Source: Methanoculleus marisnigri JR1
GTDB lineage: Archaea; Halobacteriota; Methanomicrobia; Methanomicrobiales; Methanoculleaceae
Length of the DNA: 64,000 nt
Direction of reading: 5' to 3'
Assembly: GCF_000015825.1 (NCBI RefSeq)
Contig: NC_009051.1
Span: forward strand, 2,226,695-2,290,694
The translations under genes and the position numbers were made by a program. Numbering within the stretch: position 1 is the stretch's first letter; every line of letters begins with the position of its first letter. Positions 1-64,000 of the stretch are shown here, piece by piece. The notes below the pieces were generated by a model, which saw only the letters and a list, made by a program, of their open reading frames with translations, was not told the DNA's origin and searched no databases.

Positions 1-72
1 GTCCACCCGGCGGTGACGGACGAAGAACTTGCGTATATCTGTGAGGCGGTGCGGGAACTCCAGGCCGCATAA
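1..72 (+). CDS. C-terminal tail of a probable DegT/DnrJ/EryC1-type aminotransferase (partial)
   Basis: Frame 1 is open from the first base and ends at a TAA at 70-72, giving 23 residues that end in a helix with the pattern HPAVTDEELAYICEAV. This acidic 'T/S-D-E-E-L-x-Y-I-x-x-A-V' ending is typical of the last helix of PLP-dependent sugar aminotransferases of the DegT family. Only the tail is visible, so the assignment rests on that ending and on the glycosyltransferase and AglB genes that follow. Twenty bases separate it from the next gene, which suggests one operon. Confidence 0.45.
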   Translation, partial: VHPAVTDEELAYICEAVRELQAA

Positions 73-91
73 CCCACCATCTACGATAACA

Positions 92-1234
92 ATGAAGATC
101 CTCCTCGTCTCCACACAGGACTACATCCACCACCCGATCCCCTCGAGGCATCACAACATCTTCGAGGAGCTCGCGAAACGGCACGAGGTTCATGTCCCCC
201 ACTTCCACGTCAGCCGGGGCAAGGAACGCGAGACCCTTCTTCACGTCCACGAGGCGACGCGGTTTCCCGTCGAGAGCCCGTTCCTCCACTACACCCTGAA
301 CGCACCCCGTCACTACCGGGTGATCAGCGAGATCATCCGCGACCACGATATCGACGTCGTCGTCGGGGCTCACGTCCTTGCGGGGACGGCGATGGTTCGG
401 GCGGCGAAGAAGTCCGGCGTCCCGGTGGTCTTCGACCTCAAAGACTGGTTCCCCGACTCCGCCGCCGCTTACTACAAAAACCCCGGCGTCCAATGGCTGC
501 TCCGGGAAGGCGTCCTCGCCATAACCCGCTACAACCTGGACCACAGCGATGTCGTCACGACGGTCTCCCCGGGGCTCGTCGAGAAACTCCGGGGGTACGG
601 CTACGATGCCGAGCTGATCACGAACGGCGTCGACACCGACCTCTTCCGCCCGACCGACGACGGGGCGATGCGTTCCGCCCTCGGGATCGCCCCCGACGCC
701 TTCGTGCTCGGGTTTGCGGGAGCGGTTGAGCGGTGGTATGCCCTCGACGAGGTGATCCGGGTATTCCCGGATGTTCTCACGAAGCACCCGAACGCGGAAC
801 TCCTGATCGTCGGCGGTTCGCTCTTCACCGGCTACCTGGACGAACTGCGGGCGCTCGCTGCCCGGCTCGGGGTTGCCGGCCGGGTGCACTTCACCGGTGC
901 CGTCGACTACCGCGACCTCCCCGGCTACATCGCGCCGATGGACCTCTGCCTCATCCCGCTCTCCCCCCCGCAGTGGATCGATATTGCGCTCCCGAACAAG
1001 TACTTCGAGTACTCGGCCTGCGGGAAACCGATCCTCTCCACCCCCATCCCCGATATGCTCCGGATGGGCGGCGACCATATCGCCGTCTACCGGGACAGAG
1101 ATGAGTTCCTGGAGCGGGTCGACGAACTGGCCCGCTCCCCGGGGCGGTGCCCGGCCGGGATCGAGGAGCACAGCTGGAAGAAGAAGGCCGAGGCGTTCGA
1201 GAAGATCTTTGAGCGGTTGACGGGAACACGCTGA
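92..1234 (+). CDS. GT4-family (GT-B fold) glycosyltransferase
   Basis: The 380-residue protein has a Rossmann-like N-terminal half beginning MKILLVSTQDYIHHP, a central 'TNGVDTDLFRP' donor-domain segment near residue 190, and the GT4 motif region PNKYFEYSACGKPILST near residue 305, where the acidic residue contacts the nucleotide sugar. It should transfer a sugar from an activated donor to a lipid-linked or surface glycan on the cytosolic side of the membrane. An upstream in-frame start at 29 exists, but it would overlap the preceding gene and add a low-complexity leader, so ATG 92 was chosen. The following gene, aglB, transfers completed glycans to proteins, so a role in N-glycan assembly is likely. 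The acceptor is unknown. Confidence 0.85.
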   Translation: MKILLVSTQDYIHHPIPSRHHNIFEELAKRHEVHVPHFHVSRGKERETLLHVHEATRFPVESPFLHYTLNAPRHYRVISEIIRDHDIDVVVGAHVLAGTAMVRAAKKSGVPVVFDLKDWFPDSAAAYYKNPGVQWLLREGVLAITRYNLDHSDVVTTVSPGLVEKLRGYGYDAELITNGVDTDLFRPTDDGAMRSALGIAPDAFVLGFAGAVERWYALDEVIRVFPDVLTKHPNAELLIVGGSLFTGYLDELRALAARLGVAGRVHFTGAVDYRDLPGYIAPMDLCLIPLSPPQWIDIALPNKYFEYSACGKPILSTPIPDMLRMGGDHIAVYRDRDEFLERVDELARSPGRCPAGIEEHSWKKKAEAFEKIFERLTGTR

Positions 1235-1317
1235 AATCCACTCTTTTCCCAGTGTCGCGGATACGCCAAGGTTATTAATGGTTCGAAGGGAAACAGATTC
1301 GTAACAAGGAGTGTCCG

Positions 1318-3963
1318 ATGGCTCAGATGGATCTCAAGAAGTACCAACCCTACATCATTATTGGTATCATCGTTCTGTTTGCCCTGCTCACGCTATGGAC
1401 GCGGGGCATCCCTTCGGAAGGTCTGGTGACAGCCGAAGGCGTCAATCTCCTGGGCAACGACCCCTGGTACAGCCTTCGCCAGGTGGAGCAGAGCGTCGCG
1501 AACTTCCCGAACTACGCCTGGTTCGACACGATGACGCTCTACCCAACCGGCGACGTCATCTACTGGGGGCCGCTCTTTGTTCAGATCATAGCAGCGCTCT
1601 GCGTCCTCACCGGCGCAGCGACGCGCCCCGAGATCATGCTGGTCGCGTCCTGGGTCCCGCCGCTGATGGCCGTGGCGATGGTGCCGGTCATCTACCTGCT
1701 CGCGAGAAAGATCGCCGACTGGAAGACCGGCCTCATCGCGGCGGGCCTCATCGCGGTCATCGGCAGTAACTACGCCTACCGATCCCTCTTCGGCTTCGTC
1801 GACCACCATATCGCAGAGACGCTCTTCTCGACGATCTTCGTCCTCGCCTACGTTGCGGCGCTGCTCGCGGCACGTGACCGGCAGATATCCCTGAAGAACT
1901 TCGAGACCCTGAAGATCCCGGTGATCACGGCGGCTCTCGCCGGTATCGCGTACCTCCTCGGGTTCTTCAACATGCCGACGATGGTTCTCTTCGCACTCAT
2001 CGTTGTAGCCTTCACTCTGGTCCAGTTCATCCTCGACTTCTTCCAGGAGAGATCGAGCGAGTACCTGGTTCTCGTAAACGCCGTTGTCTTCGCCGCCGTC
2101 ATCGTAGGGATGGCTGCATTCGGCTTCCCGCACCCCGGCCTCGGCCTCTCCCTGTACAGCATCGGGCACGTCATCGCTTACGCCGGCCTCATTGCGGGCA
2201 CGCTCGCGCTCTACGGGCTCTCGGTCTTCCTGAAAGACCGGCCGAAGTACTATTTCCCCGTCGCGCTCGCGGCCGCCGCGGCGCTCGCCGTCGCGGTGCT
2301 CTACGTCGCCCTGCCGGAGATCTACAATCTCCTCATATCGAGCCTCGTCTCCTTCTTCGGTGAAGCGGCGGTCACCACGACCGTCCAGGAGGCACGGGCA
2401 TGGTCGTTTGCCGCCGCCTGGGCGACGTTCCACTGGGGCCTCGTACTCGCGGCCGGCGGGGCTGCCGCCCTCCTCTGGAAGAACCTTGAACGGGTGAACC
2501 CGGCCCATGTCTTCGTCCTGATCTGGTCGGGGATCATCCTGGCGTCGACCGCCGCACACGTCCGCTACGAGTACTACCTCGCCGCAAATATCGCCCTGCT
2601 CTCGGCGGTCTTCGCAGGCGCGGTCATAGATGCGACCTGGAAAGACGTTGCACGCCTCCTCGGGAGAGGGGGCGGCAGCAAGGCATCTCCCGCACCTGAA
2701 GCCGCCGAAAAGCAGGAGACACCGGCAAAGAAGGGCAAGAAGGGAGGAAAGGCTCCCGATACCCGGAAGGCAAAGGCCCCTAGGCGTGACCAGCCGGATT
2801 ATCTCAAGATCGGAGCGCTCGCCGCGGTCGTCGCCGTCACGCTCCTCTTTGCCGGGACATCCCTCATGGGGAACATCGCTCTCGCCACCGGCGCGAAGTA
2901 TTCCGGCATGGACTCAGAGTGGATGGAAGCCCTCGAGTGGATGGGCGAGAACACCCCCGACCCCGGCGTCGATTACTACGCGATCTATGACAAAGAGACC
3001 TTCGTCTACCCCGAAGAGGCCTACGGCGTCATGTCCTGGTGGGACTACGGTCACTGGATCACCTTCGTTGCGAAGCGGATCCCGAACAACAATCCGTTCC
3101 AGCACGGCGTCACCGGCCCGAACGGCTCTGCGACCTACCTCATCTCGACCGATGAAGAGGCCGCAAACCGGGTTCTCGACAACATCGGCACCCGCTACAT
3201 CGTCACCGACATCCTGCTCGACACCTCGAAGTTCCATGCCCCGGCGACCTGGGCAGACCCCGACGTGGGGCAAGAGCCCTTCCAGCCCTACTACCTCCTC
3301 CCGGAGAGCGGCGGCTCGACGAACTACCAGGCGGTGCCGTTCAACAACCAGGAATACTACCTGACGATGATCTCCCGGCTCCATAACTTCGACGGGTCCA
3401 TGACCGATCCGACATCGCAGGTGATCTACGCCGAGTACCTGGAACCGGCCAGGGCGAACACGTCCCTCCCGGTCATCACGCGTACCCAGCAGATGAACGC
3501 CACGGAAGGCGCGGCCGCGGTGGAGGCCTATAACCAGAACGCGCCGCCGGGTTCGGGCGCGACGCTGCTGAACATGTACTACCAGTACCGTGGGGACTCG
3601 ATCCTCCAGCCGCTCGAGCGGGTGCCGGCGCTCCAGCACTACCGGCTCGTCCACGAGACGCCCGGAAACGTCTACGGCAACGTCGGTGAAGACGGGCCCG
3701 ACCTTAAAGCCGTCAAGATATTCGAGTACGTTCCCGGAGCCACGATCAGGGGCGAGGGGATCATCGAAGTCCCCATCGTCACGAACACCGGCCGGGAGTT
3801 CACCTACCGGCAGGAGAGCGTGAACGGTACGTTCGTCGTCCCGTACGCAACGTCCGGGTGGTCGGGCGAGGTGAAGGCGACCGGGCAGTACCGGATTGCG
3901 GGCACCGGTCAGGCGTTCGATGTCACCGAAGAGGATATCCAGCAGGGACGCACCATCAACTGA
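1318..3963 (+). CDS. aglB: Archaeal oligosaccharyltransferase AglB (STT3 family)
   Basis: The 881-residue membrane protein carries the STT3/AglB hallmarks: an N-terminal acidic motif GNDPWY with Asp48, a second acidic motif FVDHHIAE around residue 162, about thirteen hydrophobic segments up to residue 520, and the WWDYGHW signature at residues 574-580 in the extracytoplasmic domain, which recognises the Asn-X-Ser/Thr sequon. It moves a lipid-linked oligosaccharide to acceptor asparagines outside the membrane. A Lys/Pro/Ala-rich insert at about residues 450-495 lies between two membrane helices and should be a cytosolic loop. An AAGGAG site at about 1305 precedes ATG 1318. Only 5 nt separate its stop from the next gene. 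The identification is firm. Confidence 0.97.
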   Translation: MAQMDLKKYQPYIIIGIIVLFALLTLWTRGIPSEGLVTAEGVNLLGNDPWYSLRQVEQSVANFPNYAWFDTMTLYPTGDVIYWGPLFVQIIAALCVLTGAATRPEIMLVASWVPPLMAVAMVPVIYLLARKIADWKTGLIAAGLIAVIGSNYAYRSLFGFVDHHIAETLFSTIFVLAYVAALLAARDRQISLKNFETLKIPVITAALAGIAYLLGFFNMPTMVLFALIVVAFTLVQFILDFFQERSSEYLVLVNAVVFAAVIVGMAAFGFPHPGLGLSLYSIGHVIAYAGLIAGTLALYGLSVFLKDRPKYYFPVALAAAAALAVAVLYVALPEIYNLLISSLVSFFGEAAVTTTVQEARAWSFAAAWATFHWGLVLAAGGAAALLWKNLERVNPAHVFVLIWSGIILASTAAHVRYEYYLAANIALLSAVFAGAVIDATWKDVARLLGRGGGSKASPAPEAAEKQETPAKKGKKGGKAPDTRKAKAPRRDQPDYLKIGALAAVVAVTLLFAGTSLMGNIALATGAKYSGMDSEWMEALEWMGENTPDPGVDYYAIYDKETFVYPEEAYGVMSWWDYGHWITFVAKRIPNNNPFQHGVTGPNGSATYLISTDEEAANRVLDNIGTRYIVTDILLDTSKFHAPATWADPDVGQEPFQPYYLLPESGGSTNYQAVPFNNQEYYLTMISRLHNFDGSMTDPTSQVIYAEYLEPARANTSLPVITRTQQMNATEGAAAVEAYNQNAPPGSGATLLNMYYQYRGDSILQPLERVPALQHYRLVHETPGNVYGNVGEDGPDLKAVKIFEYVPGATIRGEGIIEVPIVTNTGREFTYRQESVNGTFVVPYATSGWSGEVKATGQYRIAGTGQAFDVTEEDIQQGRTIN

Positions 3964-3968
3964 CGAGG

Positions 3969-4937
3969 ATGCGGTCTTCAGTCATCTACGGTGACGTCTT
4001 TACCAGGCACGACATGGAGGCTCACCCCGAGTCGGGTGCCCGGTTACGGGCGGCCCTCTCGGGGATCCCTGAAAACGTGAGGTGGCGTGCTCCCGTCCGC
4101 GCCACCGAGAGCGACCTGCAACGGGTTCACGACCCCCGGTACGTCCGGTGGGTGCGGGAGATGGCAACGGGAACCTGTTTTCTGGACGTGAACACCTACG
4201 TCACCTGCCACTCATTCGATGCCGCATCCTATGCCGCCGGATCGACCTTCGCGGCGGCGGAACGCACACTCGAGGGCGAGCACCTCTTCGCACTGGTCCG
4301 CCCGCCGGGCCACCATGCGGAGCCCGACCGGGCGATGGGGTTCTGTATCTTCAACAACGCCGCCGTCGCGGCGGCGAAAGCACTCCAGTCGGTCGACCGG
4401 GTCGCGATCCTCGACTGGGACCTGCACCACGGCAACGGCACCCAGACGGCTTTTTACGGGAGCGACCGGGTGCTCTACTGCTCGGTGCACGAGGAGAACA
4501 GTTTCCCGAAGACCGGGTGGGTGGACGAGATCGGCACCGGGAGAGGTCGCGGCTACACCCTCAACGCCCCGATTGCGCCGGGATCGACCATCGCCGATTA
4601 CGCCCTGGTCTTCGAAGAGGTCTTCGTCCCGGCGATCACCCGGTTCCGCCCCGACGTCCTGATCGTCTCGGCCGGGCAGGACGGCCTCGCCGACGACGAG
4701 CACGGGCGGATGAACCTCGAACCCGACGATTATGGGGTCCTCGCCGGGATGCTGATCGACGGCACGGATCTCCCCCTCGCGCTGACGCTCGAAGGGGGCT
4801 ACGGCCCGTCGATCGGGGAGGCGATTCACGCAATATTTCAGGCCCTCGCGGGGAAGCGGTTCGAACCCGTGGAGAGACCGCTGAACCGGGGGACGAGGAG
4901 GGTCGTGGACATCCTGAAGAAGGTCCGGTTCTGTTGA
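3969..4937 (+). CDS. Histone deacetylase / AcuC-family deacetylase
   Basis: The 322-residue protein has the arginase/deacetylase fold signature of class II-like HDACs: RPPGHHAEP with the tandem active-site histidines, DWDLHHGNGTQ with the zinc-binding Asp and His, SAGQDGLADD with the third zinc-ligand Asp, and LEGGY near the C terminus. It should hydrolyse acetyl or related acyl groups from lysine or polyamine substrates in the cytoplasm. Archaeal members could act on Alba, acetyl-CoA synthetase or polyamines; the sequence does not say which. ATG 3969 is 5 nt after the aglB stop and follows GACGAGG. Longer in-frame starts inside aglB were rejected. The last codons form part of a hairpin. Confidence 0.9.
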   Translation: MRSSVIYGDVFTRHDMEAHPESGARLRAALSGIPENVRWRAPVRATESDLQRVHDPRYVRWVREMATGTCFLDVNTYVTCHSFDAASYAAGSTFAAAERTLEGEHLFALVRPPGHHAEPDRAMGFCIFNNAAVAAAKALQSVDRVAILDWDLHHGNGTQTAFYGSDRVLYCSVHEENSFPKTGWVDEIGTGRGRGYTLNAPIAPGSTIADYALVFEEVFVPAITRFRPDVLIVSAGQDGLADDEHGRMNLEPDDYGVLAGMLIDGTDLPLALTLEGGYGPSIGEAIHAIFQALAGKRFEPVERPLNRGTRRVVDILKKVRFC

Positions 4938-5048
4938 ATGCGACGGTTCGTAGAACCGGAGCTTGAGAAAACGCGAAGCGTTTTCGAGTTGCGACGGGCG
5001 GAACGCCCGGAGCGGGAGCGCCGCGGAGGTGAGGGGCAGGAACCTCCG
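4925..5048. repeat. Stacked-hairpin intergenic element between convergent genes
   Basis: Four inverted repeats follow each other: CCGGTTCT (4925-4932) with AGAACCGG (4952-4959); GAAAACGC (4967-4974) with GCGTTTTC (4978-4985) around a GAA loop; CGGGCG (4995-5000) with CGCCCG (5004-5009), also around GAA; and CGGAGGT (5024-5030) with ACCTCCG (5042-5048). The first overlaps the end of the deacetylase gene, and the element stops 3 nt before the stop of ycaO on the other strand. It could terminate transcription in both directions. The dense, GAA-capped organisation also resembles a dispersed REP-like element. Confidence 0.7.
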
Positions 5049-5051
5049 GGA

Positions 5052-6245
5052 CTAAAACCTGGGGAGATCCTCGCCCTGCTCCGCCCGCTTCCGGCCGGGA
5101 TCCATATAGGAGACCTCGAAGCCCGGGACGACGACCCGGACCACCGGCACCGCCGTCCTCGAGAGGTCGCAGACGCAGACCCTGTCTGTGTGGGGGCCGA
5201 TCTCCTCGAGCACCTGCTGGATGTCGAGGTCGAACCGCCGGGTGCTCGCGTCGGGGACGGCGGTGATATCGACGGTTTCGGCGTCGGCAAACCAGATCCG
5301 GTTGATCCGCTTCAGCCGTTCGTATCCGGCCTTCCTGATGACCATCTCTCGCTGGGGGTCGTTCGCGCCACCCTGGAGGTAACTCCCCCGGCTCTGGGCG
5401 ACCTCGGTCAGGGCACGGAGCGCCGCGATCTCCGGGGAGAGATGCGTCCCCGACCCCATGACGAGCATCGCCGGATCCTTCGTGACGGTATCGTCCGCGG
5501 CCGCCGCAACCGTGGGGATACCGGTCTTCCCGTCGAGCAGCCAGAGGTGGATATCGATCCCGTTCTCCTCGAACCGGTCGATGACCTCGCGGGCGGCGCA
5601 CTCCTTCTCGATGACGAGGCGGCGGCCGAGGTCGCGCTTCTGGTCGGCAATGCTGAGCGCGTCCCGCTCGATCACTTCGAAGAGGGCGTGCAGGATCGCC
5701 TCTTCGATGACGTTGCCTGATGCCAGCCCGTTCGTGTCGCTCCGAAAGAGCGGGAACGCCATGCCGAGCGAGTCGTAGGGGTGGAAGACGGCGTTGCTCG
5801 GGACGTAGATCTCCTCGCCGTTCAGGAGATCCCACGCCGGCGTCCAGTGAACCATCTCCCCCTGCTCGAGTTTCCGGGGGAGGAGAAGGTCTTCGGGATG
5901 CACCGCCCTTCCCGGGCCGATCTCTTCGTACGTCGCACACTCCATCCGGTCGCCCCGATACTCAGCGCAGTAGCGCTCGAGCGCCTCCATCATCGCCGAG
6001 ACCCGGGCGTGAACCGGCTCCTTACCCTTTCCCGCATGGACGCGGGCCGCTCCCCGGGCCGCTCCCGGCCGAACCGCCGCAAAAACCGGGATCCCGATAC
6101 GGTCGAGCGGGGTGACGTCGATGATCTCGGTGACGCCGATCTCCGTCATCAGCGGCTCCACGGCGGCACGAGTCTCCTCAGGAGACCGGGAACGGTGGGT
6201 TCCATCGAAGTATAGTTTCTCTACCGGGCGAATCGTGATTGCCAT
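5052..6245 (-). CDS. ycaO: YcaO-domain protein, probable McrA thioglycine-forming cyclodehydratase
   Basis: The 397-residue protein has the YcaO ATP-binding core: HAGKGKEP near residue 90, SAMMEALERYCAEYRGDR near residues 103-120, an acidic EVIERDALS segment near 210, and a Pro-rich C-terminal region. YcaO enzymes activate peptide-backbone amides with ATP. In methanogens the YcaO/TfuA pair installs thioglycine in the alpha subunit of methyl-coenzyme M reductase, and this is the most likely role here. No TfuA gene is visible next to it; it would have to lie elsewhere. The divergent neighbour encodes DUF2098, a family seen with methanogen ycaO genes. ATG 6245 gives a normal YcaO N terminus. Confidence 0.85.
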   Translation of the reverse strand: MAITIRPVEKLYFDGTHRSRSPEETRAAVEPLMTEIGVTEIIDVTPLDRIGIPVFAAVRPGAARGAARVHAGKGKEPVHARVSAMMEALERYCAEYRGDRMECATYEEIGPGRAVHPEDLLLPRKLEQGEMVHWTPAWDLLNGEEIYVPSNAVFHPYDSLGMAFPLFRSDTNGLASGNVIEEAILHALFEVIERDALSIADQKRDLGRRLVIEKECAAREVIDRFEENGIDIHLWLLDGKTGIPTVAAAADDTVTKDPAMLVMGSGTHLSPEIAALRALTEVAQSRGSYLQGGANDPQREMVIRKAGYERLKRINRIWFADAETVDITAVPDASTRRFDLDIQQVLEEIGPHTDRVCVCDLSRTAVPVVRVVVPGFEVSYMDPGRKRAEQGEDLPRF

Positions 6246-6298
6246 TGAAGATACCTTGGAGGTGATACCTTAATAGTATGGCAGATATACTACCTCGT
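6246..6298. promoter_or_regulatory. Compact divergent promoter between ycaO and the DUF2098 gene
   Basis: Fifty-three bases serve two divergent genes. They contain a direct repeat GATACCTT at 6250-6257 and 6264-6271, spaced 14 bp apart; the second copy lies in an AGGT-GAT-ACCT dyad (6260-6270). An AT-rich TTAATAGTATGG stretch at about 6271-6281 could be the TATA region for either strand. No regulator is identified. Confidence 0.4.
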
Positions 6299-6589
6299 AT
6301 GAGCACGGATGACGTAGCAGTGGGCGCAGTCGTCCGGTACCCCCGCACCGGCACGACCGGGAAAGTCGTGCGGATCGAGGAGATCGACGGCCGGAGGTAC
6401 GCCGAGATCGACAGCACCGGACTCTATTACCGGGTGGACGAACTCATCGGCGCCGACAAAACGACCGGGAAGGTAGAGAGAGAAGAACGCTCTCTTGAGG
6501 AATACCTCAAGGAGCACAGGGAACTCCAGGAGCAGCTCGAGGAGGTCTGGAATAAAGGGACCGATCAGAGCTGCGAGGGCGGCGGTTAA
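6299..6589 (+). CDS. DUF2098 family protein
   Basis: This 96-residue acidic protein has the DUF2098 core, an SH3-like small barrel with VRYPRTGTTGKV followed by a VDELIG segment, then a charged, probably helical tail from residue 58 (EREERSLEEYLKEHRELQEQL). DUF2098 occurs in methanogens near ycaO, but its biochemical role is not established. ATG 6299 fits the family N terminus better than an in-frame ATG at 6278. The gene is divergent from ycaO and convergent with nikR. Its TAA stop shares the GTTAAC palindrome with the nikR stop, so the two coding regions overlap by 4 nt. Confidence 0.75.
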   Translation: MSTDDVAVGAVVRYPRTGTTGKVVRIEEIDGRRYAEIDSTGLYYRVDELIGADKTTGKVEREERSLEEYLKEHRELQEQLEEVWNKGTDQSCEGGG

Positions 6590-7008
6590 CCCTCGACCGG
6601 TATGGTGGTGAGTTTCACCGCCTCAACGCCTTTCTGCGCCATCAGTCTCTCGGTAATGTCCTTCAGTACGGCCCCGTCCCCCCGGATCAGGATCACTTCG
6701 AGGCACTTGTTGTGGGTCACGTGCGAGTGCAGAGATGCCTGAATGCTGCTGGCATACTGGTGCTGGATCTCGGTGAGCGTCTGGAGCAGCCCACGCTGGT
6801 CATGGTCGTAGACCATGGTGATGACGCCCTGGCGCTCGCCTTTTACGTCGGAGATCCACTGGTAGTGAGTGATATAACTTCGTATTGAATCCCGTATCCC
6901 TTCGGAACGGGAGGAATACCCCCGGAGGCTCAGGATCTCGTCGAACTTATCGAGGAGGTTCTTGGGCAGCGAGATCCCGATACGTGAAAGTTCAGCATCG
7001 CCTGGCAT
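6586..7008 (-). CDS. nikR: Nickel-responsive ribbon-helix-helix regulator NikR
   Basis: The 140-residue protein has an N-terminal ribbon-helix-helix (residues 5-45, RIGISLPKNLLDKFDEIL) and a C-terminal ACT-like nickel-binding domain. The four ligands known from E. coli NikR are present in order: His83 (IQHQ), His94 and His96 (LHSHVTH) and Cys102 (KCLEV). NikR binds DNA when nickel is plentiful and represses nickel uptake genes. No nickel transporter is in this window, so its targets are elsewhere, except for possible self-control through the palindrome upstream. The location beside ycaO/DUF2098 is notable because methyl-coenzyme M reductase carries the nickel cofactor F430. Confidence 0.93.
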   Translation of the reverse strand: MPGDAELSRIGISLPKNLLDKFDEILSLRGYSSRSEGIRDSIRSYITHYQWISDVKGERQGVITMVYDHDQRGLLQTLTEIQHQYASSIQASLHSHVTHNKCLEVILIRGDGAVLKDITERLMAQKGVEAVKLTTIPVEG

Positions 7009-7040
7009 TGCGATCAGTTTTCATATCTCTCTTCATAGAG

Positions 7041-7085
7041 TATAAATATTCGCTAACAACCAGGGCATTATTCATACTTCGTATG
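7041..7085 (-). promoter_or_regulatory. nikR promoter with candidate NikR operator
   Basis: On the minus strand a TATA-like ATTTATA lies at 7041-7048, about 35-40 nt before the nikR start. Just upstream is the dyad CATAC-TTC-GTATG (7073-7085). The half sites GTATG/CATAC match the core of the E. coli NikR half site (GTATGA), but their order and spacing differ from the classical N16 operator. Autoregulation is therefore a plausible inference only. Confidence 0.5.
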
Positions 7086-7115
7086 CCGAACAGGAGGTGG
7101 CAACCGGGGGATCAC

Positions 7116-7206
7116 CCGCGCGCAGTATAAAAGCGCGGTACCGGGCGGCAGAATAATCCCTACTGATTATGTATAAGTAGTGTCACTATATATTGGATAA
7201 GGAGGT
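7116..7206 (+). promoter_or_regulatory. Promoter region and Shine-Dalgarno of the aIF2-gamma string
   Basis: Two TATA-like boxes precede the gene string. One, AGTATAAAA (about 7124-7132), sits inside the loop of a GC-rich inverted repeat, CCGCGC (7116-7121) with GCGCGG (7133-7138). The other, TGTATAAGT (7170-7178), would put the transcript start near 7200. A strong GGAGGT at 7201-7206 is 10 nt before the TTG at 7217 and decides that start. The 7200 transcript start and the ribosome site are very close, so the upstream box may be the main one. Confidence 0.5.
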
Positions 7207-7216
7207 TCGAAAACTT

Positions 7217-8452
7217 TTGCGAGATGCATTCATTCCCGGTGTCAATATTGGGCTCGTAGGTCATGTCGATCACGGCAAGACCACTCTGGTCAGCGCGCTG
7301 ACCGGAACCTGGACGGACAGGCACAGCGAGGAGATCAAGCGCGGCATCTCCATCCGGCTCGGCTACGCGGACACGACTTTTTACAAATGCGAGAACTGCG
7401 AGGGGGCTGATGCCTACACCTCGCAACCGGAATGCCCGGACTGCAAAGAAAAGGCGGTTCCATTCCGGACGGTCTCGTTCGTCGACGCCCCCGGCCACGA
7501 GACGCTGATGGCGACGATGCTCTCGGGTTCCGCGCTGATGGACGGCGCGATGCTCGTCATCGCTGCAAACGAGGTCTGCCCGCAGCCCCAGACCAAGGAG
7601 CACCTGATGGCGCTCGAGTTGATCGGTATCAAGAGGATCGTCATCGTCCAGAACAAGATCGACGTGGTTACGCAGGCCGAGGCACTGGAACACTACAAAC
7701 AGATCAAACGGTTCGTCAAGGGCACCATTGCCGAGAACGCACCCATCATCCCGGTCTCCGCGCAGAAGGGAGTCAATATCGGTGCCCTGATCCAGACCCT
7801 CGATACGGTCATCCCGGAGCCCGAACGCGATCCGGAGATCGATCCCCTGTTGCTCGTCGCGCGGTCGTTCGACGTCAACAAACCCGGCTGCAACTGGCGG
7901 GACGTGAAGGGCGGCGTCATCGGTGGTTCGCTCATCCGGGGAGTACTGCGTGAGGGGGACGACATCGAGATCCGTCCCGGCCGGCAGGTCCAGATCGAGA
8001 ACCGGACGAAGTGGGAGCCGATCGAGACGAAGATCACCTCCATCAACGCAGGCAAGATCGGCGTGACCGAGGCAGCGCCCGGGGGCCTCCTCGGCGTCGC
8101 GACGAAACTCGATCCGGCACTGACGAAGAGCGACGCCCTCGCCGGGCAGGTCGCCGGGCTCGCGGGAAAACTCCCGCCGGTCTGGGAACGGCTGAAGTTC
8201 GACGTTACGCTCATGGACAGGGTGGTCGGCGCGGACAGCGAACAGATCATCGAGCCCTTGAAGCACAAGGAGCCGCTGATGCTCTCGGTCGGCACCGCCG
8301 TCACCGTCGGCGTGATCGTGAACACGAAGAAGAACCAGGTGGAGGTTCAGCTGAAACGGGCGGTCTGCGCGGAGGTCGGCGCACGGATCGCCATCAGCAG
8401 GCAGGTCGGCGGACGATGGCGGCTGATCGGCATGGGTGTTCTGGTCGAGTGA
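7217..8452 (+). CDS. eif2g: Translation initiation factor aIF2, gamma subunit
   Basis: This GTPase delivers methionyl-initiator tRNA to the small ribosomal subunit. It shows G1 GHVDHGKT, switch and G3 DAPGH, G4 NKID, and a zinc-knuckle with Cys pairs CENC and CPDC between G1 and G3, all expected of the gamma subunit, followed by two beta-barrel domains. There is no ATG near the N terminus. TTG 7217 is chosen because GGAGGT lies 10 nt upstream and the resulting 411 residues match the usual family length; a TTG at 7193 would swallow the ribosome site. The PIN-domain gene starts inside its stop codon, so translation is probably coupled. Confidence 0.95.
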
Positions 8453-8829
8453 GGGTGCTCCTCGACACGAACGCCCTGTTGATGCCGGCCCAGTTCGGGA
8501 TCGACCTGTATGACGAGCTTATGGGCCTCTTCGGGGATTTCGAACCGGTAACGCTCGAAGAGGTGGTCGGTGAGCTCTCGGGGCTCGCCCGGGGCCGCGG
8601 CCGCGATGCGGCTGCCGCCCGCGTGGGCCTTGCAATGGCCCGGCGCTCAACGGTCGTCCCGAGCGGGAGTACCGCGGAGCATGTGGACGACCGGGTGATC
8701 GAGTACGCCCGGCAGAAAGGATGCGCCGTGGTGACGAATGATCGGGAGCTCCGGAACGCTCTCCTCCGCGAGGGGATCGACGTTGTTTCGATGCGGAGAG
8801 GGAGAACACTGGAGCTGATGAGGGGATAA
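8449..8829 (+). CDS. Fcf1/Utp24-like PIN-domain nuclease
   Basis: The 126-residue PIN-domain protein begins [13 protein letters not shown] with the first catalytic Asp, has an EEVVGEL acidic segment and a late VTNDRELR acidic motif, the usual metal-binding set. In archaea a PIN protein of the Fcf1 (rRNA processing) group is repeatedly found between the aIF2-gamma and rpo7 genes, and the length and motifs fit that group better than VapC toxins; there is no antitoxin gene. GTG 8449 overlaps the aIF2-gamma stop as GTGA. Its substrate is inferred to be pre-rRNA. Confidence 0.8.
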
Positions 8830-8837
8830 GTGAAACC

Positions 8838-9404
8838 ATGTATTATAAGATGACGCTGGAGGACAAGGTGCGCGTTCCGCCGCACCGCCTCGGGGAAGAC
8901 CTGGAGAAGGTTATCCTCAACGTACTGCAGGAACAGCTGGAAGGCAGCATCGCAAAGGAGATCGGCATCTTCATTGCGGTGACGAATATTCTCAACGTCG
9001 GCGAGGGGGAGTTGATCCCCGGAGACGGTGCCGTCTACTACGACGTCAGGTTCGAGGCGGCGGTGCTCCGCCTGGCGCTCCAGGAAGTGATCGAGGGTCA
9101 GGTGGTAGAGACGACGAGTTTCGGCGCCTTCGTCAGCCTCGGGCCCATCGATGCCATGCTCCACGTGAGCCAGATATCGGACGAATACATCAACTACGAC
9201 GAGAAGAACGGCAGGCTGGTCTGCCAGGACTCGAAGCGAGCGATCACCGTCGGCGACGGTGTCCGGGCCCGGATCGTTGCGCTCTCGCTGAACGAGCGTG
9301 AGCCGAGGGAGAGCAAGATCGGCCTCACCATGCGCCAGTCGGGTCTCGGGACCACGACCTGGCTGGAAGAGGAACTCGAAGAGGAGAAGAAGGGGGCGGC
9401 ATAG
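8838..9404 (+). CDS. rpo7: RNA polymerase subunit Rpo7 (E')
   Basis: The 188-residue protein starts MYYKMTLEDKVRVPPHRLGE, the conserved Rpo7 tip domain that inserts into the polymerase clamp, and continues with an S1 RNA-binding domain (EVIEGQVVETTSFGAFVSLGPIDAMLHVSQI, about residues 80-110). Together with Rpo4 it forms the stalk that helps open complexes and binds nascent RNA. It lies 8 nt after the PIN gene and 1 nt before spt4 in the conserved archaeal order. A Lys/Glu-rich tail ends the protein. Confidence 0.96.
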   Translation: MYYKMTLEDKVRVPPHRLGEDLEKVILNVLQEQLEGSIAKEIGIFIAVTNILNVGEGELIPGDGAVYYDVRFEAAVLRLALQEVIEGQVVETTSFGAFVSLGPIDAMLHVSQISDEYINYDEKNGRLVCQDSKRAITVGDGVRARIVALSLNEREPRESKIGLTMRQSGLGTTTWLEEELEEEKKGAA

Positions 9405-9405
9405 G

Positions 9406-9606
9406 ATGGTCGTCCGTAAGAAGGTGCTCAAGGTCTGCCGCGAGTGCCACCGGGTCGTCGAGGGAGAGAGCTGCGTGATCTGCGGCACGTCGAACCTGAG
9501 CGAGGACTGGGCGGGCTACGTCGTGATCATCGATCCGGAGCATTCGGAGATAGCAAAGAAGATGAACATCACCATGGCCGGCAGGTACGCGCTGAAGGTC
9601 CGCTGA
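9406..9606 (+). CDS. spt4: Transcription elongation factor Spt4 (RpoE'')
   Basis: The 66-residue zinc protein has CRECHRVVEGESCVICGTS, with two Cys pairs at about residues 11-14 and 23-26, then the WAGYVVIIDPEHSEIAKKM segment typical of archaeal Spt4. It pairs with Spt5 to keep RNA polymerase processive. The start is ATG 9406, 1 nt after the rpo7 stop. Its TGA overlaps the ATG of the next gene by one base, which implies tight co-translation. Confidence 0.95.
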   Translation: MVVRKKVLKVCRECHRVVEGESCVICGTSNLSEDWAGYVVIIDPEHSEIAKKMNITMAGRYALKVR

Positions 9607-10091
9607 TGCTCCGGCTTCCCGAAGCGCACCGGGATCTTTTCAAAAAACCGTTCGGCACCCTTTATACGAGTGTCGACGAACTCCTCCCCCGGCTCGAAGG
9701 CCGGGCGGTCTACGCCGTCGGCGATGTGGTGACCCACAACCTCCTTGCCGCGGGAGTCGTCCCGGACATCGCCATCATCGACGGTTACACGATGCGCACA
9801 CCCTGCAACCGTTCTCCCCTCCTCCGGGCGAGACGATTGACGGTGAAGAATCCTCCCGGCACGATCACCGGGGAACTCACGGACGCAATCGACGAGGCGG
9901 TCCGGGGTCAACCCGCAGTGATCTTCGTCGACGGCGAGGAGGATCTCGCGGTCATTCCGCTCGTCCTCGCCGCGCCGGACGGGGCCGCCGTCCTTTACGG
10001 CCAGCCGGCGGAGGGAGTCGTCCTCCGGCTCGTGGACACTGCGGCGAAGCAGGAGGCCGCATCGATGCTGAGCATCTTCGTGCGCGAGTGA
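9606..10091 (+). CDS. GTP-dependent dephospho-CoA kinase (DUF359)
   Basis: The 161-residue protein matches the archaeal DUF359 family, now known as GTP-dependent dephospho-CoA kinase, which makes the last step of coenzyme A synthesis and is unrelated to bacterial CoaE. Visible family features are KPFGTLY near the N terminus, VGDVVTHNLL, a DGYTMR segment and the VDGEEDLAVIPLVLAAPDGAAVLYGQP block near residues 105-135. ATG 9606 overlaps the spt4 stop. It lies in the transcription/translation string, as in other euryarchaea. Confidence 0.88.
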   Translation: MLRLPEAHRDLFKKPFGTLYTSVDELLPRLEGRAVYAVGDVVTHNLLAAGVVPDIAIIDGYTMRTPCNRSPLLRARRLTVKNPPGTITGELTDAIDEAVRGQPAVIFVDGEEDLAVIPLVLAAPDGAAVLYGQPAEGVVLRLVDTAAKQEAASMLSIFVRE

Positions 10092-10121
10092 GGGATGCGG
10101 GGAAACCCGCACTCCATCCCA

Positions 10122-10132
10122 GAGTATAAATA
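10122..10132 (+). promoter_or_regulatory. TATA box for rps24e
   Basis: AGTATAAATAAA lies 30-40 nt before the rps24e ATG in the 70-nt gap after the dephospho-CoA kinase gene, so the ribosomal protein pair can be transcribed on its own. Confidence 0.6.
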
Positions 10133-10161
10133 AACCGGTCGACAATATTTTAGGGATATCG

Positions 10162-10455
10162 ATGGACTTCGAAATTACCCGTGATGTGAGGAACGAGGTG
10201 TTGAAGAGGAGAGAACTTGAGTTTACTCTCACCTTCGACGGGGCGACGCCCTCGCGGAAGAGCATCCAGGAGAAGCTCGCCGCACTGCAGAACAAGGATG
10301 AGAACCTCCTCGTGCTGGACCTGGAGAGAACCCGGTTCGGGAAGATGGAACTTCTCGGCCGTGCCCGGATCTACGACGACGAGGAGACCAAGAAGTCGAC
10401 CGAGCGGGAGTACCTGCTCAAGCGCGGCGAGCCGAAGGCGGAGAGCGAGGCGTAA
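10162..10455 (+). CDS. rps24e: Small-subunit ribosomal protein S24e
   Basis: The 97-residue protein starts MDFEITRDVRNEVLKRRE, with the S24e core 'LKRRELEFTLTFDGATPSRKSIQEKLA' and a later GRARIYDDEE segment. It is an archaeal/eukaryotic ribosomal protein of the 30S body. A TATA box and an AGGGATA sequence precede it, and the S27ae gene follows after 3 nt, the usual archaeal pairing. Confidence 0.95.
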   Translation: MDFEITRDVRNEVLKRRELEFTLTFDGATPSRKSIQEKLAALQNKDENLLVLDLERTRFGKMELLGRARIYDDEETKKSTEREYLLKRGEPKAESEA

Positions 10456-10458
10456 GGC

Positions 10459-10614
10459 ATGGCGGTCAAGAGACACGAGTGCTATGAAGTCAAGGGCGAT
10501 ACGGCAGTTCTGCAGAAGCGGCACTGTCCCCGGTGCGGCCCCGGCGTGCTGATGGCCGCGCACAAGGACCGGGTAGCCTGCGGCAAGTGCGGCTACACTG
10601 AATTCCAGAAGTAG
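10459..10614 (+). CDS. rps27ae: Small-subunit ribosomal protein S27ae
   Basis: This 51-residue zinc-ribbon protein has Cys pairs at HCPRCGPG and ACGKCGY, followed by the short C-terminal EFQK tail typical of archaeal S27ae without a ubiquitin fusion. ATG 10459 is 3 nt after the S24e stop. The predicted protein is basic and binds rRNA near the decoding end of the 30S subunit. Confidence 0.93.
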
Positions 10615-10694
10615 ATCCTCACGCGGATACAAGATACGGACGCGGCAACGGCCGCGGCCGGCCTTTTTCTCGTAACGGAGCGATACCTGTTTTT

Positions 10695-12278
10695 ATGCCG
10701 GATATAATGCCCGACGATGGGCTGGTGCTGGGGCTCGAAGGAACCGCATGGAACCTCAGTGCCGCTCTCTTCGGGGACGACCTGGTCGCCCTCCATTCGT
10801 CGCCGTACGTGCCGCCGAAGGGCGGGATCCACCCGCGGGAGGCCGCGCAGCATCACGCCTCGGCGATGAAGGAGGTCGTCTCCCGGGTACTTACGGAGCC
10901 GGAGCGAATCCGGGCGGTCGCCTTCTCCCAGGGACCGGGGCTCGGGCCGTCGCTCCGGACGGTGGCGACCGCCGCACGCGCCCTCTCGATCGCCCTCGAC
11001 GTGCCGCTCGTCGGCGTCAACCACTGCGTGGCGCACGTCGAGATCGGGAGGTGGGCGACCGGGTTTTCCGACCCGATCGTCCTGTATGCGAGCGGCGCGA
11101 ACACGCAGGTGCTCGGTTACTTAAACGGCCGCTACCGGATATTCGGGGAGACGCTGGATATCGGGCTCGGGAACGGGCTCGACAAGTTCGCCCGGAGCCA
11201 CGATCTCCCGCACCCGGGCGGACCGGCCATCGAGCGGCTTGCGCGCGAGGGGAATTACATCGAGCTCCCCTACACGGTGAAGGGGATGGATCTCGCCTTC
11301 TCGGGGCTTGTCAGCGCCGCCCAGGAGAGCAGTGCGCCGCTCGAAGACGTCTGTTTCGGTCTGCAGGAGACCGCGTTCGCGATGTGTGTCGAGGTGACGG
11401 AGCGCGCGCTCGCCCACGCGGGCAAAGACGAGGTGCTGCTGGTCGGCGGGGTCGGCGCGAACGGCCGGCTGCAGGAGATGCTCCGGGTGATGTGCGAGGA
11501 GCGGGGGGCAGCGTTCGCTGTTCCCGAACGGACGTTCCTTGGCGACAACGGCGCGATGATCGCTTATACGGGCAAGATCATGCTGGAGCACGGTGTCGTC
11601 CTCCCTCTTGATCAGTCGCAGATACGCCCCGGTTACCGGGCGGACGAGGTTGAGGTCGCCTGGCGGACGGAGCCCGGCGAAGTCTTTTCTATCGGGCCGC
11701 ACGAGGGCGGCGTTGCCCGCGGCGCGGAGGCGGTCGTGGAGATCGGGGAAGGAAACGTGATCAAGCGCCGGACGGGCAAGCGCTACCGTTACCCGGCTCT
11801 CGATCGGCGTCTGATCGCTGAGCGGACCCGGGCGGAGGCGCGCCTGATCGCGACGGCGCGGCGGGCGGGCGTTCCCACCCCGGTGATCCGCGACATCACC
11901 GCGGACACGATCGTGATGGAGCGGATCAAGGGCGAGGTGCTGAAGTACGTCACCGCGCCGGAGACGATCCGGCTCGCGGGCGAGGCGGTCGGGCGGCTGC
12001 ACGGGACGGGGATCGTCCACGGTGACCTGACGACGAGCAACATGATCGTCCGCGACGGCCAGTGCGTCTTAATCGACTTCGGGCTTGCGTCGACGTCTTC
12101 CGAGGTCGAGAGCCGCGGGGTCGACCTCCACGTCTTCTTCCAGACGCTCGAGAGCACGACGGAGAACTTTCAGGAACTGAAGGAGGCCTTCGTCGAGGGC
12201 TACACGGCCGTTTTCCCGGGGGCGGGCGAGGTTCTCGCCCGGGAGCACGAGGTCGAACTGCGGGGGCGGTACCTGTGA
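10695..12278 (+). CDS. Fused Kae1-Bud32: KEOPS t6A synthase subunit with kinase
   Basis: The 527-residue fusion has an N-terminal Kae1/TsaD ASKHA domain (about 1-325), with the metal-binding His pair in VNHCVAHVE near residues 109-113, GLGNGLDKFAR, and LVGGVGANGRL. A C-terminal Bud32 RIO-like kinase domain follows (about 340-527), with a nucleotide-binding start GEGNVIKRRTGKRYR, catalytic HGDLTTSNM near residue 442 and DFGLAS. Kae1 transfers the threonylcarbamoyl group to A37 of ANN-decoding tRNAs, and Bud32 supports it. The fusion is known in several euryarchaea. Two in-frame ATGs (10695, 10707) are possible. The dITPase gene starts inside its stop. Confidence 0.95.
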   Translation: MPDIMPDDGLVLGLEGTAWNLSAALFGDDLVALHSSPYVPPKGGIHPREAAQHHASAMKEVVSRVLTEPERIRAVAFSQGPGLGPSLRTVATAARALSIALDVPLVGVNHCVAHVEIGRWATGFSDPIVLYASGANTQVLGYLNGRYRIFGETLDIGLGNGLDKFARSHDLPHPGGPAIERLAREGNYIELPYTVKGMDLAFSGLVSAAQESSAPLEDVCFGLQETAFAMCVEVTERALAHAGKDEVLLVGGVGANGRLQEMLRVMCEERGAAFAVPERTFLGDNGAMIAYTGKIMLEHGVVLPLDQSQIRPGYRADEVEVAWRTEPGEVFSIGPHEGGVARGAEAVVEIGEGNVIKRRTGKRYRYPALDRRLIAERTRAEARLIATARRAGVPTPVIRDITADTIVMERIKGEVLKYVTAPETIRLAGEAVGRLHGTGIVHGDLTTSNMIVRDGQCVLIDFGLASTSSEVESRGVDLHVFFQTLESTTENFQELKEAFVEGYTAVFPGAGEVLAREHEVELRGRYL

Positions 12279-12853
12279 AGGTCGCGGTGGTGACGAGCAA
12301 CGCCAACAAGGCGCGGGAGGTGGCGGCCTACTTTGCGGGGGTGCTCACGATCGAGCACGTCGCGCTGGAATGCCCGGAGTTCCGTCACGCCGACGTGGGG
12401 GAGATCGCCCGCGGGAAGGCGGAGTTTGCCTACAGGACGCTCTCCCGGCCGCTGATCGTCGACGATACCGGGCTCTTCGTCGACGCGCTCGGCGGGTTCC
12501 CGGGCCCGTACGCTGCCTACGTTCACGACACCATCGGCAACGCCGGGGTCCTGAAACTGATGGAGGGCGTGGAGGATCGGAGCGCCCGGTTCGAGACGGC
12601 GATCGCGTTCGCGCGCGAGGACGGCATCCGGGTCTTCCGGGGAGTTCTCCCCGGGACGATCGTCGCCCCCCGGGGGGAGGAAGGGTTCGGCTACGACCCG
12701 ATCTTCGAGTATGACGGTCGGACGCTCGCCGAGATCCCGCTCGCCGAGAAGAGCAGGATCTCTCACCGGGCACGGGCGCTCGAGGCGTTCCGCGCCTGGG
12801 TCGAGCGGGAGGCCGGAGACGACAGAACTGTTAATATGAGCAAGAACGAATAG
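12275..12853 (+). CDS. rdgB: XTP/dITP diphosphatase (RdgB/HAM1)
   Basis: The 192-residue protein has the HAM1 motifs [10 protein letters not shown] at the N terminus, [22 protein letters not shown] around residues 66-87, [15 protein letters not shown] near 150 and SHRARAL near 167. It hydrolyses deaminated purine triphosphates (ITP, dITP, XTP) to monophosphates and so keeps them out of nucleic acids. GTG 12275 overlaps the Bud32 stop as GTGA, which decides the start. The last dozen codons include a second in-frame ATG of no importance. Confidence 0.94.
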
Positions 12854-12881
12854 TACCCAACTGACAAGTGGTGTTTTTAAC

Positions 12882-13028
12882 ATGGCGAGATTTCCCGAAG
12901 CTGAAGCACGTCTGCTCAACGTAAAGATCTGTATGAAATGCAACGCACGGAACGCGATCCGCGCGACCAGCTGCCGAAAGTGCGGCTCGGACGAACTCCG
13001 CGCCAAGTCCAAGGAACGGAAGGCGTAA
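12882..13028 (+). CDS. rpl40e: Large-subunit ribosomal protein L40e
   Basis: The 48-residue basic zinc-binding protein has CMKCNARN and [11 protein letters not shown], the four-Cys L40e pattern, and no ubiquitin domain. It follows the rdgB stop by 28 nt, and a T-rich GTGGTGTTTTTAAC leader precedes ATG 12882. It ends the long informational gene string that began with aIF2-gamma. Confidence 0.92.
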
Positions 13029-13091
13029 CGCCGCTCGTCCGGCCCCCGGCATACCCTTTTTCGCGTTGTTTACGGGTAAGCGCCCGGTTCT

Positions 13092-13742
13092 TCAGGCGCT
13101 ATAATAGGTGACTTTTCTGCCCTCTTCGCTGTACTCGCCCTTGTAGGTCTCGATGTTGCGCTTGTAGCCGATCCGCTCCGTAAACCCGAGCTCGCGGAGC
13201 CGTTCGCGAACGCGCATCACATCGGCCTCGTCCGCCCAGTCCCGGGTGTAGACGTAGATGACAGACCGCTCGTCGCGCGAGTCCGGGTTCGGTTTGGCGG
13301 TGCTGACCTTCGCAGATATCCCGAGGGTTCCCTTCACCGTTTCGTCCCGAACCTTCTGCCACGCCTCGTCTACCTCGCCCGCGGCGACGAATATGAGCCA
13401 TTTCCCGACCTGATCGTCGTCGAGGCCCCGCCCCGAGGGGGCGGGGGCGTCCTGGACGATCCAGTACATCCGGGTCGTCTTCGAGGGGAGGATCCCTTCG
13501 CCCTCCCGGAGGGGCGCATAGATCGCATCGATCCCGCCGAACCGTCGGAGGAGGGCTTCTGCGAGCTCCGGGTAGTCTTCCTCGAACCGCCCGAAGATCT
13601 CGCGGACGTCGGCCTCGAAATCAGCTCCCTGTTCGATGAGTTCGAACAGGTACGGGCCGCGGAGACGGATCTCGCGGTTGAGGTAGACCTCAAAGATCCC
13701 GTACGCGACCTCGGCCAGGGGTTCCGGATCGATCTCTTCCAT
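13092..13742 (-). CDS. DUF1917 (BLES03-like) family protein
   Basis: The 216-residue soluble protein has an acidic N-terminal helix-rich part and a C-terminal alpha/beta part with MYWIVQDAPAP near residue 95, GKWLIFVAAGEVDEAWQKV near 120 and LGISAKVST near 148. This matches the DUF1917 pattern, a family sharing the fold of BLES03 and annotated by some as phosphothreonine-lyase-like. Its function in archaea is unknown. ATG 13742 was chosen because the longer frame to 13907 runs through the thi4 region and has shadow-like composition. It is convergent with rpl40e and lies 43 nt after thi4 on the same strand, so co-transcription is possible. Confidence 0.7.
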   Translation of the reverse strand: MEEIDPEPLAEVAYGIFEVYLNREIRLRGPYLFELIEQGADFEADVREIFGRFEEDYPELAEALLRRFGGIDAIYAPLREGEGILPSKTTRMYWIVQDAPAPSGRGLDDDQVGKWLIFVAAGEVDEAWQKVRDETVKGTLGISAKVSTAKPNPDSRDERSVIYVYTRDWADEADVMRVRERLRELGFTERIGYKRNIETYKGEYSEEGRKVTYYSA

Positions 13743-13785
13743 ACTTATTGGTAACCGCCGGGGCGGTGAAAAGAGTTTTGAAGTG

Positions 13786-14550
13786 TTACCGGCCGAGCCT
13801 CTCCGCAACAAGTTCCGCGGCCCGCTCCCCGGAAAGGAGCATCCCCCCGAAGATCGGCCCCATACGACACTCCCCGGCAACGGCGTTCGCCGCCATCCCG
13901 GTGACAAAGAGGCCGGGGAAGACCTCTTTTGTGTGGGCGAGGATCTGCGACTCGGCGCGCTCGGCCCACATGAAACTCTCGCCCTTCACCGTGAGTGCGC
14001 CGCCTTTCTTCTCGACCATCCTGGCGATCATGGCGTCGTGGCCGGTCGCATCCACGGTGCAGGTGCAGGCCATGGTGAGCGGGTCGACGTGCAGCCCGGC
14101 CATATCGACCGGCGTCCAGTTGACGACGAGGCCGCCGATCCTGCCGTCGCCCCGAATCATGACGTCCTCGACGGTGGTGAGGTTGAAGAACTCGACGCCG
14201 GCGTCGCAGGCGGCTGCGGTGAGCTTCGCGACCGCTTCGACCGATTTCGCGACGTAGTAGCCCTCCTCGAACGCTTTGTAGGCGATACCAAACCGGTCGA
14301 GGAGCCGGCGCGCGTCTTCCTGGACGACGATCCGGGGAAACATCATCCCGCCGCCCCACATGCCGCCGCCGATGCTGAGTTTCTTCTCGATGAGTGCGCA
14401 CTTAACACCCTTCTCTCCGAGGAGCGCGGCACAGGCGAGCCCCGAGGGCCCCCCGCCGATGACGGCGGCGTCCATCTCGAGGTGGTCGATGAGCGCCCGG
14501 TGCTGCTCCTCGAGAATGGCCCTGCTGATGGTCACTTCGTTCAGCGTCAT
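13786..14550 (-). CDS. thi4: Thi4-type thiazole synthase, sulfide-dependent
   Basis: The 254-residue FAD/NAD-type protein has AVIGGGPSGLACA at residues 29-41 and GGGMWGGGMMFPR at 61-73. At the site where yeast Thi4 has its sacrificial Cys205, this protein has His154 in AGLHVDPL. Archaeal Thi4 enzymes with His at that site use free sulfide and are catalytic, converting NAD, glycine and sulfide to ADP-thiazole for thiamine synthesis. ATG 14550 is preferred over longer starts because it gives the family N terminus, with a helix before the dinucleotide fold. Confidence 0.92.
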   Translation of the reverse strand: MTLNEVTISRAILEEQHRALIDHLEMDAAVIGGGPSGLACAALLGEKGVKCALIEKKLSIGGGMWGGGMMFPRIVVQEDARRLLDRFGIAYKAFEEGYYVAKSVEAVAKLTAAACDAGVEFFNLTTVEDVMIRGDGRIGGLVVNWTPVDMAGLHVDPLTMACTCTVDATGHDAMIARMVEKKGGALTVKGESFMWAERAESQILAHTKEVFPGLFVTGMAANAVAGECRMGPIFGGMLLSGERAAELVAERLGR

Positions 14551-14689
14551 CCGATTCTTATCTATGGCACCGGAGAGAGATAAGGGCACTGGCGCGTGCG
14601 CAAAACGCACCGGAGCGCGGTTCAAACGGAAGCAACCGGAGAGAGTGGCACAGACCTTAATAGCGATCCGGCACAATATTATTTGTACT

Positions 14690-15583
14690 ATGAAGTGGAC
14701 GCGCGACTTCGGTCTCACTATGAGGATGTTTCTCACGTCGTTCCTGCTCCTCATAGTCTACCTGATCTTCCTAGGCGTCCTTTCCGCCCTGGGATTCCCC
14801 TTTGAGTTCCTCCTGCTGGTGGCCGCCGGGATGGCGTTCCTCCAGTTTTTCTTCTCCGATAAACTGGTGCTCTGGAGCACCAGCACCCGGATTGTCGAGG
14901 AGGACGAGTACCCGGAGTTGCACCGTATGATCGAGAGCCTGGCCGCGAGAGCGGGCCTCCCGAAACCGAGGGTAGGGATCATGACCTCCCCGGTTCCGAA
15001 CGCGTTCGCGACCGGCCGGAGCCCGAAGAACGCCGTCGTGGCGGTCACCGACTCGATCATGCGGACGCTCAACCGCGAGGAACTCGAGGCGGTGCTCGCC
15101 CACGAGATGTCGCACGTGAAGAACCGGGATATGCTGACCCTGACGATGGCGAGTTTCATATCGATGCTCGCCTTCCTGATCATGCGCAACTGGTTTTTCA
15201 TGGCTCTCTTCGGCGGCGGCGGCGGCAACCGCGACAGCAACATGGGCGCGCTGATCCTGGTCTACATCGTCTCGATCCTCGTCTGGGTCCTGAGCACCCT
15301 GCTCACCCGTGCGCTCTCCCGCTACCGGGAGTTCGCCGCGGACCGGGGCAGCGCCGAACTGACGGACAACCCGCGGGCGCTGATATCGGCGCTCCAGAAG
15401 ATCAGCGGGCGGATGGACTACGTCCCCGCCGAGAAGAAGCAGGAAGTGGAGGGCGCAAACGCGTTCTTCATCATCCCGGCGCTCTCGGGCAACACCCTGA
15501 TGGAGCTCTTCTCCACGCACCCGCCGCTTGAGAAGCGGGTGGCCGCCCTCGAGGAGCTGCAGGCGCAGCGGCGCGGGTATTAA
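14690..15583 (+). CDS. htpX: HtpX-type membrane zinc metalloprotease (M48)
   Basis: The 297-residue protein has two N-terminal membrane helices (about residues 12-60), the zinc site HEMSH at 138-142, two further hydrophobic segments (about 152-170 and 182-205) around a Gly-rich GGGGGNRDSN loop, and the downstream Glu ligand in EFAADRGSAEL. It degrades damaged membrane proteins at the cytoplasmic face. ATG 14690 follows an AT-rich stretch (CAATATTATTTGTA) with little leader. In-frame upstream starts overlap thi4 on the other strand and were rejected. Confidence 0.93.
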   Translation: MKWTRDFGLTMRMFLTSFLLLIVYLIFLGVLSALGFPFEFLLLVAAGMAFLQFFFSDKLVLWSTSTRIVEEDEYPELHRMIESLAARAGLPKPRVGIMTSPVPNAFATGRSPKNAVVAVTDSIMRTLNREELEAVLAHEMSHVKNRDMLTLTMASFISMLAFLIMRNWFFMALFGGGGGNRDSNMGALILVYIVSILVWVLSTLLTRALSRYREFAADRGSAELTDNPRALISALQKISGRMDYVPAEKKQEVEGANAFFIIPALSGNTLMELFSTHPPLEKRVAALEELQAQRRGY

Positions 15584-15608
15584 ACCCGCCCCGGCTCCTC
15601 TCTCACCC

Positions 15609-15619
15609 AATATTTAATA
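15609..15619 (+). promoter_or_regulatory. TATA box for the tRNA-Gly/tRNA-Val pair
   Basis: ATATTTAATAT precedes the first tRNA by about 40 nt, in the gap after htpX. It would drive both tRNA genes, which are only 2 nt apart. Confidence 0.5.
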
Positions 15620-15656
15620 TTCAGCACGGTCAATCTATGTAGGCATACCGTGCATT

Positions 15657-15727
15657 GCATCGATGGTCTAGTGGTATGACTTTGGCCTTCCAAGCCAATA
15701 GCCCGGGTTCAATTCCCGGTCGATGCA
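15657..15727 (+). tRNA. tRNA-Gly (anticodon TCC)
   Basis: A 71-nt cloverleaf: acceptor GCATCGA pairs with TCGATGC, the anticodon stem TTGGC/GCCAA closes a 7-base loop with TCC at 15689-15691, and the T arm CCGGG-TTCAATT-CCCGG is perfect. The discriminator is A. The 3' CCA is not encoded. Confidence 0.97.
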
Positions 15728-15729
15728 TG

Positions 15730-15803
15730 GGGCTCGTGGTCTAGCTGGTTATGACGTCGCCTTCACACGGCGGAGGTCTCGAGTTCGAATCTCGACGAGC
15801 CCA
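15730..15803 (+). tRNA. tRNA-Val (anticodon CAC)
   Basis: A 74-nt cloverleaf: acceptor GGGCTCG pairs with CGAGCCC, the anticodon stem TCGCC/GGCGG holds CAC at 15764-15766, and the T arm TCGAG-TTCGAAT-CTCGA is perfect. The discriminator is A and CCA is not encoded. It lies 2 nt after tRNA-Gly. An antisense small gene ends inside it, and AT-rich accessory DNA begins right after it, so it is a likely integration site. Confidence 0.97.
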
Positions 15804-15991
15804 CTCGCAATTGCGGAAACAGTCACTATCGCTGACTGAATCCCCTTTTCCGCTCCTTTTATCAACTCATCTATGAAACGGGACGCATTCGTAACGTTGT
15901 TTTGCAGAAAATCACGGGCCTGATCTGATAGGGTAAAGGTGCATTTTCTCCGTTTACGGTCGTATTTCTTTTCTTTCGACGGGCGGGACAT
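15749..15991 (-). CDS. Small basic protein, possible ribbon-helix-helix-type; 3' end runs into tRNA-Val
   Basis: The 80-residue protein has a basic N terminus (KEKKYDRKRRK), a beta-strand-like CTFTLSDQARDFL and a helical ASRFIDELIKGAEKGIQ segment, the layout of small ribbon-helix-helix DNA-binding proteins. Its last 17 or so residues (IRTRDLRRVKATS at the end) are antisense to tRNA-Val, so the natural C terminus may have been replaced when DNA was joined to the tRNA gene. GGAGAAG precedes ATG 15991 on the minus strand, with a CTATATGG TATA-like box about 30 nt upstream. I do not recognise a specific family. Confidence 0.6.
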   Translation of the reverse strand: MSRPSKEKKYDRKRRKCTFTLSDQARDFLQNNVTNASRFIDELIKGAEKGIQSAIVTVSAIASGLVEIRTRDLRRVKATS

Positions 15992-16167
15992 TTTCTCTTC
16001 TCCGTTCTACTGTCCATATAGTTATTCCACTGACCATACGGTTTCAGGTATACCAAAGATTCAGTGTAAGGAGGCTTACAGAGGCGGTAACCAAAAAAAA
16101 GGGTGTAGCGGCCGCGCGCGCAAATATAAATGATTATATATGCGCACTCAGATTCTCAATCAGTGGT

Positions 16168-17373
16168 ATGTCCAACGATGAAGATCCCTTTGTGGTAGAG
16201 CGTGAGACTGTTCTCATCAACGGAGAATGGTATGAGGTCGAAAATGCTACTCATTTTGTGGATGACGGCCAAGAATACATCCTACTTGATGATCGGGTGT
16301 ACGAGCTAAATGGATCTATCTTGGGCGACCCGGTTATGTCTGTAGTGCGGCGCGAGTCTGTTTACTTTAACGGGGAGAGATATGACCTCGAAAATACTCC
16401 GCATATGACAATAAACGGGCAGGAATACATTTCGATTGATAGTAAATGGTATGAGGTGAATGGTGCGTTCCTCGGTAATGAAGTGGATGAGGAGGAATTA
16501 GATAGACTGATGGAGGGGGACAATAACGACGTGTTCCAGTACGAACCGCCACAGAAGTATGAACCCCCCTCGCAATCTGAAGGATGGGGATCTATTCTCA
16601 CATCCGTGCTGTACTTTCTCATCGGTGTAGGACTGTTCGTTGTGGCGGCGAATCAGTTAGGGTACATTCAGCTCGGTGGCGGTGGTATCGATATCGACCC
16701 TCCGGCTTCCGTGATCGCGGTAGGGACAGCGACCCCGACGGCTACCTCCTCCTCGGTTAGCGTGACCAGGACCGCCACGCCGAGAGTTACACCCACTCCC
16801 GTGACGTCATACGGAGATACTCAAGCTTCGAAAATCGTCGAAGCGATGGATTACACTAACCCCACAACCCGGGATTTCGCTCTGAGTCTGATTGATAAAG
16901 ACCATGGTGGGAATTATAACATCGCGCAGATATGCGACATGTGGGAAAAGATTTACAAGCGATGGACTTATGTGAACGATCCAAAGGGCACCGAGTACTA
17001 CTCTCCTGCAAGCAGGACTATCAACCTTGGATTGAAGGGAGATTGTGACGATTTTACAATTCTTGTGGCATCAACGATGTTGGCAATAGGTGGTACTCCT
17101 CGGGTAATCCTGGCATCGGATAGTGTTGAAGGTCATGCTTATGCAGAGATCTGCATAGCGAACAATAAGGATAGTCTCCAGAAAGCCGCGAACTACATCT
17201 GTCAGAGATACAAGTGTAAGAATATCGCATACCGGACAACTAACGCTAACGGACAAACACAATACTGGCTTAACCTCGACTGGAGTTCAAAACATCCGGG
17301 AGGATCATATTTCCAGAACGACGGTGCTACCGTCGCGATCTACCCGAACAAGCATTGGGTGAGGCTGAAGTAG
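16168..17373 (+). CDS. Membrane-anchored transglutaminase-like protein with N-terminal repeats
   Basis: The 401-residue protein has two related acidic repeats (about residues 14-53 and 62-105), each with 'N-G-E-x-Y-x-x-E-N ... G-Q-E-Y-I ... Y-E-x-N-G'. A single membrane helix (about 143-165), a Thr/Pro/Ser-rich linker (about 189-217) and a C-terminal transglutaminase-like domain follow. The catalytic triad is visible as Cys293 (GDCDDFT), His323 (GHAYAE) and Asp371 (NLDW). The domain after the helix is probably extracytoplasmic. Such domains act as peptidases or amide transferases; the substrate is unknown. AAATATAAAT (16122-16131) and TTATATATG (16134-16142) are TATA candidates. Codon use is AT-richer than in neighbours, which suggests transfer. 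Confidence 0.75.
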   Translation: MSNDEDPFVVERETVLINGEWYEVENATHFVDDGQEYILLDDRVYELNGSILGDPVMSVVRRESVYFNGERYDLENTPHMTINGQEYISIDSKWYEVNGAFLGNEVDEEELDRLMEGDNNDVFQYEPPQKYEPPSQSEGWGSILTSVLYFLIGVGLFVVAANQLGYIQLGGGGIDIDPPASVIAVGTATPTATSSSVSVTRTATPRVTPTPVTSYGDTQASKIVEAMDYTNPTTRDFALSLIDKDHGGNYNIAQICDMWEKIYKRWTYVNDPKGTEYYSPASRTINLGLKGDCDDFTILVASTMLAIGGTPRVILASDSVEGHAYAEICIANNKDSLQKAANYICQRYKCKNIAYRTTNANGQTQYWLNLDWSSKHPGGSYFQNDGATVAIYPNKHWVRLK

Positions 17374-17384
17374 TCAGGCCGGAC

Positions 17385-17520
17385 CGCGGCCACGACCTCT
17401 TCCACGCACTCCGCCGGGATGCCATAAAGTGCAGAGGCCCCCTCCACGACCTGCTCAGGGGGATATGCCGTCCCAGAGCATCCCGGCAACGGTGCGCTTA
17501 ACTTCGTAGGTGATCTGCAA
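17385..17520 (-). pseudogene. Possible remnant of a core gene at the edge of the AT-rich insert
   Basis: On the minus strand a frame reads PPEQVVEGASALYGIPAECV and further acidic helical residues, with normal GC-rich codon use, but it then runs antisense into the end of the transglutaminase gene and has no convincing start. It looks like the surviving piece of a helical protein cut by the insertion. It might instead be a chance frame. Confidence 0.25.
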
Positions 17521-17668
17521 GGGATCTCAATCAATGCCCGGACGGGGACGATATCGGGCCCTTCCTCAACTCAGATACTTCTTATTGACAGGGGGAGCAA
17601 ATCAAGAACTTCCCATAAACATTTCACAACCCCTTTCATGCTGCACACGAAAACCCTGTACACGTACC

Positions 17669-18307
17669 ATGAACAACAGAACGACACCCTACCCGGACCG
17701 GGAGATCATCAACAGGTGGGCAATCGCAGAGATCGATGCCGGCATCTCCGGTATCCTCTCCGCGAAAGGACTGATGCGGCCGGACGCGGACAGGTGCATC
17801 GGCTTCTTCTACGTCGATCACGAGGACGGAATCACCTTTCGCATCCACTCCCTGTGCCGGACCGGGGCGGGAAAGCCGCCGGAGATCGTCGTAAACTTCG
17901 AGAACCACGGCGAAGGCCTCATACTCTCCTCCGATGAAGTCGAGGCGTATACGCTCCTGTCGAACGACGAAGCGAACCGTCTCTCGCTGCTCGAAGAACA
18001 GCGATGGCGCATCTACTACGAGCCGGAAGCGCTCCAGGCAGTAAGGAAGAGGGCCGACCTCGACAGGTTCAGGGCTCCGGGGTATTTCGACGACGTATCG
18101 GTGATCCTTTGCTCAAAAGACCGCGAAACGATCCCCGAAGGAGTCTGGGTCCGCCTGGAAGGCCAGTCGGACGACGGCGCGTCATTGCGGGGAACGCTCC
18201 TGAACGAACCCTATTCGGACTTCGGCGTGCACGAAGGGGAGATGGTCACGGTATGCTTCGCCGAAGGCGAGGAAGGGCGAATCCTGGTCGCGGAGACGGG
18301 ATCGTAA
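17669..18307 (+). CDS. Hypothetical protein with DUF2314-like C-terminal part
   Basis: The 212-residue acidic soluble protein has an N-terminal alpha/beta region (to about 130) without known motifs. Its C-terminal segment reads GVWVRLEGQSDDGASLRGTL followed by LNEPYSDFGVHEGEMVTVCF, and resembles the small DUF2314 barrel found in proteins of uncertain, sometimes immunity-related, function. ATG 17669 was chosen because the in-frame extension upstream is rich in Cys, Pro and Arg and reads like non-coding sequence. The gene is convergent with aroK. The family call is tentative. Confidence 0.65.
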   Translation: MNNRTTPYPDREIINRWAIAEIDAGISGILSAKGLMRPDADRCIGFFYVDHEDGITFRIHSLCRTGAGKPPEIVVNFENHGEGLILSSDEVEAYTLLSNDEANRLSLLEEQRWRIYYEPEALQAVRKRADLDRFRAPGYFDDVSVILCSKDRETIPEGVWVRLEGQSDDGASLRGTLLNEPYSDFGVHEGEMVTVCFAEGEEGRILVAETGS

Positions 18308-18319
18308 TCCCCGGACCCC

Positions 18320-18820
18320 TCACAACGCTTCGATCACGTTCTCGACCACGGATTCGAGATCCTCGCCCGAGCACGCGACGGTGAGATCGGCGTACTTCTC
18401 ATACAGCGGGACCCGTTCGTCGTACATCCCGCGAAGGCTCTGGCCCGGAAGGAGGAGTATCCCCCGGGTCGTGATGTTCTTGAGCCGCTTTTCCATCTCC
18501 TCGTACGAAATTTTCAGGTATACGGCCAGCCCTCCCGACTTCAGGTGCGCCATCGCATCGGGGCTGCAAACCACGCTGCCGCCCGTCGCGATCACGGCAT
18601 TGCGGGGGTGAAGGGAGAGGATCGTCTCCTCCTCGATCCGCTTGAACGCATCCGGCCCGTCCGTATCAAGGATCTCCTGGAGCATCTTCCCGGCCCGTTC
18701 CTGTATCAGGATGTCCGTATCGATGAACTGCATGCCGAGCGTTTTCGCAAGGACGACGCCCACGGTGCTCTTCCCCGCGCCGGGCATGCCGATGAGGATG
18801 ATGTTTTTGTGATGCTGCAT
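18320..18820 (-). CDS. aroK: Shikimate kinase, bacterial AroK type
   Basis: The 166-residue P-loop kinase has GMPGAGKSTVG (Walker A, residues 11-21), FIDTDILIQ with the shikimate-binding Asp, ATGGSVV near 78-84 and the lid region around RLKNITTRGILLLPG. It phosphorylates shikimate with ATP in the common aromatic pathway. Most archaea use an unrelated GHMP-type shikimate kinase, so this NMP-kinase-fold version is worth noting. The nucleotide-kinase family is broad, but the GG-S-VV and DTD motifs support shikimate kinase over gluconokinase. Confidence 0.8.
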   Translation of the reverse strand: MQHHKNIILIGMPGAGKSTVGVVLAKTLGMQFIDTDILIQERAGKMLQEILDTDGPDAFKRIEEETILSLHPRNAVIATGGSVVCSPDAMAHLKSGGLAVYLKISYEEMEKRLKNITTRGILLLPGQSLRGMYDERVPLYEKYADLTVACSGEDLESVVENVIEAL

Positions 18821-19028
18821 ACCGCTCTCCCGTGACCCGATGGACAGAGGGGTCCTTTATTGGTACCTAGATGGGATTTCGGGGGAGATGAAGGTTGTTT
18901 GGCAAAAGGTGCAATCGCCCGGTGTTATCCCGGTCATGTTCATAGCCGGGAATGAATGTCGGGCGGCGTCACGACCCTGCAAAGCGGAAGTTATTTTACC
19001 TGCATCAAAAAACGGCGTTTGATCGAGC

Positions 19029-19259
19029 ATGAATGCGAAAGGAGTTGTTGGAGCACTTCTCGGCGCTTTTATAGGTTTTCTCGGCCTGCTGTGGTTTCTG
19101 CAGGGCACGGGAATCCTTCGGATGCGCCCGATAGTATGCATCGCGAACTGCGAGGAGGTCGTCGGCCCATCCCCAACCTGGGCGGCGGCGGGAGCGGTTG
19201 CTCTCATCATCGGGGCCATCGTCGTAGCCGTAAGCGTGAGGCGCGGCAGAACACCCTGA
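19029..19259 (+). CDS. Small two-helix membrane protein
   Basis: The 76-residue protein has two hydrophobic helices (about residues 7-27 and 50-69) separated by a short loop with CIANCEEVVGPSP, and a basic RRGR tail. This is a common small archaeal membrane protein layout without assigned function. It stands alone between aroK and the CDF transporter and is convergent with the latter. Confidence 0.7.
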   Translation: MNAKGVVGALLGAFIGFLGLLWFLQGTGILRMRPIVCIANCEEVVGPSPTWAAAGAVALIIGAIVVAVSVRRGRTP

Positions 19260-19326
19260 GACGCAAGCGGACTGAAATATCGGGATGCAGCAGACAGGCC
19301 AGGATTTTAATTCTCGTTCATAGCCT

Positions 19327-19351
19327 GATGCCTCCGGCCGGTCGAGGCATC
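19327..19351. terminator. Hairpin between convergent genes
   Basis: GATGCCTC (19327-19334) pairs with GAGGCATC (19344-19351) around a 9-base loop. It lies after the small membrane protein gene and before the end of the convergent CDF gene, so it may end transcription from both sides. Confidence 0.4.
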
Positions 19352-19376
19352 TCACCCGGATCTATAAACGAAGAGA

Positions 19377-20627
19377 TCACCGGGGCGAAGCGCCGGTCTC
19401 CTCCCCATGATTCACGACCACATCGTCGATCACTTCCGCAAGCGTTGCCGCGGAGGTCGCCCTCATCTCGACTCCCGCCGCCTCAAGCGCGTAGCCGGCC
19501 GCCCTCCCAGAGAGCGAGTGATGCACGAAGACCACATCGATCTTTTGCGCGAGCAGCATCTCAGCCACCTGTCCGCCCTTCCGCTTCTCCACATCCGTAA
19601 ATGGATTGGAGATGGTGTCCTGGCGCTCGATGCGGTTCTTCTCAACGTCATAGTCAAGGATTGCGAAATACGGCGCTTCGCCGAAGTGAGCGCTGACCGA
19701 CCCCTCCCGGTCCTGCAGCGGCACCGCATACCGTAGATGCGTCTTCTTCCGGGGTTCATAGTGGATGAGGACCCGCTCGACGTTCTGCACCCGGAGCCGT
19801 ATATCCTGCTCGATGCGCTCGCTCTCCCGGTGCGCCTTCCCAAAATCCGACTCCGCCATCTCGACCATCGCCTCCACGAAGATGTAGCGCCCGGAGTTGC
19901 GGCCCGTGATACTCTTGATGCCGCTCACCTTCGGATCCGAGAGGATGATGCTGCGGATCTCGTTGAGCGTATCGTAATCGACCGAGGCATCCAGGAGAGT
20001 TCGCATGCTGTCTTTTAAGATCCCCCAGCCCGCCCGGACGATGAAGACAGCGACAACGACGGCTGCGATCCGGTCCAGGGGTATGCCGAAGAACTGCCCG
20101 AGGAGCGCAAAGAAGACAACCGAGGAAGAGAGAACATCCACCCGGTGCTGCCTCCCGTCCGCGATCAGGCTCGGGGAGTTGTACTTCCGCCCCACGTTCA
20201 CCTCGTAGGTGCCGAGGATATACGGCACCGGGATGAAGGCGGCAACGGCGAGGAGGACCCACCCGCTGTAGGGCTGGGCGGCGGCATCGCCCGTCACCGC
20301 CTCCGCCGCAATCTCGAAGGCCGTGAAGAAGATGAGGAGGGCAATGGCTACCGCGACGACATTCTCCACCTTATAGAGCCCGTACGGGAAATCCCGGCGT
20401 TTGCGCGAGGAGAGGTACACCCCCACGATCAGGGCAAGCGAGGCGACCACGTCCACGAACGAGTGGATGCCGTCCGCACGGAGGGCAAGGCTGCCTGTAT
20501 AGACCGAGAGTAGCAGTTTTGCGACGACCAGCCCGGCATTGACGGCAAGCGAGAGAAAGGCGACACGGAGGATGACGGACTCCGGCGTCCGGTAAGATCC
20601 TGCCGTCTTCCGAACCGCTTCCTGCAT
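19377..20627 (-). CDS. Cation diffusion facilitator transporter with C-terminal NifX/NifB-like domain
   Basis: The 416-residue protein has a CDF membrane domain of about six helices (residues 18-215) with the metal-site residues Asp52, His55 and Asp59 in ADGIHSFVD and a second HRVDV set. A cytosolic CDF ferredoxin-like domain follows to about 290. The last 110 residues start at VSAHFGEAPYFAILDYD, the pattern of NifX/NifB-type (dinitrogenase Fe-Mo cofactor) domains, which bind metal clusters in related proteins. CDF proteins export divalent metals; the fused domain may sense or chaperone the metal. Domain boundaries are approximate. Confidence 0.85.
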   Translation of the reverse strand: MQEAVRKTAGSYRTPESVILRVAFLSLAVNAGLVVAKLLLSVYTGSLALRADGIHSFVDVVASLALIVGVYLSSRKRRDFPYGLYKVENVVAVAIALLIFFTAFEIAAEAVTGDAAAQPYSGWVLLAVAAFIPVPYILGTYEVNVGRKYNSPSLIADGRQHRVDVLSSSVVFFALLGQFFGIPLDRIAAVVVAVFIVRAGWGILKDSMRTLLDASVDYDTLNEIRSIILSDPKVSGIKSITGRNSGRYIFVEAMVEMAESDFGKAHRESERIEQDIRLRVQNVERVLIHYEPRKKTHLRYAVPLQDREGSVSAHFGEAPYFAILDYDVEKNRIERQDTISNPFTDVEKRKGGQVAEMLLAQKIDVVFVHHSLSGRAAGYALEAAGVEMRATSAATLAEVIDDVVVNHGEETGASPR

Positions 20628-20931
20628 ACCGGATCGCCCCTTAGTGCATTCCTTGGCGTGATGTTTCCATTAATCTAACTATTATGGCCTATTTGATGGG
20701 GAAGAGGGCATCGCGGCAACTCCTCATGACGGAGGATACGGCGGTACTTCGCATGACGCCCACCTGCGGCGATGCATACGTTGCGGCGGACCTGATGACC
20801 CGCTCCCAGGAAGAGGGAAACCGAATTCATACGCTCGGAACCATTATGCAACAGGATAGCCGTCCGGTTTTCCGCCGGAACCGTTGAATACCACGGAACC
20901 GGTTAAGTCGCCCCTCGACCCATAATACCGT
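20628..20931. other. Intergenic region without a supported gene
   Basis: These 304 bases hold the start regions of the divergent CDF and methyltransferase genes. A 67-codon frame at 20684-20887 has no ribosome site and irregular codon use, so I do not call it. No hairpin or repeat stands out. Confidence 0.5.
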
Positions 20932-21522
20932 ATGGATATCTTCGACTCGGTCTACCGGAGCACGCCACCCTGGGACATCGGCCGCCCCCAGAAGGCGTTC
21001 GTCGAACTGGCCCGGGCAGGAGAGATCACGGGTTCCGTCCTGGACATCGGATGCGGAACGGGGGATCACGTCCTCTTTTTTGCAGGCGAGGGGCACGAGG
21101 TGCTCGGGATCGACACCGCCTCCCTGGCGATCCGAAAGGCCCGGGAGAAGGCTGCAAAAAGAGGACTCCAGGCACAGTTTTTCGTCGGAAATGCACTGGA
21201 ACTCTCCGCCCTCAACAGGACGTTCGATACCGTCATCGATTCGGGGCTCTTCCACACCCTCTCCGACGAAGATCGGCCGGCCCTCGCCGAGAGCCTCGCG
21301 GCCGTCCTCGCACCCGGCGGGAGATACTTCATGCTCTGCTTCAACGAGCAGAACCCCGGCGAATACCCTCTGCCGAGGAGGATCACGCAAGATGAGATAC
21401 AGGATGCCTTCCGGGACGGGTGGGTCATCAATTACATCAGGCCGGCGGTCTTTGAGAACAGCATCCAGGCCGACGGGCACCATGCCTGGCTTGCGTCGAT
21501 ATCGAGACCGATGCAGGGTTGA
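20932..21522 (+). CDS. Class I SAM-dependent methyltransferase
   Basis: The 196-residue protein begins with a PPWDIGRPQKAFVEL segment and has the Rossmann motif I VLDIGCGTGDHVLFFA at about residues 36-51, an acidic GIDTAS at 60, motif IV VIDSGLFHTL near 104 and an APGGRYFMLCFNE strand near 135. This is the thiopurine-methyltransferase-like or general small-molecule group. The substrate is unknown. ATG 20932 is about at the expected transcript start, since no ribosome site is visible. Confidence 0.85.
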   Translation: MDIFDSVYRSTPPWDIGRPQKAFVELARAGEITGSVLDIGCGTGDHVLFFAGEGHEVLGIDTASLAIRKAREKAAKRGLQAQFFVGNALELSALNRTFDTVIDSGLFHTLSDEDRPALAESLAAVLAPGGRYFMLCFNEQNPGEYPLPRRITQDEIQDAFRDGWVINYIRPAVFENSIQADGHHAWLASISRPMQG

Positions 21523-21643
21523 CAGGGGCGGATCTGTTGACGGATCCTCCTATTCTCCGCCCCTATTTCCCCCTGTAGCCGCACACGCCTGGCCGGTGCC
21601 GGGGAAGAAAACCTATGTATGGGGGATATGCTTCTACTGTTAC

Positions 21644-22456
21644 ATGGAAGATCGGCCCATAAAGGTCCTGGTCATCATGGGCAGCGCCCGGAAGGCGAAT
21701 ACCTACCGTGCAGCGGAACGGATCCGCGAGATCCTCGAGGAGGAGGCACCGGTGGACTGGGAGTACGTCATGCTCAAGGACGTCAACCTGGAGCAGTGCC
21801 GCGGGTGCTACACCTGTTTTGACCGCGGGGAGGAGTACTGCCCCATCAAGGACGATTCGGCCCTCCTGGAAGAGAAGATGCATGCCGCGGACGGGGTGAT
21901 CTTCGCCACCCCGGTGTACGGGTTCCAGGTCTCGGGGCTGATGAAGGTCTTCATCGACCGCCACTCCTACATCTTCCACCGCCCCCGGTTCTTCCGGCAG
22001 AAGGCGCTCCTCCTCACCACCGTCGGGGTGATGGGGGATAAGGACGTGCTGGACTACCTCAATGCGGTGGCCCGCATCTGGGGCTTTGAGGTTGCCGGTC
22101 GGGCGGGGATCGTCTCCCACGCGAAGATGGGCCCTCTCCCCGCCTACCGGCTGCGGGAGAACGAAGAGAAACTGCAGGCGGCGGCAAAGGCCTTTCTCGC
22201 CGCGCTCCGGAGGGAAACGCCGAGGAGGCCGGGGCTCTTCAACGTGATGGCGTTTCATATCGGGCGGGCGCCCTGCGACGAGCTGGGCGAATCGGCTCCC
22301 GCGGACCACGCCTACTGGAAGGAGCAGGGGTGGTTCGAGAGGGGGAGGCGCTACTACGTGGACGTGCCGGTCAATCCGGTCTACCATGCGTTGGGCATGG
22401 CGGCGGAGTGGTATATGCGACGGCGGGTGCGGAGGGATTTGCGGGAAGTGGGGTGA
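21644..22456 (+). CDS. NADPH-dependent FMN reductase / flavodoxin-fold protein
   Basis: The 270-residue protein has the flavodoxin-like N terminus KVLVIMGSARKANTYRAAERI (FMN phosphate loop), a CRGCYTCFDRGEEYC cluster of four Cys at about residues 50-64 typical of iron-sulfur flavoproteins, and ATPVYGFQVSGLMKVFIDR near residues 92-110. A basic C-terminal extension from about 190 contains an amphipathic helix before RRRVRRDLREVG. It likely carries FMN and possibly a 4Fe-4S cluster and passes electrons between unknown partners. ATG 21644 gives the family N terminus. Confidence 0.82.
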   Translation: MEDRPIKVLVIMGSARKANTYRAAERIREILEEEAPVDWEYVMLKDVNLEQCRGCYTCFDRGEEYCPIKDDSALLEEKMHAADGVIFATPVYGFQVSGLMKVFIDRHSYIFHRPRFFRQKALLLTTVGVMGDKDVLDYLNAVARIWGFEVAGRAGIVSHAKMGPLPAYRLRENEEKLQAAAKAFLAALRRETPRRPGLFNVMAFHIGRAPCDELGESAPADHAYWKEQGWFERGRRYYVDVPVNPVYHALGMAAEWYMRRRVRRDLREVG

Positions 22457-22622
22457 AGGGGGGCGGGTACAGAAGATAGGATGAGTTTGTTGTGACCGCT
22501 ACGGAATGAGTCGTGGCATGGGTCATGGATTTCTCGAAGGGGCGGGTGCTGCTCTACCATAGACTTCAATTCTTAATGAGAATAATCTCACGGAACTTTT
22601 TTTCCAGATATTCATTTCGGAA

Positions 22623-22635
22623 GGGTTATAAATAG
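22623..22635 (+). promoter_or_regulatory. TATA box of the AN1/transglutaminase gene (leaderless)
   Basis: GGTTATAAATAGA is centred about 26 nt before ATG 22655, the standard archaeal TATA-to-transcript-start distance, and no ribosome site is present. The mRNA should therefore begin at or next to the start codon. Confidence 0.65.
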
Positions 22636-22654
22636 ATAGCAATTGTTATTGAAT

Positions 22655-23902
22655 ATGGCGAAATGCTATTTCTGTGGTCGCCAAATTGAAGGATTACCCT
22701 ACGTCTGTAGACGATGTGGAGAAACATTCTGCATGGACCACAGATTGCCAGAATACCATAATTGTGTAGGAAAAACATTTTGCGCGGACCACAGATTGTC
22801 AGAATACCATAACTGTGTACAAGAACGATATTCTTACACCGAAAACAGTGAAGATTACTCCCGATATAGTGATAATGCGAATGGCCACTCAAGAAAAACA
22901 TCCTCACAGAGACTCGCACGGCAAACCGAGCAAGAGATTACGAAAACTCTTGCCGTTTTAGCGATTGTTGTGGGTCTTGCTTTATTCTATCCTCAAATAG
23001 TTTTGTTCGTTTCTCAGTTAGAAGACGATTCTGGTGGATCTACTGCCCTGATGCAGCAGGACCCCTCATCAACAAAGGTGACCTTACCGGATACGACACC
23101 AGAGAATCAAGCGTTCAAGGCCTCGGATATCCCTATTATTGGCGACATTATTGACCCTTCCGAATCGTTTAAGGACTCCCCAAAACCACACAATTATCCC
23201 TACTACGCTGGGGGTCGAAGAACTCTGAGTTTTACAACCTATGGCGGATTAAACGAGTATTTTTCAAAAGAAAGTCACACATACCGGTACAATTACGTGG
23301 ATGAAGTCATAATGGAGTTGCTAAAAAACTCCTATCAGGATGAGTATTTAGATCCTTTCATTGAGCAGATCGAAAAGACATCCAGTTCACCAGAGGCTCA
23401 AGCTCAAGTGGCAATCAGCCTTGTCCAGCATATACCTTACAGTTGGAACCGATATTCTGGGATGGATAGCGACTGGTATTACCCCTACGAAACACTTCAC
23501 AATAATCAGGGGGTATGCTCCGACAAATCGTTGCTCCTGAGTTACCTCTTATGCCAGTTAGGCTACGATGTGGTATTGTTTGAGTTTTCCGACCATATGG
23601 CAGTCGGAGTAAAATGTAACGGCCAATATGACTTCCAGAACAGTGGATACGCGTTCATAGAAACCACACAACCAACAATAATCACGTACATTCCAGAGGA
23701 TTATTTGGGAGGGTTTAGAGTTACGTCGGATGTGAAGATCATTCACGTACAAGGTGGAGATAAGTCCTTAGACGTGAGCGGGGAGTATCGGGATGCTCAA
23801 GAATTAAAGAAACTTGACTCGATGGGACAGGTCTTAGACCAGTATCACTACGCACGGTGGCAAGCACTCACAAAGAAATACGATCTACAATACGACACCT
23901 GA
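22655..23902 (+). CDS. AN1-type zinc-finger, membrane-anchored transglutaminase-like protein
   Basis: The 415-residue protein opens with an AN1 finger: Cys4, Cys7, Cys18, Cys21, Cys26, His29, His35, Cys37. The second half of the finger is repeated at once (Cys43, His46, His52, Cys54). A membrane helix follows (about residues 101-125), then an extracytoplasmic region with a transglutaminase-like core containing Cys288 (QGVCSDKSLL) and the His of SDHMAVGV. The third residue may be the Glu in FIETTQ rather than the usual Asp. AN1 fingers bind protein or ubiquitin-like partners in eukaryotes. The gene is much AT-richer than its neighbours, so recent transfer is likely. It probably forms an operon with the next gene. 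Confidence 0.75.
   Translation: MAKCYFCGRQIEGLPYVCRRCGETFCMDHRLPEYHNCVGKTFCADHRLSEYHNCVQERYSYTENSEDYSRYSDNANGHSRKTSSQRLARQTEQEITKTLAVLAIVVGLALFYPQIVLFVSQLEDDSGGSTALMQQDPSSTKVTLPDTTPENQAFKASDIPIIGDIIDPSESFKDSPKPHNYPYYAGGRRTLSFTTYGGLNEYFSKESHTYRYNYVDEVIMELLKNSYQDEYLDPFIEQIEKTSSSPEAQAQVAISLVQHIPYSWNRYSGMDSDWYYPYETLHNNQGVCSDKSLLLSYLLCQLGYDVVLFEFSDHMAVGVKCNGQYDFQNSGYAFIETTQPTIITYIPEDYLGGFRVTSDVKIIHVQGGDKSLDVSGEYRDAQELKKLDSMGQVLDQYHYARWQALTKKYDLQYDT
22724..22819 (+). repeat. 51-bp tandem duplication inside the AN1 finger
   Basis: Bases 22724-22768 and 22775-22819 encode TFCMDHRLPEYHNCV and TFCADHRLSEYHNCV, offset by 51 bp (17 residues). The DNA copies differ at few positions, mostly third codon bases, so the duplication is recent but not brand new. 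Confidence 0.85.
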
Positions 23903-23971
23903 TTAACCCATTTTCTGCCTTATCCAGAACAGCACACGATTACGTGATGAACAGACAGAATGATATGATAG

Positions 23972-24766
23972 ATGTCCCTAGACATCATAGAAAAGGATAT
24001 ACCGCCCAGTATGGCCCCACATGCAAATTATCTCATTGAATATCGGTTTCAGGGATCCTCCAAACACGATATTCGCAAAATGATTCTGCGTCTTACAAAC
24101 AAGTTTCACTTACATTATGCCCAACCAAAAAGACCGGTACCCCATATCACGCTTGCAGGAGGATTTACAGCAAATAACGAAAAACAACTCGTGAAAGACT
24201 TTGCCTCCCACTGTGCTGCCACCCCACTATGCAGGTTCACCGTGAACGGGTTTGGCTATTTTCACAACCCACGTGTTGTTTTCATTGATATCAATCCAAG
24301 CGACAAGTTGAAGCAGTTCCGTTGGGATCTAGCGCAACGCCTTCAGCGATACTGTAATTTAAAAAGTTACGACTATCAAGAGGATTTTGCATTCCATGCT
24401 ACTCTTGCGTTACACTTAGGGGCATCTGATTTTGCCAAAGTCAGAAGATATATTGACAGCCAACCCAAGCCAAAATACAAGCACTACATGATTCGGGCAA
24501 CCCTCCTGAAAAATGGGAAAATACTTTGTGAATATGACTTTCTACAGCGGCGATTGCTGAATCGAAGTGAAGCACTTGACGGGCGGTTGCTATCACGTAC
24601 GTTTCAACTTCTCGATGATTTCTTTAAGGGAAATTACGATCCGAATGTGAAATTAAAACCTCAAGATAGTATACCTGAACAGAGAATCAATGTCCAAAAA
24701 GAGGAGAGTCATAGTATAGTTCAGACCATTTTTAGTTTTATTAGATCAACGTTAGGAAAACCATAG
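23972..24766 (+). CDS. 2H phosphoesterase, LigT/2'-5' RNA ligase-like
   Basis: The 264-residue protein has the two catalytic motifs of the 2H family: HIT at residues 58-60 (PVPHITLAGG) and HAT at 142-144 (FAFHATLALH). The spacing of 84 residues is right for LigT-like proteins, which open or close 2',3'-cyclic phosphate or 2'-5' linked RNA ends. A 100-residue C-terminal extension has no known motif. The start could be ATG 23972 or 24011 (MAPHANYLIEY). It lies 69 nt after the AN1 gene with the same AT-rich codon use, so the two arrived together and may work together. Confidence 0.75.
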   Translation: MSLDIIEKDIPPSMAPHANYLIEYRFQGSSKHDIRKMILRLTNKFHLHYAQPKRPVPHITLAGGFTANNEKQLVKDFASHCAATPLCRFTVNGFGYFHNPRVVFIDINPSDKLKQFRWDLAQRLQRYCNLKSYDYQEDFAFHATLALHLGASDFAKVRRYIDSQPKPKYKHYMIRATLLKNGKILCEYDFLQRRLLNRSEALDGRLLSRTFQLLDDFFKGNYDPNVKLKPQDSIPEQRINVQKEESHSIVQTIFSFIRSTLGKP

Positions 24767-24793
24767 AGCCTGTTGCCATCACCAATAAGATCC

Positions 24794-25285
24794 TCAAAAC
24801 CCCTCCCCCTTCCTCAATTTAACAACAACCACGCCCCCGCGTTCCTGAACAACAATCCTCCCCATGATCTCCTCCCGCAGCCCCGCGGGGAGCCTTCCCG
24901 CCTGCCACTCCCGCTCCCGGGCAACACTCACCGCGGCATTCGCCGGGTCCGCCGCCGCGACGGCTTTCAAAGCGTAATAAGCGCCCCCGTAGGCGTGCTG
25001 GGGGACGTGTGCGGTCGCCACAGCCTGGCCCGCGGCCCGCGCAGCGAAGTGAGCCGCGTCGTTTCCCTTCGCTTCGCGGGCGGCGGCATGGGCGGCGAGC
25101 GAAGCCCCGCGGATCTCGGCCATCGTGAAGACACCCGTCCGGACCCATGTCCTGCCCGTCTCAATGGCCCTCCGCGGCCGGTCGTCCCCGGGATAGGCCG
25201 CTTCAAAGAGGGGAAGCACCCGCTCGGCGCAGTCCGCGGCCCAGGCCGCCATCGTTGTCTGATCCTGTCTGCTGTATTTCTTCAT
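24794..25285 (-). CDS. Imm-5-like putative immunity protein
   Basis: The 163-residue, Ala-rich helical protein has the pattern AADCAERVLPLFEAAYPGDD, PRRAIETGRTWV, AAHAAAREA and AHVPQHAYGGAYYALKAV, which matches the Imm-5 group named as predicted immunity proteins of polymorphic toxins. The family's biochemical role is not established. It is transcribed after the Fic gene with only 10 nt between them, so it is the second gene of that operon. ATG 25285 is chosen over TTG 25291. Codon use is GC-rich like the core genome, unlike the neighbouring LigT gene. Confidence 0.7.
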   Translation of the reverse strand: MKKYSRQDQTTMAAWAADCAERVLPLFEAAYPGDDRPRRAIETGRTWVRTGVFTMAEIRGASLAAHAAAREAKGNDAAHFAARAAGQAVATAHVPQHAYGGAYYALKAVAAADPANAAVSVAREREWQAGRLPAGLREEIMGRIVVQERGGVVVVKLRKGEGF

Positions 25286-25295
25286 GGACAATCAA

Positions 25296-26450
25296 CTATA
25301 TTCGCGTCCCTTCCTCGATGATCCTGACGTAATCCACAAACATGTACTGCTTATACCGTTCCTTCCCGGTGATCTCTTCCACGATACCGATATCCTCGAA
25401 TTTTCCTACAAGCTTGGTTGCGGCCTGACGACTGATGCGCAATTCCTCTGTTATCTGCCCTATTGTGATGATGGGGTGATCAAAGAGCGTATCGATCAGT
25501 TTAACCGCATTGACGCCGCCGATATTGTTCTCCAGCAATTTTTCAATCAGCGTTTCCTTGAGTTGAATGATTCTCTTTGCTGTTTCGATGGAATTATTGG
25601 ATACCTCTATTACGCCCTGAAGGAAGAACTCCAGCCACGCCTCCCAGTTCCCCTGGTACCGGATGCCGTTGAGGAGCGTATAGTACTTCTCCCGATTTCT
25701 CTTCAGATAATAACTGAGATACAACAGCGGCCTCGCCAGGACGTCCTTAGAGCAGAGATAAAACGTGATCATCAACCGGCCCATTCTCCCGTTGCCATCC
25801 AGGTACGGATGGATCGTTTCCAGTTGAGCGTGGATGAGAGCAGCCTTCACAAGCGTCGGCGTTCTATCGTGGCTCTGGATAAATTGCTCCAGATCCTGCA
25901 TAAGCCCCGGAACCTGCTCCGGCGGCGGCGGAACGAATACTGCATCCTGGATGGTTCCTCCCGGTACACCGATCCAGTTCTGAACGTGCCGTAACCGGCC
26001 TGGAAGTTTATGCGATCCCCGCGTCCCCTGAATCAAAAAGCGGTGAATTTCATTCATCAGATCAAGAGACAGGGGTGAGAACCCCAGTTTCTCTATGCCG
26101 TGATGAAGCGCTTTTATGTAGTTCAAGACCTCCTGGATCTCGTTGATGTCGTCTCTGGGCCGGATGTGGGCTTCGAATTCGAGAACACCCTGAAGGGATG
26201 CCTGCGTACCCTCGATCTGCGAACTTAACAGCGCCTCCTTTTTAATGTACATCGCCACGAAAAGGTCCGGGTTCGGGAGCACCTGGGTAACTCCGTCAAG
26301 GCGGGCAAGAGCGCCATCGGCTCTCGATAATAGATAGAGAATTCCCTCATCGAAAACCAGGTCCGGGGGCGGTAAAGGGTGCGGAATAAACGCGTCATAC
26401 CCATCTTGGCGGACGAAGACCCCCGCTCTATTATCGGGATACCTCTCCAT
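25296..26450 (-). CDS. fic: Fic/DOC family enzyme with self-inhibitory helix and C-terminal winged helix
   Basis: The 384-residue protein has the inhibitory motif SSQIEG at residues 76-81, placing it with class II Fic proteins whose own N-terminal helix blocks ATP. The catalytic HPYLDGNGRMGR lies at 214-225, with His214 as base and Asn220 and Arg residues in the anion hole. It fits HxFx(D/E)GNGRxxR apart from Tyr for Phe. The last 60 residues (IITIGQITEELRISRQAATK) form a winged helix-turn-helix. Fic enzymes usually transfer AMP to Ser, Thr or Tyr of proteins. ATG 26450 lies about 27 nt after a TATA box, supporting leaderless expression; a GTG at 26459 is an alternative. Five phased palindromes sit upstream. 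Confidence 0.92.
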   Translation of the reverse strand: MERYPDNRAGVFVRQDGYDAFIPHPLPPPDLVFDEGILYLLSRADGALARLDGVTQVLPNPDLFVAMYIKKEALLSSQIEGTQASLQGVLEFEAHIRPRDDINEIQEVLNYIKALHHGIEKLGFSPLSLDLMNEIHRFLIQGTRGSHKLPGRLRHVQNWIGVPGGTIQDAVFVPPPPEQVPGLMQDLEQFIQSHDRTPTLVKAALIHAQLETIHPYLDGNGRMGRLMITFYLCSKDVLARPLLYLSYYLKRNREKYYTLLNGIRYQGNWEAWLEFFLQGVIEVSNNSIETAKRIIQLKETLIEKLLENNIGGVNAVKLIDTLFDHPIITIGQITEELRISRQAATKLVGKFEDIGIVEEITGKERYKQYMFVDYVRIIEEGTRI

Positions 26451-26474
26451 GCAGTACACTTCAATCTAGAACAA

Positions 26475-26480
26475 TATAAA
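26475..26480 (-). promoter_or_regulatory. TATA box of the fic operon
   Basis: On the minus strand TTTATAT is centred about 27 nt before ATG 26450. The nearest palindrome of the upstream array starts only 12 bp further upstream, over the expected BRE/TFB contact region, so a bound repressor would compete with the basal factors. Confidence 0.65.
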
Positions 26481-26491
26481 TTGCCTTACAA

Positions 26492-26666
26492 GTCAACACA
26501 AGTTGACTTAGACGCGATTCGGAAATCTAAGTCAACCAGACGTAACTTACAGAGAGGCAGTGGTGTATATGTCAATCCCGGTTGACGTAGCATTGACATC
26601 TCCCTTCTAAGTCAACGCAAGTTGACATAGCGTCGACACCTCTCTTCTAAGTCAACCTGCGTTGAC
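26492..26666. repeat. Array of five palindromes with 40-bp period (candidate operators)
   Basis: Units of the form GTCAAC-N4-GTTGAC lie at 26492-26507, 26531-26546, 26571-26586, 26611-26626 and 26651-26666. Start-to-start spacing is 39, 40, 40 and 40 bp. Units 1, 4 and 5 are perfect in the core; unit 2 has CGTAAC on the right and unit 3 GTCAAT on the left. Outer TAA/TTA bases often extend the dyad to 9-bp arms. The spacers of units 3-4 and 4-5 are similar to each other, so the whole 40-bp block was partly duplicated. A period of 40 bp puts all sites near one DNA face. Confidence 0.88.
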
Positions 26667-26940
26667 GTACACAGACCCGCCTCACCCATGAGCACCGCAA
26701 CGGAGAACCGGTGGGATCTCCAACAGGGCGACCAATCCCCCGGCGGCACCACAGCCGCAAACGGGCGTGGGAGAGAGGTTCTGAGACGGAATTACCCCCG
26801 TTTTCCTGAACTCCCCGGATATTTCCGGTTTTTCACTCTTCTTGCGATCAAGTCGAGAGTATCTCTTCGTACAGCGATATTTATGGTCAGTCGCCGTCAC
26901 CTCTAATAACGAATAACAATAAGATCACGTTCTACCGAGA
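26667..26940. other. Intergenic region without a supported gene
   Basis: The stretch between the palindrome array and the acetyltransferase gene contains two overlapping 72-codon frames on opposite strands, both with shadow-like composition. A weak AT-rich promoter-like run, CTAATAACGAATAACAATAAG (about 26905-26925), precedes the acetyltransferase start. I see no RNA gene. Confidence 0.45.
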
Positions 26941-27423
26941 ATGATCTTCCTTCGTCAAATCACCCAGGACGACATTGCCGTCATCAAAGGATGGCCTCCC
27001 TACCCTGCTGAATTCAGCGATCTCGATTACGCGCTCAGAGACAGGGGCTGGCTGGATGAATACTCGCAAAGACCCGACGCGGATATTCTTATCGCCGACG
27101 ATGAAGGAACGATTGCCGGTTTTTCGATCATTGCACGCGAGCCCGGCGGCATTGCCGAGTTCCGGATCGCACTCCACCCGGAGAGATGCGGGCGAGGGGT
27201 AGGAAGAACCGTCATATATCTCTCACTCGTGCATGGATTTTCCGATACCGCAACCGGCACCATCCGCCTTATTGTACGGAAGAATAATCCGCGTGCAAAA
27301 AGACTGTATGAAGAGATGCACTTCCGAACTACCGGCGAGTGCATAGAGGAGATCCAGGGAAAACCTGTGGAGTTCTATCGGATGGAGATCAACAGGATTA
27401 CATTTTACGGGGCCGATACATGA
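26941..27423 (+). CDS. GNAT-family N-acetyltransferase
   Basis: The 160-residue protein has a GNAT layout: acidic N-terminal strand-helix, [21 protein letters not shown] (beta strands 3-4), the acetyl-CoA loop [14 protein letters not shown] near residues 80-93, and the late [20 protein letters not shown] segment. It likely acetylates a small molecule or protein N terminus; the substrate cannot be told. The start of the next gene overlaps its stop by 4 nt (ATGA), so the two are translationally coupled. Confidence 0.85.
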
Positions 27424-27983
27424 TGAAGGAAGCATTACTGGTCATCGATGTCCAGAACGAATATTTCTCCGGCAATCTGCCGATAACATACCCGAAGGCG
27501 AGCCTGACCAGCATCCTTCAGGCGATGGACGCCGCACGTGCTGCAGATGTCCCGGTCGTGGTGATCCGGCACACCAGCACCGTTCCGGATGCCCCGTCGT
27601 TCCGGTCCGGAACCCCGGCATGGGAACTCCATCCCGAAGTGAAGAAGCGGCCGTATGACCTGCTCATCGAGAAGGCTCTGCCGGGGAGCTTCACCGATAC
27701 CGGCCTTGATGCCTGGCTTAGAGAACATTCCGTCAGTTCCGTGACCATCTCCGGCTACATGTCCCAGATGTGCTGTGATTCGACCGCCCGGCAGGCATTC
27801 CATAACGGGTACGGCGTGAAATTCCTCTCGGATGCCACCGGGACGCTCTCCGTTACCAACCGGGCCGGGACGATCTCCGATGCCGACCTTCACCGGGCAG
27901 TCCTCGTGACCCAGCAGATGCGATTCTCGCAGGTGATGACGACCGCAGAATGGATCCGGTCGCTGGAAATTGCGTATGGGTAG
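27420..27983 (+). CDS. Isochorismatase-family cysteine hydrolase
   Basis: The 187-residue protein has the family triad: Asp in [11 protein letters not shown] near residue 11, Lys in the [12 protein letters not shown] segment near 86, and Cys in [16 protein letters not shown] near 122. These hydrolases act on amides or vinyl ethers such as nicotinamide, N-carbamoylsarcosine or isochorismate. The sequence does not settle the substrate. ATG 27420 overlaps the acetyltransferase stop; ATG 27423 is an equal alternative. Confidence 0.88.
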
Positions 27984-28061
27984 CGGTATTCCCCCTGATC
28001 ACGTCCGCGGGACTCTCGCGGGCTCCTTTCCTCTTCTCCTTTGAGTGGCCGCCGGTGGTGT

Positions 28062-28313
28062 ATGCACCGGACATCCTCGCGTGGGACATCTTGCCCCCCT
28101 CCCGATGATCGTTGCCGCACCGGAGTTCTGGAGAGAACGCTCCAGATTCTTATGGTCATCGGCGGCATACAGAGCCTCGCGGGGTTAATCGGCGCGGCGC
28201 TTGCCGGTATGGGTATCCGGAACATCGGTATCCTGGGCTACGTCGGGGTCAGTCTGATCGTATTTCCCCTGCTCGCAATCGTCTTCGGGCAGGCCCCGGA
28301 AGGGGCCGGGTGA
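28062..28313 (+). CDS. Possible small membrane protein
   Basis: The frame encodes two hydrophobic helices (LQILMVIGGIQSLAGLIGAA and GILGYVGVSLIVFPLLAIVF) separated by GMGIRN, a natural small membrane protein. The N-terminal part from ATG 28062 is rich in Cys, Pro and Arg and looks non-coding. A real start might be ATG 28153, which would begin inside the first helix. The gene may be degraded at its 5' end. Confidence 0.4.
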   Translation: MHRTSSRGTSCPPPDDRCRTGVLERTLQILMVIGGIQSLAGLIGAALAGMGIRNIGILGYVGVSLIVFPLLAIVFGQAPEGAG

Positions 28314-28415
28314 CACCGGTCCGCGATCTCCCGGTGAATGATCTCACGGCACTCCCCGGCAAACCTTGAATCACCGGTACATCCTATCCATACCCACACA
28401 AGGACGGGAGAGGGC

Positions 28416-28688
28416 ATGAGCAAGACAATCATTACCGTCGTCGGAAAGGATGCCGTCGGCATTATCGCGAAGGTCTGCACGTATCTTGCCGATAACCAGG
28501 TCAATGTCGAGGACATCTCGCAGACGATCGTGCAGGGCTACTTCAATATGATGATGATCGTCGATACCGGCAGATCGACAAAACCGTATGCCGGGATGGT
28601 AACCGAACTCGACGACCTCGGCGAGGAGATCGGTGTTAAGATCCGGTGCCAGCGGGAAGACATCTTCACGAAGATGCACCGCATCTGA
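28416..28688 (+). CDS. ACT-domain protein (UPF0237)
   Basis: The 90-residue protein is a single ACT domain: [36 protein letters not shown], then a [10 protein letters not shown] strand. ACT domains bind amino acids or similar small ligands at dimer interfaces. It lies 8 nt before the PFL-family gene, and this pairing is conserved in bacteria and archaea, which suggests that it regulates that protein. ATG 28416 follows GGGAGAGGG. Confidence 0.92.
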
Positions 28689-28696
28689 GGGGTTCC

Positions 28697-30061
28697 ATGA
28701 TCAATATTCTCGAGGTGAACGAGACCAACAAGATGATCGAGCAGGAGAAGCTCGATGTCCGGACCATCACGCTCGGCATCAGCCTTCTCGACTGCTGCGA
28801 CTCCGATCTCGACGCCTTCAACCGGAACATCTACGACAAGATCACCCGACTGGGCAAAGACCTCGTCTCGACCGGGAGGGAGATCGAGCTCGAGTACGGG
28901 ATCCCGATCGTGAACAAGAGAATATCCGTAACCCCCATCGCACTCGTCGCCGGGCGGGCCTGCAGGTCCGAGGAGGATTTCGTAGAGGTTGCAAAGACGC
29001 TGGATAAAGCCGCACGGGACACGGGGGTCAACTTCCTCGGGGGCTACTCGGCCATCGTCTCGAAAGGCACGACCCCGACCGACGAAGCCCTCATTCGCTC
29101 AATCCCGGCGGCTCTCGCCGCGACCGGGAGGGTCTGCAGTTCGGTGAACATCGGCTCGACGAAGACCGGGATCAACATGGACGCCGTGAAACTGATGGGG
29201 GAGATCGTGCGGGAGACCGCCGAGGCGACGAAGGAGAACAACTCCCTCGGCTGCGCGAAACTCGTCGTCTTCTGTAACGCCCCCGACGACAACCCGTTCA
29301 TGGCCGGGGCGTTTCACGGCGTCTCCGAGGCCGATGCGGTCATCAACGTGGGCGTGAGCGGCCCGGGGGTCATCAAGCACGCGCTCGAGGATGTCCGGGG
29401 CAAGAACTTCGAGGTTCTCTGCGAGACGGTCAAGCGGACGGCCTTCAAGGTGACCCGCGCCGGGCAGCTCGTCGCCCAGGAGGCGTCGGAGAGGCTCGGG
29501 ATCCCGTTCGGGATCGTGGATCTCTCTCTTGCCCCCACGCCCTCCGTCGGGGACAGCGTCGCCGGGATCCTCGAGGAGATGGGGCTCGAGTCGGTCGGTG
29601 CGCCGGGGACGACGGCCGCCCTCGCCCTCTTAAACGACCAGGTGAAGAAGGGAGGGATCATGGCGAGCTCCTTTGTCGGCGGGCTTTCGGGCGCGTTCAT
29701 CCCCGTCAGCGAGGACCAGGGGATGATCGATGCGGTGAACCGCGGTGCCCTCACGATCGAGAAACTCGAGGCGATGACCTGCGTATGCTCGGTCGGCCTC
29801 GATATGATCGCGATCCCGGGCGACACACCCGCCTCGACGATATCCGGCATCATCGCGGACGAAGCCGCGATCGGGATGATCAACAACAAGACGACCGCTG
29901 TCCGGCTGATCCCGGTGATAGGAAAGGATCTCGGCGACACCGTCGAGTTCGGCGGGCTGCTGGGGCATGCACCGGTCCAGAGGGTGAACGGGTTCGGCTG
30001 CGCCGACTTCATCAACCGCGGCGGACGGATTCCCGCACCGATTCACAGTTTCAAGAACTGA
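28697..30061 (+). CDS. PFL-family protein (UPF0210/DUF711)
   Basis: The 454-residue protein belongs to UPF0210, related in fold to pyruvate formate-lyase-like barrels but without the glycyl-radical loop. Typical segments are [62 protein letters not shown] and [18 protein letters not shown]. Crystal structures of relatives exist, but the reaction is not known. It is co-transcribed with the ACT-domain gene. ATG 28697 was chosen over an earlier in-frame start inside that gene. Confidence 0.92.
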
Positions 30062-30077
30062 GTGCCGGGATACCCCC

Positions 30078-30923
30078 TCACCCGGTCTCGAAACTCGTGA
30101 CGCCGTAGCACTCATCAAGCGGGAGGTCGGGGATCTCCTTCGTGTACATCCGTGCCGTGCCGAAGACCGGAACCATCCCGTGCCGCTCTGCGAGAAGAAT
30201 ACCGGCGCGGTTCGGCTCCGGCACGTCGAGGAAGAGCGGCTGACCGGGGACCGCCGCCGCAAGGCCGCAGTAGATCCGTTCGGCGATCTCGGGCGTATCT
30301 GCAAAGAGCGGACCAATCTTCGCGCCCCTGCGGCACGGCCGCACCTGTCCGTAGCCGCGGACCTCCCCGACCTCGAGGACCCCCAGCGCCGTCGCGCCCG
30401 GCTGCGCCAGCCAGTGGCGGAGGAACGCCGGCCGCTCTGCCGGGAAGTGTCGGGCGTCGTAGCGGACGAGGGCGTCGAAGGGAACGTCCGCGGCGTCCGT
30501 GAGGCCCGGAGGACGGGAACCCCCTCCGAGACCCTCGTACCTGATGTTCCGGTGCGAGAAGAGGAAGCCGTGGGCCCTGTAGCGGGCCTGCATCTCGAAG
30601 ACCCCGTCGATCCCGAAGTTGTAGGGCCCGGCGAGCCGGTCGATGTGCTCCATGATCGCAAGGCCGATCCCCTGCCCGCGGTATTCTGGTTCCAGCATGT
30701 AAAACCCGCCGAAGGCGAACTCGTCCGAATAGACCACGATCGAGAACGAGCCGATCAGGCGGCCGTCGAGAAGCACCGCGAAGAACGCCTGCGGGTCGAT
30801 CGCGAAGTAGCATTCTCCGTCGGAGAGGCCGGGGTTCCAGCCCTCCCGTTCCGCCCAGTCGACCGCGACCCCGACCTCGGTCTTCGTCATCGGGCGAATC
30901 GCAATCTCACCTGATGCTGCCAT
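30078..30923 (-). CDS. Two-domain GNAT acetyltransferase (YitH/HolE-like)
   Basis: The 281-residue protein has an N-terminal GNAT domain with FAFGGFYMLEPEYRGQGIGLAIMEHI (acetyl-CoA loop RGQGIG near residue 82) and a C-terminal second GNAT-like half with GYGQVRPCRRGAKIGPLFAD near 195. This bipartite form matches the Acetyltransf_18-containing group. The substrate is unknown. It is convergent with the PFL gene. Confidence 0.82.
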   Translation of the reverse strand: MAASGEIAIRPMTKTEVGVAVDWAEREGWNPGLSDGECYFAIDPQAFFAVLLDGRLIGSFSIVVYSDEFAFGGFYMLEPEYRGQGIGLAIMEHIDRLAGPYNFGIDGVFEMQARYRAHGFLFSHRNIRYEGLGGGSRPPGLTDAADVPFDALVRYDARHFPAERPAFLRHWLAQPGATALGVLEVGEVRGYGQVRPCRRGAKIGPLFADTPEIAERIYCGLAAAVPGQPLFLDVPEPNRAGILLAERHGMVPVFGTARMYTKEIPDLPLDECYGVTSFETG

Positions 30924-31084
30924 ACGATACTATGCGTACAACGTAGCGATGAAGGTTCGGAACCGTTCGTGCTCCGGCCGCACCGCGATATCCCCCTCAC
31001 CGGGCTCCGCCCGTCGTGAGCGATTCACAGCAAACCTTTTCTTCGAAGGAGTCGTGCCGGGAAGACGGAAAGAGGAGATCCGAT

Positions 31085-31474
31085 ATGCCGAAAATAGATG
31101 TGACCGTACAGTATCCCGTCGTCATCACCCCGAATCTCGAGGATTGCAGGGACTTTTACGTCGAACACTTCGGTTTCGACGTCGTCTTCGATGCCGACTG
31201 GTACGTGCAGTTGAGGCACGCAAACGGTATCGAACTCGGGTTCATGAAACCCGGGCTCTCCAGCCAGCCCGGGTTTCTCCACGACGCGTACGACGGAAAG
31301 GGCATCATCGTCACCTACGATGTGGCGGACGCCGGAAGAGAGTACGAGAAGGCGCAAAAGATTGAGGGCGTAAAGATCGTATATCCCTACATCGAGGAAG
31401 AGTGGGGCCAGAAACACTTCATCCTCGAAGATCCGGCCGGCGTGTTCGTCGATATCGTCGAGCAGGCCTCGTAA
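31085..31474 (+). CDS. VOC-superfamily (glyoxalase/bleomycin-resistance) protein
   Basis: The 129-residue protein is one VOC module: YPVVITPNLEDCRDFYVEHFGFDVVFDADWYVQLRH for the first beta-alpha-beta-beta unit and QKHFILEDPAGVFVDIVEQ for the second. The usual metal-ligand Glu residues lie at ELGF and in the DPAGVFVDIVE end, but the set is incomplete, so enzymatic activity is uncertain. GGAG at about 31075 precedes ATG 31085. Confidence 0.85.
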   Translation: MPKIDVTVQYPVVITPNLEDCRDFYVEHFGFDVVFDADWYVQLRHANGIELGFMKPGLSSQPGFLHDAYDGKGIIVTYDVADAGREYEKAQKIEGVKIVYPYIEEEWGQKHFILEDPAGVFVDIVEQAS

Positions 31475-31485
31475 GGGTGCCGCCT

Positions 31486-32079
31486 TCAGGCCCCGGAGAG
31501 CGCCGCCGCAAGGTCCCGGCCGCACCGGTATGCCTGCTCCAGAACCTCCTTCTTCGTCCCGACGATCCCCGGCTCGAAACAGTTGAGGACCGGGAGTTCG
31601 GCAACCACCTCGTAGCCGAGCGGCCGGAGCGGCAGGGAGAGCGCTTCGAGTGCAACACCGAGGTCGGCGGGGTCCGCCTGCTCGCCCACCGCAAAGACCA
31701 TGGCCTTGCGCTTCCGGCCCGCAAGACGACTGGAGTAGCCCCGGGGACGCTCGTCGGTGAAGTCGTAGAAGGCGTAGAGCCGATCGATGAACGCCTTCAT
31801 CTGGCTGGTGACGTTGTAGTGGTAGACGGGCGAACCGAGAACGAGCGCATCCGCTTCCACGATGCGGGGGTACAGCATCGTCATGCCGTCGTTGAAGCGG
31901 GTGCAGGTCTTATCAAGCCTGCACCGCTCGCAACCGACGCAGCCGGCGATGGTATATTCGGAAAGACTGGCGGCGCTCACCTCGCCGCCTGCGTCGGAGA
32001 CCCCGCGGAGAACCTCCGCCAGGAGGCGGGCGGTGTTCCCCCTCGCCCTCGGGCTCCCGCTGATGCCGAGCACCTTCAT
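31486..32079 (-). CDS. Iron-sulfur flavoprotein / NADPH-dependent FMN reductase
   Basis: The 197-residue protein has the FMN phosphate loop GISGSPRARGNTARLL (residues 5-20), a compact CVGCERCRLDKTC cluster motif near residues 47-59 as in methanogen ISF proteins, and GSPVYHYNVTSQMKAFIDR near 82-100. In methanogens such proteins carry FMN and a 4Fe-4S cluster and help detoxify oxygen or pass electrons from ferredoxin. It ends 11 nt from the convergent VOC gene. Confidence 0.87.
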   Translation of the reverse strand: MKVLGISGSPRARGNTARLLAEVLRGVSDAGGEVSAASLSEYTIAGCVGCERCRLDKTCTRFNDGMTMLYPRIVEADALVLGSPVYHYNVTSQMKAFIDRLYAFYDFTDERPRGYSSRLAGRKRKAMVFAVGEQADPADLGVALEALSLPLRPLGYEVVAELPVLNCFEPGIVGTKKEVLEQAYRCGRDLAAALSGA

Positions 32080-32142
32080 GATCGGAGTTCTCGCTGAACA
32101 GAGGAATAAGGGTTCCGGGGGTGCGGCGAGGGACCGGCCCGC

Positions 32143-32493
32143 TCACACCTCGACATCCCGGATATGCCGCTCGCCGGACTCCTCCCACGGGGGGACGGTG
32201 ACGAGCACCTGCCGAAGACGGCCCCGGAAATAGATGCTGTTTCCCGGCGGCACGACGACGACGTCTCCCGGCCGGACCCGGTGCTCGACGCCGTCGATGA
32301 CGTAGATCCCCTCCCCCTCGACGATGTAATAGATGAACGCGCTCTTCTCGTGGCAGAACTCTTCCGCATGCCCCGATTCCGTCTCCTGGTAGACGACCCC
32401 GGCCGGGGCGCCCTCTGCCGTATAGACCCGCATTCTAACACCGCGCTTCTCGAGATTAACCCCCTCCTCGCGCCTGATGACCGCCGGTTTCAT
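32143..32493 (-). CDS. Cupin-domain protein
   Basis: The 116-residue protein is a single small beta-barrel: the EEFCHEKSAFIYYIVEGEGIYVIDG stretch for cupin motif 1 and a VRPGDVVVVPPGNSIYFRG stretch for motif 2. Metal-site His residues are reduced compared with the classic motif, so it may bind a ligand without metal catalysis. ATG 32493 fits the family; the longer frame adds a Gly/Arg-rich leader. Confidence 0.8.
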   Translation of the reverse strand: MKPAVIRREEGVNLEKRGVRMRVYTAEGAPAGVVYQETESGHAEEFCHEKSAFIYYIVEGEGIYVIDGVEHRVRPGDVVVVPPGNSIYFRGRLRQVLVTVPPWEESGERHIRDVEV

Positions 32494-32591
32494 GAGAGAA
32501 GAGTCGCGCCGCGGGGCTATGAAGGTGGTGTACGCCCTTCCTCCACCGGAACCCAAGGGTTGATATCCATCCCGCCGTATCGTGATGTCCC

Positions 32592-33596
32592 ATGACCCGG
32601 GAATACCCCCGGCCCCGCCTCGTCGTCAGCCGCTGCATCGAGTTCGACCCGTGCCGCTACGACGGCTCGAAGATACCCTCCCCCACGGTGGCACGCCTGA
32701 GGAAGCATGCCGACTGTATCCCGGTCTGCCCGGAGGTCGAGATCGGGCTCGGCATCCCCCGCTCAACCGTCAGGATCGTCCGGATAGGGGGTTCCGATCG
32801 CCTCGTGCAGCCGGCTACCGGGCGGGACGTTACGGAGGAGATGTCCGCTTTCGCAGCCCGGTTCCTCGATTCCCTGCCCCCTGTCGACGGTTTTATCCTC
32901 AAAGGCGGCTCACCCACCTCGGGGACCCGGAACGTCCGGGTGTATCCGTCAATGGAAAAGTCCGCGGCGATCGCGAAGTCCGCAGGATTCTTCGCCCGCG
33001 AGGTGCTGAAGCGATACCCGGATCTCCCCGTAGAAGACGAACTGCGCCTGAACAATGCACGGATCCGCGACCACTTCCTCTCCGCGGTCTTTACCCTGGC
33101 GGCGTTCCGGGGTGTTGAAGCAACTCAGGATCGGGAAGCCCTCGTGCGGTTCCATGCAGACAACAAGCTCCTCCTGCTCGCCTCGAGCCAGAAGATGCTA
33201 CGGGAGGCAGGAAGGCTCGTAGCAAACCGGGCAGAGGTCAGACCGGGAGAACTCTTCCTCCGGTATCGCCGGATGCTCTCTGCGGCGCTCGCACGGCCTC
33301 CCCGGTATACCGGCAACGTCAACGTTCTCCAGCACACCCTGGGCTATTTCCGCGACCGCATCTCAGACGAGGAGAAAGCGCATTACATCAGGCTGATCGA
33401 CCGTTACAGGGAAGGCCACGCGACGCTGGGCGAACCCCGCGGCCTGCTCCGTTCATGGGTTATCCGGTTCCGGGAGCCGTACCTGATGAACCAATCGTTC
33501 TTCGCTCCATACCCCGCCGAACTCGTAGACCTGCCAGGCGATGTGACCGATCGCGGACGGGACGTCTGGAATGGCAGAGGGGAGACGTCATCGTAA
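32592..33596 (+). CDS. DUF523 (TudS-like) fused to DUF1722 (YbgA-like)
   Basis: The 334-residue protein has an N-terminal DUF523 domain with Cys15 and Cys21 (VSRCIEFDPCRYDG) and Cys46 (CIPVCPEVEIGLGIPR), the three Cys that hold the 4Fe-4S cluster in the thiouracil desulfidase TudS. A C-terminal DUF1722 domain (about 165-320) includes VRFHADNKLLLLASSQ. The same fusion occurs widely in bacteria. It probably removes sulfur from modified nucleobases or a similar thio compound; this is inferred from TudS. Confidence 0.88.
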   Translation: MTREYPRPRLVVSRCIEFDPCRYDGSKIPSPTVARLRKHADCIPVCPEVEIGLGIPRSTVRIVRIGGSDRLVQPATGRDVTEEMSAFAARFLDSLPPVDGFILKGGSPTSGTRNVRVYPSMEKSAAIAKSAGFFAREVLKRYPDLPVEDELRLNNARIRDHFLSAVFTLAAFRGVEATQDREALVRFHADNKLLLLASSQKMLREAGRLVANRAEVRPGELFLRYRRMLSAALARPPRYTGNVNVLQHTLGYFRDRISDEEKAHYIRLIDRYREGHATLGEPRGLLRSWVIRFREPYLMNQSFFAPYPAELVDLPGDVTDRGRDVWNGRGETSS

Positions 33597-33599
33597 TTG

Positions 33600-33723
33600 C
33601 GGCCCTGCTCCCGGCAGACCGGCCGCCCAACACAACCGTGATCACCGCGATTACGATCCCGATGAACGATGACCCGAACCCGTACAGCAGGTTCGAGAAG
33701 AAATCCCTATCAAGGGTCCCTAT
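33600..33723 (-). pseudogene. Remnant of a small membrane protein gene
   Basis: On the minus strand a frame reads LDRDFFSNLLYGFGSSFIG followed by VIAVITVVLGGRSAG, a convincing membrane helix with small-protein character. There is no ATG, GTG or TTG at the natural beginning; an ATA at 33721-33723 occupies that place, and the frame then runs on antisense into the TudS-like gene. It is most likely a decayed gene, or it uses a start I cannot recognise. Confidence 0.35.
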
Positions 33724-33773
33724 GTAGCCGATCCTGAAGCCCGTCCGGTTCCCGGCGCTGCCCGCGAGCGAGC

Positions 33774-33782
33774 GCTTATAAT
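33774..33782 (+). promoter_or_regulatory. TATA box for the methyltransferase gene
   Basis: GCTTATAATG is centred about 27 nt before ATG 33805 and supports that start over ATG 33781, which lies within the box. Confidence 0.55.
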
Positions 33783-33804
33783 GTTCCGGGCGAGAGGAAC
33801 CTGT

Positions 33805-34644
33805 ATGCACCGGATCATCGACTGGAACGAGCTCTGGAAGGCGCTTCACGCCGGTTCGTCCGAACGCGCCGAGAAAGACCGCGATCCCGCCGCCCACTGG
33901 GACAAACGCGCCGCCGCCTACCGGCGGATCACCCAGGACGAGAAGAAGGCGACCGAGCACGAACTCGCGATCCTGGACATCCGGCCGGAGGACACCGTGC
34001 TCGATATGGGTGCCGGGACGGGGAGGCTGGCCGTGCCGATTGCCCGAACCGCCGCCCACGTGACGGCCCTCGATCCCTCGGAAGGCATGCTCTCCGTCCT
34101 CCGGGAGCGGATGGCAGCGGAGGAGCTCACGAACTACTCCACGGTCACGATGCGGTGGGAGGATACCGTGATCGGCAGGGACGTCGAACCGCACGACGTC
34201 GTCGTCGCGGCGTTCTCGCTCGGGTTCTACGACCTCGCCGCCGCCCTCGAAAAACTTGATGCCGCGGCTCTCCGGGCGGTCTACCTCTTCTGGCACGCCG
34301 GCGAGTGGCGGAACCCCGATGAAATGGCGCTTTATCGGGCGGTCTTTGGGGAGGCGGCGACCGTCCAGAAGGGCTACCCGGACTACATCTACCCCGTCAA
34401 CATCCTCCACGACGCCGGGATCTACCCGAACGTCACGATATACCGTGCCGTCTGGGACGCGGTCTACGACTCCCCCGAAGAGGCCGTCCGGACCTGGGCG
34501 GCGATGCACAACCCCGGGATGGAGGAACTCGCCCCCGTCAGGGATTACTTCGCACGCGCGCTCCGCAAAAACGAGTCCGGGAAGTACGTCGAGACGACGG
34601 TGCGGCCGACCGCGGCGGTCTGGTGGGAGAAGACGGACGGTTAA
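33805..34644 (+). CDS. Class I SAM-dependent methyltransferase
   Basis: The 279-residue protein has a helical N-terminal part, motif I VLDMGAGTGRLAVPIA near residues 64-79, ALDPSEGMLSVLRERM near 87-102, and the motif IV region VVVAAFSLGFYDL near 134. An AAVWWEKTDG end closes the fold. This group is common in methanogens with corrinoid or metal-related methylation, but the substrate here is unknown. The start is set by a TATA box 27 nt upstream. Confidence 0.83.
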   Translation: MHRIIDWNELWKALHAGSSERAEKDRDPAAHWDKRAAAYRRITQDEKKATEHELAILDIRPEDTVLDMGAGTGRLAVPIARTAAHVTALDPSEGMLSVLRERMAAEELTNYSTVTMRWEDTVIGRDVEPHDVVVAAFSLGFYDLAAALEKLDAAALRAVYLFWHAGEWRNPDEMALYRAVFGEAATVQKGYPDYIYPVNILHDAGIYPNVTIYRAVWDAVYDSPEEAVRTWAAMHNPGMEELAPVRDYFARALRKNESGKYVETTVRPTAAVWWEKTDG

Positions 34645-34791
34645 TCGATACGCCGCAGCCGCACGGCGGGATGCAGAGATCCGTGCCGGAGAAGCGCCGT
34701 CTCCGGAAAAACAATATCCCTATTGTGATTATAGAGTTGTCTATATCCGACGTCGAGAACCAATATACCCCATCATATTCTCGTTCATACC

Positions 34792-35649
34792 ATGGCAGGA
34801 AAGAGTCTGTCTGGTGCAACCACGGTTGCCGTCGCCGGCATCCTCGTGGTATTTCTCATGGCGGCCGGGTGTGTCGGCGGCCAGTCGTCCGGTTCTCCGA
34901 CGTCGGAGCAGATCACGGTAACGGGCTCGACGACGGTGCTGCCCATCGCCGAAAAAGCGAGGGAAGCATTCGAAGAAGAATACACCTCTGCCGAGATCAT
35001 GGTGAGCGGGGGAGGCTCGAGCGTCGGGATCAAAGCCGTCGGCGAGGGTACCGCGGATATCGGCATGACCTCGCGCGACCTCAAACCTGCGGAGATCGCA
35101 GGCTACCCCGGTATCGTCAGGCACCACGTCGCCGATGATGCGATCCTCCTCATCGTCAACCCGGGAAACAGCGTCGAGAGCCTCACGCTTGATGAGGTGC
35201 GGGGCATCTACAACGGCACCTACACGAACTGGAACCAGGTTGGCGGGTCCGACCAGCAGATCGTCGTTGTGGGAAGAGACAGTGCTTCGGGGACGCGGGA
35301 GTTCTTCTCGGAATACGTGCTGAAGAACGAGGACTTCGTCAAAACACAGGAGGAGTTCAACTCGAACGGCGGAATCCAGCAGAAGGTATCGCGGACTCCC
35401 GGCGCGATCGGCTACGTCGGCCTCGGCTACACCGAAGGCGTGAAAGTGCTCTCGCTGGACGTCGACGGAACCCCCGTCGAGCCCACGCTCGAGAAGATCA
35501 AGAGCAAACACTACCCGATCAGCCGGCCGCTCTTCATGCTGACGAACGGAGAGCCGGACGGTCTCGCACGGCAGTATCTCGACTTCATCATGAGCGCGGA
35601 AGGGCAGGAGATCGTGGCGAGCGTCGATTACATCCCGGTGCAGGAGTGA
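34792..35649 (+). CDS. pstS: Phosphate-binding lipoprotein PstS
   Basis: The 285-residue protein has a signal helix ending at a lipobox (FLMAAGC, Cys27), a Ser-rich linker, and the phosphate-binding motifs TGSTTVLPIAE, SGGGSSVGIKAV and GRDSASGTREFF. It captures phosphate outside the cell and delivers it to PstCA. CCAATATACCCC, centred about 26 nt before the ATG, is the likely TATA box. The genes pstCA, pstB and phoU follow in order, so this starts the phosphate operon. Confidence 0.96.
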   Translation: MAGKSLSGATTVAVAGILVVFLMAAGCVGGQSSGSPTSEQITVTGSTTVLPIAEKAREAFEEEYTSAEIMVSGGGSSVGIKAVGEGTADIGMTSRDLKPAEIAGYPGIVRHHVADDAILLIVNPGNSVESLTLDEVRGIYNGTYTNWNQVGGSDQQIVVVGRDSASGTREFFSEYVLKNEDFVKTQEEFNSNGGIQQKVSRTPGAIGYVGLGYTEGVKVLSLDVDGTPVEPTLEKIKSKHYPISRPLFMLTNGEPDGLARQYLDFIMSAEGQEIVASVDYIPVQE

Positions 35650-35681
35650 CCCCGCCTCTCTTTTGAGCGCCCGGAGCGACC

Positions 35682-37622
35682 ATGAAGAAAGAACAGGCTG
35701 CACCGGTTCCGTTCCAGGGCTTCGGGCGGCTCCGGCAACCCGAAGCCGGGATCGATCCCTCCTCAATCGGGGCAACGAGGCAGATCGTCGACAGAATCGT
35801 CGGCAAACTCCTCTTCCTCGTCGCGCTCTTCGCGATCGTCACCGTCTTCTTCATCATCGTCTTCCTGCTCCGCGACGGATACCAGATCGTTCTCGAGACC
35901 GGCGTATGGGACTTCCTGACCGGCCCGGACTGGAACCCGGCGGGGCACGATCCGGCTTACGGCGTATTCCCGCTCATCGTCGGGACCGTCCTGGTGACGG
36001 CGCTCGCGATGGTCATCGCCGGCCCCCTCAGCATCTGTACGGCCATCTACATCGCGGAGATCGCCGGCCCCCGGACAAGGGAAGTGATCAAGCCGGCCGT
36101 CGAACTCCTGGCCGGCATCCCCTCCGTCGTCTACGGGTTCTTCGGCCTGATCCTCCTGACCGACTGGATCCGCATCGCCTTCGACCAGCCGTCGGGATCG
36201 AGCTGGCTTGCGGGCTCGATCCTCCTCGCGATCATGGCCATCCCGACGATCACGAGCGTCGCCGAGGACGCCGTCAGTTCGGTCCCCCGGGAGTTCAGAG
36301 AAGGCAGCCTTGCTCTCGGGGCAACGCACTGGCAGACGATCCGGAGGGTCGTCGTGCCCGGCGCGCTCTCCGGCATCAGCGCAGCGATCATACTCGGGAT
36401 GGGGCGTGCCATCGGCGAGACGATGGCGGTGCTCATGATCACGGGGAACGCCGCCGTCATCCCGGACCCAATCTACGACGTCTTCTCCCCCGTACGGACG
36501 CTGACCGGGACGCTGGGCATCGAAATGGGCGAGGTCGCGTTCGGAAGCACGCATTACCATGCGCTCTTCGGCGTCGCGGCGGTCCTGCTCTTCATCACGC
36601 TCGCGATCAACAGCGCGGCACGGGTCATCATCACCCGGATACAGGGAACGCAGGGTACGGCACGACCCACGCCGTCCGGGCGGGTGAAGACCGCAACCCG
36701 GGGCTCCGTGCCGTACCGGGCGCTTACCGCGGCGGCCTCACGCATAACCCACGCCGCATCGGCGCCGTTCGGAAGGCTTCTCCCCCCGAGGGCCTCGCAG
36801 CGATGCGCGTTCCTCCTGATATCGCTCTCGGTCGCAATCGTGATCGCGGCTCTCGGGGTGATCCTCTTCGAGATCGTCGTCAACGGGGCCGGAGCGATCT
36901 CCTGGGAGTTCCTGACCGGGTCCCCAAGAGATCTCGGGAGAGCGGGAGGAATATTCCCCGCGATCGTCGGGACGTTCTACCTCGTGGGAGGAGCCCTCGC
37001 CGTCGCCCTTCCGCTCGGGATCGCGACGGCCGTCTATCTCATCGAGTACACGGCCGAGACCCCGCTGACGCGGAGCATCCGGGCCGCAGTGGACCTGCTG
37101 AACGGGACGCCGTCCATCGTCTTCGGGCTCTTCGGGTTCGCGTTCCTGGTGCTCTTCATGGGCTTCGGGGTCTCGCTGATCGCCGGACAGATCACCCTCG
37201 GGCTGATGATCCTCCCGACGATCATACGGACGACCGAAGAGGCGCTCCGGTCGATCCCCGGCTCCCTCCGGGAGGGAAGTTACGCTCTCGGCGCCACAAA
37301 GTGGCAGACGATCTCGCGGGTGGTTCTCCCCCCGGCACTCCCCGGGATCCTCACCGGAGCGATCCTCTCCATCGGGCGCGCCGCAGGCGAGACGGCACCC
37401 ATCATGTTCACGGCAGCGATCTTCAGCAGCAGATTCCTGCCGTCTTCGCTCACGGAACCGGTGATGGCGCTCCCGTACCACCTCTTCGTCCTCACCACGA
37501 CCATTCCGGGGGCGGCCACGCAGAGTTACGGGACCGCGTTCGTGCTCCTGCTGCTGGTCCTCACGATCTATCTCGCCGCGATCCTCGTTCGGCGCCGATA
37601 CCATCGGGAAACAGTGATGTAA
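35682..37622 (+). CDS. Fused phosphate permease PstC-PstA
   Basis: The 646-residue protein joins the two permease subunits that are normally separate. The PstC half (about 1-320) has six helices and the ABC-coupling loop EDAVSSVPREFREGSLALGA. The PstA half (about 370-646) repeats the plan with EEALRSIPGSLREGSYALGA. A basic, Thr/Ala-rich linker (about 322-370) connects them at the cytosolic side. No stop or frame change lies between, so it is a real fusion. It forms the membrane channel of the phosphate importer. Confidence 0.95.
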   Translation: MKKEQAAPVPFQGFGRLRQPEAGIDPSSIGATRQIVDRIVGKLLFLVALFAIVTVFFIIVFLLRDGYQIVLETGVWDFLTGPDWNPAGHDPAYGVFPLIVGTVLVTALAMVIAGPLSICTAIYIAEIAGPRTREVIKPAVELLAGIPSVVYGFFGLILLTDWIRIAFDQPSGSSWLAGSILLAIMAIPTITSVAEDAVSSVPREFREGSLALGATHWQTIRRVVVPGALSGISAAIILGMGRAIGETMAVLMITGNAAVIPDPIYDVFSPVRTLTGTLGIEMGEVAFGSTHYHALFGVAAVLLFITLAINSAARVIITRIQGTQGTARPTPSGRVKTATRGSVPYRALTAAASRITHAASAPFGRLLPPRASQRCAFLLISLSVAIVIAALGVILFEIVVNGAGAISWEFLTGSPRDLGRAGGIFPAIVGTFYLVGGALAVALPLGIATAVYLIEYTAETPLTRSIRAAVDLLNGTPSIVFGLFGFAFLVLFMGFGVSLIAGQITLGLMILPTIIRTTEEALRSIPGSLREGSYALGATKWQTISRVVLPPALPGILTGAILSIGRAAGETAPIMFTAAIFSSRFLPSSLTEPVMALPYHLFVLTTTIPGAATQSYGTAFVLLLLVLTIYLAAILVRRRYHRETVM

Positions 37623-38384
37623 ATGACCGGATCCACAATCCTTGAGACAACAAACCTCAACCTCTGGTACGGGCAGAAGCATGCCCTCATCGACATCTCG
37701 ATCAGGATCCCGAAGAACAGGGTCACGGCGCTGATCGGGCCGTCGGGATGCGGGAAATCGACCCTGCTCCGGTGCTTCAACCGGATGAACGACCTCATCG
37801 ACTCGTCCAGCGTGACCGGAGAGATCCGCTTCAACGGGAACGATATCCACGATCCTCGTGCGGACGTATACGCGATCCGTGAGAAGATCGGCATGGTCTT
37901 CCAGAAGCCGAACCCCTTCCCAAAGAGCATCTACGAGAACGTCGCTTACGGCCCCCGCATTCACGGGATGCGGGAGAAGGGTACGCTCGACCGCATCGTC
38001 GAGGAGAGCCTGAAGGGGGCCGCGCTCTGGGACGAAGTAAAGGACAGGCTCCACGAACCCGCCCTCTCCCTCTCGGGCGGGCAGCAGCAGAGGCTCTGCA
38101 TCGCACGGTGCCTTGCGGTCGAACCCGAGGCGATCCTGATGGACGAACCCTGTTCCGCACTCGACCCCATCGCCACGGCGAAGATCGAGGACCTCATCAT
38201 CCAGATCGCCCGGGAGCACACCGTCGTCATCGTCACGCACAACATGCAGCAGGCCGCACGGGCCAGCGACTACACCGGGTTCATGTACCTGGGAAGACTG
38301 GTGGAGTTCGATAAAACCACGAAGATCTTCGAAGATCCCGGTGAAGAACTGACGGAGAACTACATCACCGGACGGTTCGGGTAG
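37623..38384 (+). CDS. pstB: Phosphate ABC transporter ATPase PstB
   Basis: The 253-residue ATPase has Walker [10 protein letters not shown] near residues 39-47, a Q loop [11 protein letters not shown], signature LSGGQQQR near 143, Walker [14 protein letters not shown] and the switch His in [15 protein letters not shown]. The QKPNPFP motif is specific to PstB. Its ATG follows the pstCA stop without a gap. It powers import through the fused permease. Confidence 0.97.
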
Positions 38385-38391
38385 GGAGACC

Positions 38392-39042
38392 ATGGTAGAG
38401 AAATTTCATACGGAACTTGCATCCTTAAAAGAGGACGTCCTGGAGATGGGCTATCTTGCGCGGGACATGCTGAATCGGTCGCTCACGGCGCTGGAGACCC
38501 AGGATGTGGCGCTGGCCGGATCGATCGACCGGGATAAGAAGAGGATCGCAGACCAGGATCACGAGATCGAACAGAAGTGCCTGAGACTCATCGCCCTCAA
38601 CCAGCCGATGGCAAAAGACCTGCGGACGATTGCAGCCTCGATGAAAATGATCACGAGTCTGTACCGCATCGGGCGATACGGGAAAGACATCGCCATCGTT
38701 GTACCCGATCTCGCCGGGGCGCCGCATGTGGGAAACCTTGTCGGCATCCCCCACATGGGAGAGGTCGTCGGCGGGATGATCACGGACACCCTGGTCGCCT
38801 TCGAACGCGAAGACCTCACCGCGATAGACGATATCGTGGAGAGGGAGGTGGCTGTCGACGCACTCAGGTACTCCGTATTCCGCGGATGCCTCGCCTGCAT
38901 GATGGAAGACCCGAAGAACATCACGCAGTGCACGAACTACGTCATGATCGCCCGGTACCTCGAACGGTGCGGAGACCACGCGTGCAAGATCGCGGAGAAG
39001 GTGCACTACATGGTGACGGGGGAGCGGATCGAGATCCGGTGA
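38392..39042 (+). CDS. phoU: Phosphate uptake regulator PhoU
   Basis: The 216-residue all-helical protein has two PhoU repeats. The first has LKEDVLEMGYLARDMLNRSL and a DHEIEQKCLRLIALNQPMAKDLR segment with the acidic metal site; the second has NYVMIARYLERCGDHACKIAEKV. It restrains the Pst transporter when phosphate is ample. It is the last gene of the operon, 7 nt after pstB. Confidence 0.95.
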   Translation: MVEKFHTELASLKEDVLEMGYLARDMLNRSLTALETQDVALAGSIDRDKKRIADQDHEIEQKCLRLIALNQPMAKDLRTIAASMKMITSLYRIGRYGKDIAIVVPDLAGAPHVGNLVGIPHMGEVVGGMITDTLVAFEREDLTAIDDIVEREVAVDALRYSVFRGCLACMMEDPKNITQCTNYVMIARYLERCGDHACKIAEKVHYMVTGERIEIR

Positions 39043-39057
39043 CCCGGCAGCCGCCCG

Positions 39058-39588
39058 TCACCGCCCGGCATCTTTGCCGGCGAAACGGACGTAGACCACT
39101 TCGTCGAAGGCGGCGCCGTTCTTTGTTATGGCCATCCGGTGAACCGCCTCGCGGGTAAAGCCGCATTTCTCGAGGACGTGCATCGAGGCGGGGTTGTTCG
39201 AGAAGACGCCCGCCTCGAGCCGGACGATATCGAACCGCTCGAAGGCAACCGGGACGAGCGAGCGCACTGCGTCGGTGACGATGCCCCGGCCCCAGAACGG
39301 CTCCGAGAGCCAGTAGCCGATCTCGGCCGTCCTGTGTTTGACGTCATCGAGCGGCTGAACCCCGATACCGCCCACGGCCTCGCCGCAGACCTCGATCGCG
39401 AGGTAGAGGTGCGACGTCGTATCCATGGCCGTCTCGATGAACCGGCGGGCGTCCGCAGGCGTATAGGGGTAAGGGAACCTGTCGCGCATCGTTGCCGCGA
39501 TCCGGGGGTTGTTCGCGTGCCGTGCCAGGGCTCCGGCATCGTCGGGCGTCCAGGTGCGGAGCACGGAACCGGGTGTGACGATCTGCAT
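39058..39588 (-). CDS. RimJ/RimL-type GNAT acetyltransferase
   Basis: The 176-residue protein has the RimJ/RimL plan: LRTWTPDDAGALARHANNP at the start, AEIGYWLSEPFWGRGIVTDAVRSLV with the acetyl-CoA loop near residues 88-112, and LEAGVFSNNPASMHVLEKCGFTREA near 125-150. It may acetylate protein N termini or an antibiotic-like amine. It is convergent with phoU and divergent from the RNB gene. Confidence 0.88.
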   Translation of the reverse strand: MQIVTPGSVLRTWTPDDAGALARHANNPRIAATMRDRFPYPYTPADARRFIETAMDTTSHLYLAIEVCGEAVGGIGVQPLDDVKHRTAEIGYWLSEPFWGRGIVTDAVRSLVPVAFERFDIVRLEAGVFSNNPASMHVLEKCGFTREAVHRMAITKNGAAFDEVVYVRFAGKDAGR

Positions 39589-39647
39589 GCTTCAGGTATA
39601 CCGGTCGGCGCCGGGGTAATTAATGGTAGCCGGGCACGACTCGTCTG

Positions 39648-39656
39648 CTATATATG
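39648..39656 (+). promoter_or_regulatory. TATA box for the RNB ribonuclease (leaderless)
   Basis: GCTATATAT is centred about 27 nt before ATG 39680. This places the transcript start at that codon and argues against the longer frame from ATG 39623, which would contain the box. Confidence 0.6.
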
Positions 39657-39679
39657 CCCGCAAGCAGATCTTCACAGAG

Positions 39680-41149
39680 ATGCAGAACCAGCAGCCCGTC
39701 AACCTCAAGGGCATCGCGTGGGCGGCGATGCAGCAGTACGGTTTTATCCCCGGATTCCCGCCGCCCGTCCTCCGCGAGGTCGAGGGGCTCGACGCAAAGG
39801 TCTTTCCGGAGACACTTGACGACCCCCACGACCTCCGCTCGCTCCTCTGGTCGTCGATCGACAACCACGACTCAGAAGATCTCGACCAGATCGAGGTCTG
39901 CGAAGAAGGGCCGGACGGCGCGATCCTTGTCCGGGTCGCTATCGCCGACGTCGATGTCTACGTCCCGAAAGACTCGGAGACCGACCGGCGCGCCGCCCAC
40001 AACGGAACTTCGGTCTACACCGGCGTTACGACCTTCCCGATGCTCCCCGACCGCCTCTCGGCGGGCATCACCTCGCTCCTGCCCGGCCGCGACCGGATGG
40101 CGATCGTCATCGAGTACACCGTTCTTCCGGACGGGAGCACGGTACCCGGCGACGTCTACCGGGCAATTGTTGCGAACCGGGCAAAACTCGTCTACGAGGA
40201 GGTCGGCGCCTGGCTGGAGGGGACCGGGCCCATCCCGGAGACGGTCGCGGAGACGCCGGGCCTCGAGGAGCAGGTCCTCCTCCAGGACAAGGCTGCCGTG
40301 CGGATGAGGGAGCGCCGGACGGAGAGAGGTGCGCTCGCCCTCGAGACGATCGAGGCCGAACCGCTCGTTGAGGAGAACCGGGTCCTGGGCCTCGTCGTCC
40401 AGGAGCAGAACCGCGCGCGGTGCCTGATCGAGGAGTTCATGGTTGCGGCGAACGGAACCCTGACGGCGTTCCTGAACACCGCCGATCTCCCCATGATCCA
40501 CCGGGTCGTCCGCACCCCGAAGAACTGGGACGGGATCGTTGCCGAGGCGGCGGAGCGCGGCGAGACGCTGCCCGCCGGGCCGGACGCCGAAGCGCTCACC
40601 CGGTTCCTCATCCGGCAGAAGGCGGCCGATCCCGACCGCTTCCCCGACCTCTCGCTGACGGTGGTGAAACTGATGGGGGCAGGTGAATACGTGGCCTTCC
40701 GGCAGGGCGACGAGCCTATCGGCCACTTCGCCCTCGCCGTCACCGACTACACCCACGGCACCGCCCCGAACCGGCGCTACGTCGACCTCATCATCCAGCG
40801 GCTGGTGAAATTCGTCGTCGACGGCGGGCGCGACCCGCCCTACACGCCGGCCGAGCTCGATGAACTCGCCGCCCGGCTCACCGACCGGGAGAAGGCGTCC
40901 CAGAAGGTCGAACGCTACGTCCGGAAGGCTGCGGCCGCCGTCCTCCTCCGGGAGAGGATCGGCGAGGCGTTCGATGCGTTCGTCACCGGCGCCTCGGAAA
41001 AGGGGACCTACGTTCGGCTGATCGACCCGCCGGCCGAAGGAAGGGTCGTCCTGGGCGAGGAGGGGCTCAGGGTCGGCCAGAGGGTGCGTGTCCGCCTGAT
41101 GGCGGCGGACCCCTACAAAGGCTTCATCGACTTCGGGCGCACCCGGTGA
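39680..41149 (+). CDS. RNB-domain ribonuclease (RNase II/R family)
   Basis: The 489-residue protein has the RNB catalytic region: LWSSIDNHDSEDLDQIEVCE with the metal-binding Asp residues near residues 58-77, PMLPDRLSAGITSLLPGRDRMAI near 117-140, and HFALAVTDYTHGTAPNRRYVDLIIQRL near 333-360. The C terminus has a short S1-like barrel (KGTYVRLIDPPAEGRVVLGEEG). It degrades RNA 3' to 5'. The N-terminal cold-shock domains of RNase R are absent. Use of ATG 39623 would add 19 residues. Confidence 0.9.
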   Translation: MQNQQPVNLKGIAWAAMQQYGFIPGFPPPVLREVEGLDAKVFPETLDDPHDLRSLLWSSIDNHDSEDLDQIEVCEEGPDGAILVRVAIADVDVYVPKDSETDRRAAHNGTSVYTGVTTFPMLPDRLSAGITSLLPGRDRMAIVIEYTVLPDGSTVPGDVYRAIVANRAKLVYEEVGAWLEGTGPIPETVAETPGLEEQVLLQDKAAVRMRERRTERGALALETIEAEPLVEENRVLGLVVQEQNRARCLIEEFMVAANGTLTAFLNTADLPMIHRVVRTPKNWDGIVAEAAERGETLPAGPDAEALTRFLIRQKAADPDRFPDLSLTVVKLMGAGEYVAFRQGDEPIGHFALAVTDYTHGTAPNRRYVDLIIQRLVKFVVDGGRDPPYTPAELDELAARLTDREKASQKVERYVRKAAAAVLLRERIGEAFDAFVTGASEKGTYVRLIDPPAEGRVVLGEEGLRVGQRVRVRLMAADPYKGFIDFGRTR

Positions 41150-41347
41150 GGGATGGCCGGAGCCGGGCGATGGATATCTACGAGGACGCACCGTCTTCAG
41201 CTCGTTGAAACCCGGAAATCCTCCTGGCTCATAGTGAAGATGCAAAGACCGTTAAGATCTTAAAAAAGAAAGGCAGCCTTTCGTTCATCCCGGGCTTTTC
41301 AGCCGCGAGAGTTCCCGCTCTGCCGCCTTCACCCCCGGGGTGAATCC

Positions 41348-41689
41348 TCAGAGAAGCCCCAGGATACCGATGACGATCGCGATGACACCGATGATCGTCT
41401 GGAAGCCGCCCAGCCACGTGCCGAACTTCTCGAGATACTTACCGAGACCCGGGATCACGTGGAACGCACCGGTCAGGAGGATGACCCCTACCAGGAAGGC
41501 AACTATACCCTGCAGTGAGAAGATCCCCAGCAGTCCGAGGACCATCATGACGATCCCTATGATGACCTGGAAACCGCCCAGGAATTTGCCTGCCTTCTCA
41601 AGGAAGCCACCGAGAACGGGCAGGACCCCTATAATCCCTGCACACAATACCAGTCCACCGATTATGTTCATTATCGCGGTTATTGCCAC
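41348..41689 (-). CDS. Small four-helix membrane protein with internal duplication
   Basis: The 113-residue protein consists of two similar halves, each with a two-helix unit: LPVLGGFLEKAGKFLGGFQ then a hydrophobic run, and IPGLGKYLEKFGTWLGGFQ then another. The start is GTG 41689, preceded by GGAGGTGA on the minus strand; a TTTATAA box lies about 35-40 nt upstream. No function is known to me. It stands alone between the RNB gene and mscS. Confidence 0.75.
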   Translation of the reverse strand: MAITAIMNIIGGLVLCAGIIGVLPVLGGFLEKAGKFLGGFQVIIGIVMMVLGLLGIFSLQGIVAFLVGVILLTGAFHVIPGLGKYLEKFGTWLGGFQTIIGVIAIVIGILGLL

Positions 41690-42103
41690 AATTTCACCTC
41701 CAACCCATCACGTTACAAAGTGGGGTTATAAATAATCCTCTGATACAGCAAGTTAATTTACGTAACGCCCGGTATTAATTTAACAAAATATATTGACCCG
41801 CCGGACAGGAGCTGCCTGCTTAACGCTTGAAAGGCGTCACTTACATGACAACTCATCCTCTTCGCACCGGGAGCATCCAGGAACATTTTCAGCCCCGGTC
41901 CGGCATCCTGCAATACAGCCTGGATATCCCGGTGACAGGCAGTCCCGTACCGGGAACGCTTCGGCGATCTCTTTCCGGGGAGCAGGGAACACCGCATCCT
42001 CTGCCGGGCGGAGGGAAGCCCTAAAACCACGGGGACGATGTCCATAGAGAGCCCCACAAAACCGGGAAGGCTCCCGACGTAAATCTGCAAAAATAGAAGA
42101 GAT
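41690..42103. other. Intergenic region without a supported gene
   Basis: The left part holds the promoter of the small membrane protein on the minus strand. An AT-rich TTTAACAAAATATATTG near 41777-41795 could be a rightward promoter, but the only frame after it (ATG 41845, 59 codons) has no ribosome site and irregular composition. A small RNA is possible but not supported. Confidence 0.4.
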
Positions 42104-42925
42104 CTATTGGACCCGGTCCAGGTGGATGTCCACCTGCGGGAAGGCTATCTCGATTCCGGCCTCCTTGAACGCCCCGACGATGTCACGGGTCAGATCCCAC
42201 TGCACGTCCCACATATCGGACGTCTTCGCCCACGCGCGCAGGGAGAGGTTCACCGAAGAGTCGGCAAGTTCGGTGACGAGAACCGTAGGTTCCGGCGATG
42301 GGAGCACCCGTTCGTGGGCCGCCATCAGGTCGGTGGCGACCCGGATCGCTGTATTCAGGTCGCTGTCGTAAGCGACCCTGACCTTGACCTCGGCACGACG
42401 GGTATCCATGCGGGTGGAGTTGATCACCGGGCTCCCCCAGACCAGAGAGTTCGGGATGGTGATGTAGGTGTTGTCGAACTTCAGCAGCTCGGTCGCCATG
42501 ATGCCGACCGAGGTGACCGTCCCGGATATGCCGTTGACCTCGACGAACTCACCCTTGTCGATGGGGCGGAACGCCGCCAGCCAGACCCCGGCGGCGAGGT
42601 TGGTGACGGTATCCTGGAGGCCGAAACCGAGGATGAGCCCGATCACCGCCGAGAGCCCGAGCACCATGGAGGAGACGTCGAACCCGAGCGTCGCGAGGAC
42701 AATGAGGGCGAGGATCACGTAGAGCAGGACCGAGAAGAACCGGACCAGGAATTCGATGACCAGGGCGGGCAGTTTTGACGCCCGGGAGAGCATCTTTGTG
42801 AAGACAGACGTAAGCACCTTCACCACGATCCACCCGATGATCGCGACAAGCACGGCGAGAACAACGCTTTCAAGCGTGATGTCGGAGAGCGGAACGGGGA
42901 AGCTGAGGATTTCTGCGATCTCCAT
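42104..42925 (-). CDS. mscS: MscS-type mechanosensitive channel
   Basis: The 273-residue protein has three N-terminal membrane helices (about residues 17-40, 58-83, 88-112), the third being the Gly/Ala-rich pore helix SAVIGLILGFGLQDTVTNLAAG. The conserved MscS beta domain follows (PIDKGEFVEVNGISGTVTSVGIMATEL, PNSLVWGSPVIN) with an alpha/beta C-terminal domain. It releases solutes when membrane tension rises after hypo-osmotic shock. Confidence 0.95.
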   Translation of the reverse strand: MEIAEILSFPVPLSDITLESVVLAVLVAIIGWIVVKVLTSVFTKMLSRASKLPALVIEFLVRFFSVLLYVILALIVLATLGFDVSSMVLGLSAVIGLILGFGLQDTVTNLAAGVWLAAFRPIDKGEFVEVNGISGTVTSVGIMATELLKFDNTYITIPNSLVWGSPVINSTRMDTRRAEVKVRVAYDSDLNTAIRVATDLMAAHERVLPSPEPTVLVTELADSSVNLSLRAWAKTSDMWDVQWDLTRDIVGAFKEAGIEIAFPQVDIHLDRVQ

Positions 42926-43019
42926 GCATTAAGGTAGCACGGGCGGTCAGATATACTGAACCCCCGGATTGAGGAGAGAGGGGGGGTAGGGTTGACCCCC
43001 GCCTCGCAAAAGAGGTGAA

Positions 43020-43074
43020 CCGGGCATACGCCTGCCGTGAAGACACCGCCCTTCACATGAGCGGGCAGGCCCGG
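43020..43074 (-). terminator. Long nested hairpin between the LUD gene and mscS
   Basis: CCGG (43020-43023), GCCTGCC (43030-43036) and GTGAAG (43037-43042) pair in order with CCGG (43071-43074), GGCAGGC (43064-43070) and CTTCAC (43051-43056). The structure lies just after the end of the LUD gene, upstream of mscS in the same direction, and fits a terminator or a folded 5' leader of mscS. Confidence 0.5.
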
Positions 43075-43098
43075 TGCCGCCGCGCGGGACAGCCGGAT

Positions 43099-43791
43099 TC
43101 AGTAGCCGAGCCGCTCCCGGATCAGGACCAGGGTTATCCTCCCGTCGGTGTCTTCGTGGTCGAGGATGACGTGTTTGCCGATGTAACTCCCGATATTGTA
43201 GGCATGCTGCGCACGCTGGTTCTCGAGAGGCAGGGCGTACTCCCGGCACCGCCGGAGCGCATCGTCGAGGGTCGGCACGATCTTGTTCGTCCCGGAGACG
43301 AGGATGAGGTGGGCCGCCGCGTGAGGCCATGCTCCCATCCGGCTCCCGGTCTTGTCGCACCCGACGATCTCGCCCGACTCGGCGATCGCCTGCACCCCGG
43401 AGAGGAAGTAGTCCGCGGCGACGCTTTTCCGGCGGAGCGCGTGCCGCTTCTCGGTGTCGTTCTCGCCGGTGATGGCCGCGTGGTAGTCCCGCCATCCCTT
43501 CGGGTTCTCTTTGAGCACCCGGTCAAACCCCATCTCGACCAGGGTCGTCGAGTAGCCGTTCATGACCTCGGCTCCTTCGGGCAGCAGGTCGACGAGGGTC
43601 CGGAGGCCATCTTCCGCCGTATCGACGAGGAACACTTTGAAGTTCCGGGCCTCCATCGCCTCGACCGTCTTCTTGAGCGTCGTTTCGTCCGGCTTCCGGC
43701 TCCACCGCTCCGCATCGACTCCGGCATCGGCCGTCAGGTTGGTCGCACTGTACTCCGTGGCTTTCGCCATCTGCTGGGTAATATTCGCCAT
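43099..43791 (-). CDS. LUD-domain (LutC-like) protein
   Basis: The 230-residue protein is a single LUD domain: NFKVFLVDTAEDGLRTLVDLLPEGAEVMNGYSTTL in the first half, VGCDKTGSRMGAWPHAAAHLILVSGTNKIVPTLDDALRRCREYALPLEN in the second. LUD proteins occur in lactate utilisation operons, but no LutA/LutB partner is here. The role in this organism is unknown; a general redox or acid-binding role is possible. Confidence 0.85.
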   Translation of the reverse strand: MANITQQMAKATEYSATNLTADAGVDAERWSRKPDETTLKKTVEAMEARNFKVFLVDTAEDGLRTLVDLLPEGAEVMNGYSTTLVEMGFDRVLKENPKGWRDYHAAITGENDTEKRHALRRKSVAADYFLSGVQAIAESGEIVGCDKTGSRMGAWPHAAAHLILVSGTNKIVPTLDDALRRCREYALPLENQRAQHAYNIGSYIGKHVILDHEDTDGRITLVLIRERLGY

Positions 43792-43913
43792 CAGATCACC
43801 TCACGGTCGGGGGATGCGATCCCACATATACCTCTCGATGAGCGGGATCGTACCGGTTTCACGGCGAGGAAGGTTCCGGCGTGTTTTTTTGGTATTCCAC
43901 CCCACAGGAAATT

Positions 43914-44876
43914 ATGAAAAGATGCTACCTCGTCGGCATGGCTCTCCTTCTGGTGCTTGCGGCCGGATGCAGCGGCCCTGCCGAACAGAAGGCCGTGGAG
44001 GAGAATACGACCACGGGAGACCTTGCGGACTTCGTCCGGGAGGCCGCCGCCTACGCGGCGACCGCCGGAGAAGACGCGGCCCTCGCTGAATTCAACAACG
44101 AGGCGGGCAGGTTCTCGCAGGGAGCCCTCTACGTATACGCTTACGATTACAACGGGACGCTCCTTGCCCACCCCTACGAGAAGGAGGCGGTCGGTTCCGA
44201 CCGCGGGAACTGGACCGATGTCCGGGGGCTGCCGGCGATCCGCATCGGCGCGGATACGGCGGCGAACGGCGGCGGGTACATCGCCTACCTCTACCCGGCA
44301 CCCGAGAACGGGTCGATCGACGAGTCGGCGGTGGAAACCTATGTCCCGAAGGTCGGCTACGTCGCTCCTGCCGGTGAAACGTGGTGGGTGGCTTCAGGCG
44401 TCTACCTCTCCGACGCGGCCGGACCCGGAACCGAGCCGTATCCGGGGCCCGTCTCCGCGATGGTCGACCTCGTCGAGCGCGGGGCCACCTACGGCCGTGA
44501 ACTGGGGGCGGAAGCGGCGTTCGCCGAGATCTCGAACGCCTCCGGGATATTTGTCGATCCGGAGGGGCACTACCTCTACGCCTACGACTACAACGGGACG
44601 CTCCTCGCCCACCCCCACCTGCAGGACGCGATCGGCACGAGCCTGATCGAGCGGCAGGATCCGTTCGGGATGGAGAACATCCGGGCGCTCAGGGATACCG
44701 CAGAGTCGGGAGGAGGGTTCATCGTCTTTATCTGGCCGAACCCCGAGCAGGAGAACCGCGACGAACTCAAGATCGGCTACGTCCTCCCGGTCGACGATAC
44801 CTGGTGGGTCGGCTCCGGGGTCTACTTGAGCGAGATCACGGGAGAGACCGCATCGCTCCCCTCCCCGACACCCTGA
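43914..44876 (+). CDS. Lipoprotein with two tandem Cache domains
   Basis: The 320-residue protein has a signal helix and lipobox (LLLVLAAGC at the end of about residue 20), then two Cache-type sensor domains. They share GxxYVYAYDYNGTLLAHPY and H-L-Y-A-Y-D-Y-N-G-T-LLAHPH, near residues 75 and 220, and the late KVGYVAPAGETWWVASGVYLSD and KIGYVLPVDDTWWVGSGVYLSE segments. It lies on the outer face and likely binds a small ligand such as an amino or organic acid. There is no attached signalling domain, so a partner must relay any signal. ATG 43914 gives a proper signal peptide. Confidence 0.9.
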   Translation: MKRCYLVGMALLLVLAAGCSGPAEQKAVEENTTTGDLADFVREAAAYAATAGEDAALAEFNNEAGRFSQGALYVYAYDYNGTLLAHPYEKEAVGSDRGNWTDVRGLPAIRIGADTAANGGGYIAYLYPAPENGSIDESAVETYVPKVGYVAPAGETWWVASGVYLSDAAGPGTEPYPGPVSAMVDLVERGATYGRELGAEAAFAEISNASGIFVDPEGHYLYAYDYNGTLLAHPHLQDAIGTSLIERQDPFGMENIRALRDTAESGGGFIVFIWPNPEQENRDELKIGYVLPVDDTWWVGSGVYLSEITGETASLPSPTP

Positions 44877-44880
44877 AAAA

Positions 44881-45174
44881 TCAGGGGGCCTGACCTGCCC
44901 CCACTTCCTCGCTGTCCCAGACCAGGGGGCTCTTCATCTCGGTCATGATCACCCTCGACCCCGCGGGAACCCGGATCGCGTCGCCGATATCCTCCGGGGC
45001 CCCCGCCCAGACGACCTGGTGTTTGACGTCCCCGTCGGGCATCAACACGACGACGCTGTAGGTGCTCATACCCTCCTCGGGGACGCCCTCCCCCTCGCCC
45101 GGCGTTACCCGGTAGCAGGTGAACGTGACCGGTCCCGACTCCTCTCCCATGCTCTCTTCTGCTCCGCTTTTCAT
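44881..45174 (-). CDS. Small acidic protein of unknown function
   Basis: The 97-residue protein is acidic, with TFTCYRVTPGEGEGVPEEG and a beta-rich TYSVVVLMPDGDVKHQVVWAG segment. I do not recognise a family. ATG 45174 is preceded by GGAGGT about 8 nt upstream on the minus strand, which decides it over the ATG at 45192 inside that site. It is convergent with the Cache lipoprotein gene, 4 nt apart. The long GC-rich leader upstream of it has no other visible gene. Confidence 0.6.
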   Translation of the reverse strand: MKSGAEESMGEESGPVTFTCYRVTPGEGEGVPEEGMSTYSVVVLMPDGDVKHQVVWAGAPEDIGDAIRVPAGSRVIMTEMKSPLVWDSEEVGAGQAP

Positions 45175-45416
45175 GACACATACCTCCATCACCCGGGTGA
45201 GCGCCGGGCTCTCGGGGTTTCGAACGCCCCCCCGGACTGCGGGAGGCCGCGCCCTCCGCCCACCGGAAAACCCGCCTCTCTCCCGGGAGCCACCTCCTCT
45301 GGTACCCTCCTGATAATAAGCTTGCCCCGTGCCGCAGCCGTTGCATGCGGGTGATGGGCGGTGTGACGGGGACCGACAGGTGCCGGCGGGGGTCGAAAAA
45401 AAGTATTCCCTGGTTC

Positions 45417-46922
45417 TTACGCTACGTGGAGGAACTCTTCAACCAGTTCCCGGATCGCGTCGTTGTTGCCGTAAAGCCTCTCGCTCAGCCCCCGGTCGTC
45501 GAACGCCTTCAGGGTGGCGATCCGACTGTCGATCATGCCTGCCGGGAAGATCCCGTTCTCCTCGAAGATCGCCCGCTTCGCCTCGAGCGCTTCGGCGGAC
45601 TCGACGCAGGAGGCGGGAAGCTGGCGGAACTCAGCGAGCCGCTCCTTGAACTCGGGACGGAATATATTCCCGCTGACGTAGAGGTTTTCGGCCGCCTCGA
45701 GCGCGCCGGGCATCCCGGTTCCGCGCAGCGCCGCCACGATGAGGGCGGAGACGATCAGGTAGGGATCGGCCGAACCGTCGGCGACCCGGTACTCGAACGT
45801 CTGCTTCGATGGGCGGTTCGGGGTAAGACCGTTCTCACCGGGGTTGGCGTCATGGGTCATGCTGTCGGCGCCGATCCAGCCGAGAGGCACCCGGACGACG
45901 ACCGAGCGGTTGCGGTCGCCCCAGCAGACCGTCGTCGGCGCTTCCTGGTGGGGAACGAGACGGAGGTAGGAGGTCGGGATGGTGTTCCCGAAGGCCGTCA
46001 GGGCGTCGGAGGCGTCAAGGATACCGGCGATCATCTTCCGGGCGAGCGGGCTCAGTCTGCCCTCCTCGACCAGCAGGTTCCTGCCGTCCTTCTCGACGAG
46101 CATGTGGAAGTGCAGCCCGCTTCCCGCCTTGCCGACGGTGATCTTCGGGGCGAAACTGATCTCGACGCCGTACTGGTTGCCGAGCATCCGGAGAACCCAC
46201 TTCGCGACGATCAACTGCTCGACCGCCTGCTCCACCGGCATCGGCAGGAACTCGATCTCGTGCTGCTCGTAGTAGGTGTCGTCGTTATAGAAGCACCCGA
46301 CCTCGGAGTGGCCGTACTTGATCCTGCCGCCGGCGCGGGCGACGAGGAGCATCGCCTCGTCCCGCAGGTCCGCGAACTTGACGAAGGGTTCGGCCGAGTG
46401 GTAGCCTTTCTGGTCGCGGCCGGGGTAGAGGTCGTCCCGCGGGCTGATGACGTAGTACTCGAGCTCGCCGAGAGCCTTGAAGGTGTATCCGGTCCGGCGG
46501 GTGAACTCCTCGTCCGCCTTGCGGAGCACGTACTCGGGCGCGCTCTCGAGAGGTTTCCCGTCGCTGTCGTAGAACGAGCAGAGGAACTCGAGCGTCGGCA
46601 CCTCGGCGAACGGGCTCACGAACGCCGTGCGGTAACGGGGGATGACGTAGAGGTCGCTGCTCCCCGCCTCGATGAACGAGAAGAGGTTGCTGCCGTCGAC
46701 GCGCTCGCCGTCCGAGAGGATGGTATCGAGGTGTTCCTTTGAGGATATGACGAAGTTGAGGGTCTTGAGTTTGCCGTCCTCCGCGGCGTAACGGAAGTTG
46801 ACCATCTCAATCCCGTTCTCCTCGCAAAACCGTGTGATGTCCTCTTTCGTAAAATCGGCCGGATCCTTCTTGAGAAAACGTACCAGCTCATTGGGGTTCA
46901 TCAGGATCTCAGAATCTTTCAT
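45417..46922 (-). CDS. Glutamine synthetase family protein (divergent)
   Basis: The 501-residue protein keeps the GS catalytic domain layout: ERVDGSNLFSFI early, LGELEYYVIS (ligand Glu), GKAGSGLHFHMLVEKDGRN (the GSGxHxH motif), SYLRLVPHQEAPTTVCWGDRNRSVVVRVP and FEYRVADGSADPYL. Several stretches differ from classic GlnA: the GS signature lacks the usual SL after HFHM and the Pro-Tyr-Glu of VPGYEAP is changed to PHQEAP. It may make glutamine or a gamma-glutamyl compound with another amine. TTTTTTATACGG about 30 nt before the start is a TATA box. Confidence 0.85.
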   Translation of the reverse strand: MKDSEILMNPNELVRFLKKDPADFTKEDITRFCEENGIEMVNFRYAAEDGKLKTLNFVISSKEHLDTILSDGERVDGSNLFSFIEAGSSDLYVIPRYRTAFVSPFAEVPTLEFLCSFYDSDGKPLESAPEYVLRKADEEFTRRTGYTFKALGELEYYVISPRDDLYPGRDQKGYHSAEPFVKFADLRDEAMLLVARAGGRIKYGHSEVGCFYNDDTYYEQHEIEFLPMPVEQAVEQLIVAKWVLRMLGNQYGVEISFAPKITVGKAGSGLHFHMLVEKDGRNLLVEEGRLSPLARKMIAGILDASDALTAFGNTIPTSYLRLVPHQEAPTTVCWGDRNRSVVVRVPLGWIGADSMTHDANPGENGLTPNRPSKQTFEYRVADGSADPYLIVSALIVAALRGTGMPGALEAAENLYVSGNIFRPEFKERLAEFRQLPASCVESAEALEAKRAIFEENGIFPAGMIDSRIATLKAFDDRGLSERLYGNNDAIRELVEEFLHVA

Positions 46923-47120
46923 ATTTTTTTAACGTTGGCTTCGACCGTATAAAAAAGAGTGTTCTCCTCTCCGCATCCGGTCCGGCGAGGGCATCGTGCT
47001 CCCGGATACAGGGGGGTGTTTCTCCGGATCGGAGACGAGAGTGCCCTCTTCCGGGGGTGAAAACGGCACCACGATCATCCCGCCTCCCCTGCGCGACGGA
47101 TAACGGCTCCGTTCCGATCG

Positions 47121-48137
47121 TCAATCCGCCCCGTCCAGTCTTCCGGAGAGGTCCCACACCACCATCGGGGCCTTCGGGATGGCGGCACCGGCCTCCTCGT
47201 CCCGGAACCCGGCCACCTCCGCGAGCACCGAGAGGCCCAGTTGAGCGTTCCTCTTCGCATACCCTAACGAGACCTGGTCGACGGTGTCGTCCGGGGAATG
47301 GGCCGGGCCGTGCTCCTCGCAGTGGGTCGTCACGGCCGGGTAGCCCCGTTCCCGGAAGGATACGTGATCCGAGGTGCAGGTATGGACGTTCTCGGTCAGG
47401 GTGAAGTTCGTGGAGTAAAGGGTGTTATGGTCCGCCATGAGTGCCGCGATACCTGCCGATCGCTCGTCGTAGACGATGTCGAGGACCGAACGGTTCAGCG
47501 GATCGTAGCAGGCCGAATCGTAGTTGAGGTAGAGCACGATCGGGGTCGCCGCCCGGGCAGCGTGGTCGATGCTGCCGAGACGCCCAACCTCTTCGGCGTT
47601 CCAGAACGCGAACTGCACCGTCCGGTTAAACGAGTGCTCGCTCATCACCCGGGCGAGTTCCAGGACGATCGCGACGCCGCAGCCGTTGTCGGTAGCCCCA
47701 GGCGCGCGGGTAAGATCCGTCGACGTGCTGTCGTAGTGCGCCCCCACCACCACGACCTCGTCGGAGGCATCGGCGCTTCCCGGGAGCGTGGCAACGATAT
47801 TGTTGAGTTCGCCGTCCATGGACTCCACCTCGAGCCCGGGGATGGCGGCAAGCCTCGCGGAGAGGTACGCACCCGCCTCCCGGTTCCCGTCGGTGCCGTA
47901 TGCCCGGGTCGAGAAGTTCTGCAGGTCGTAGGTCGTGTCCCGGAGTTCGGACTCATCGATCTCCGCGAGCATCGCGGCGATCCCGGGGTCGTACTCCCCC
48001 CCGGGCGTGCCGGTGGCGGCTGCCGGGGCGGCTACCAGGAGAACCGCTACGCCGGCGAGCAGCAGAACATAGAGAGGCCCCCCGGGGGAGCAGGCATGCC
48101 GTCGAGTCTGTTTCCGGTGCGCTGAATTTCGTTCCAT
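47121..48137 (-). CDS. Secreted M28-family aminopeptidase
   Basis: The 338-residue protein has a basic N terminus with a membrane/signal helix ending in APAAATGTP (about residue 44), then an M28 domain: VVVGAHYDSTS (His and Asp ligands), GATDNGCGVA (bridging Asp), FWNAEEVGRLGS (Glu pair), YDSAC and TTHCEEHGPAHSPDD with the late His ligand. It binds two zinc ions and removes N-terminal residues from peptides outside the cell. Confidence 0.92.
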   Translation of the reverse strand: MERNSAHRKQTRRHACSPGGPLYVLLLAGVAVLLVAAPAAATGTPGGEYDPGIAAMLAEIDESELRDTTYDLQNFSTRAYGTDGNREAGAYLSARLAAIPGLEVESMDGELNNIVATLPGSADASDEVVVVGAHYDSTSTDLTRAPGATDNGCGVAIVLELARVMSEHSFNRTVQFAFWNAEEVGRLGSIDHAARAATPIVLYLNYDSACYDPLNRSVLDIVYDERSAGIAALMADHNTLYSTNFTLTENVHTCTSDHVSFRERGYPAVTTHCEEHGPAHSPDDTVDQVSLGYAKRNAQLGLSVLAEVAGFRDEEAGAAIPKAPMVVWDLSGRLDGAD

Positions 48138-48363
48138 ACATGATCACGCAGAAGAGACCGAAAGGGGGGGTGGAAATATATACTTTCCGCCGGGAGATGA
48201 GAGCGTTATGATCCGATAAAGGGGGGCTTTCGGACCCGGATCGGCGAATTTGCGCCCGGGGTCCCGGATAGGAAGACGCGCCATCCGGGGCCAGGTATAT
48301 ATCGCACGGCAACGAGATCAGTCTCTCAACCCGGCCAGGAGAAAAATCGCCACAGGAGCGGAT

Positions 48364-48795
48364 ATGCCCGACCGACCATCAGCAAGCGACGAGTCGACCC
48401 TCTTACGATGGATGCGGCTTGAGATCGGCAGGATCAACGACGACGTCGTTTCAGAGCGTAAACGCCTCTCCCGGCTCCTCGCGGAGGAACACCCGTCGTC
48501 GGTCACGAAGGGGGGGAGCCGCTACGACTTCGACCGGGACGTCCTCCTCCGCCTCGAGCAGGTTCTGCCGGGCGAGTTGCAGCGGCGGCTCCGGCTCCCG
48601 ATCCTCTTCTACTTCGACTCCACGGTCCCGGACAGTTTCTTCCTCGCGGACGAGGCCGCCGTGCAGGCCCTCCAGACCCTCGGGGAGATCAGTTCCCTCA
48701 GGAGGATGCAGGGCGGGAGGCTCTGGATAGCAAAACCCCTCGTCTACGCCGTCATGAACAGGTACCCGACGGTCATGCAGATCGTGATGGGGTAG
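48364..48795 (+). CDS. UPF0216 (DUF61) family protein
   Basis: The 143-residue protein matches UPF0216: LRWMRLEIGRINDDVVSERKRLSRLLAEE near the start, and LPILFYFDSTVPDSFFLADEAAV and IAKPLVYAVMNRYPT later. The family is restricted mostly to archaea and its function is unknown. AGGAGCGG precedes ATG 48364, and GGTATATATC at about 48295-48304 could be the TATA box. It is convergent with the small anchored protein gene that follows. Confidence 0.85.
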   Translation: MPDRPSASDESTLLRWMRLEIGRINDDVVSERKRLSRLLAEEHPSSVTKGGSRYDFDRDVLLRLEQVLPGELQRRLRLPILFYFDSTVPDSFFLADEAAVQALQTLGEISSLRRMQGGRLWIAKPLVYAVMNRYPTVMQIVMG

Positions 48796-48799
48796 GGGA

Positions 48800-49039
48800 T
48801 CAATCCCCCACCGAGAACAGGATGAACGTCTCCCCGGCGCCCGACAGGGTACCCGCCACCCGGTGGCCGACGATGGGATACGCGGCCGGCGAGGCGCTCG
48901 CCGGCATATCGCCCGCATAACGGGCCTCGGTGATCGGCGGGACCGCGGGAGACGGCCGATCCTGTGTTCCAACGACGATACAGGCTACTAACCCGCCGAC
49001 AACCAGTATCTGAATGGCGACGGTCAATATTATGGCCAC
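48800..49039 (-). CDS. Small anchored protein of unknown function
   Basis: The 79-residue protein has one N-terminal hydrophobic helix (AIILTVAIQILVVGGLVACI) and a short Pro/Ala-rich outer part. The start is GTG 49039; codons before it read RISQQK, basic like a pilin leader, but no start codon lies between the upstream stop and this GTG. AAATATAAATAAG about 50-60 nt upstream is a TATA box. It may be a pilin-like or cell-surface peptide; this is speculative. Confidence 0.5.
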   Translation of the reverse strand: MAIILTVAIQILVVGGLVACIVVGTQDRPSPAVPPITEARYAGDMPASASPAAYPIVGHRVAGTLSGAGETFILFSVGD

Positions 49040-49203
49040 CTTCTGCTGGGAAATTCTATCACCCCGCGTGCCGGTAGCGGGAATCTTATTTATATTTTAC
49101 TGATTTTATTTTTTCGAATAATATTCGTTGACCTGTATGCATCTTCGGGGTAACGGGGGACGGCACCCGGGGATCCGGCGGCCCGGGCGGTGCACGCACG
49201 ACG

Positions 49204-49803
49204 TCACCCGGAACGGCCCGGAGACTGGCCGGAATCGCTCTTCTTCGCGACCGTTCGCCGGAACCGGTCAAGCACCGGGCGGGTGACCTCGTCCATCTGC
49301 CGGTCGAAGTAATCCACCCATTCCGCGACGAGGGCGAGTTGCTCCTGCTGCACGGAGAGCCGCTCCTCGAGGTCGTCGACGGCCTTCCGGAGCCGGTCGG
49401 CCTCCTCGACCCTCAGTTCACGCTCCCGCTCGAGTTCCTCGACCAGACGCACGATTCGGCGTTCCTGCCGGGCCAGCGTATCCCGCATCACCTGAAGCTC
49501 GATCACCACCTCGGGCGGAAGCGGGGCGGCGTCCCGGTCGAACTCTTCTGCCGGTTCTTCCGGCGCGGCCGGCTTCCTGCCGGATTTTACCTCTTCGGCG
49601 ATCTCATCGGGCGAGAGCCCTCTCCCGGAGAGTTCCGCGAGTTCCCGGACGATCTTCACCGCCTTCTGCGGGAAGAGCCGGGCCCGCCCGATCGTCCGGT
49701 AGGTGAAAAGACTATCGTATGTCTGGATGAGTGCCCGGACATCCTGCTCCGAAAGCCCGGTGAGGTGCGCGATATCACCGATCTTCAGTTCCTTCTCGTG
49801 CAT
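49204..49803 (-). CDS. MerR-like HTH protein with coiled coil
   Basis: The 199-residue protein has an N-terminal winged-helix part (KIGDIAHLTGLSEQDVRALIQTYDSLFTYRTIGRARLFPQKAVKIV, residues 6-52) in MerR style, an acidic spacer, and a long coiled coil (about 100-170, RQERRIVRLVEELERERELRVEEADRLRKAVDDLEERLS). It is likely a transcription factor that dimerises through the coil. ATG 49803 is preceded by GGAGG, 8 nt upstream, which decides it over ATG 49833. Confidence 0.8.
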   Translation of the reverse strand: MHEKELKIGDIAHLTGLSEQDVRALIQTYDSLFTYRTIGRARLFPQKAVKIVRELAELSGRGLSPDEIAEEVKSGRKPAAPEEPAEEFDRDAAPLPPEVVIELQVMRDTLARQERRIVRLVEELERERELRVEEADRLRKAVDDLEERLSVQQEQLALVAEWVDYFDRQMDEVTRPVLDRFRRTVAKKSDSGQSPGRSG

Positions 49804-49925
49804 GCTGCCGTCCTCCGCACCCGCCCACTTCATGGGACGGGAGCCCTACGTAACTCTTTGTCGCCATCAGGTATAGGTACGTGCCGGATCACGTTTTTTT
49901 CTGCCGGCGTCCCAGTACTGGTATC

Positions 49926-50609
49926 ATGAACCGGGGAGAGAAGGAGAGCGTCGCGGATGGAACGACCGTCGTTTTGAAGGCGGTGCGGTCCGCCCGCCTC
50001 CAGGTGCGGCCGGACGGAACCCTCCGCGTGGTCGCCCCCCCGTCGTTCGACGTCGAGGGGTTCCTGCAACGCAACGCGGCCTGGATCGAGAAGCGGCGCC
50101 GGGAACTCGACCGGCTGGCTGCCGAAGGCTGCGGACGGGAGGAGATGCTCCTCCTGCACGGGCGGTTCTGCCGCGTGGTTTCGGGCGCGCGGTTCGCGAT
50201 CGACGAGGACTCGGGTACCGTCGCCTCTCCGTCCGCCCCCGCTCTCCGGAGAGGGCTCTCCCGGATGCTGAAGGAGGAAGTCCGCGACCGGCTGGAGGCC
50301 TGCCCCGACCTCACCGGCCGGTGGCAGGGGCGGATCGCGGTGAAGATGCAGAAGACGCGGTGGGGGAGCTGCTCGGCGCTCGGCAACCTCAACATCAACC
50401 TGCGCGTCGTAGCCCTCCCTGAGTCCCTGCGGGAGTACGTCGTCGTCCACGAGGCCGCCCACCTCCGCGAGCAGAACCACTCCAAACGGTTCTGGCGTCT
50501 CGTCGGCGATCGTTACCCCGATTACCGGGCGGCGGAAGCCGAACTGCGCCGCTACTGGATCATCCTCGAGCGGAACAGGGTGTGGGGGACGCTCGCGGAT
50601 ACACGGTGA
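49926..50609 (+). CDS. YgjP-like (DUF45) metallopeptidase
   Basis: The 227-residue protein has the YgjP/WLM signature: KTRWGSCSALGNLNINLRVVALPESL, and the zinc motif VVHEAAHLREQNHSKRFW with the HExxH pair and a later His. The N-terminal half resembles the usual QRNAAWIEKRRREL. Substrates of the family are not well defined. ATG 49926 gives a family-like N terminus. It is convergent with the PAS/GAF protein gene. Confidence 0.9.
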   Translation: MNRGEKESVADGTTVVLKAVRSARLQVRPDGTLRVVAPPSFDVEGFLQRNAAWIEKRRRELDRLAAEGCGREEMLLLHGRFCRVVSGARFAIDEDSGTVASPSAPALRRGLSRMLKEEVRDRLEACPDLTGRWQGRIAVKMQKTRWGSCSALGNLNINLRVVALPESLREYVVVHEAAHLREQNHSKRFWRLVGDRYPDYRAAEAELRRYWIILERNRVWGTLADTR

Positions 50610-50615
50610 GAGGCA

Positions 50616-52172
50616 TCAGGAGTACTTCCGCCAGAACATGGAGAGTCTCCTCGACTCGCCCCACCGTTCGTCGAGCTGGTCGATGATCCCGTTGATCCGC
50701 TGCACCTGCTGGCGGATCTTCTCCGTCGTCTCGGTATCGTCGAGCAGTTCGGCCCGCCCCATGATCGCCTGGAGCGGGTTCCTTATATGGTCGGCGAGGA
50801 GAGCGAACTGCTCCATGTTCCGCTCGATCTGATCGTAGGCTTTCGATTTCAGGTCTTCGACCTCCCTCTGGGCAGTGACGTCTCTCGCGACGGTGACGAC
50901 CCTCGCGACCTCGCCGTGCTCGAAGATCGGGATCCGTATCTCCCGCAGAATCATGGTCCGGTCGCCCGTCTGAAGAGACCGTTCCGACGTCAGCGGCCGG
51001 CCGGTCCGGATGACCCGCTCGTAGAGCTGACGCGTGGCGGGGGGGAAGAACGGCACGACGGCGAAGAGATCCTTTCCAACGACGTTTGTTTCGAGTCCGA
51101 GGTCTTCGCACCAGGCGACGAAGGCATCGTTCGCGAGAAGAAGGGTGAGGCGGGTATCGACGACGGTGACGGTGTCGGTGATGGCGTCGAGGACGATCTG
51201 GTAGAGGTCCTCCGACTCCCGGAAGATGTACTCGGACTGCTTTCGGTCGATCGCGCCCGCGATGATATGGACAGCCGCAGAGAGAAGCGCCACGTCCTCG
51301 TCCGTAAAACGGGGCCCTTCGCCGTCCGTATCGAACCCGACAAAGCCGACGACCGACCCGTTCAGCCGGAGCGGGATCATCAGGGCCGCGGTAGCGCCGT
51401 GCCGCTCCAGGAAATCGCGCTCTTCCCTCTCCGGCCGCCCGTTCCCGGACACCCCGTTCACGATCACGGTCTCGCCTTCGAGAACCTGCACGGTCCACCG
51501 GGGCGGATCGCCCTTGAAGAGGTTGCGCGACTCGCCCCGTAGCGGGGCCTGCCCCGCCCGGCACCATTCATGCGTCGTGCCAAGCAACGTCCGCAGGTCG
51601 TTGAAGAGAGCGAGATAGACCCTGGACGCCCCGCACGCGCGGCCGAGATCCTCGAGCGAGTCATCGATCGCCGGATCGATCTCTGCCGGGTCCATGAACC
51701 GGGCGGGCGTCGCCGCGACGGCCGCTTCAAGGCTGCGGCGGTGACCGGGTGCATCCTGAGCCCCGCGCCTCACATCGACCTCGATGCAGGAGAGGAGGAG
51801 CCAGACCTCGGCGGTTCCGGGGTCACGGACGGTGCTGAGCGATATTCGGGAGGGGAACGAGGAAGCATCCCTCCGCCGGGCGGCAATCGTCCCGGTCCAC
51901 TGTCCGGAGGCGAGAGCACAGTCGATGCAGTCCCGCCCCCCTTCGGGGGAGAGCCAGAGGCGGGTCACCGGTTTTCCGACCACCTCTGAGAGGTCGTACT
52001 CCCACATGGCAAGCAGGGAAGGGTTGGCAAAAGCGATGCATCCCTGCCGATCGACGATACAGATCCCGGAGAGCGAGGTCTCGATCACCTGTTGCAGCAT
52101 CGTAGCGGTGACATCAGGCACCGCCTTTGGGATCCCGCCGGCCTCCAGGCGGCTCATCATATTCGAATCCAT
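50616..52172 (-). CDS. PAS-GAF-PAS sensor with HisKA-like helix but no ATPase domain
   Basis: The 518-residue protein has a first PAS domain (VIETSLSGICIVDRQGCIAFANPSLLAM, from residue 29), a GAF domain (about 170-310, ending MIPLRLNGSVVGFVGFD), a second PAS (about 320-435, VLDAITDTVTVVDTRLTLLLAND), and a HisKA-like helix with His in FALLADHIRNPLQAIMGRAELL. The chain stops about 45 residues later without any HATPase domain. Methanomicrobiales have many such proteins. It could be a phosphorylated receiver of another kinase or a dominant partner. It is cytosolic. Confidence 0.88.
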   Translation of the reverse strand: MDSNMMSRLEAGGIPKAVPDVTATMLQQVIETSLSGICIVDRQGCIAFANPSLLAMWEYDLSEVVGKPVTRLWLSPEGGRDCIDCALASGQWTGTIAARRRDASSFPSRISLSTVRDPGTAEVWLLLSCIEVDVRRGAQDAPGHRRSLEAAVAATPARFMDPAEIDPAIDDSLEDLGRACGASRVYLALFNDLRTLLGTTHEWCRAGQAPLRGESRNLFKGDPPRWTVQVLEGETVIVNGVSGNGRPEREERDFLERHGATAALMIPLRLNGSVVGFVGFDTDGEGPRFTDEDVALLSAAVHIIAGAIDRKQSEYIFRESEDLYQIVLDAITDTVTVVDTRLTLLLANDAFVAWCEDLGLETNVVGKDLFAVVPFFPPATRQLYERVIRTGRPLTSERSLQTGDRTMILREIRIPIFEHGEVARVVTVARDVTAQREVEDLKSKAYDQIERNMEQFALLADHIRNPLQAIMGRAELLDDTETTEKIRQQVQRINGIIDQLDERWGESRRLSMFWRKYS

Positions 52173-52326
52173 ACCCTGACCGTCCCGGGCGACCCATCAA
52201 AGCCGCCCCTGGCCGTCCCGGGGAGCGGCGGCACGCGACCTCCCCGGATGGCCAGGATGATTAATCCCCGGGCCCGGTATAATAAATTTTCGTTTGCGCT
52301 GCGCCGACTCCCACCTCTCAATGGGA

Positions 52327-53001
52327 TCAGGCGCCGGTTTCAGCCCTTCGCGAATAACTCCGGTAGGTCACGAGAAGTGCGGCGCCGATCAGGAGGAAGA
52401 CGGCAAGCGAGACCCAGAACCCGGCTCCCGGCGGGATGAGGTTCACGACGTAGTCGATGCCGAGGGCGATGGCAAAACTGCCGATGAAGCCGCCGATGGT
52501 GATGCAGGAGATGACCTCCGTCTTCGTCATCCCGAGCACTCTCCCGACGACGGAGCCGACGATGCTCCCCGACCCATCGAAGGGGAGAGCCACGAAAGCA
52601 ACGAGACCGACGAAGTAGAGCCGCTCAAGCCACGGCCGCCGGTCGAGGAACGTCCTGCCTGCTTCCGTAAACCGGCTGACCCGGGGGCCGATGTGGGGGA
52701 TGCGGAGAACCAGCGGAAAGTTCCAGGCCATAAAAAGCCCGCCGGCGAAGTCCAGGAACGCCAGGGCGAACGCGGTCAGCCACCACGGAATCCCGCAGAG
52801 GATGCAGACCGGGATGATCGTCTCCCGGCCGAGCGGCGGGACGATGTAGGCGACCATCATCCCCAAGAGCAGGAGCCACTGCTCCGCCGGAAGGAAGAAC
52901 CACACGACGGCAAGGAAGAGCCCGCAGAGCAGGAACGGAACCGAGACCTTCAGCCAGCTCGTCTCATCGCCGTCATCGCCCCACACATCGATCTGCCGCA
53001 T
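52327..53001 (-). CDS. Small multidrug export (Sm_multidrug_ex) family membrane protein
   Basis: The 224-residue protein has about six membrane helices: SWLKVSVPFLLCGLFLAVVWFFLP, WLLLLGMMVAYIVPPLG, WWLTAFALAFLDFAGGLFMA, YFVGLVAFVALPFDGSGSIVGSVVGRVLGM and two more near the C terminus. The PFDGSGSIVGS loop near residue 140 is typical of this family. Despite the family name, no drug export has been shown for most members. ATG 53001 is the natural start. Confidence 0.8.
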   Translation of the reverse strand: MRQIDVWGDDGDETSWLKVSVPFLLCGLFLAVVWFFLPAEQWLLLLGMMVAYIVPPLGRETIIPVCILCGIPWWLTAFALAFLDFAGGLFMAWNFPLVLRIPHIGPRVSRFTEAGRTFLDRRPWLERLYFVGLVAFVALPFDGSGSIVGSVVGRVLGMTKTEVISCITIGGFIGSFAIALGIDYVVNLIPPGAGFWVSLAVFLLIGAALLVTYRSYSRRAETGA

Positions 53002-53051
53002 GAACCGCCGTCACCTGCGGGTATTTCCCGCGCATTCCGGGGGCCCCGGAG

Positions 53052-53501
53052 TCACTCCTCACCGTGAGAGCCGGTGGGATCCGGGGGCCCCCGGGTATTC
53101 AGGATACGTTCGATGATCTTCGACGAACTGGCAAGCGAGCCGGGATACCCGGGTATCCGGACGACGTCCGCGTCGAGCCCGCGCTCCCGGAGTTTCTGCC
53201 GGAGATGCTCCTCGTCGAAATGCTGGTTAAACCCGAGCGTGATGATGTCGGGCCGGATCTCCGCTATCGGCCTGAACATATCGTGGAGATCGCCGAGGAG
53301 CGCGTGGTCTACCGGCTTTAACGCCCGGATCATCCGGAGCCGCTGGTCTTCCGGGAGGAACGGTCGCGGCTTATGCTTCACGTTCGCGTCCCGCGCCACG
53401 ATCACGGAGAGCTCGTCGCCGAGGTTCCGGGACTCCTCGAGATAGTAGAGGTGCCCGGGGTGGAGGATATCGAACGTCCCCGTTGCGACCACGCGGATCA
53501 C
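53052..53501 (-). CDS. ribL: Archaeal FAD synthase RibL
   Basis: The 149-residue cytidylyltransferase-fold protein has the nucleotide-binding ATGTFDILHPGHLYYLEES (HxGH at about residues 14-17), a KHKPRPFLPEDQRLRMI segment and SLASSSKIIERIL near the C terminus, matching MJ1179-type RibL. It converts FMN and ATP to FAD. GTG 53501 overlaps the stop of the JAMM gene as GTGA; the longer frame has no ribosome site. Confidence 0.92.
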   Translation of the reverse strand: MIRVVATGTFDILHPGHLYYLEESRNLGDELSVIVARDANVKHKPRPFLPEDQRLRMIRALKPVDHALLGDLHDMFRPIAEIRPDIITLGFNQHFDEEHLRQKLRERGLDADVVRIPGYPGSLASSSKIIERILNTRGPPDPTGSHGEE

Positions 53502-53869
53502 TCGACCACCTCGAGGCGTGTCGTGCTGCCGTCCGCCCGGTAGCACCGCCAGTCCCTCTTCCCGTAGGGGTAGCCGACGATGATATGGTACCGCCCCACC
53601 GAGGGGAAGAACCTGAGATCCGCCGACGACGGGGAAAGGACGCCGTTCGGGTGGCTGTGGGCGCTGCCGGCCTGGTGGGTGTCCAGCGGGAGCATATCGA
53701 TGAAGAACGAGGCGCTCTCTTCCCCGACGATGGTGCCGGGCACCAGATCGAGGTCCCGGATAACGCCGTCCCGCTCCCGCAGCACGGCAACGAATTCGTC
53801 CGGGTGATGTTCCCGCCCAAGTTCAAAGAGCATCGAAAGCAGATCCCTGCTGATCCCGCATATGGCCAT
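53498..53869 (-). CDS. JAMM/MPN metalloprotease
   Basis: The 123-residue protein has the JAMM zinc site: Glu25 (HPDEFVAVL), HSHPNGVLSPSSAD with His71, His73, Ser81 and Asp84. Such small archaeal JAMM proteins cut ubiquitin-like SAMP modifiers from targets or process their precursors. It is the first gene before ribL on the minus strand. ATG 53869 is taken, but ATG 53899 (10 residues longer) is possible. Confidence 0.9.
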   Translation of the reverse strand: MAICGISRDLLSMLFELGREHHPDEFVAVLRERDGVIRDLDLVPGTIVGEESASFFIDMLPLDTHQAGSAHSHPNGVLSPSSADLRFFPSVGRYHIIVGYPYGKRDWRCYRADGSTTRLEVVE

Positions 53870-53947
53870 TCCACTGAATGGTAGGGGAGAAGGAAACATA
53901 AGCCCTCGCGTCGGGTCTGCGGAGGGTCTTGAGAAAAATGAGATAGG

Positions 53948-54859
53948 TTAAGGGATGACCCGTTCTTCCTCCGGGCCCTCCGCGGTCACGTTCTCCACCA
54001 CAGTCTCATTCTCCGCGGTCACGTTCTCCAGCGGCAGGAGATCCGGCGGCACGAGAACCACATCGATGATGTGGACGATGCCGTTGTCGGCCGCAAGATC
54101 GGAGGCGACGATGGTGGCGTTTTCTACCGTGAGATTGCCGTCGGCCACGCTGACGTTGAGGCTGTCTCCGGTGAGGGCCTCAAGAACCGTCTCGTTGGTG
54201 ACGTTCGCCTCTTCCATCAGGTCTTCTACGGTGTAGTTCCCCCTCACCACATGGTTCATGAGGAGGGTGTCAAGCATCTCCGTGTCGTTTAAGAGCGCAG
54301 TAAGGGTCTCGTTATCGAGTGCCTCGAAAGCGGCATCGTCCGGAGCAAAGACCGTGTACGGCCCGCCGGCATTAAGCACCGTCTGCGCGAGCCCGGCCTT
54401 CCCGACGGCATCCGCAAAGGAAGTCAGGTTCTCGTCCCCGGCGACCAGATCGGCCAGCGTCATCCTCGCCGGTTCCTCCTCACCGGTTTCATTTCCGTTC
54501 TCCTCGACCATCGTCCCCTCCGGGACGGCGATAACGACGCCCTGCATGGGCGTCCGCTGCGTCGAAGCGTTGAGCGTACAGCCGTACGGGTAGGTTCCCG
54601 TATCGGCAAACGTGTAATTGAACGTCTCGTCCTGCTCTATCGGGCCGGAGTCGAAGACCCCGCCCGCGCTGGTGACGGTATGGCTCACCTCATCGTAATT
54701 CATCCAGGTTACCGTTGTATTCCCCTCGACCGTGAGCGAGGCGGGGATGTACTCCCCGCCGCGTATATCGACGTCGGCGGTCGCCGCGAGAACCGGCAGG
54801 GCAACGAGTCCGATGACCAGGACGGCTGCGAGCCCGAGTATGGTTGAATTCATTCTCAT
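53948..54859 (-). CDS. Secreted cupredoxin-like plus fasciclin protein
   Basis: The 303-residue protein has a signal peptide (cut near LPVLAATA), a cupredoxin-like domain (about 28-113) and a fasciclin domain (about 132-268, YTVFAPDDAAFEAL and NGIVHIIDVVLVPPDLLPL). The cupredoxin has His60 (SHTV), Cys94 (YPYGC) and Met105, but Asn97 is where plastocyanin-type proteins have the second His. Many N-glycosylation sequons (NET, NVT, NYT) fit AglB-dependent modification. A long leader with short hairpins separates it from a TATA box at about 54976. Confidence 0.88.
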   Translation of the reverse strand: MRMNSTILGLAAVLVIGLVALPVLAATADVDIRGGEYIPASLTVEGNTTVTWMNYDEVSHTVTSAGGVFDSGPIEQDETFNYTFADTGTYPYGCTLNASTQRTPMQGVVIAVPEGTMVEENGNETGEEEPARMTLADLVAGDENLTSFADAVGKAGLAQTVLNAGGPYTVFAPDDAAFEALDNETLTALLNDTEMLDTLLMNHVVRGNYTVEDLMEEANVTNETVLEALTGDSLNVSVADGNLTVENATIVASDLAADNGIVHIIDVVLVPPDLLPLENVTAENETVVENVTAEGPEEERVIP

Positions 54860-55063
54860 GCAGTCTCACCACATTTACGTGTCCTGACAGGGAGAACAGC
54901 CGGGACCATCCCGGGATCGAACCGGAATGGTTCGGCACCGCTCGCCGCTGCCACGGGCAGGAAAATAACTGCACAATTATATAAGTATTGTTATAAATTT
55001 CGGAGATCGACATCCCGGCCGTCCCTGCCCCGCCTCGCATGAGGATCTGCGGGAGCAGGCTGC

Positions 55064-56488
55064 TCAGAACGGTCCGTCCTGTTCGAAGCTCCTCTTCATC
55101 CTGATGGCGAGTTCCGCCTTGAAGAGTTCCTTCCCGAGGTAGGCGGCGTGATCGAGCCGGGAGAGGCTTGCGTTTGCAAGAAGCGTGTAAAAGACGTCTT
55201 CCCACCGCTTCCCCCGCACGGCGCGGTTCCGGTGAACCGCGACGATGCAGTCTCCCTCGATGCCGATACGGATGCATCCCAGGGGATCGTAGACGATCTC
55301 GTCGGGCATGGGAAGCGCATCCTCGACGCTCCCGTACTCCAGCGGCGGTTCCCGCCGCCGTCGCTTCTCCTTCAGGATCAGGAGATCGAGCCCAAGGTCC
55401 TTGGGGTACGGGCGCTCGGTCGTAAGGACCATCATCTCGGTTGCCCGCCGCATCTCCGCGACCGACCCTCGCGTCTTGTCGCTGTGCTCGCTCGTGAAGA
55501 CGACCGCGGCCCCGACCTCGTGCGCCATCCCCGCAAGCAGGGCGTTCGCCCCGGGGGAGTCGGCGTCCAGCAGTTCCACGACGTTGCCCGCCCCGAAGAA
55601 GAGCGGACGGGGGGCATCGGCGAACCCGGCAAGCGAGTCCGTCAGCCCGGAACCCGCCGGCTGGAGGAGGGGATCGGCGATAAGACATCGGATCCCGGCC
55701 TCTCCGGCGGCGGCAAGGTTCTCTTCAAGCGTCCGCTCGCGCGGCACCACGACCGCCGCCGCTCCGGCATCCGCGACCGCGCCCCCGACGGCGGGGATAT
55801 TCCCCTCGTGCAGGGAGAGTACCAGGTCGGCGCGGAAGAGCGCCGCCGCGATGAGGTCCGGGTCCTGCGTATCGACGGCGAGAGGGCCCTCGATATCCGC
55901 GAGGGCCGAAAAGCACCGCTCGACGTCGCCGGGGGTCGCGTCGAACCCGAACCCGAGGTCGACGATATCGGCGCCGTCGGCAAAGAACCGCCGGACGTCG
56001 GCGGGGAGATCGTCGCGCTTGTGCGCATCCATAATCTCCGCGAGCACCTTCATCCTCGAATCTCCGCCGATCTTCACGCCGCGGACGATGAAGTCAGCCT
56101 CCGCCTCCGCTTCCCGGAGCGCCACCTGCCGGCAGGCCTCCTCGCGACGTTTCTGCGCGAGGAACTCGTCGGCGGGGACGGTCTTGGAGAGCCGGACGGT
56201 ATCCAGCATCGAGAGAACCGGGATAAGATCGGCCGCATGCCGCGGGCCGCGGTAGACCGGGACGCCGGTCTCGCGCTCGACGTCGGCAAACGACGCGGTG
56301 CACATCCCGGAGACGATCGCCATATCGTAGTTGCCGCCGGCAAGCAATCGCCGGAGTTCTCCGGGGGCAAGAAACGATGCAATTTCACCGGTGACCGCCA
56401 CGACTATCTCGTAGCGGTCGCTAAAGCGTTCAGCCGCCGACTTCACGATGCCGACCGTTGCCGATCCGGTCGGGAGGAGAATGCGCAT
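55064..56488 (-). CDS. Dihydropteroate synthase-like protein (methanopterin type)
   Basis: The 474-residue protein has an N-terminal domain of its own (about 1-145, MRILLPTGSATVGIV), then a DHPS-like TIM barrel: DGADIVDLGFGFDAT near 165-180, LAVDTQDPDLI near 200, SLHEGNIPAVGG near 222, and a C-terminal domain. It resembles the MJ0107 group tied to tetrahydromethanopterin synthesis, where a ribofuranosylaminobenzene ring is joined to pterin. The exact reaction is assigned by analogy. ATG 56488 is preferred over GTG 56497. Confidence 0.8.
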   Translation of the reverse strand: MRILLPTGSATVGIVKSAAERFSDRYEIVVAVTGEIASFLAPGELRRLLAGGNYDMAIVSGMCTASFADVERETGVPVYRGPRHAADLIPVLSMLDTVRLSKTVPADEFLAQKRREEACRQVALREAEAEADFIVRGVKIGGDSRMKVLAEIMDAHKRDDLPADVRRFFADGADIVDLGFGFDATPGDVERCFSALADIEGPLAVDTQDPDLIAAALFRADLVLSLHEGNIPAVGGAVADAGAAAVVVPRERTLEENLAAAGEAGIRCLIADPLLQPAGSGLTDSLAGFADAPRPLFFGAGNVVELLDADSPGANALLAGMAHEVGAAVVFTSEHSDKTRGSVAEMRRATEMMVLTTERPYPKDLGLDLLILKEKRRRREPPLEYGSVEDALPMPDEIVYDPLGCIRIGIEGDCIVAVHRNRAVRGKRWEDVFYTLLANASLSRLDHAAYLGKELFKAELAIRMKRSFEQDGPF

Positions 56489-56531
56489 ACACTTCACTTA
56501 TTACTCTGATGATGACAAATAATCTGATCTC

Positions 56532-57197
56532 ATGCTGCGGTGCGATCTGCATGTCCACACCAGGCACTCCAAGGACGGAGAGAGCAGTGTGGAGGAAATA
56601 CTGCGACGAGCGGAGGCGGTCGGGCTCGACGCCATCGCGATCACCGACCACGATACGGTGGAGGGTGCCCTCTACGCCCTCGAGTGCGACACCCCCGTGA
56701 CCGTGATCCCGGGCACCGAGGTCTCGACAAAACAGGGCCATCTCCTCGCACTCGGCATCACGGAACCCCTCCCGGACGGTCTCGACTTCTTCGAGACCGT
56801 CGCCGTCGCACGTGTCCGGGGCGCTCTCCTGATCCTCCCGCACCCCTACCACCGCTGGCGCCACGGCGTCGGGAGGAGGCTCGCGGCCGGTATCAGCGCG
56901 GTGGACGCGGTGGAGGTCTTCAACAGCCGCTACATCACCGGATCGGCGAACAGGAAAGCCGCAGTCATAGCACGGAGGTTCGGGAAGCCCGGTGTTGCCG
57001 GGAGTGACGCCCACAACGCCCGTTACGTCGGGTTCGGGGTCACCTACGTCACGGCCGAGCCGGATGCAGCCTCCATCCTCGCCGCGATCCGGGAAGGGCG
57101 GACAATGGCGGGAGGGAGGATGACCCCGCTGCACACCTACACCCGCCAGTCCCTCAAGGGCGCCCTCCGTAGAATCCGGCGGACGGTACACCGATGA
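56532..57197 (+). CDS. PHP-domain phosphoesterase
   Basis: The 221-residue protein has PHP motifs: [13 protein letters not shown] at residues 4-16, [11 protein letters not shown] near 36-46, a PGTEVST Glu segment, LPHPYHRW and the final GSDAH near residue 158. The four-part metal site is complete. It likely hydrolyses a phosphate ester such as nucleoside or histidinol phosphate. Its last codon overlaps truA by 4 nt (ATGA). Confidence 0.9.
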
Positions 57198-58006
57198 ACC
57201 TGGCGTTCCGCTTCTCGTACTTCGGTGACCGGTTCTTCGGTTCGCAGATGCAGCCCGATCTCTGCACCGTGGAGGGCGAGTTCATCGGGGCCTGCAGGCT
57301 TCTTCGGCTCTTCGACGACTGGAGGGAGGCGAACTTCGCTACCGCCGGCCGCACCGACCGCGGGGTGCACGCCCGGTCCCAGGTCTGTTCGTTTTTGACC
57401 GATAAGCCGGAGCGCGCGATCGAAGCGCTGAACCGGGTGCTCCCGGCAGACATCTGGTGTACGGGGTGGGCCGAGGCCCCGGACGGGTTTCACCCCCGGT
57501 ATAGCGCCGTATCGAGGACATACCGCTACTACTTCTCTGCCCCCGGTGATGCCGCCGCCATGCACGAGGCGGCGCAGGAATTTCTCGGGCGCCACGACTT
57601 CTCGGCGTTCGCCCGTGCCGGCGACCGGAACCCCGAGCGGAGGATCCTCGCATCACGGGTCTTTATCGACGGGGAGTTCGCCGTATTCGAGGTGACGGGC
57701 GAGAGTTTCCTCTGGAACATGGTCAGGTGCATGGCAACGATGCTCGGACGGGTGGGAAGAGGCGAGGCCGAAGCCGGGGAGATCGCACGGCTTCTTACCG
57801 GGCCAGTGGAGCGGAGAGTCGCTGCGGCTCCTCCCGAAGGGCTGATCCTCTGGGATATCGATTACGGAATTCCCTTTACGCCCCTTCCGATCGACGCCGG
57901 GAGCAGCCGGCATCTGGGCGACCGGCATCGCTATCACGTCCTCATGGCAAAAATCTCCGCACACCTCGCACAGGATCACCGGCAGCCCGACACACCCGGA
58001 ATATAA
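57194..58006 (+). CDS. truA: tRNA pseudouridine synthase TruA
   Basis: The 270-residue protein has the catalytic Asp in [17 protein letters not shown] near residues 53-60, the [11 protein letters not shown] strand near 105 and a [16 protein letters not shown] segment near 168. It makes pseudouridine at positions 38-40 of tRNA anticodon arms. ATG 57194 overlaps the PHP gene stop. The C terminus after residue 245 is variable. Confidence 0.95.
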
Positions 58007-58425
58007 TACTTCCCAATGGAGCACTACGGTTCAGAGGGGATCGGGAAACTGACCTCCCTTATTGCCGCTGTTTTGAAAGGATCAGGCCACAGACAATGGA
58101 TCTTCCGGAGGCGGTGCGGCAGCGGAAAACAGTCGTTTCTCCCGTCATCCGGGATAACTTCATTTAATCCTTCTGAATAACGGCATTCGATACGACCGGA
58201 CATAGCAGGAATCGGAGTGTGCGGATCTCCTGCCCACTCCCGGCAAAGGATGGCGACCATTCCTCCCCGGGCCGGAACGTTTATCAGGCCAGATGCGGTT
58301 TTAGGGACAATCCAGTAAATAAAAATATCTTTACTTTTTACAATAGTTTAGCATTTTAGGTTAATAATAACCTATTAATATATCCCGGCACAGTCCCGTT
58401 TCAGTACGTCAAGAGGGGAAAGTGG
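58007..58425. other. Intergenic region with an AT-rich promoter and palindrome
   Basis: The first 280 bases have no supported gene. From about 58315 the sequence becomes very AT-rich (TAAAAATATCTTTAC onward) and contains the dyad TAGGTTA-ATAA-TAACCTA (58357-58374), followed by TATTAATATAT (about 58374-58384). This looks like the regulated promoter of the glycan gene cluster, 40-70 nt before the GT2 start. Confidence 0.6.
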
Positions 58426-59580
58426 ATGTACGACAAGGATCCGGTTCGGGCGAGGCCCCCCGCTCACCAGGAGGGGTGGTTCGCCGAAGAAACAACTGTG
58501 CCGTTGCCGCAGTACCTAAATGCAGAGAGAGACAGATGGATCGAACGACACGTCCCCCGGAGCGTCGGGCAGGAGAGCGTGACAGGCGTCCCGGCCCTCC
58601 GCTGTGAGGTTCAGGAGCAGGTAAACCCCCTGAGAACGCCTGCGGCTCCGGGAAACCGACGGGTGGCGAACGAAACCGCCCAGGGTGCCGCCGTGGTGTC
58701 CCGACGGTCGAGCAGGATGCGGACGCTTGCGGCGATCCCCTGTTTCGACGAAGAGGTCGCGATCGGTTCCGTCGTCCTGCGAGCCCGGCAGCATGTCGAC
58801 GAGGTTCTGGTGATAGACGACGGGTGTACAGACAACACCGTGAAGGTTGCCCGGGAGGCCGGGGCGACCATCATCTCGCACGGAGCCAGGAAGGGGAAAG
58901 GACAGGGGATCAAGAGCGCTCTTAAGTATGCAGTCGATCACGACTACGACTGTCTGGTCTTCATGGACGGCGACGGCCAGCACGACCCCGGGGAGATACC
59001 CCTCCTGGTCGAACAGATCCGCGCCGATGCCGCCGATCTCGTCATCGGCTTTCGGACACTCGACCAGATGCCGTTTTACAGGCGGTTCGGCCGGGCAGTG
59101 CTCGATATCGTCTCCAGCACCGGAAGTCCGATAACCGACTCCCAGTGCGGTTTTCGGGCGCTGAACAGAAAGACCATGGAATCGATGCTCAGCTCGCTAC
59201 GGATGGACGATTTTTCGACGGAATCGGAGATGCTCCGGATCGCCCAGGAGAGACACCTGCGCATCGGGGAGACGCCGATAAACTGCAAATACGGTGATTT
59301 CGACACATCCACAAAGAACCCCCTTTCTCACGGAATGGAGGTAATCGGATCGATATTCTGGCTTGCCGTGGAGAGAAAACCTCTCCTGTACATCGGCCTG
59401 CCCGGGCTTGCCGCGATGGTTGCCGGGATTTTTTTCTTCCTCCAGTTCCTCCGGGGATTCAGCGAAACCGGCCTCGTCCCGATCGAACAGGGCATGCTTG
59501 CATCGCTCTTCCTGATCCCGGGGACCATCGCAGTCATGCTGGGCCTGGGGCTTGCCCTCGTTGTAAGGATGCGGGAGTGA
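58426..59580 (+). CDS. GT2-family glycosyltransferase, dolichyl-phosphate-sugar-synthase type
   Basis: The 384-residue protein has a 97-residue N-terminal extension without known motifs, then a GT2 domain: IPCFDEEVAIGSVVLRA, LVIDDGCTDNTVKVAREAGATII, and the metal motif FMDGDGQHDPGEI (DxD) near residue 183. Two membrane helices end the chain (about 310-330, 355-378). It probably loads a sugar on a polyprenyl phosphate at the inner membrane face. ATG 58426 follows GAGGGGA; ATG 58717 would give a standard short form. Confidence 0.88.
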   Translation: MYDKDPVRARPPAHQEGWFAEETTVPLPQYLNAERDRWIERHVPRSVGQESVTGVPALRCEVQEQVNPLRTPAAPGNRRVANETAQGAAVVSRRSSRMRTLAAIPCFDEEVAIGSVVLRARQHVDEVLVIDDGCTDNTVKVAREAGATIISHGARKGKGQGIKSALKYAVDHDYDCLVFMDGDGQHDPGEIPLLVEQIRADAADLVIGFRTLDQMPFYRRFGRAVLDIVSSTGSPITDSQCGFRALNRKTMESMLSSLRMDDFSTESEMLRIAQERHLRIGETPINCKYGDFDTSTKNPLSHGMEVIGSIFWLAVERKPLLYIGLPGLAAMVAGIFFFLQFLRGFSETGLVPIEQGMLASLFLIPGTIAVMLGLGLALVVRMRE

Positions 59581-59617
59581 GCGGGGTGAACAATACGATG
59601 CAGAGGAGACGTGAAGA

Positions 59618-60697
59618 ATGATTGGAGTGATACTCGGCACGCGGCCGGAGATCATCAAGATGTCCCCCGTCATCAGGGAATGCGAGCGGAGAGGTATCGA
59701 CTACTTCCTCCTTCATACCGGGCAGCACTACTCCTACGAGATGGATCGGCTCTTTTTCGAGGAACTCGAACTCCCCGACCCGGACTACAGCCTCGACGTG
59801 GGTTCCGGCACCCATGCCGGCCAGACGGCAAAGATCATGACCGGCGTCGAAGACGTCCTCGTAAAGGAGTCGCCCGACGTCGTCCTGGTGCAGGGGGATA
59901 CGAACACCGTCATGGCCGCGGCTCTCGCGGCATCGAAGTTGCACACGAGGGTGGGGCATATCGAAGCGGGGCTCCGGAGTTTCAACCGCTGGATGCCCGA
60001 AGAGATCAACCGGGTGCTCACCGACCATATCTCGGATTACCTCTTCGCCCCGACGGAGAGCGCGAGAGATAACCTTCTCCACGAGGGGATCACCGAGCGG
60101 AAGATCTGCGTGACCGGCAACACCGTCGTCGATGCGGTCTACCAGAACCTCGGTATAGCAGAGAAAAAGGGCAACGTACTAAAAGAGTTCGACCTCGAGC
60201 CCCGTGAATACTTCCTCGTCACCGCCCACCGGCAGGAGAACGTGGACAACCGGACTCGCCTCAAAGAGATCTTAAAAGGGCTCGAAGGGGTGCAGAGGGA
60301 GTTTTCCCTGCCGGTCGTCTTCCCCGTCCACCCGCGAACCGAGAAACGGATCAAGGAACTGGGAATCGGCGTCGACGGGCTGAACCTCACCAAACCCTTC
60401 GGGTTCCTGGAGTTCCTGCAACTTGAGTCGCAGGCGAAATTCGTGCTGACCGATTCCGGCGGCGTCCAGGAAGAGGCCTGTGTTCTCGGCGTTCCCTGCG
60501 CTACGATGCGTTACGATACGGAGCGGCCCGAGACGCTGGACGTCGGATCGAACGTCCTGGTCGGTGCCGACTCAAGAAAAATACTCGAAGCGGTTCGTTC
60601 GATAGAAACCTGGAAATCCGGGTGGAAGAACCCTTACGGCGATGGAATCGCCGGAAAAATGATTGTCATGGTCTGTGCCGCCGCACGGCCCCAATGA
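59618..60697 (+). CDS. wecB: UDP-N-acetylglucosamine 2-epimerase
   Basis: The 359-residue protein has GTRPEIIKMSPVIRECE at the start, LHTGQHYSYEM, the QGDTNTVMAAALAASKL segment near 88-105, GHIEAGLRSFNRWMPEEINR near 111-130 and DSGGVQEEACVLGVPC near 275-290. It interconverts UDP-GlcNAc and UDP-ManNAc. The next gene would oxidise the product to UDP-ManNAcA. Confidence 0.95.
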   Translation: MIGVILGTRPEIIKMSPVIRECERRGIDYFLLHTGQHYSYEMDRLFFEELELPDPDYSLDVGSGTHAGQTAKIMTGVEDVLVKESPDVVLVQGDTNTVMAAALAASKLHTRVGHIEAGLRSFNRWMPEEINRVLTDHISDYLFAPTESARDNLLHEGITERKICVTGNTVVDAVYQNLGIAEKKGNVLKEFDLEPREYFLVTAHRQENVDNRTRLKEILKGLEGVQREFSLPVVFPVHPRTEKRIKELGIGVDGLNLTKPFGFLEFLQLESQAKFVLTDSGGVQEEACVLGVPCATMRYDTERPETLDVGSNVLVGADSRKILEAVRSIETWKSGWKNPYGDGIAGKMIVMVCAAARPQ

Positions 60698-60716
60698 TTG
60701 CCCGAGGAGAATGCAC

Positions 60717-62090
60717 ATGAAGATCTGTGTACTGGGATTAGGATACATAGGATTGCCGACTGCACTGCTATTTGCGGCTCACGGAGCGGATGTCGTGGGC
60801 GTCGACGTGAAGCAGAGCGTGGTGGATTGCCTCAATAGCGGGAACCTGCCGTTCGGGGAGCCGGGGCTCAACAACCTTTACAGCGAGGCCAAAAGCCGGT
60901 TCCTTGTCAGAACCGAACCGGAAGCCGCGGACGTGTTTCTGATTGCCGTGCCGACACCCCTGGATCCGGCAACGAAAGTCTCCAACCTCTCCTACGTCAA
61001 GAGTGCAGCCGACATGATCGTCCCCCACCTTCGCGGAGGGAACCTGGTCACCCTCGAATCGACCGTCCCTCCCGGAACCAGCGAACGGGTCGTCATCCCG
61101 AGACTCGAGAAGAGCGGTGTTGCCGTCGGAGACTTCCTGTACGCCCACTGCCCCGAGCGGGCGATACCGGGGCGAACCCTGCAGGAGATGACGGGCAACA
61201 GCCGCATCATCGGCGGCTACGACCGGGACTCCACCGACCGGGCGACCGCGATCTACCAAACCTTCGTCCGCGGGCAGATATACCAGACCGACACGAGGAC
61301 GGCCGAGTTCGTCAAATTGATGGAGAATACCTGCCGCGACGTGAACATCGCACTCGCAAACGAGTTCGCCCAGCTCGCGGAAGAGTGCGGGATCAACGTC
61401 TGGGAGGCCATCACCCTCGCAAACAAGCACCCACGGGTCACCGTCCTCAACCCCGGCCCGGGTGTCGGGGGACACTGCATCGCCGTCGATCCCTGGTTCC
61501 TGACCGAGAACTCGACCCGGTGCAGGATGATCTCCACCGCCCGGGAGATCAACGACTCCATGCCGAACTACGTGCTGCGTGTCGCACGCAGCCTGCTCGC
61601 CGGCGTCCGGGACCCGACGATCAGCATCCTCGGCGTCGCCTACAAGGGCAACGTCGGCGACACCAGAGAGAGCCCGGCATTCAAATTCATCCAGCTCGCC
61701 GAGAACGAAGGGTATGCCATCCGGTGCCACGATCCGTATGCGGCGGCATTCGCGCACCCCCTCATGGATCTCCCGGAAGCGACCGCCGGGAGCGACTGTA
61801 TCGTCATCCTCACCGATCACGACTGCTTCCGGAAACTCGACCCGGCAGGGCTCCAGGTGAGGACGAAACTCGTCATAGATGCCCGGAACATCCTCGACCA
61901 CGAGAAGTGGACCGACCAGGGCTTTGCCGTCCGCGTGCTGGGCGACGGTTCATCGGTGCAGCAGACGGTTCCGGGAGATATCGCGGCCCCGACAGGCCTA
62001 TATCCCGCAGGCGCCGCGCGGTCGATTGCATCCTCATCGCCACCGTCCATATCCCTGCTCTCTCCGAACGGGCGGGAGGGCTACCTTTAG
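60717..62090 (+). CDS. wecC: UDP-N-acetylmannosamine dehydrogenase type
   Basis: The 457-residue protein has the NAD-binding KICVLGLGYIGLPTALLFA, the TPLDPATKVSNLSYV segment, an active-site Cys in GPGVGGHCIAVDPWF near residues 250-260 and GVAYKGNVGDTRESPA near 305-320. It oxidises a UDP-sugar alcohol to the acid in two steps; beside wecB, UDP-ManNAc is the natural substrate. GAGGAG at 60704-60709 is 7 nt before ATG 60717, deciding it over ATG 60711. The last 40 residues are a Ser/Pro-rich tail. Confidence 0.92.
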   Translation: MKICVLGLGYIGLPTALLFAAHGADVVGVDVKQSVVDCLNSGNLPFGEPGLNNLYSEAKSRFLVRTEPEAADVFLIAVPTPLDPATKVSNLSYVKSAADMIVPHLRGGNLVTLESTVPPGTSERVVIPRLEKSGVAVGDFLYAHCPERAIPGRTLQEMTGNSRIIGGYDRDSTDRATAIYQTFVRGQIYQTDTRTAEFVKLMENTCRDVNIALANEFAQLAEECGINVWEAITLANKHPRVTVLNPGPGVGGHCIAVDPWFLTENSTRCRMISTAREINDSMPNYVLRVARSLLAGVRDPTISILGVAYKGNVGDTRESPAFKFIQLAENEGYAIRCHDPYAAAFAHPLMDLPEATAGSDCIVILTDHDCFRKLDPAGLQVRTKLVIDARNILDHEKWTDQGFAVRVLGDGSSVQQTVPGDIAAPTGLYPAGAARSIASSSPPSISLLSPNGREGYL

Positions 62091-62167
62091 TCCTCCCGTA
62101 CGCGGTTTCGCAGGGCGGGAACCATCGACCGGCCTTCCACGATCATTCAAATACCACGAGGAGTTGC

Positions 62168-63376
62168 ATGAAACAGGTATGCATCGTATCACAACACTTT
62201 CCGCCGGAGAAATCGGGAAACGCGTCACGAATACACGACACCGCCGTACACCTTGCAAAACTGGGGATCGGCGTGACCGTGCTTGCGCCGCACCCCACGT
62301 TTCCTACCGGATCGTTCCCCCGTACCTGGAAGCGCTCGGGCATGCAGGAGGTCGACGGGCTCCGGGTCGTCCGCCTCTGGACCTGGCAGCCGGGCACCGG
62401 TGATCCGGGGTTTGGGAGTAGGATGGCCTACTACCTCTTATTCCCGATCCACGCCGCACTCTGGCTCCTCTTCACCCGGAGCCGGTTCGACGCAATCATG
62501 ACGTCGGCGCCGCCGCTCTTCACCGGGATCCCGGGGTACGTCCTGAAGCGGACATCAAGGGTGAAGTGGATCCTCGATGTCCGCGATCTCTGGATCGATG
62601 CATCGATAGGCCTTGGTTTCCTCCGGGAGGGGAGCATCTACGAGAGGATGAGCCGGAAGTTCGAGCAGATGTGCCTTGCCCGGGCAGATCTCATCGGGGT
62701 CACGACGGAAGAACTCGGGCGGAGGATCTCGTCGCACTACCGGGTTACCGCTCCCATGGAACTGATGCCGAACGGCGTCAATACCGAGTTCTTCCAGCCC
62801 ACAGACGGCGGGAAGAAGCGGCAGATCATCTACGCAGGAAACGTCGGACACGCCCAGGATCTCGATAAGGTGGCCCTCGCCATCAAGTCGATGAACGGCA
62901 CCTATAACCTGAAGTTCGTCATCGTCGGCGACGGCGACACCAGGGAGAGCCTTGAGAGGCTGGTGAAGGCGGAGAGCCTGACCGACTCCGTCATCTTCAC
63001 GGGCACCCTTCCGCGCGAGGAGATCCCGCGGCTGCTCTCGGAATCGCTCGTGGGGGTGGCGCCCTTAAAGCGGCTCGCGAACCTCGAGTACGCCGCCCCC
63101 ACCAAGGCCTACGAGTACATGGCGTGCGGGATACCCTTCGTCGGCTGCGGGAACGGCGAGATCGCCCAGCTCGCGAGGGAGTCGGGTGCAGGGGTCATCG
63201 CCGACAACACGCCGGAGGCGATCGCCGCGACGCTTTCTGCGCTCCTCGACGACCCGGAGAAGATGGAGGAGATGGGGCGCCGTGGCCGGGAGTACGTCGC
63301 GGAGCACTACGACCGGCGATCGATCGCCCTGAAACTGAAGCAATGTATCGAGAGGATGACATGGACGGGCGCGTAA
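62168..63376 (+). CDS. GT4-family glycosyltransferase (WbuB-like)
   Basis: The 402-residue protein begins CIVSQHFPPEKSGNASRIHD, has a membrane-associating hydrophobic segment near residues 85-105, LDVRDLWIDASIG near 138, a VNTEFFQPT donor-domain part near 204, and the donor site region YAAPTKAYEYMACGIPFVGCG near 305-325. This matches WbuB-like transferases for ManNAcA/FucNAc-type sugars. GAGGAG at 62158-62163 precedes ATG 62168. The next gene overlaps its end by 16 nt. Confidence 0.9.
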   Translation: MKQVCIVSQHFPPEKSGNASRIHDTAVHLAKLGIGVTVLAPHPTFPTGSFPRTWKRSGMQEVDGLRVVRLWTWQPGTGDPGFGSRMAYYLLFPIHAALWLLFTRSRFDAIMTSAPPLFTGIPGYVLKRTSRVKWILDVRDLWIDASIGLGFLREGSIYERMSRKFEQMCLARADLIGVTTEELGRRISSHYRVTAPMELMPNGVNTEFFQPTDGGKKRQIIYAGNVGHAQDLDKVALAIKSMNGTYNLKFVIVGDGDTRESLERLVKAESLTDSVIFTGTLPREEIPRLLSESLVGVAPLKRLANLEYAAPTKAYEYMACGIPFVGCGNGEIAQLARESGAGVIADNTPEAIAATLSALLDDPEKMEEMGRRGREYVAEHYDRRSIALKLKQCIERMTWTGA

Positions 63377-64000
63377 GATCGCTTCTCTCCCGCGTTGCCG
63401 GGGAGGTCAGGGGGCTCGCCGTCGTCGACGGGGAGACCGCGTACATCCGCGACCCGGTCTTCCCGGTCATCCGGAACCGCGTGCATGCCGAGGTCGCGAA
63501 GACGCTGCTCCGGTTAGACGGCGACCCGCTCGTGGGCCCGATCCTGAACTACGCCGCAGGATGCCAGAACCCGGACGGGTCATGGAACGAGGTTCACGTC
63601 AACTACAACGAGCCTTCGGCCCTGATCACGGCGTTTATCGGCGACGCGCTCCTGGAGGCAGCGGAGCGGTATCCGCACGAGGAGGCACTCCAAAAAGCCG
63701 GGGACTTCGTCCTCGCCGCCGAAAGAAACCGCGGGTGCTTCCTGAAGTCCCGGGGGTACACCGCCGACCACCTGAACGTCGACGCCTCCTGCGGGGCGTT
63801 CCTCGCCCGGTATGCGGAACGCTACGGCGACGAGGACGCCCGTGCGGCGGCGCTTCGGGCGGCGGAGAACGTCGTCAGCCACCAGTGTAAATGCGGCGTC
63901 TACCCCTACGCGGTCGATAAGGGGACCTATCCTTTCGTCTTCAAACTCCCCTGCGTGCACTACCAGGGGGTGACGATCTACTACCTCGCCAAGGCAAACG
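63361..64000 (+). CDS. Alpha/alpha-toroid-fold protein (partial, cut by window end)
   Basis: From ATG 63361 the frame is open to the last base, giving at least 213 residues. The sequence has helical-hairpin repeats with CQNPDGSWNEVHVNYNEPS near residue 68-86 and QCKCGVYPYAVDKG near 180, resembling the alpha/alpha toroids of prenyltransferase/terpenoid-cyclase-like and polysaccharide-modifying enzymes. In a glycan cluster the second reading is more likely. The start overlaps the GT4 gene by 16 nt. Confidence 0.6.
   Translation, partial: MDGRVRSLLSRVAGEVRGLAVVDGETAYIRDPVFPVIRNRVHAEVAKTLLRLDGDPLVGPILNYAAGCQNPDGSWNEVHVNYNEPSALITAFIGDALLEAAERYPHEEALQKAGDFVLAAERNRGCFLKSRGYTADHLNVDASCGAFLARYAERYGDEDARAAALRAAENVVSHQCKCGVYPYAVDKGTYPFVFKLPCVHYQGVTIYYLAKAN

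Follow-up and report, generated by a model that had tools for sequence, protein, structure and literature searches.

A tandem in-frame duplication of half an AN1 zinc finger in a predicted membrane protein of Methanoculleus

An AN1 gene of Methanoculleus marisnigri JR1 raises the question of how a zinc finger accommodates a second copy of half of its own ligands. A reference for such a finger is yeast Cuz1, whose AN1 domain orders its ligands CC-CC-CH-HC and forms two cross-braced zinc clusters, one from the first CC pair and CH and the other from the second CC pair and HC, with a core phenylalanine that lies between the clusters and precedes the fifth ligand (PMC5035049). According to the same source, Cuz1 binds the proteasome and, by way of its Ubl domain, Cdc48. 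In the window analyzed here, a stretch of 64,000 nucleotides of the JR1 genome, the CH-HC half is encoded twice in succession. An earlier note on this DNA had proposed that selection preserves the second copy, and that the finger, with 'one and a half zinc sites', could hold a third zinc ion or contact a longer partner surface.

The gene occupies positions 22655 to 23902 of the plus strand and was delimited from the open reading frame list, Pfam matches and hydropathy. It encodes a protein of 415 amino acids, numbered here from the ATG at 22655, with an in-frame TTG at 22643 as a possible alternative start. An N-terminal AN1 finger is followed by a transmembrane stretch, predicted from hydropathy at about residues 101-119, and by a C-terminal transglutaminase-like domain. 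Because the flank preceding the hydrophobic stretch is net positive and the one following it is negative, the positive-inside rule suggests a cytoplasmic location for the finger and an external one for the enzyme-like domain. The C-terminal domain narrowly passes the cut-off for DUF553 (PF04473; 21.6 bits versus 20.5) and misses that for the Transglutaminase core (PF01841; 13.2 bits versus 23). Among the three full-length homologues G050, G094 and G049, which align with 66%, 72% and 43% identity to the window protein, only the last passes for DUF553 (31.4 bits), with G050 and G094 below the cut-off at 18.6 and 16.2 bits. C288, H314 and the acidic E336 are invariant across the four aligned proteins, and we take them to be a putative Cys-His-Asp-type triad of the transglutaminase-like superfamily. 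A search of NCBIfam yielded no family for the protein up to an E-value of 1, and one of the published literature found nothing on point for an archaeal family of AN1/transglutaminase-like membrane proteins. A TATA-like stretch, TTATAAATA, is located at 22626-22634; as this is 21 to 29 bases upstream of the ATG, the transcript could have almost no leader.

The finger itself is readily assigned. With Pfam zf-AN1 (PF01428), whose cut-off is 27.9 bits, the protein scores 50.5 bits in two matched stretches, and residues 1-38 alone score 40.7 bits. Both the Pfam match and the ligand spacing define a complete finger at 22664-22765 (plus strand) with ligands C4, C7, C18, C21, C26, H29, H35 and C37, which follow the CC-CC-CH-HC order and AN1 spacing and are invariant in the four-protein alignment. 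Among solved structures, Cuz1 (PDB 5IJ4) matches residues 3-37 with an E-value of 1.2e-5; it resembles the window finger in ligand order and spacing and, according to PMC5035049, in the phenylalanine before the fifth ligand, but it lacks the additional CH-HC half that directly follows the finger in the window protein. C2H2 arrays, PRDM9 and others, gave the best whole-sequence E-values in this comparison and were rejected, as those values sum weak local stretches, none of which passes alone.

The additional half is one unit of a tandem direct repeat of 51 bp, placed by repeat finders head to tail, without a linker and in frame with the finger. Unit 1, GETFCMDHRLPEYHNCV, at 22718-22768 on the plus strand, is the native CH-HC half and keeps the residues HRLP as in its relatives. 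Unit 2, GKTFCADHRLSEYHNCV, at 22769-22819 on the same strand, encodes an extra CH-HC half with C43, H46, H52 and C54, and has no counterpart in the three close homologues. The AN1 finger with a repeated CH-HC half and 12 candidate zinc ligands that the earlier note had described is thereby borne out; of the interval 22724-22819 that it gave, the end is right and the start falls six bases inside unit 1, the full units spanning 22718-22819. The two units are identical at 45 of 51 bases (88%), the best stretch in the window at a lag of 51; since the window, mononucleotide-shuffled 20 times, reached at most 31 of 51, a chance origin of the repeat is excluded.

Six base differences, spread over five codons, separate unit 1 from unit 2: GAA/AAA (E/K), the silent TTC/TTT, ATG/GCG (M/A, two bases), CCA/TCA (P/S) and the silent AAT/AAC. 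Two of the six are silent and four change an amino acid, with 14 of 17 residues the same and 3 differing, contrary to the view that the copies differ mostly at silent sites. The companion claim, that selection preserves the amino acids of the second copy, is not supported by these sequences, because a neutral draw accounts for the pattern: among 5000 random draws of six changes on unit 1, assuming 60% transitions, 44% gave four or fewer amino-acid changes, and 22% kept the four ligands and introduced no stop. The Nei-Gojobori estimates (dN 0.10, dS 0.26) come from 9.2 silent sites, so that the dN/dS of about 0.4 between the units means little. Six base differences are too few for reading selection, a caution that this case illustrates well. 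Unit 2 appears not to be visibly decayed, since it scores 39.9 bits with the AN1 profile when swapped into the place of unit 1, versus 40.7 bits for the native arrangement; it keeps all four candidate ligands and the core phenylalanine.

How widespread is this arrangement? The three close homologues, all from outside the genus, share the order of parts along their whole length and have one AN1 finger each; where the window protein has unit 2, they align with unrelated residues and gaps. The 3' part of the gene, compared over 785 bp, is 76% identical in DNA between G050 and the window, which is lower than the identity of the two units to each other (88%); if rates are comparable, the duplication thus probably postdates the split from G050. 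A search of 232 genomes of the order for the doubled half, with up to one mismatch allowed in the ligand spacing, found the exact spacing in two, each with zero mismatches: the window's genome and MH98A, a separate draft genome of the same genus. Across the phylum, with zero mismatches allowed, it occurred in one of 392 sampled genomes, again that of the window (MH98A lay outside the sample). These counts refer to one fixed spacing pattern, which misses doubled halves with other spacing, just as the profile misses a weak half. The Pfam AN1 model matched 96 places in the order, spread over 65 of the 232 genomes, and had a match in 244 of the 392 genomes of the phylum sample. Within the order a half-length match beside a full one was confined to the window's genome and MH98A; in G206 a lone partial match occurs, and its frame contains a stop. 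The earlier note had advised checking other AN1 proteins of methanogens for the repeat; apart from the window's genome, the exact spacing pattern occurs in MH98A alone among the 232 genomes. In viral contigs 88 stretches fit a pattern and tblastn identified no relative, and tblastn against plasmids gave no match. A literature search on AN1 tandem duplication with zinc binding returned, judging by title, surveys of plant C2H2 proteins, and a word search of PMC11985538 found neither AN1 nor zinc finger. The half-finger duplication is real, uncommon and within a known domain family, and among the genomes compared it looks like a rare domain variant of an archaeal membrane protein family.

The copy in MH98A bears on the history of the locus. 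The AN1 gene lies in an A+T-rich insert of about 2.3 kb (22440-24790, no strand assigned), recognized by its composition and by the lack of differences to MH98A, together with a LigT-like gene. Its outer limits are those of the stretch without differences, and two genomes with an empty site (G009 and G032, in which the insert is absent and the flanks are 77 and 39 bases apart) put the ends near 22456-22473 and 24785-24792. In 500-base windows, the G+C content is 0.58-0.66 from 20000 to 22499, 0.40-0.45 from 22500 to 24749, 0.60-0.68 from 24750 to 25499 and 0.47-0.55 up to 27749; the contrast is sharp at the left and immediately to the right, but G+C falls again farther along, in the Fic region. 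Inside the insert, 754 compared bases (22440-22868 and 24466-24790) hold no difference to MH98A. The left flank (21559-22439) has 77 alignment differences, about 9%, and the right flank from 24791 differs by about 5%, with 42 mismatches in 1247 bases of the MH98A piece L098, all in the last 922 (positions listed up to 25600). Because the insert is identical to MH98A between diverged flanks and absent in G009 and G032, it appears to have reached the JR1 and MH98A genomes recently or to have passed between them, a pattern suggestive of a recent exchange of genes among methanogens. By the same comparison of insert and flanks, the MH98A copy would reflect recent sharing and does not indicate that the duplication has long been conserved.

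The window's genome is a single contig of 2,478,101 bases, and MH98A consists of about 310 contigs, with the AN1 piece on NZ_JMIO01000068.1 (5336 bases). No match to 22869-24465 was found in the MH98A assembly, in a DNA search that scored 8 of the 55 first-look candidates there, and residues 72-415 have no close match in that assembly. Since the draft is divided into so many contigs and both of those concerned end within the insert, a gap is as likely an explanation as a loss.

For the finger, we propose a duplication of 51 bp, in tandem and in frame, that added a second copy of its CH-HC half, a helical clamp, to a membrane-anchored AN1/transglutaminase-like protein. Unit 1, at the native distance of four residues from C21, would close a two-zinc finger with C4, C7, C26 and H29 at one site and C18, C21, H35 and C37 at the other, a pairing that we infer from the Cuz1 structure. 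Unit 2 would bring an extra CH pair and an extra HC pair for which no CC partners are left, making it a spare clamp behind the finger that would be either tolerated or of slight use. That unit 1 completes an ordinary cross-braced finger and that unit 2 is spare is, in our judgment, the probable arrangement. In its favor, unit 1 stands at the native distance after C21 and has the usual proline, shared by all 41 distinct AN1 segments (filtered by the spacing pattern and including unit 1); unit 2 has serine there. Against it, unit 2 fits the profile nearly equally well and has kept its ligands and phenylalanine, and the tandem repeat persists; the same picture would be expected of a second copy that is useful. 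The spare clamp has to be weighed against a third zinc site, in which C43-x2-H46-x5-H52-x-C54 would fold alone on one more zinc, so that the finger would hold three zinc ions and offer an extended binding surface. Unit 2 does keep four ligands, and the AN1 profile picks it as a separate stretch at 22.7 bits, but ligands survive in 22% of random draws anyway, and in the known AN1 structure, as described in PMC5035049, the four equivalent residues are split between two zinc sites. Because these sites are cross-braced, what the repeat contains is a half from each of the two sites, and the count of 'one and a half zinc sites' rests on a misreading of the fold. Run without an alignment, AlphaFold2 produced models too weak to be decisive: for residues 1-65 the mean pLDDT was 52, with blocks of 66-72 for residues 1-30 and about 36-39 for residues 31-65, and for residues 1-40 it was 65, with 55 for the block 31-40. 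The low values over the region of unit 2 speak against an independent fold, within the limits of a model that is weak throughout, and we regard a third site as unlikely. Exchangeable halves, such that either unit closes both zinc sites in one of two registers and leaves the other half exposed, for example as a zinc or redox sensor, would be in keeping with the 14 of 17 shared residues, the nearly equal profile scores of 40.7 and 39.9 bits, and the presence in both units of the phenylalanine that is central in Cuz1 (PMC5035049). The use of unit 2, however, would require 21 residues between C21 and C43 versus four in the native finger, and we give this arrangement little chance.

Two further explanations concern the origin of the second unit. 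It could be the remnant of a second full AN1 finger, left when the second of two tandem fingers lost its first half. Four genomes of the order (G104, G135, G185 and G188) have tandem full-length AN1 matches in one frame, and in G185 and G188 two and three such matches precede a similar C-terminal domain, so that extra zinc-finger material lies ahead of the membrane stretch as in the window protein. By the Pfam profile, however, the extra units of G185 and G188 are full-length and have linkers, in contrast to the half-length unit 2; these fingers have diverged from each other, and in the second finger of G185 a Cys replaces one His. Between the starts of the tandem fingers in the four genomes lie 132 to 189 bp, whereas the units of the window are 88% identical in DNA and head to tail with no linker. 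From these comparisons the remnant reading is disfavored and seems quite improbable. An assembly error in the window's genome is hardly credible. The earlier note had taken close relatives without the second copy as a sign of such an error, and the three close homologues outside the genus do lack unit 2, but this is expected of a younger duplication. MH98A has both units unchanged, with the same six differences, and its contig is elsewhere about 9% different from the window, so that it is no misplaced piece of the window's genome; moreover, mis-assembly of one copy would not give two unequal copies. With the spare clamp as the preferred reading, a regulatory role is a speculative and rather unlikely extension: two clamps might compete for the two zinc sites, or unit 2 might hold a third zinc, and a cytoplasmic finger could in this way present a different surface depending on zinc or redox state, and so control the transglutaminase-like domain on the other side of the membrane. 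If the spare half binds or swaps zinc, the protein would be a natural test case for a cross-braced finger that tolerates a duplicated clamp.

The other gene of the insert, at 23972-24766 on the plus strand, encodes a 2'-5' RNA ligase/LigT-like phosphoesterase (PF13563, 61.8 bits, cut-off 27; NCBIfam TIGR02258 at 31.5 bits, under its cut-off of 65.7). In a tblastn comparison with 94 loci outside the window's genome, most of which extend 1.5 kb or less past their match, its sole match was the MH98A piece L098, a hint that the AN1 and LigT-like pair may not be conserved. Adjoining the insert on the minus strand is a gene for an Imm5-like putative immunity protein (24794-25291; PF21805, 139.8 bits), and beyond it on the same strand lies a gene of the Fic family (25296-26459) that also encodes a helix-turn-helix domain. 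Just upstream of the Fic-family gene, at 26490-26665, is a cluster of GTTGAC/GTCAAC motifs, in part arranged as palindromes such as AAGTCAAC-ACAA-GTTGACTT (identified by eye), within which a 40-bp tandem repeat lies at 26581-26656; these motifs are possibly operator sites for the Fic-family gene.
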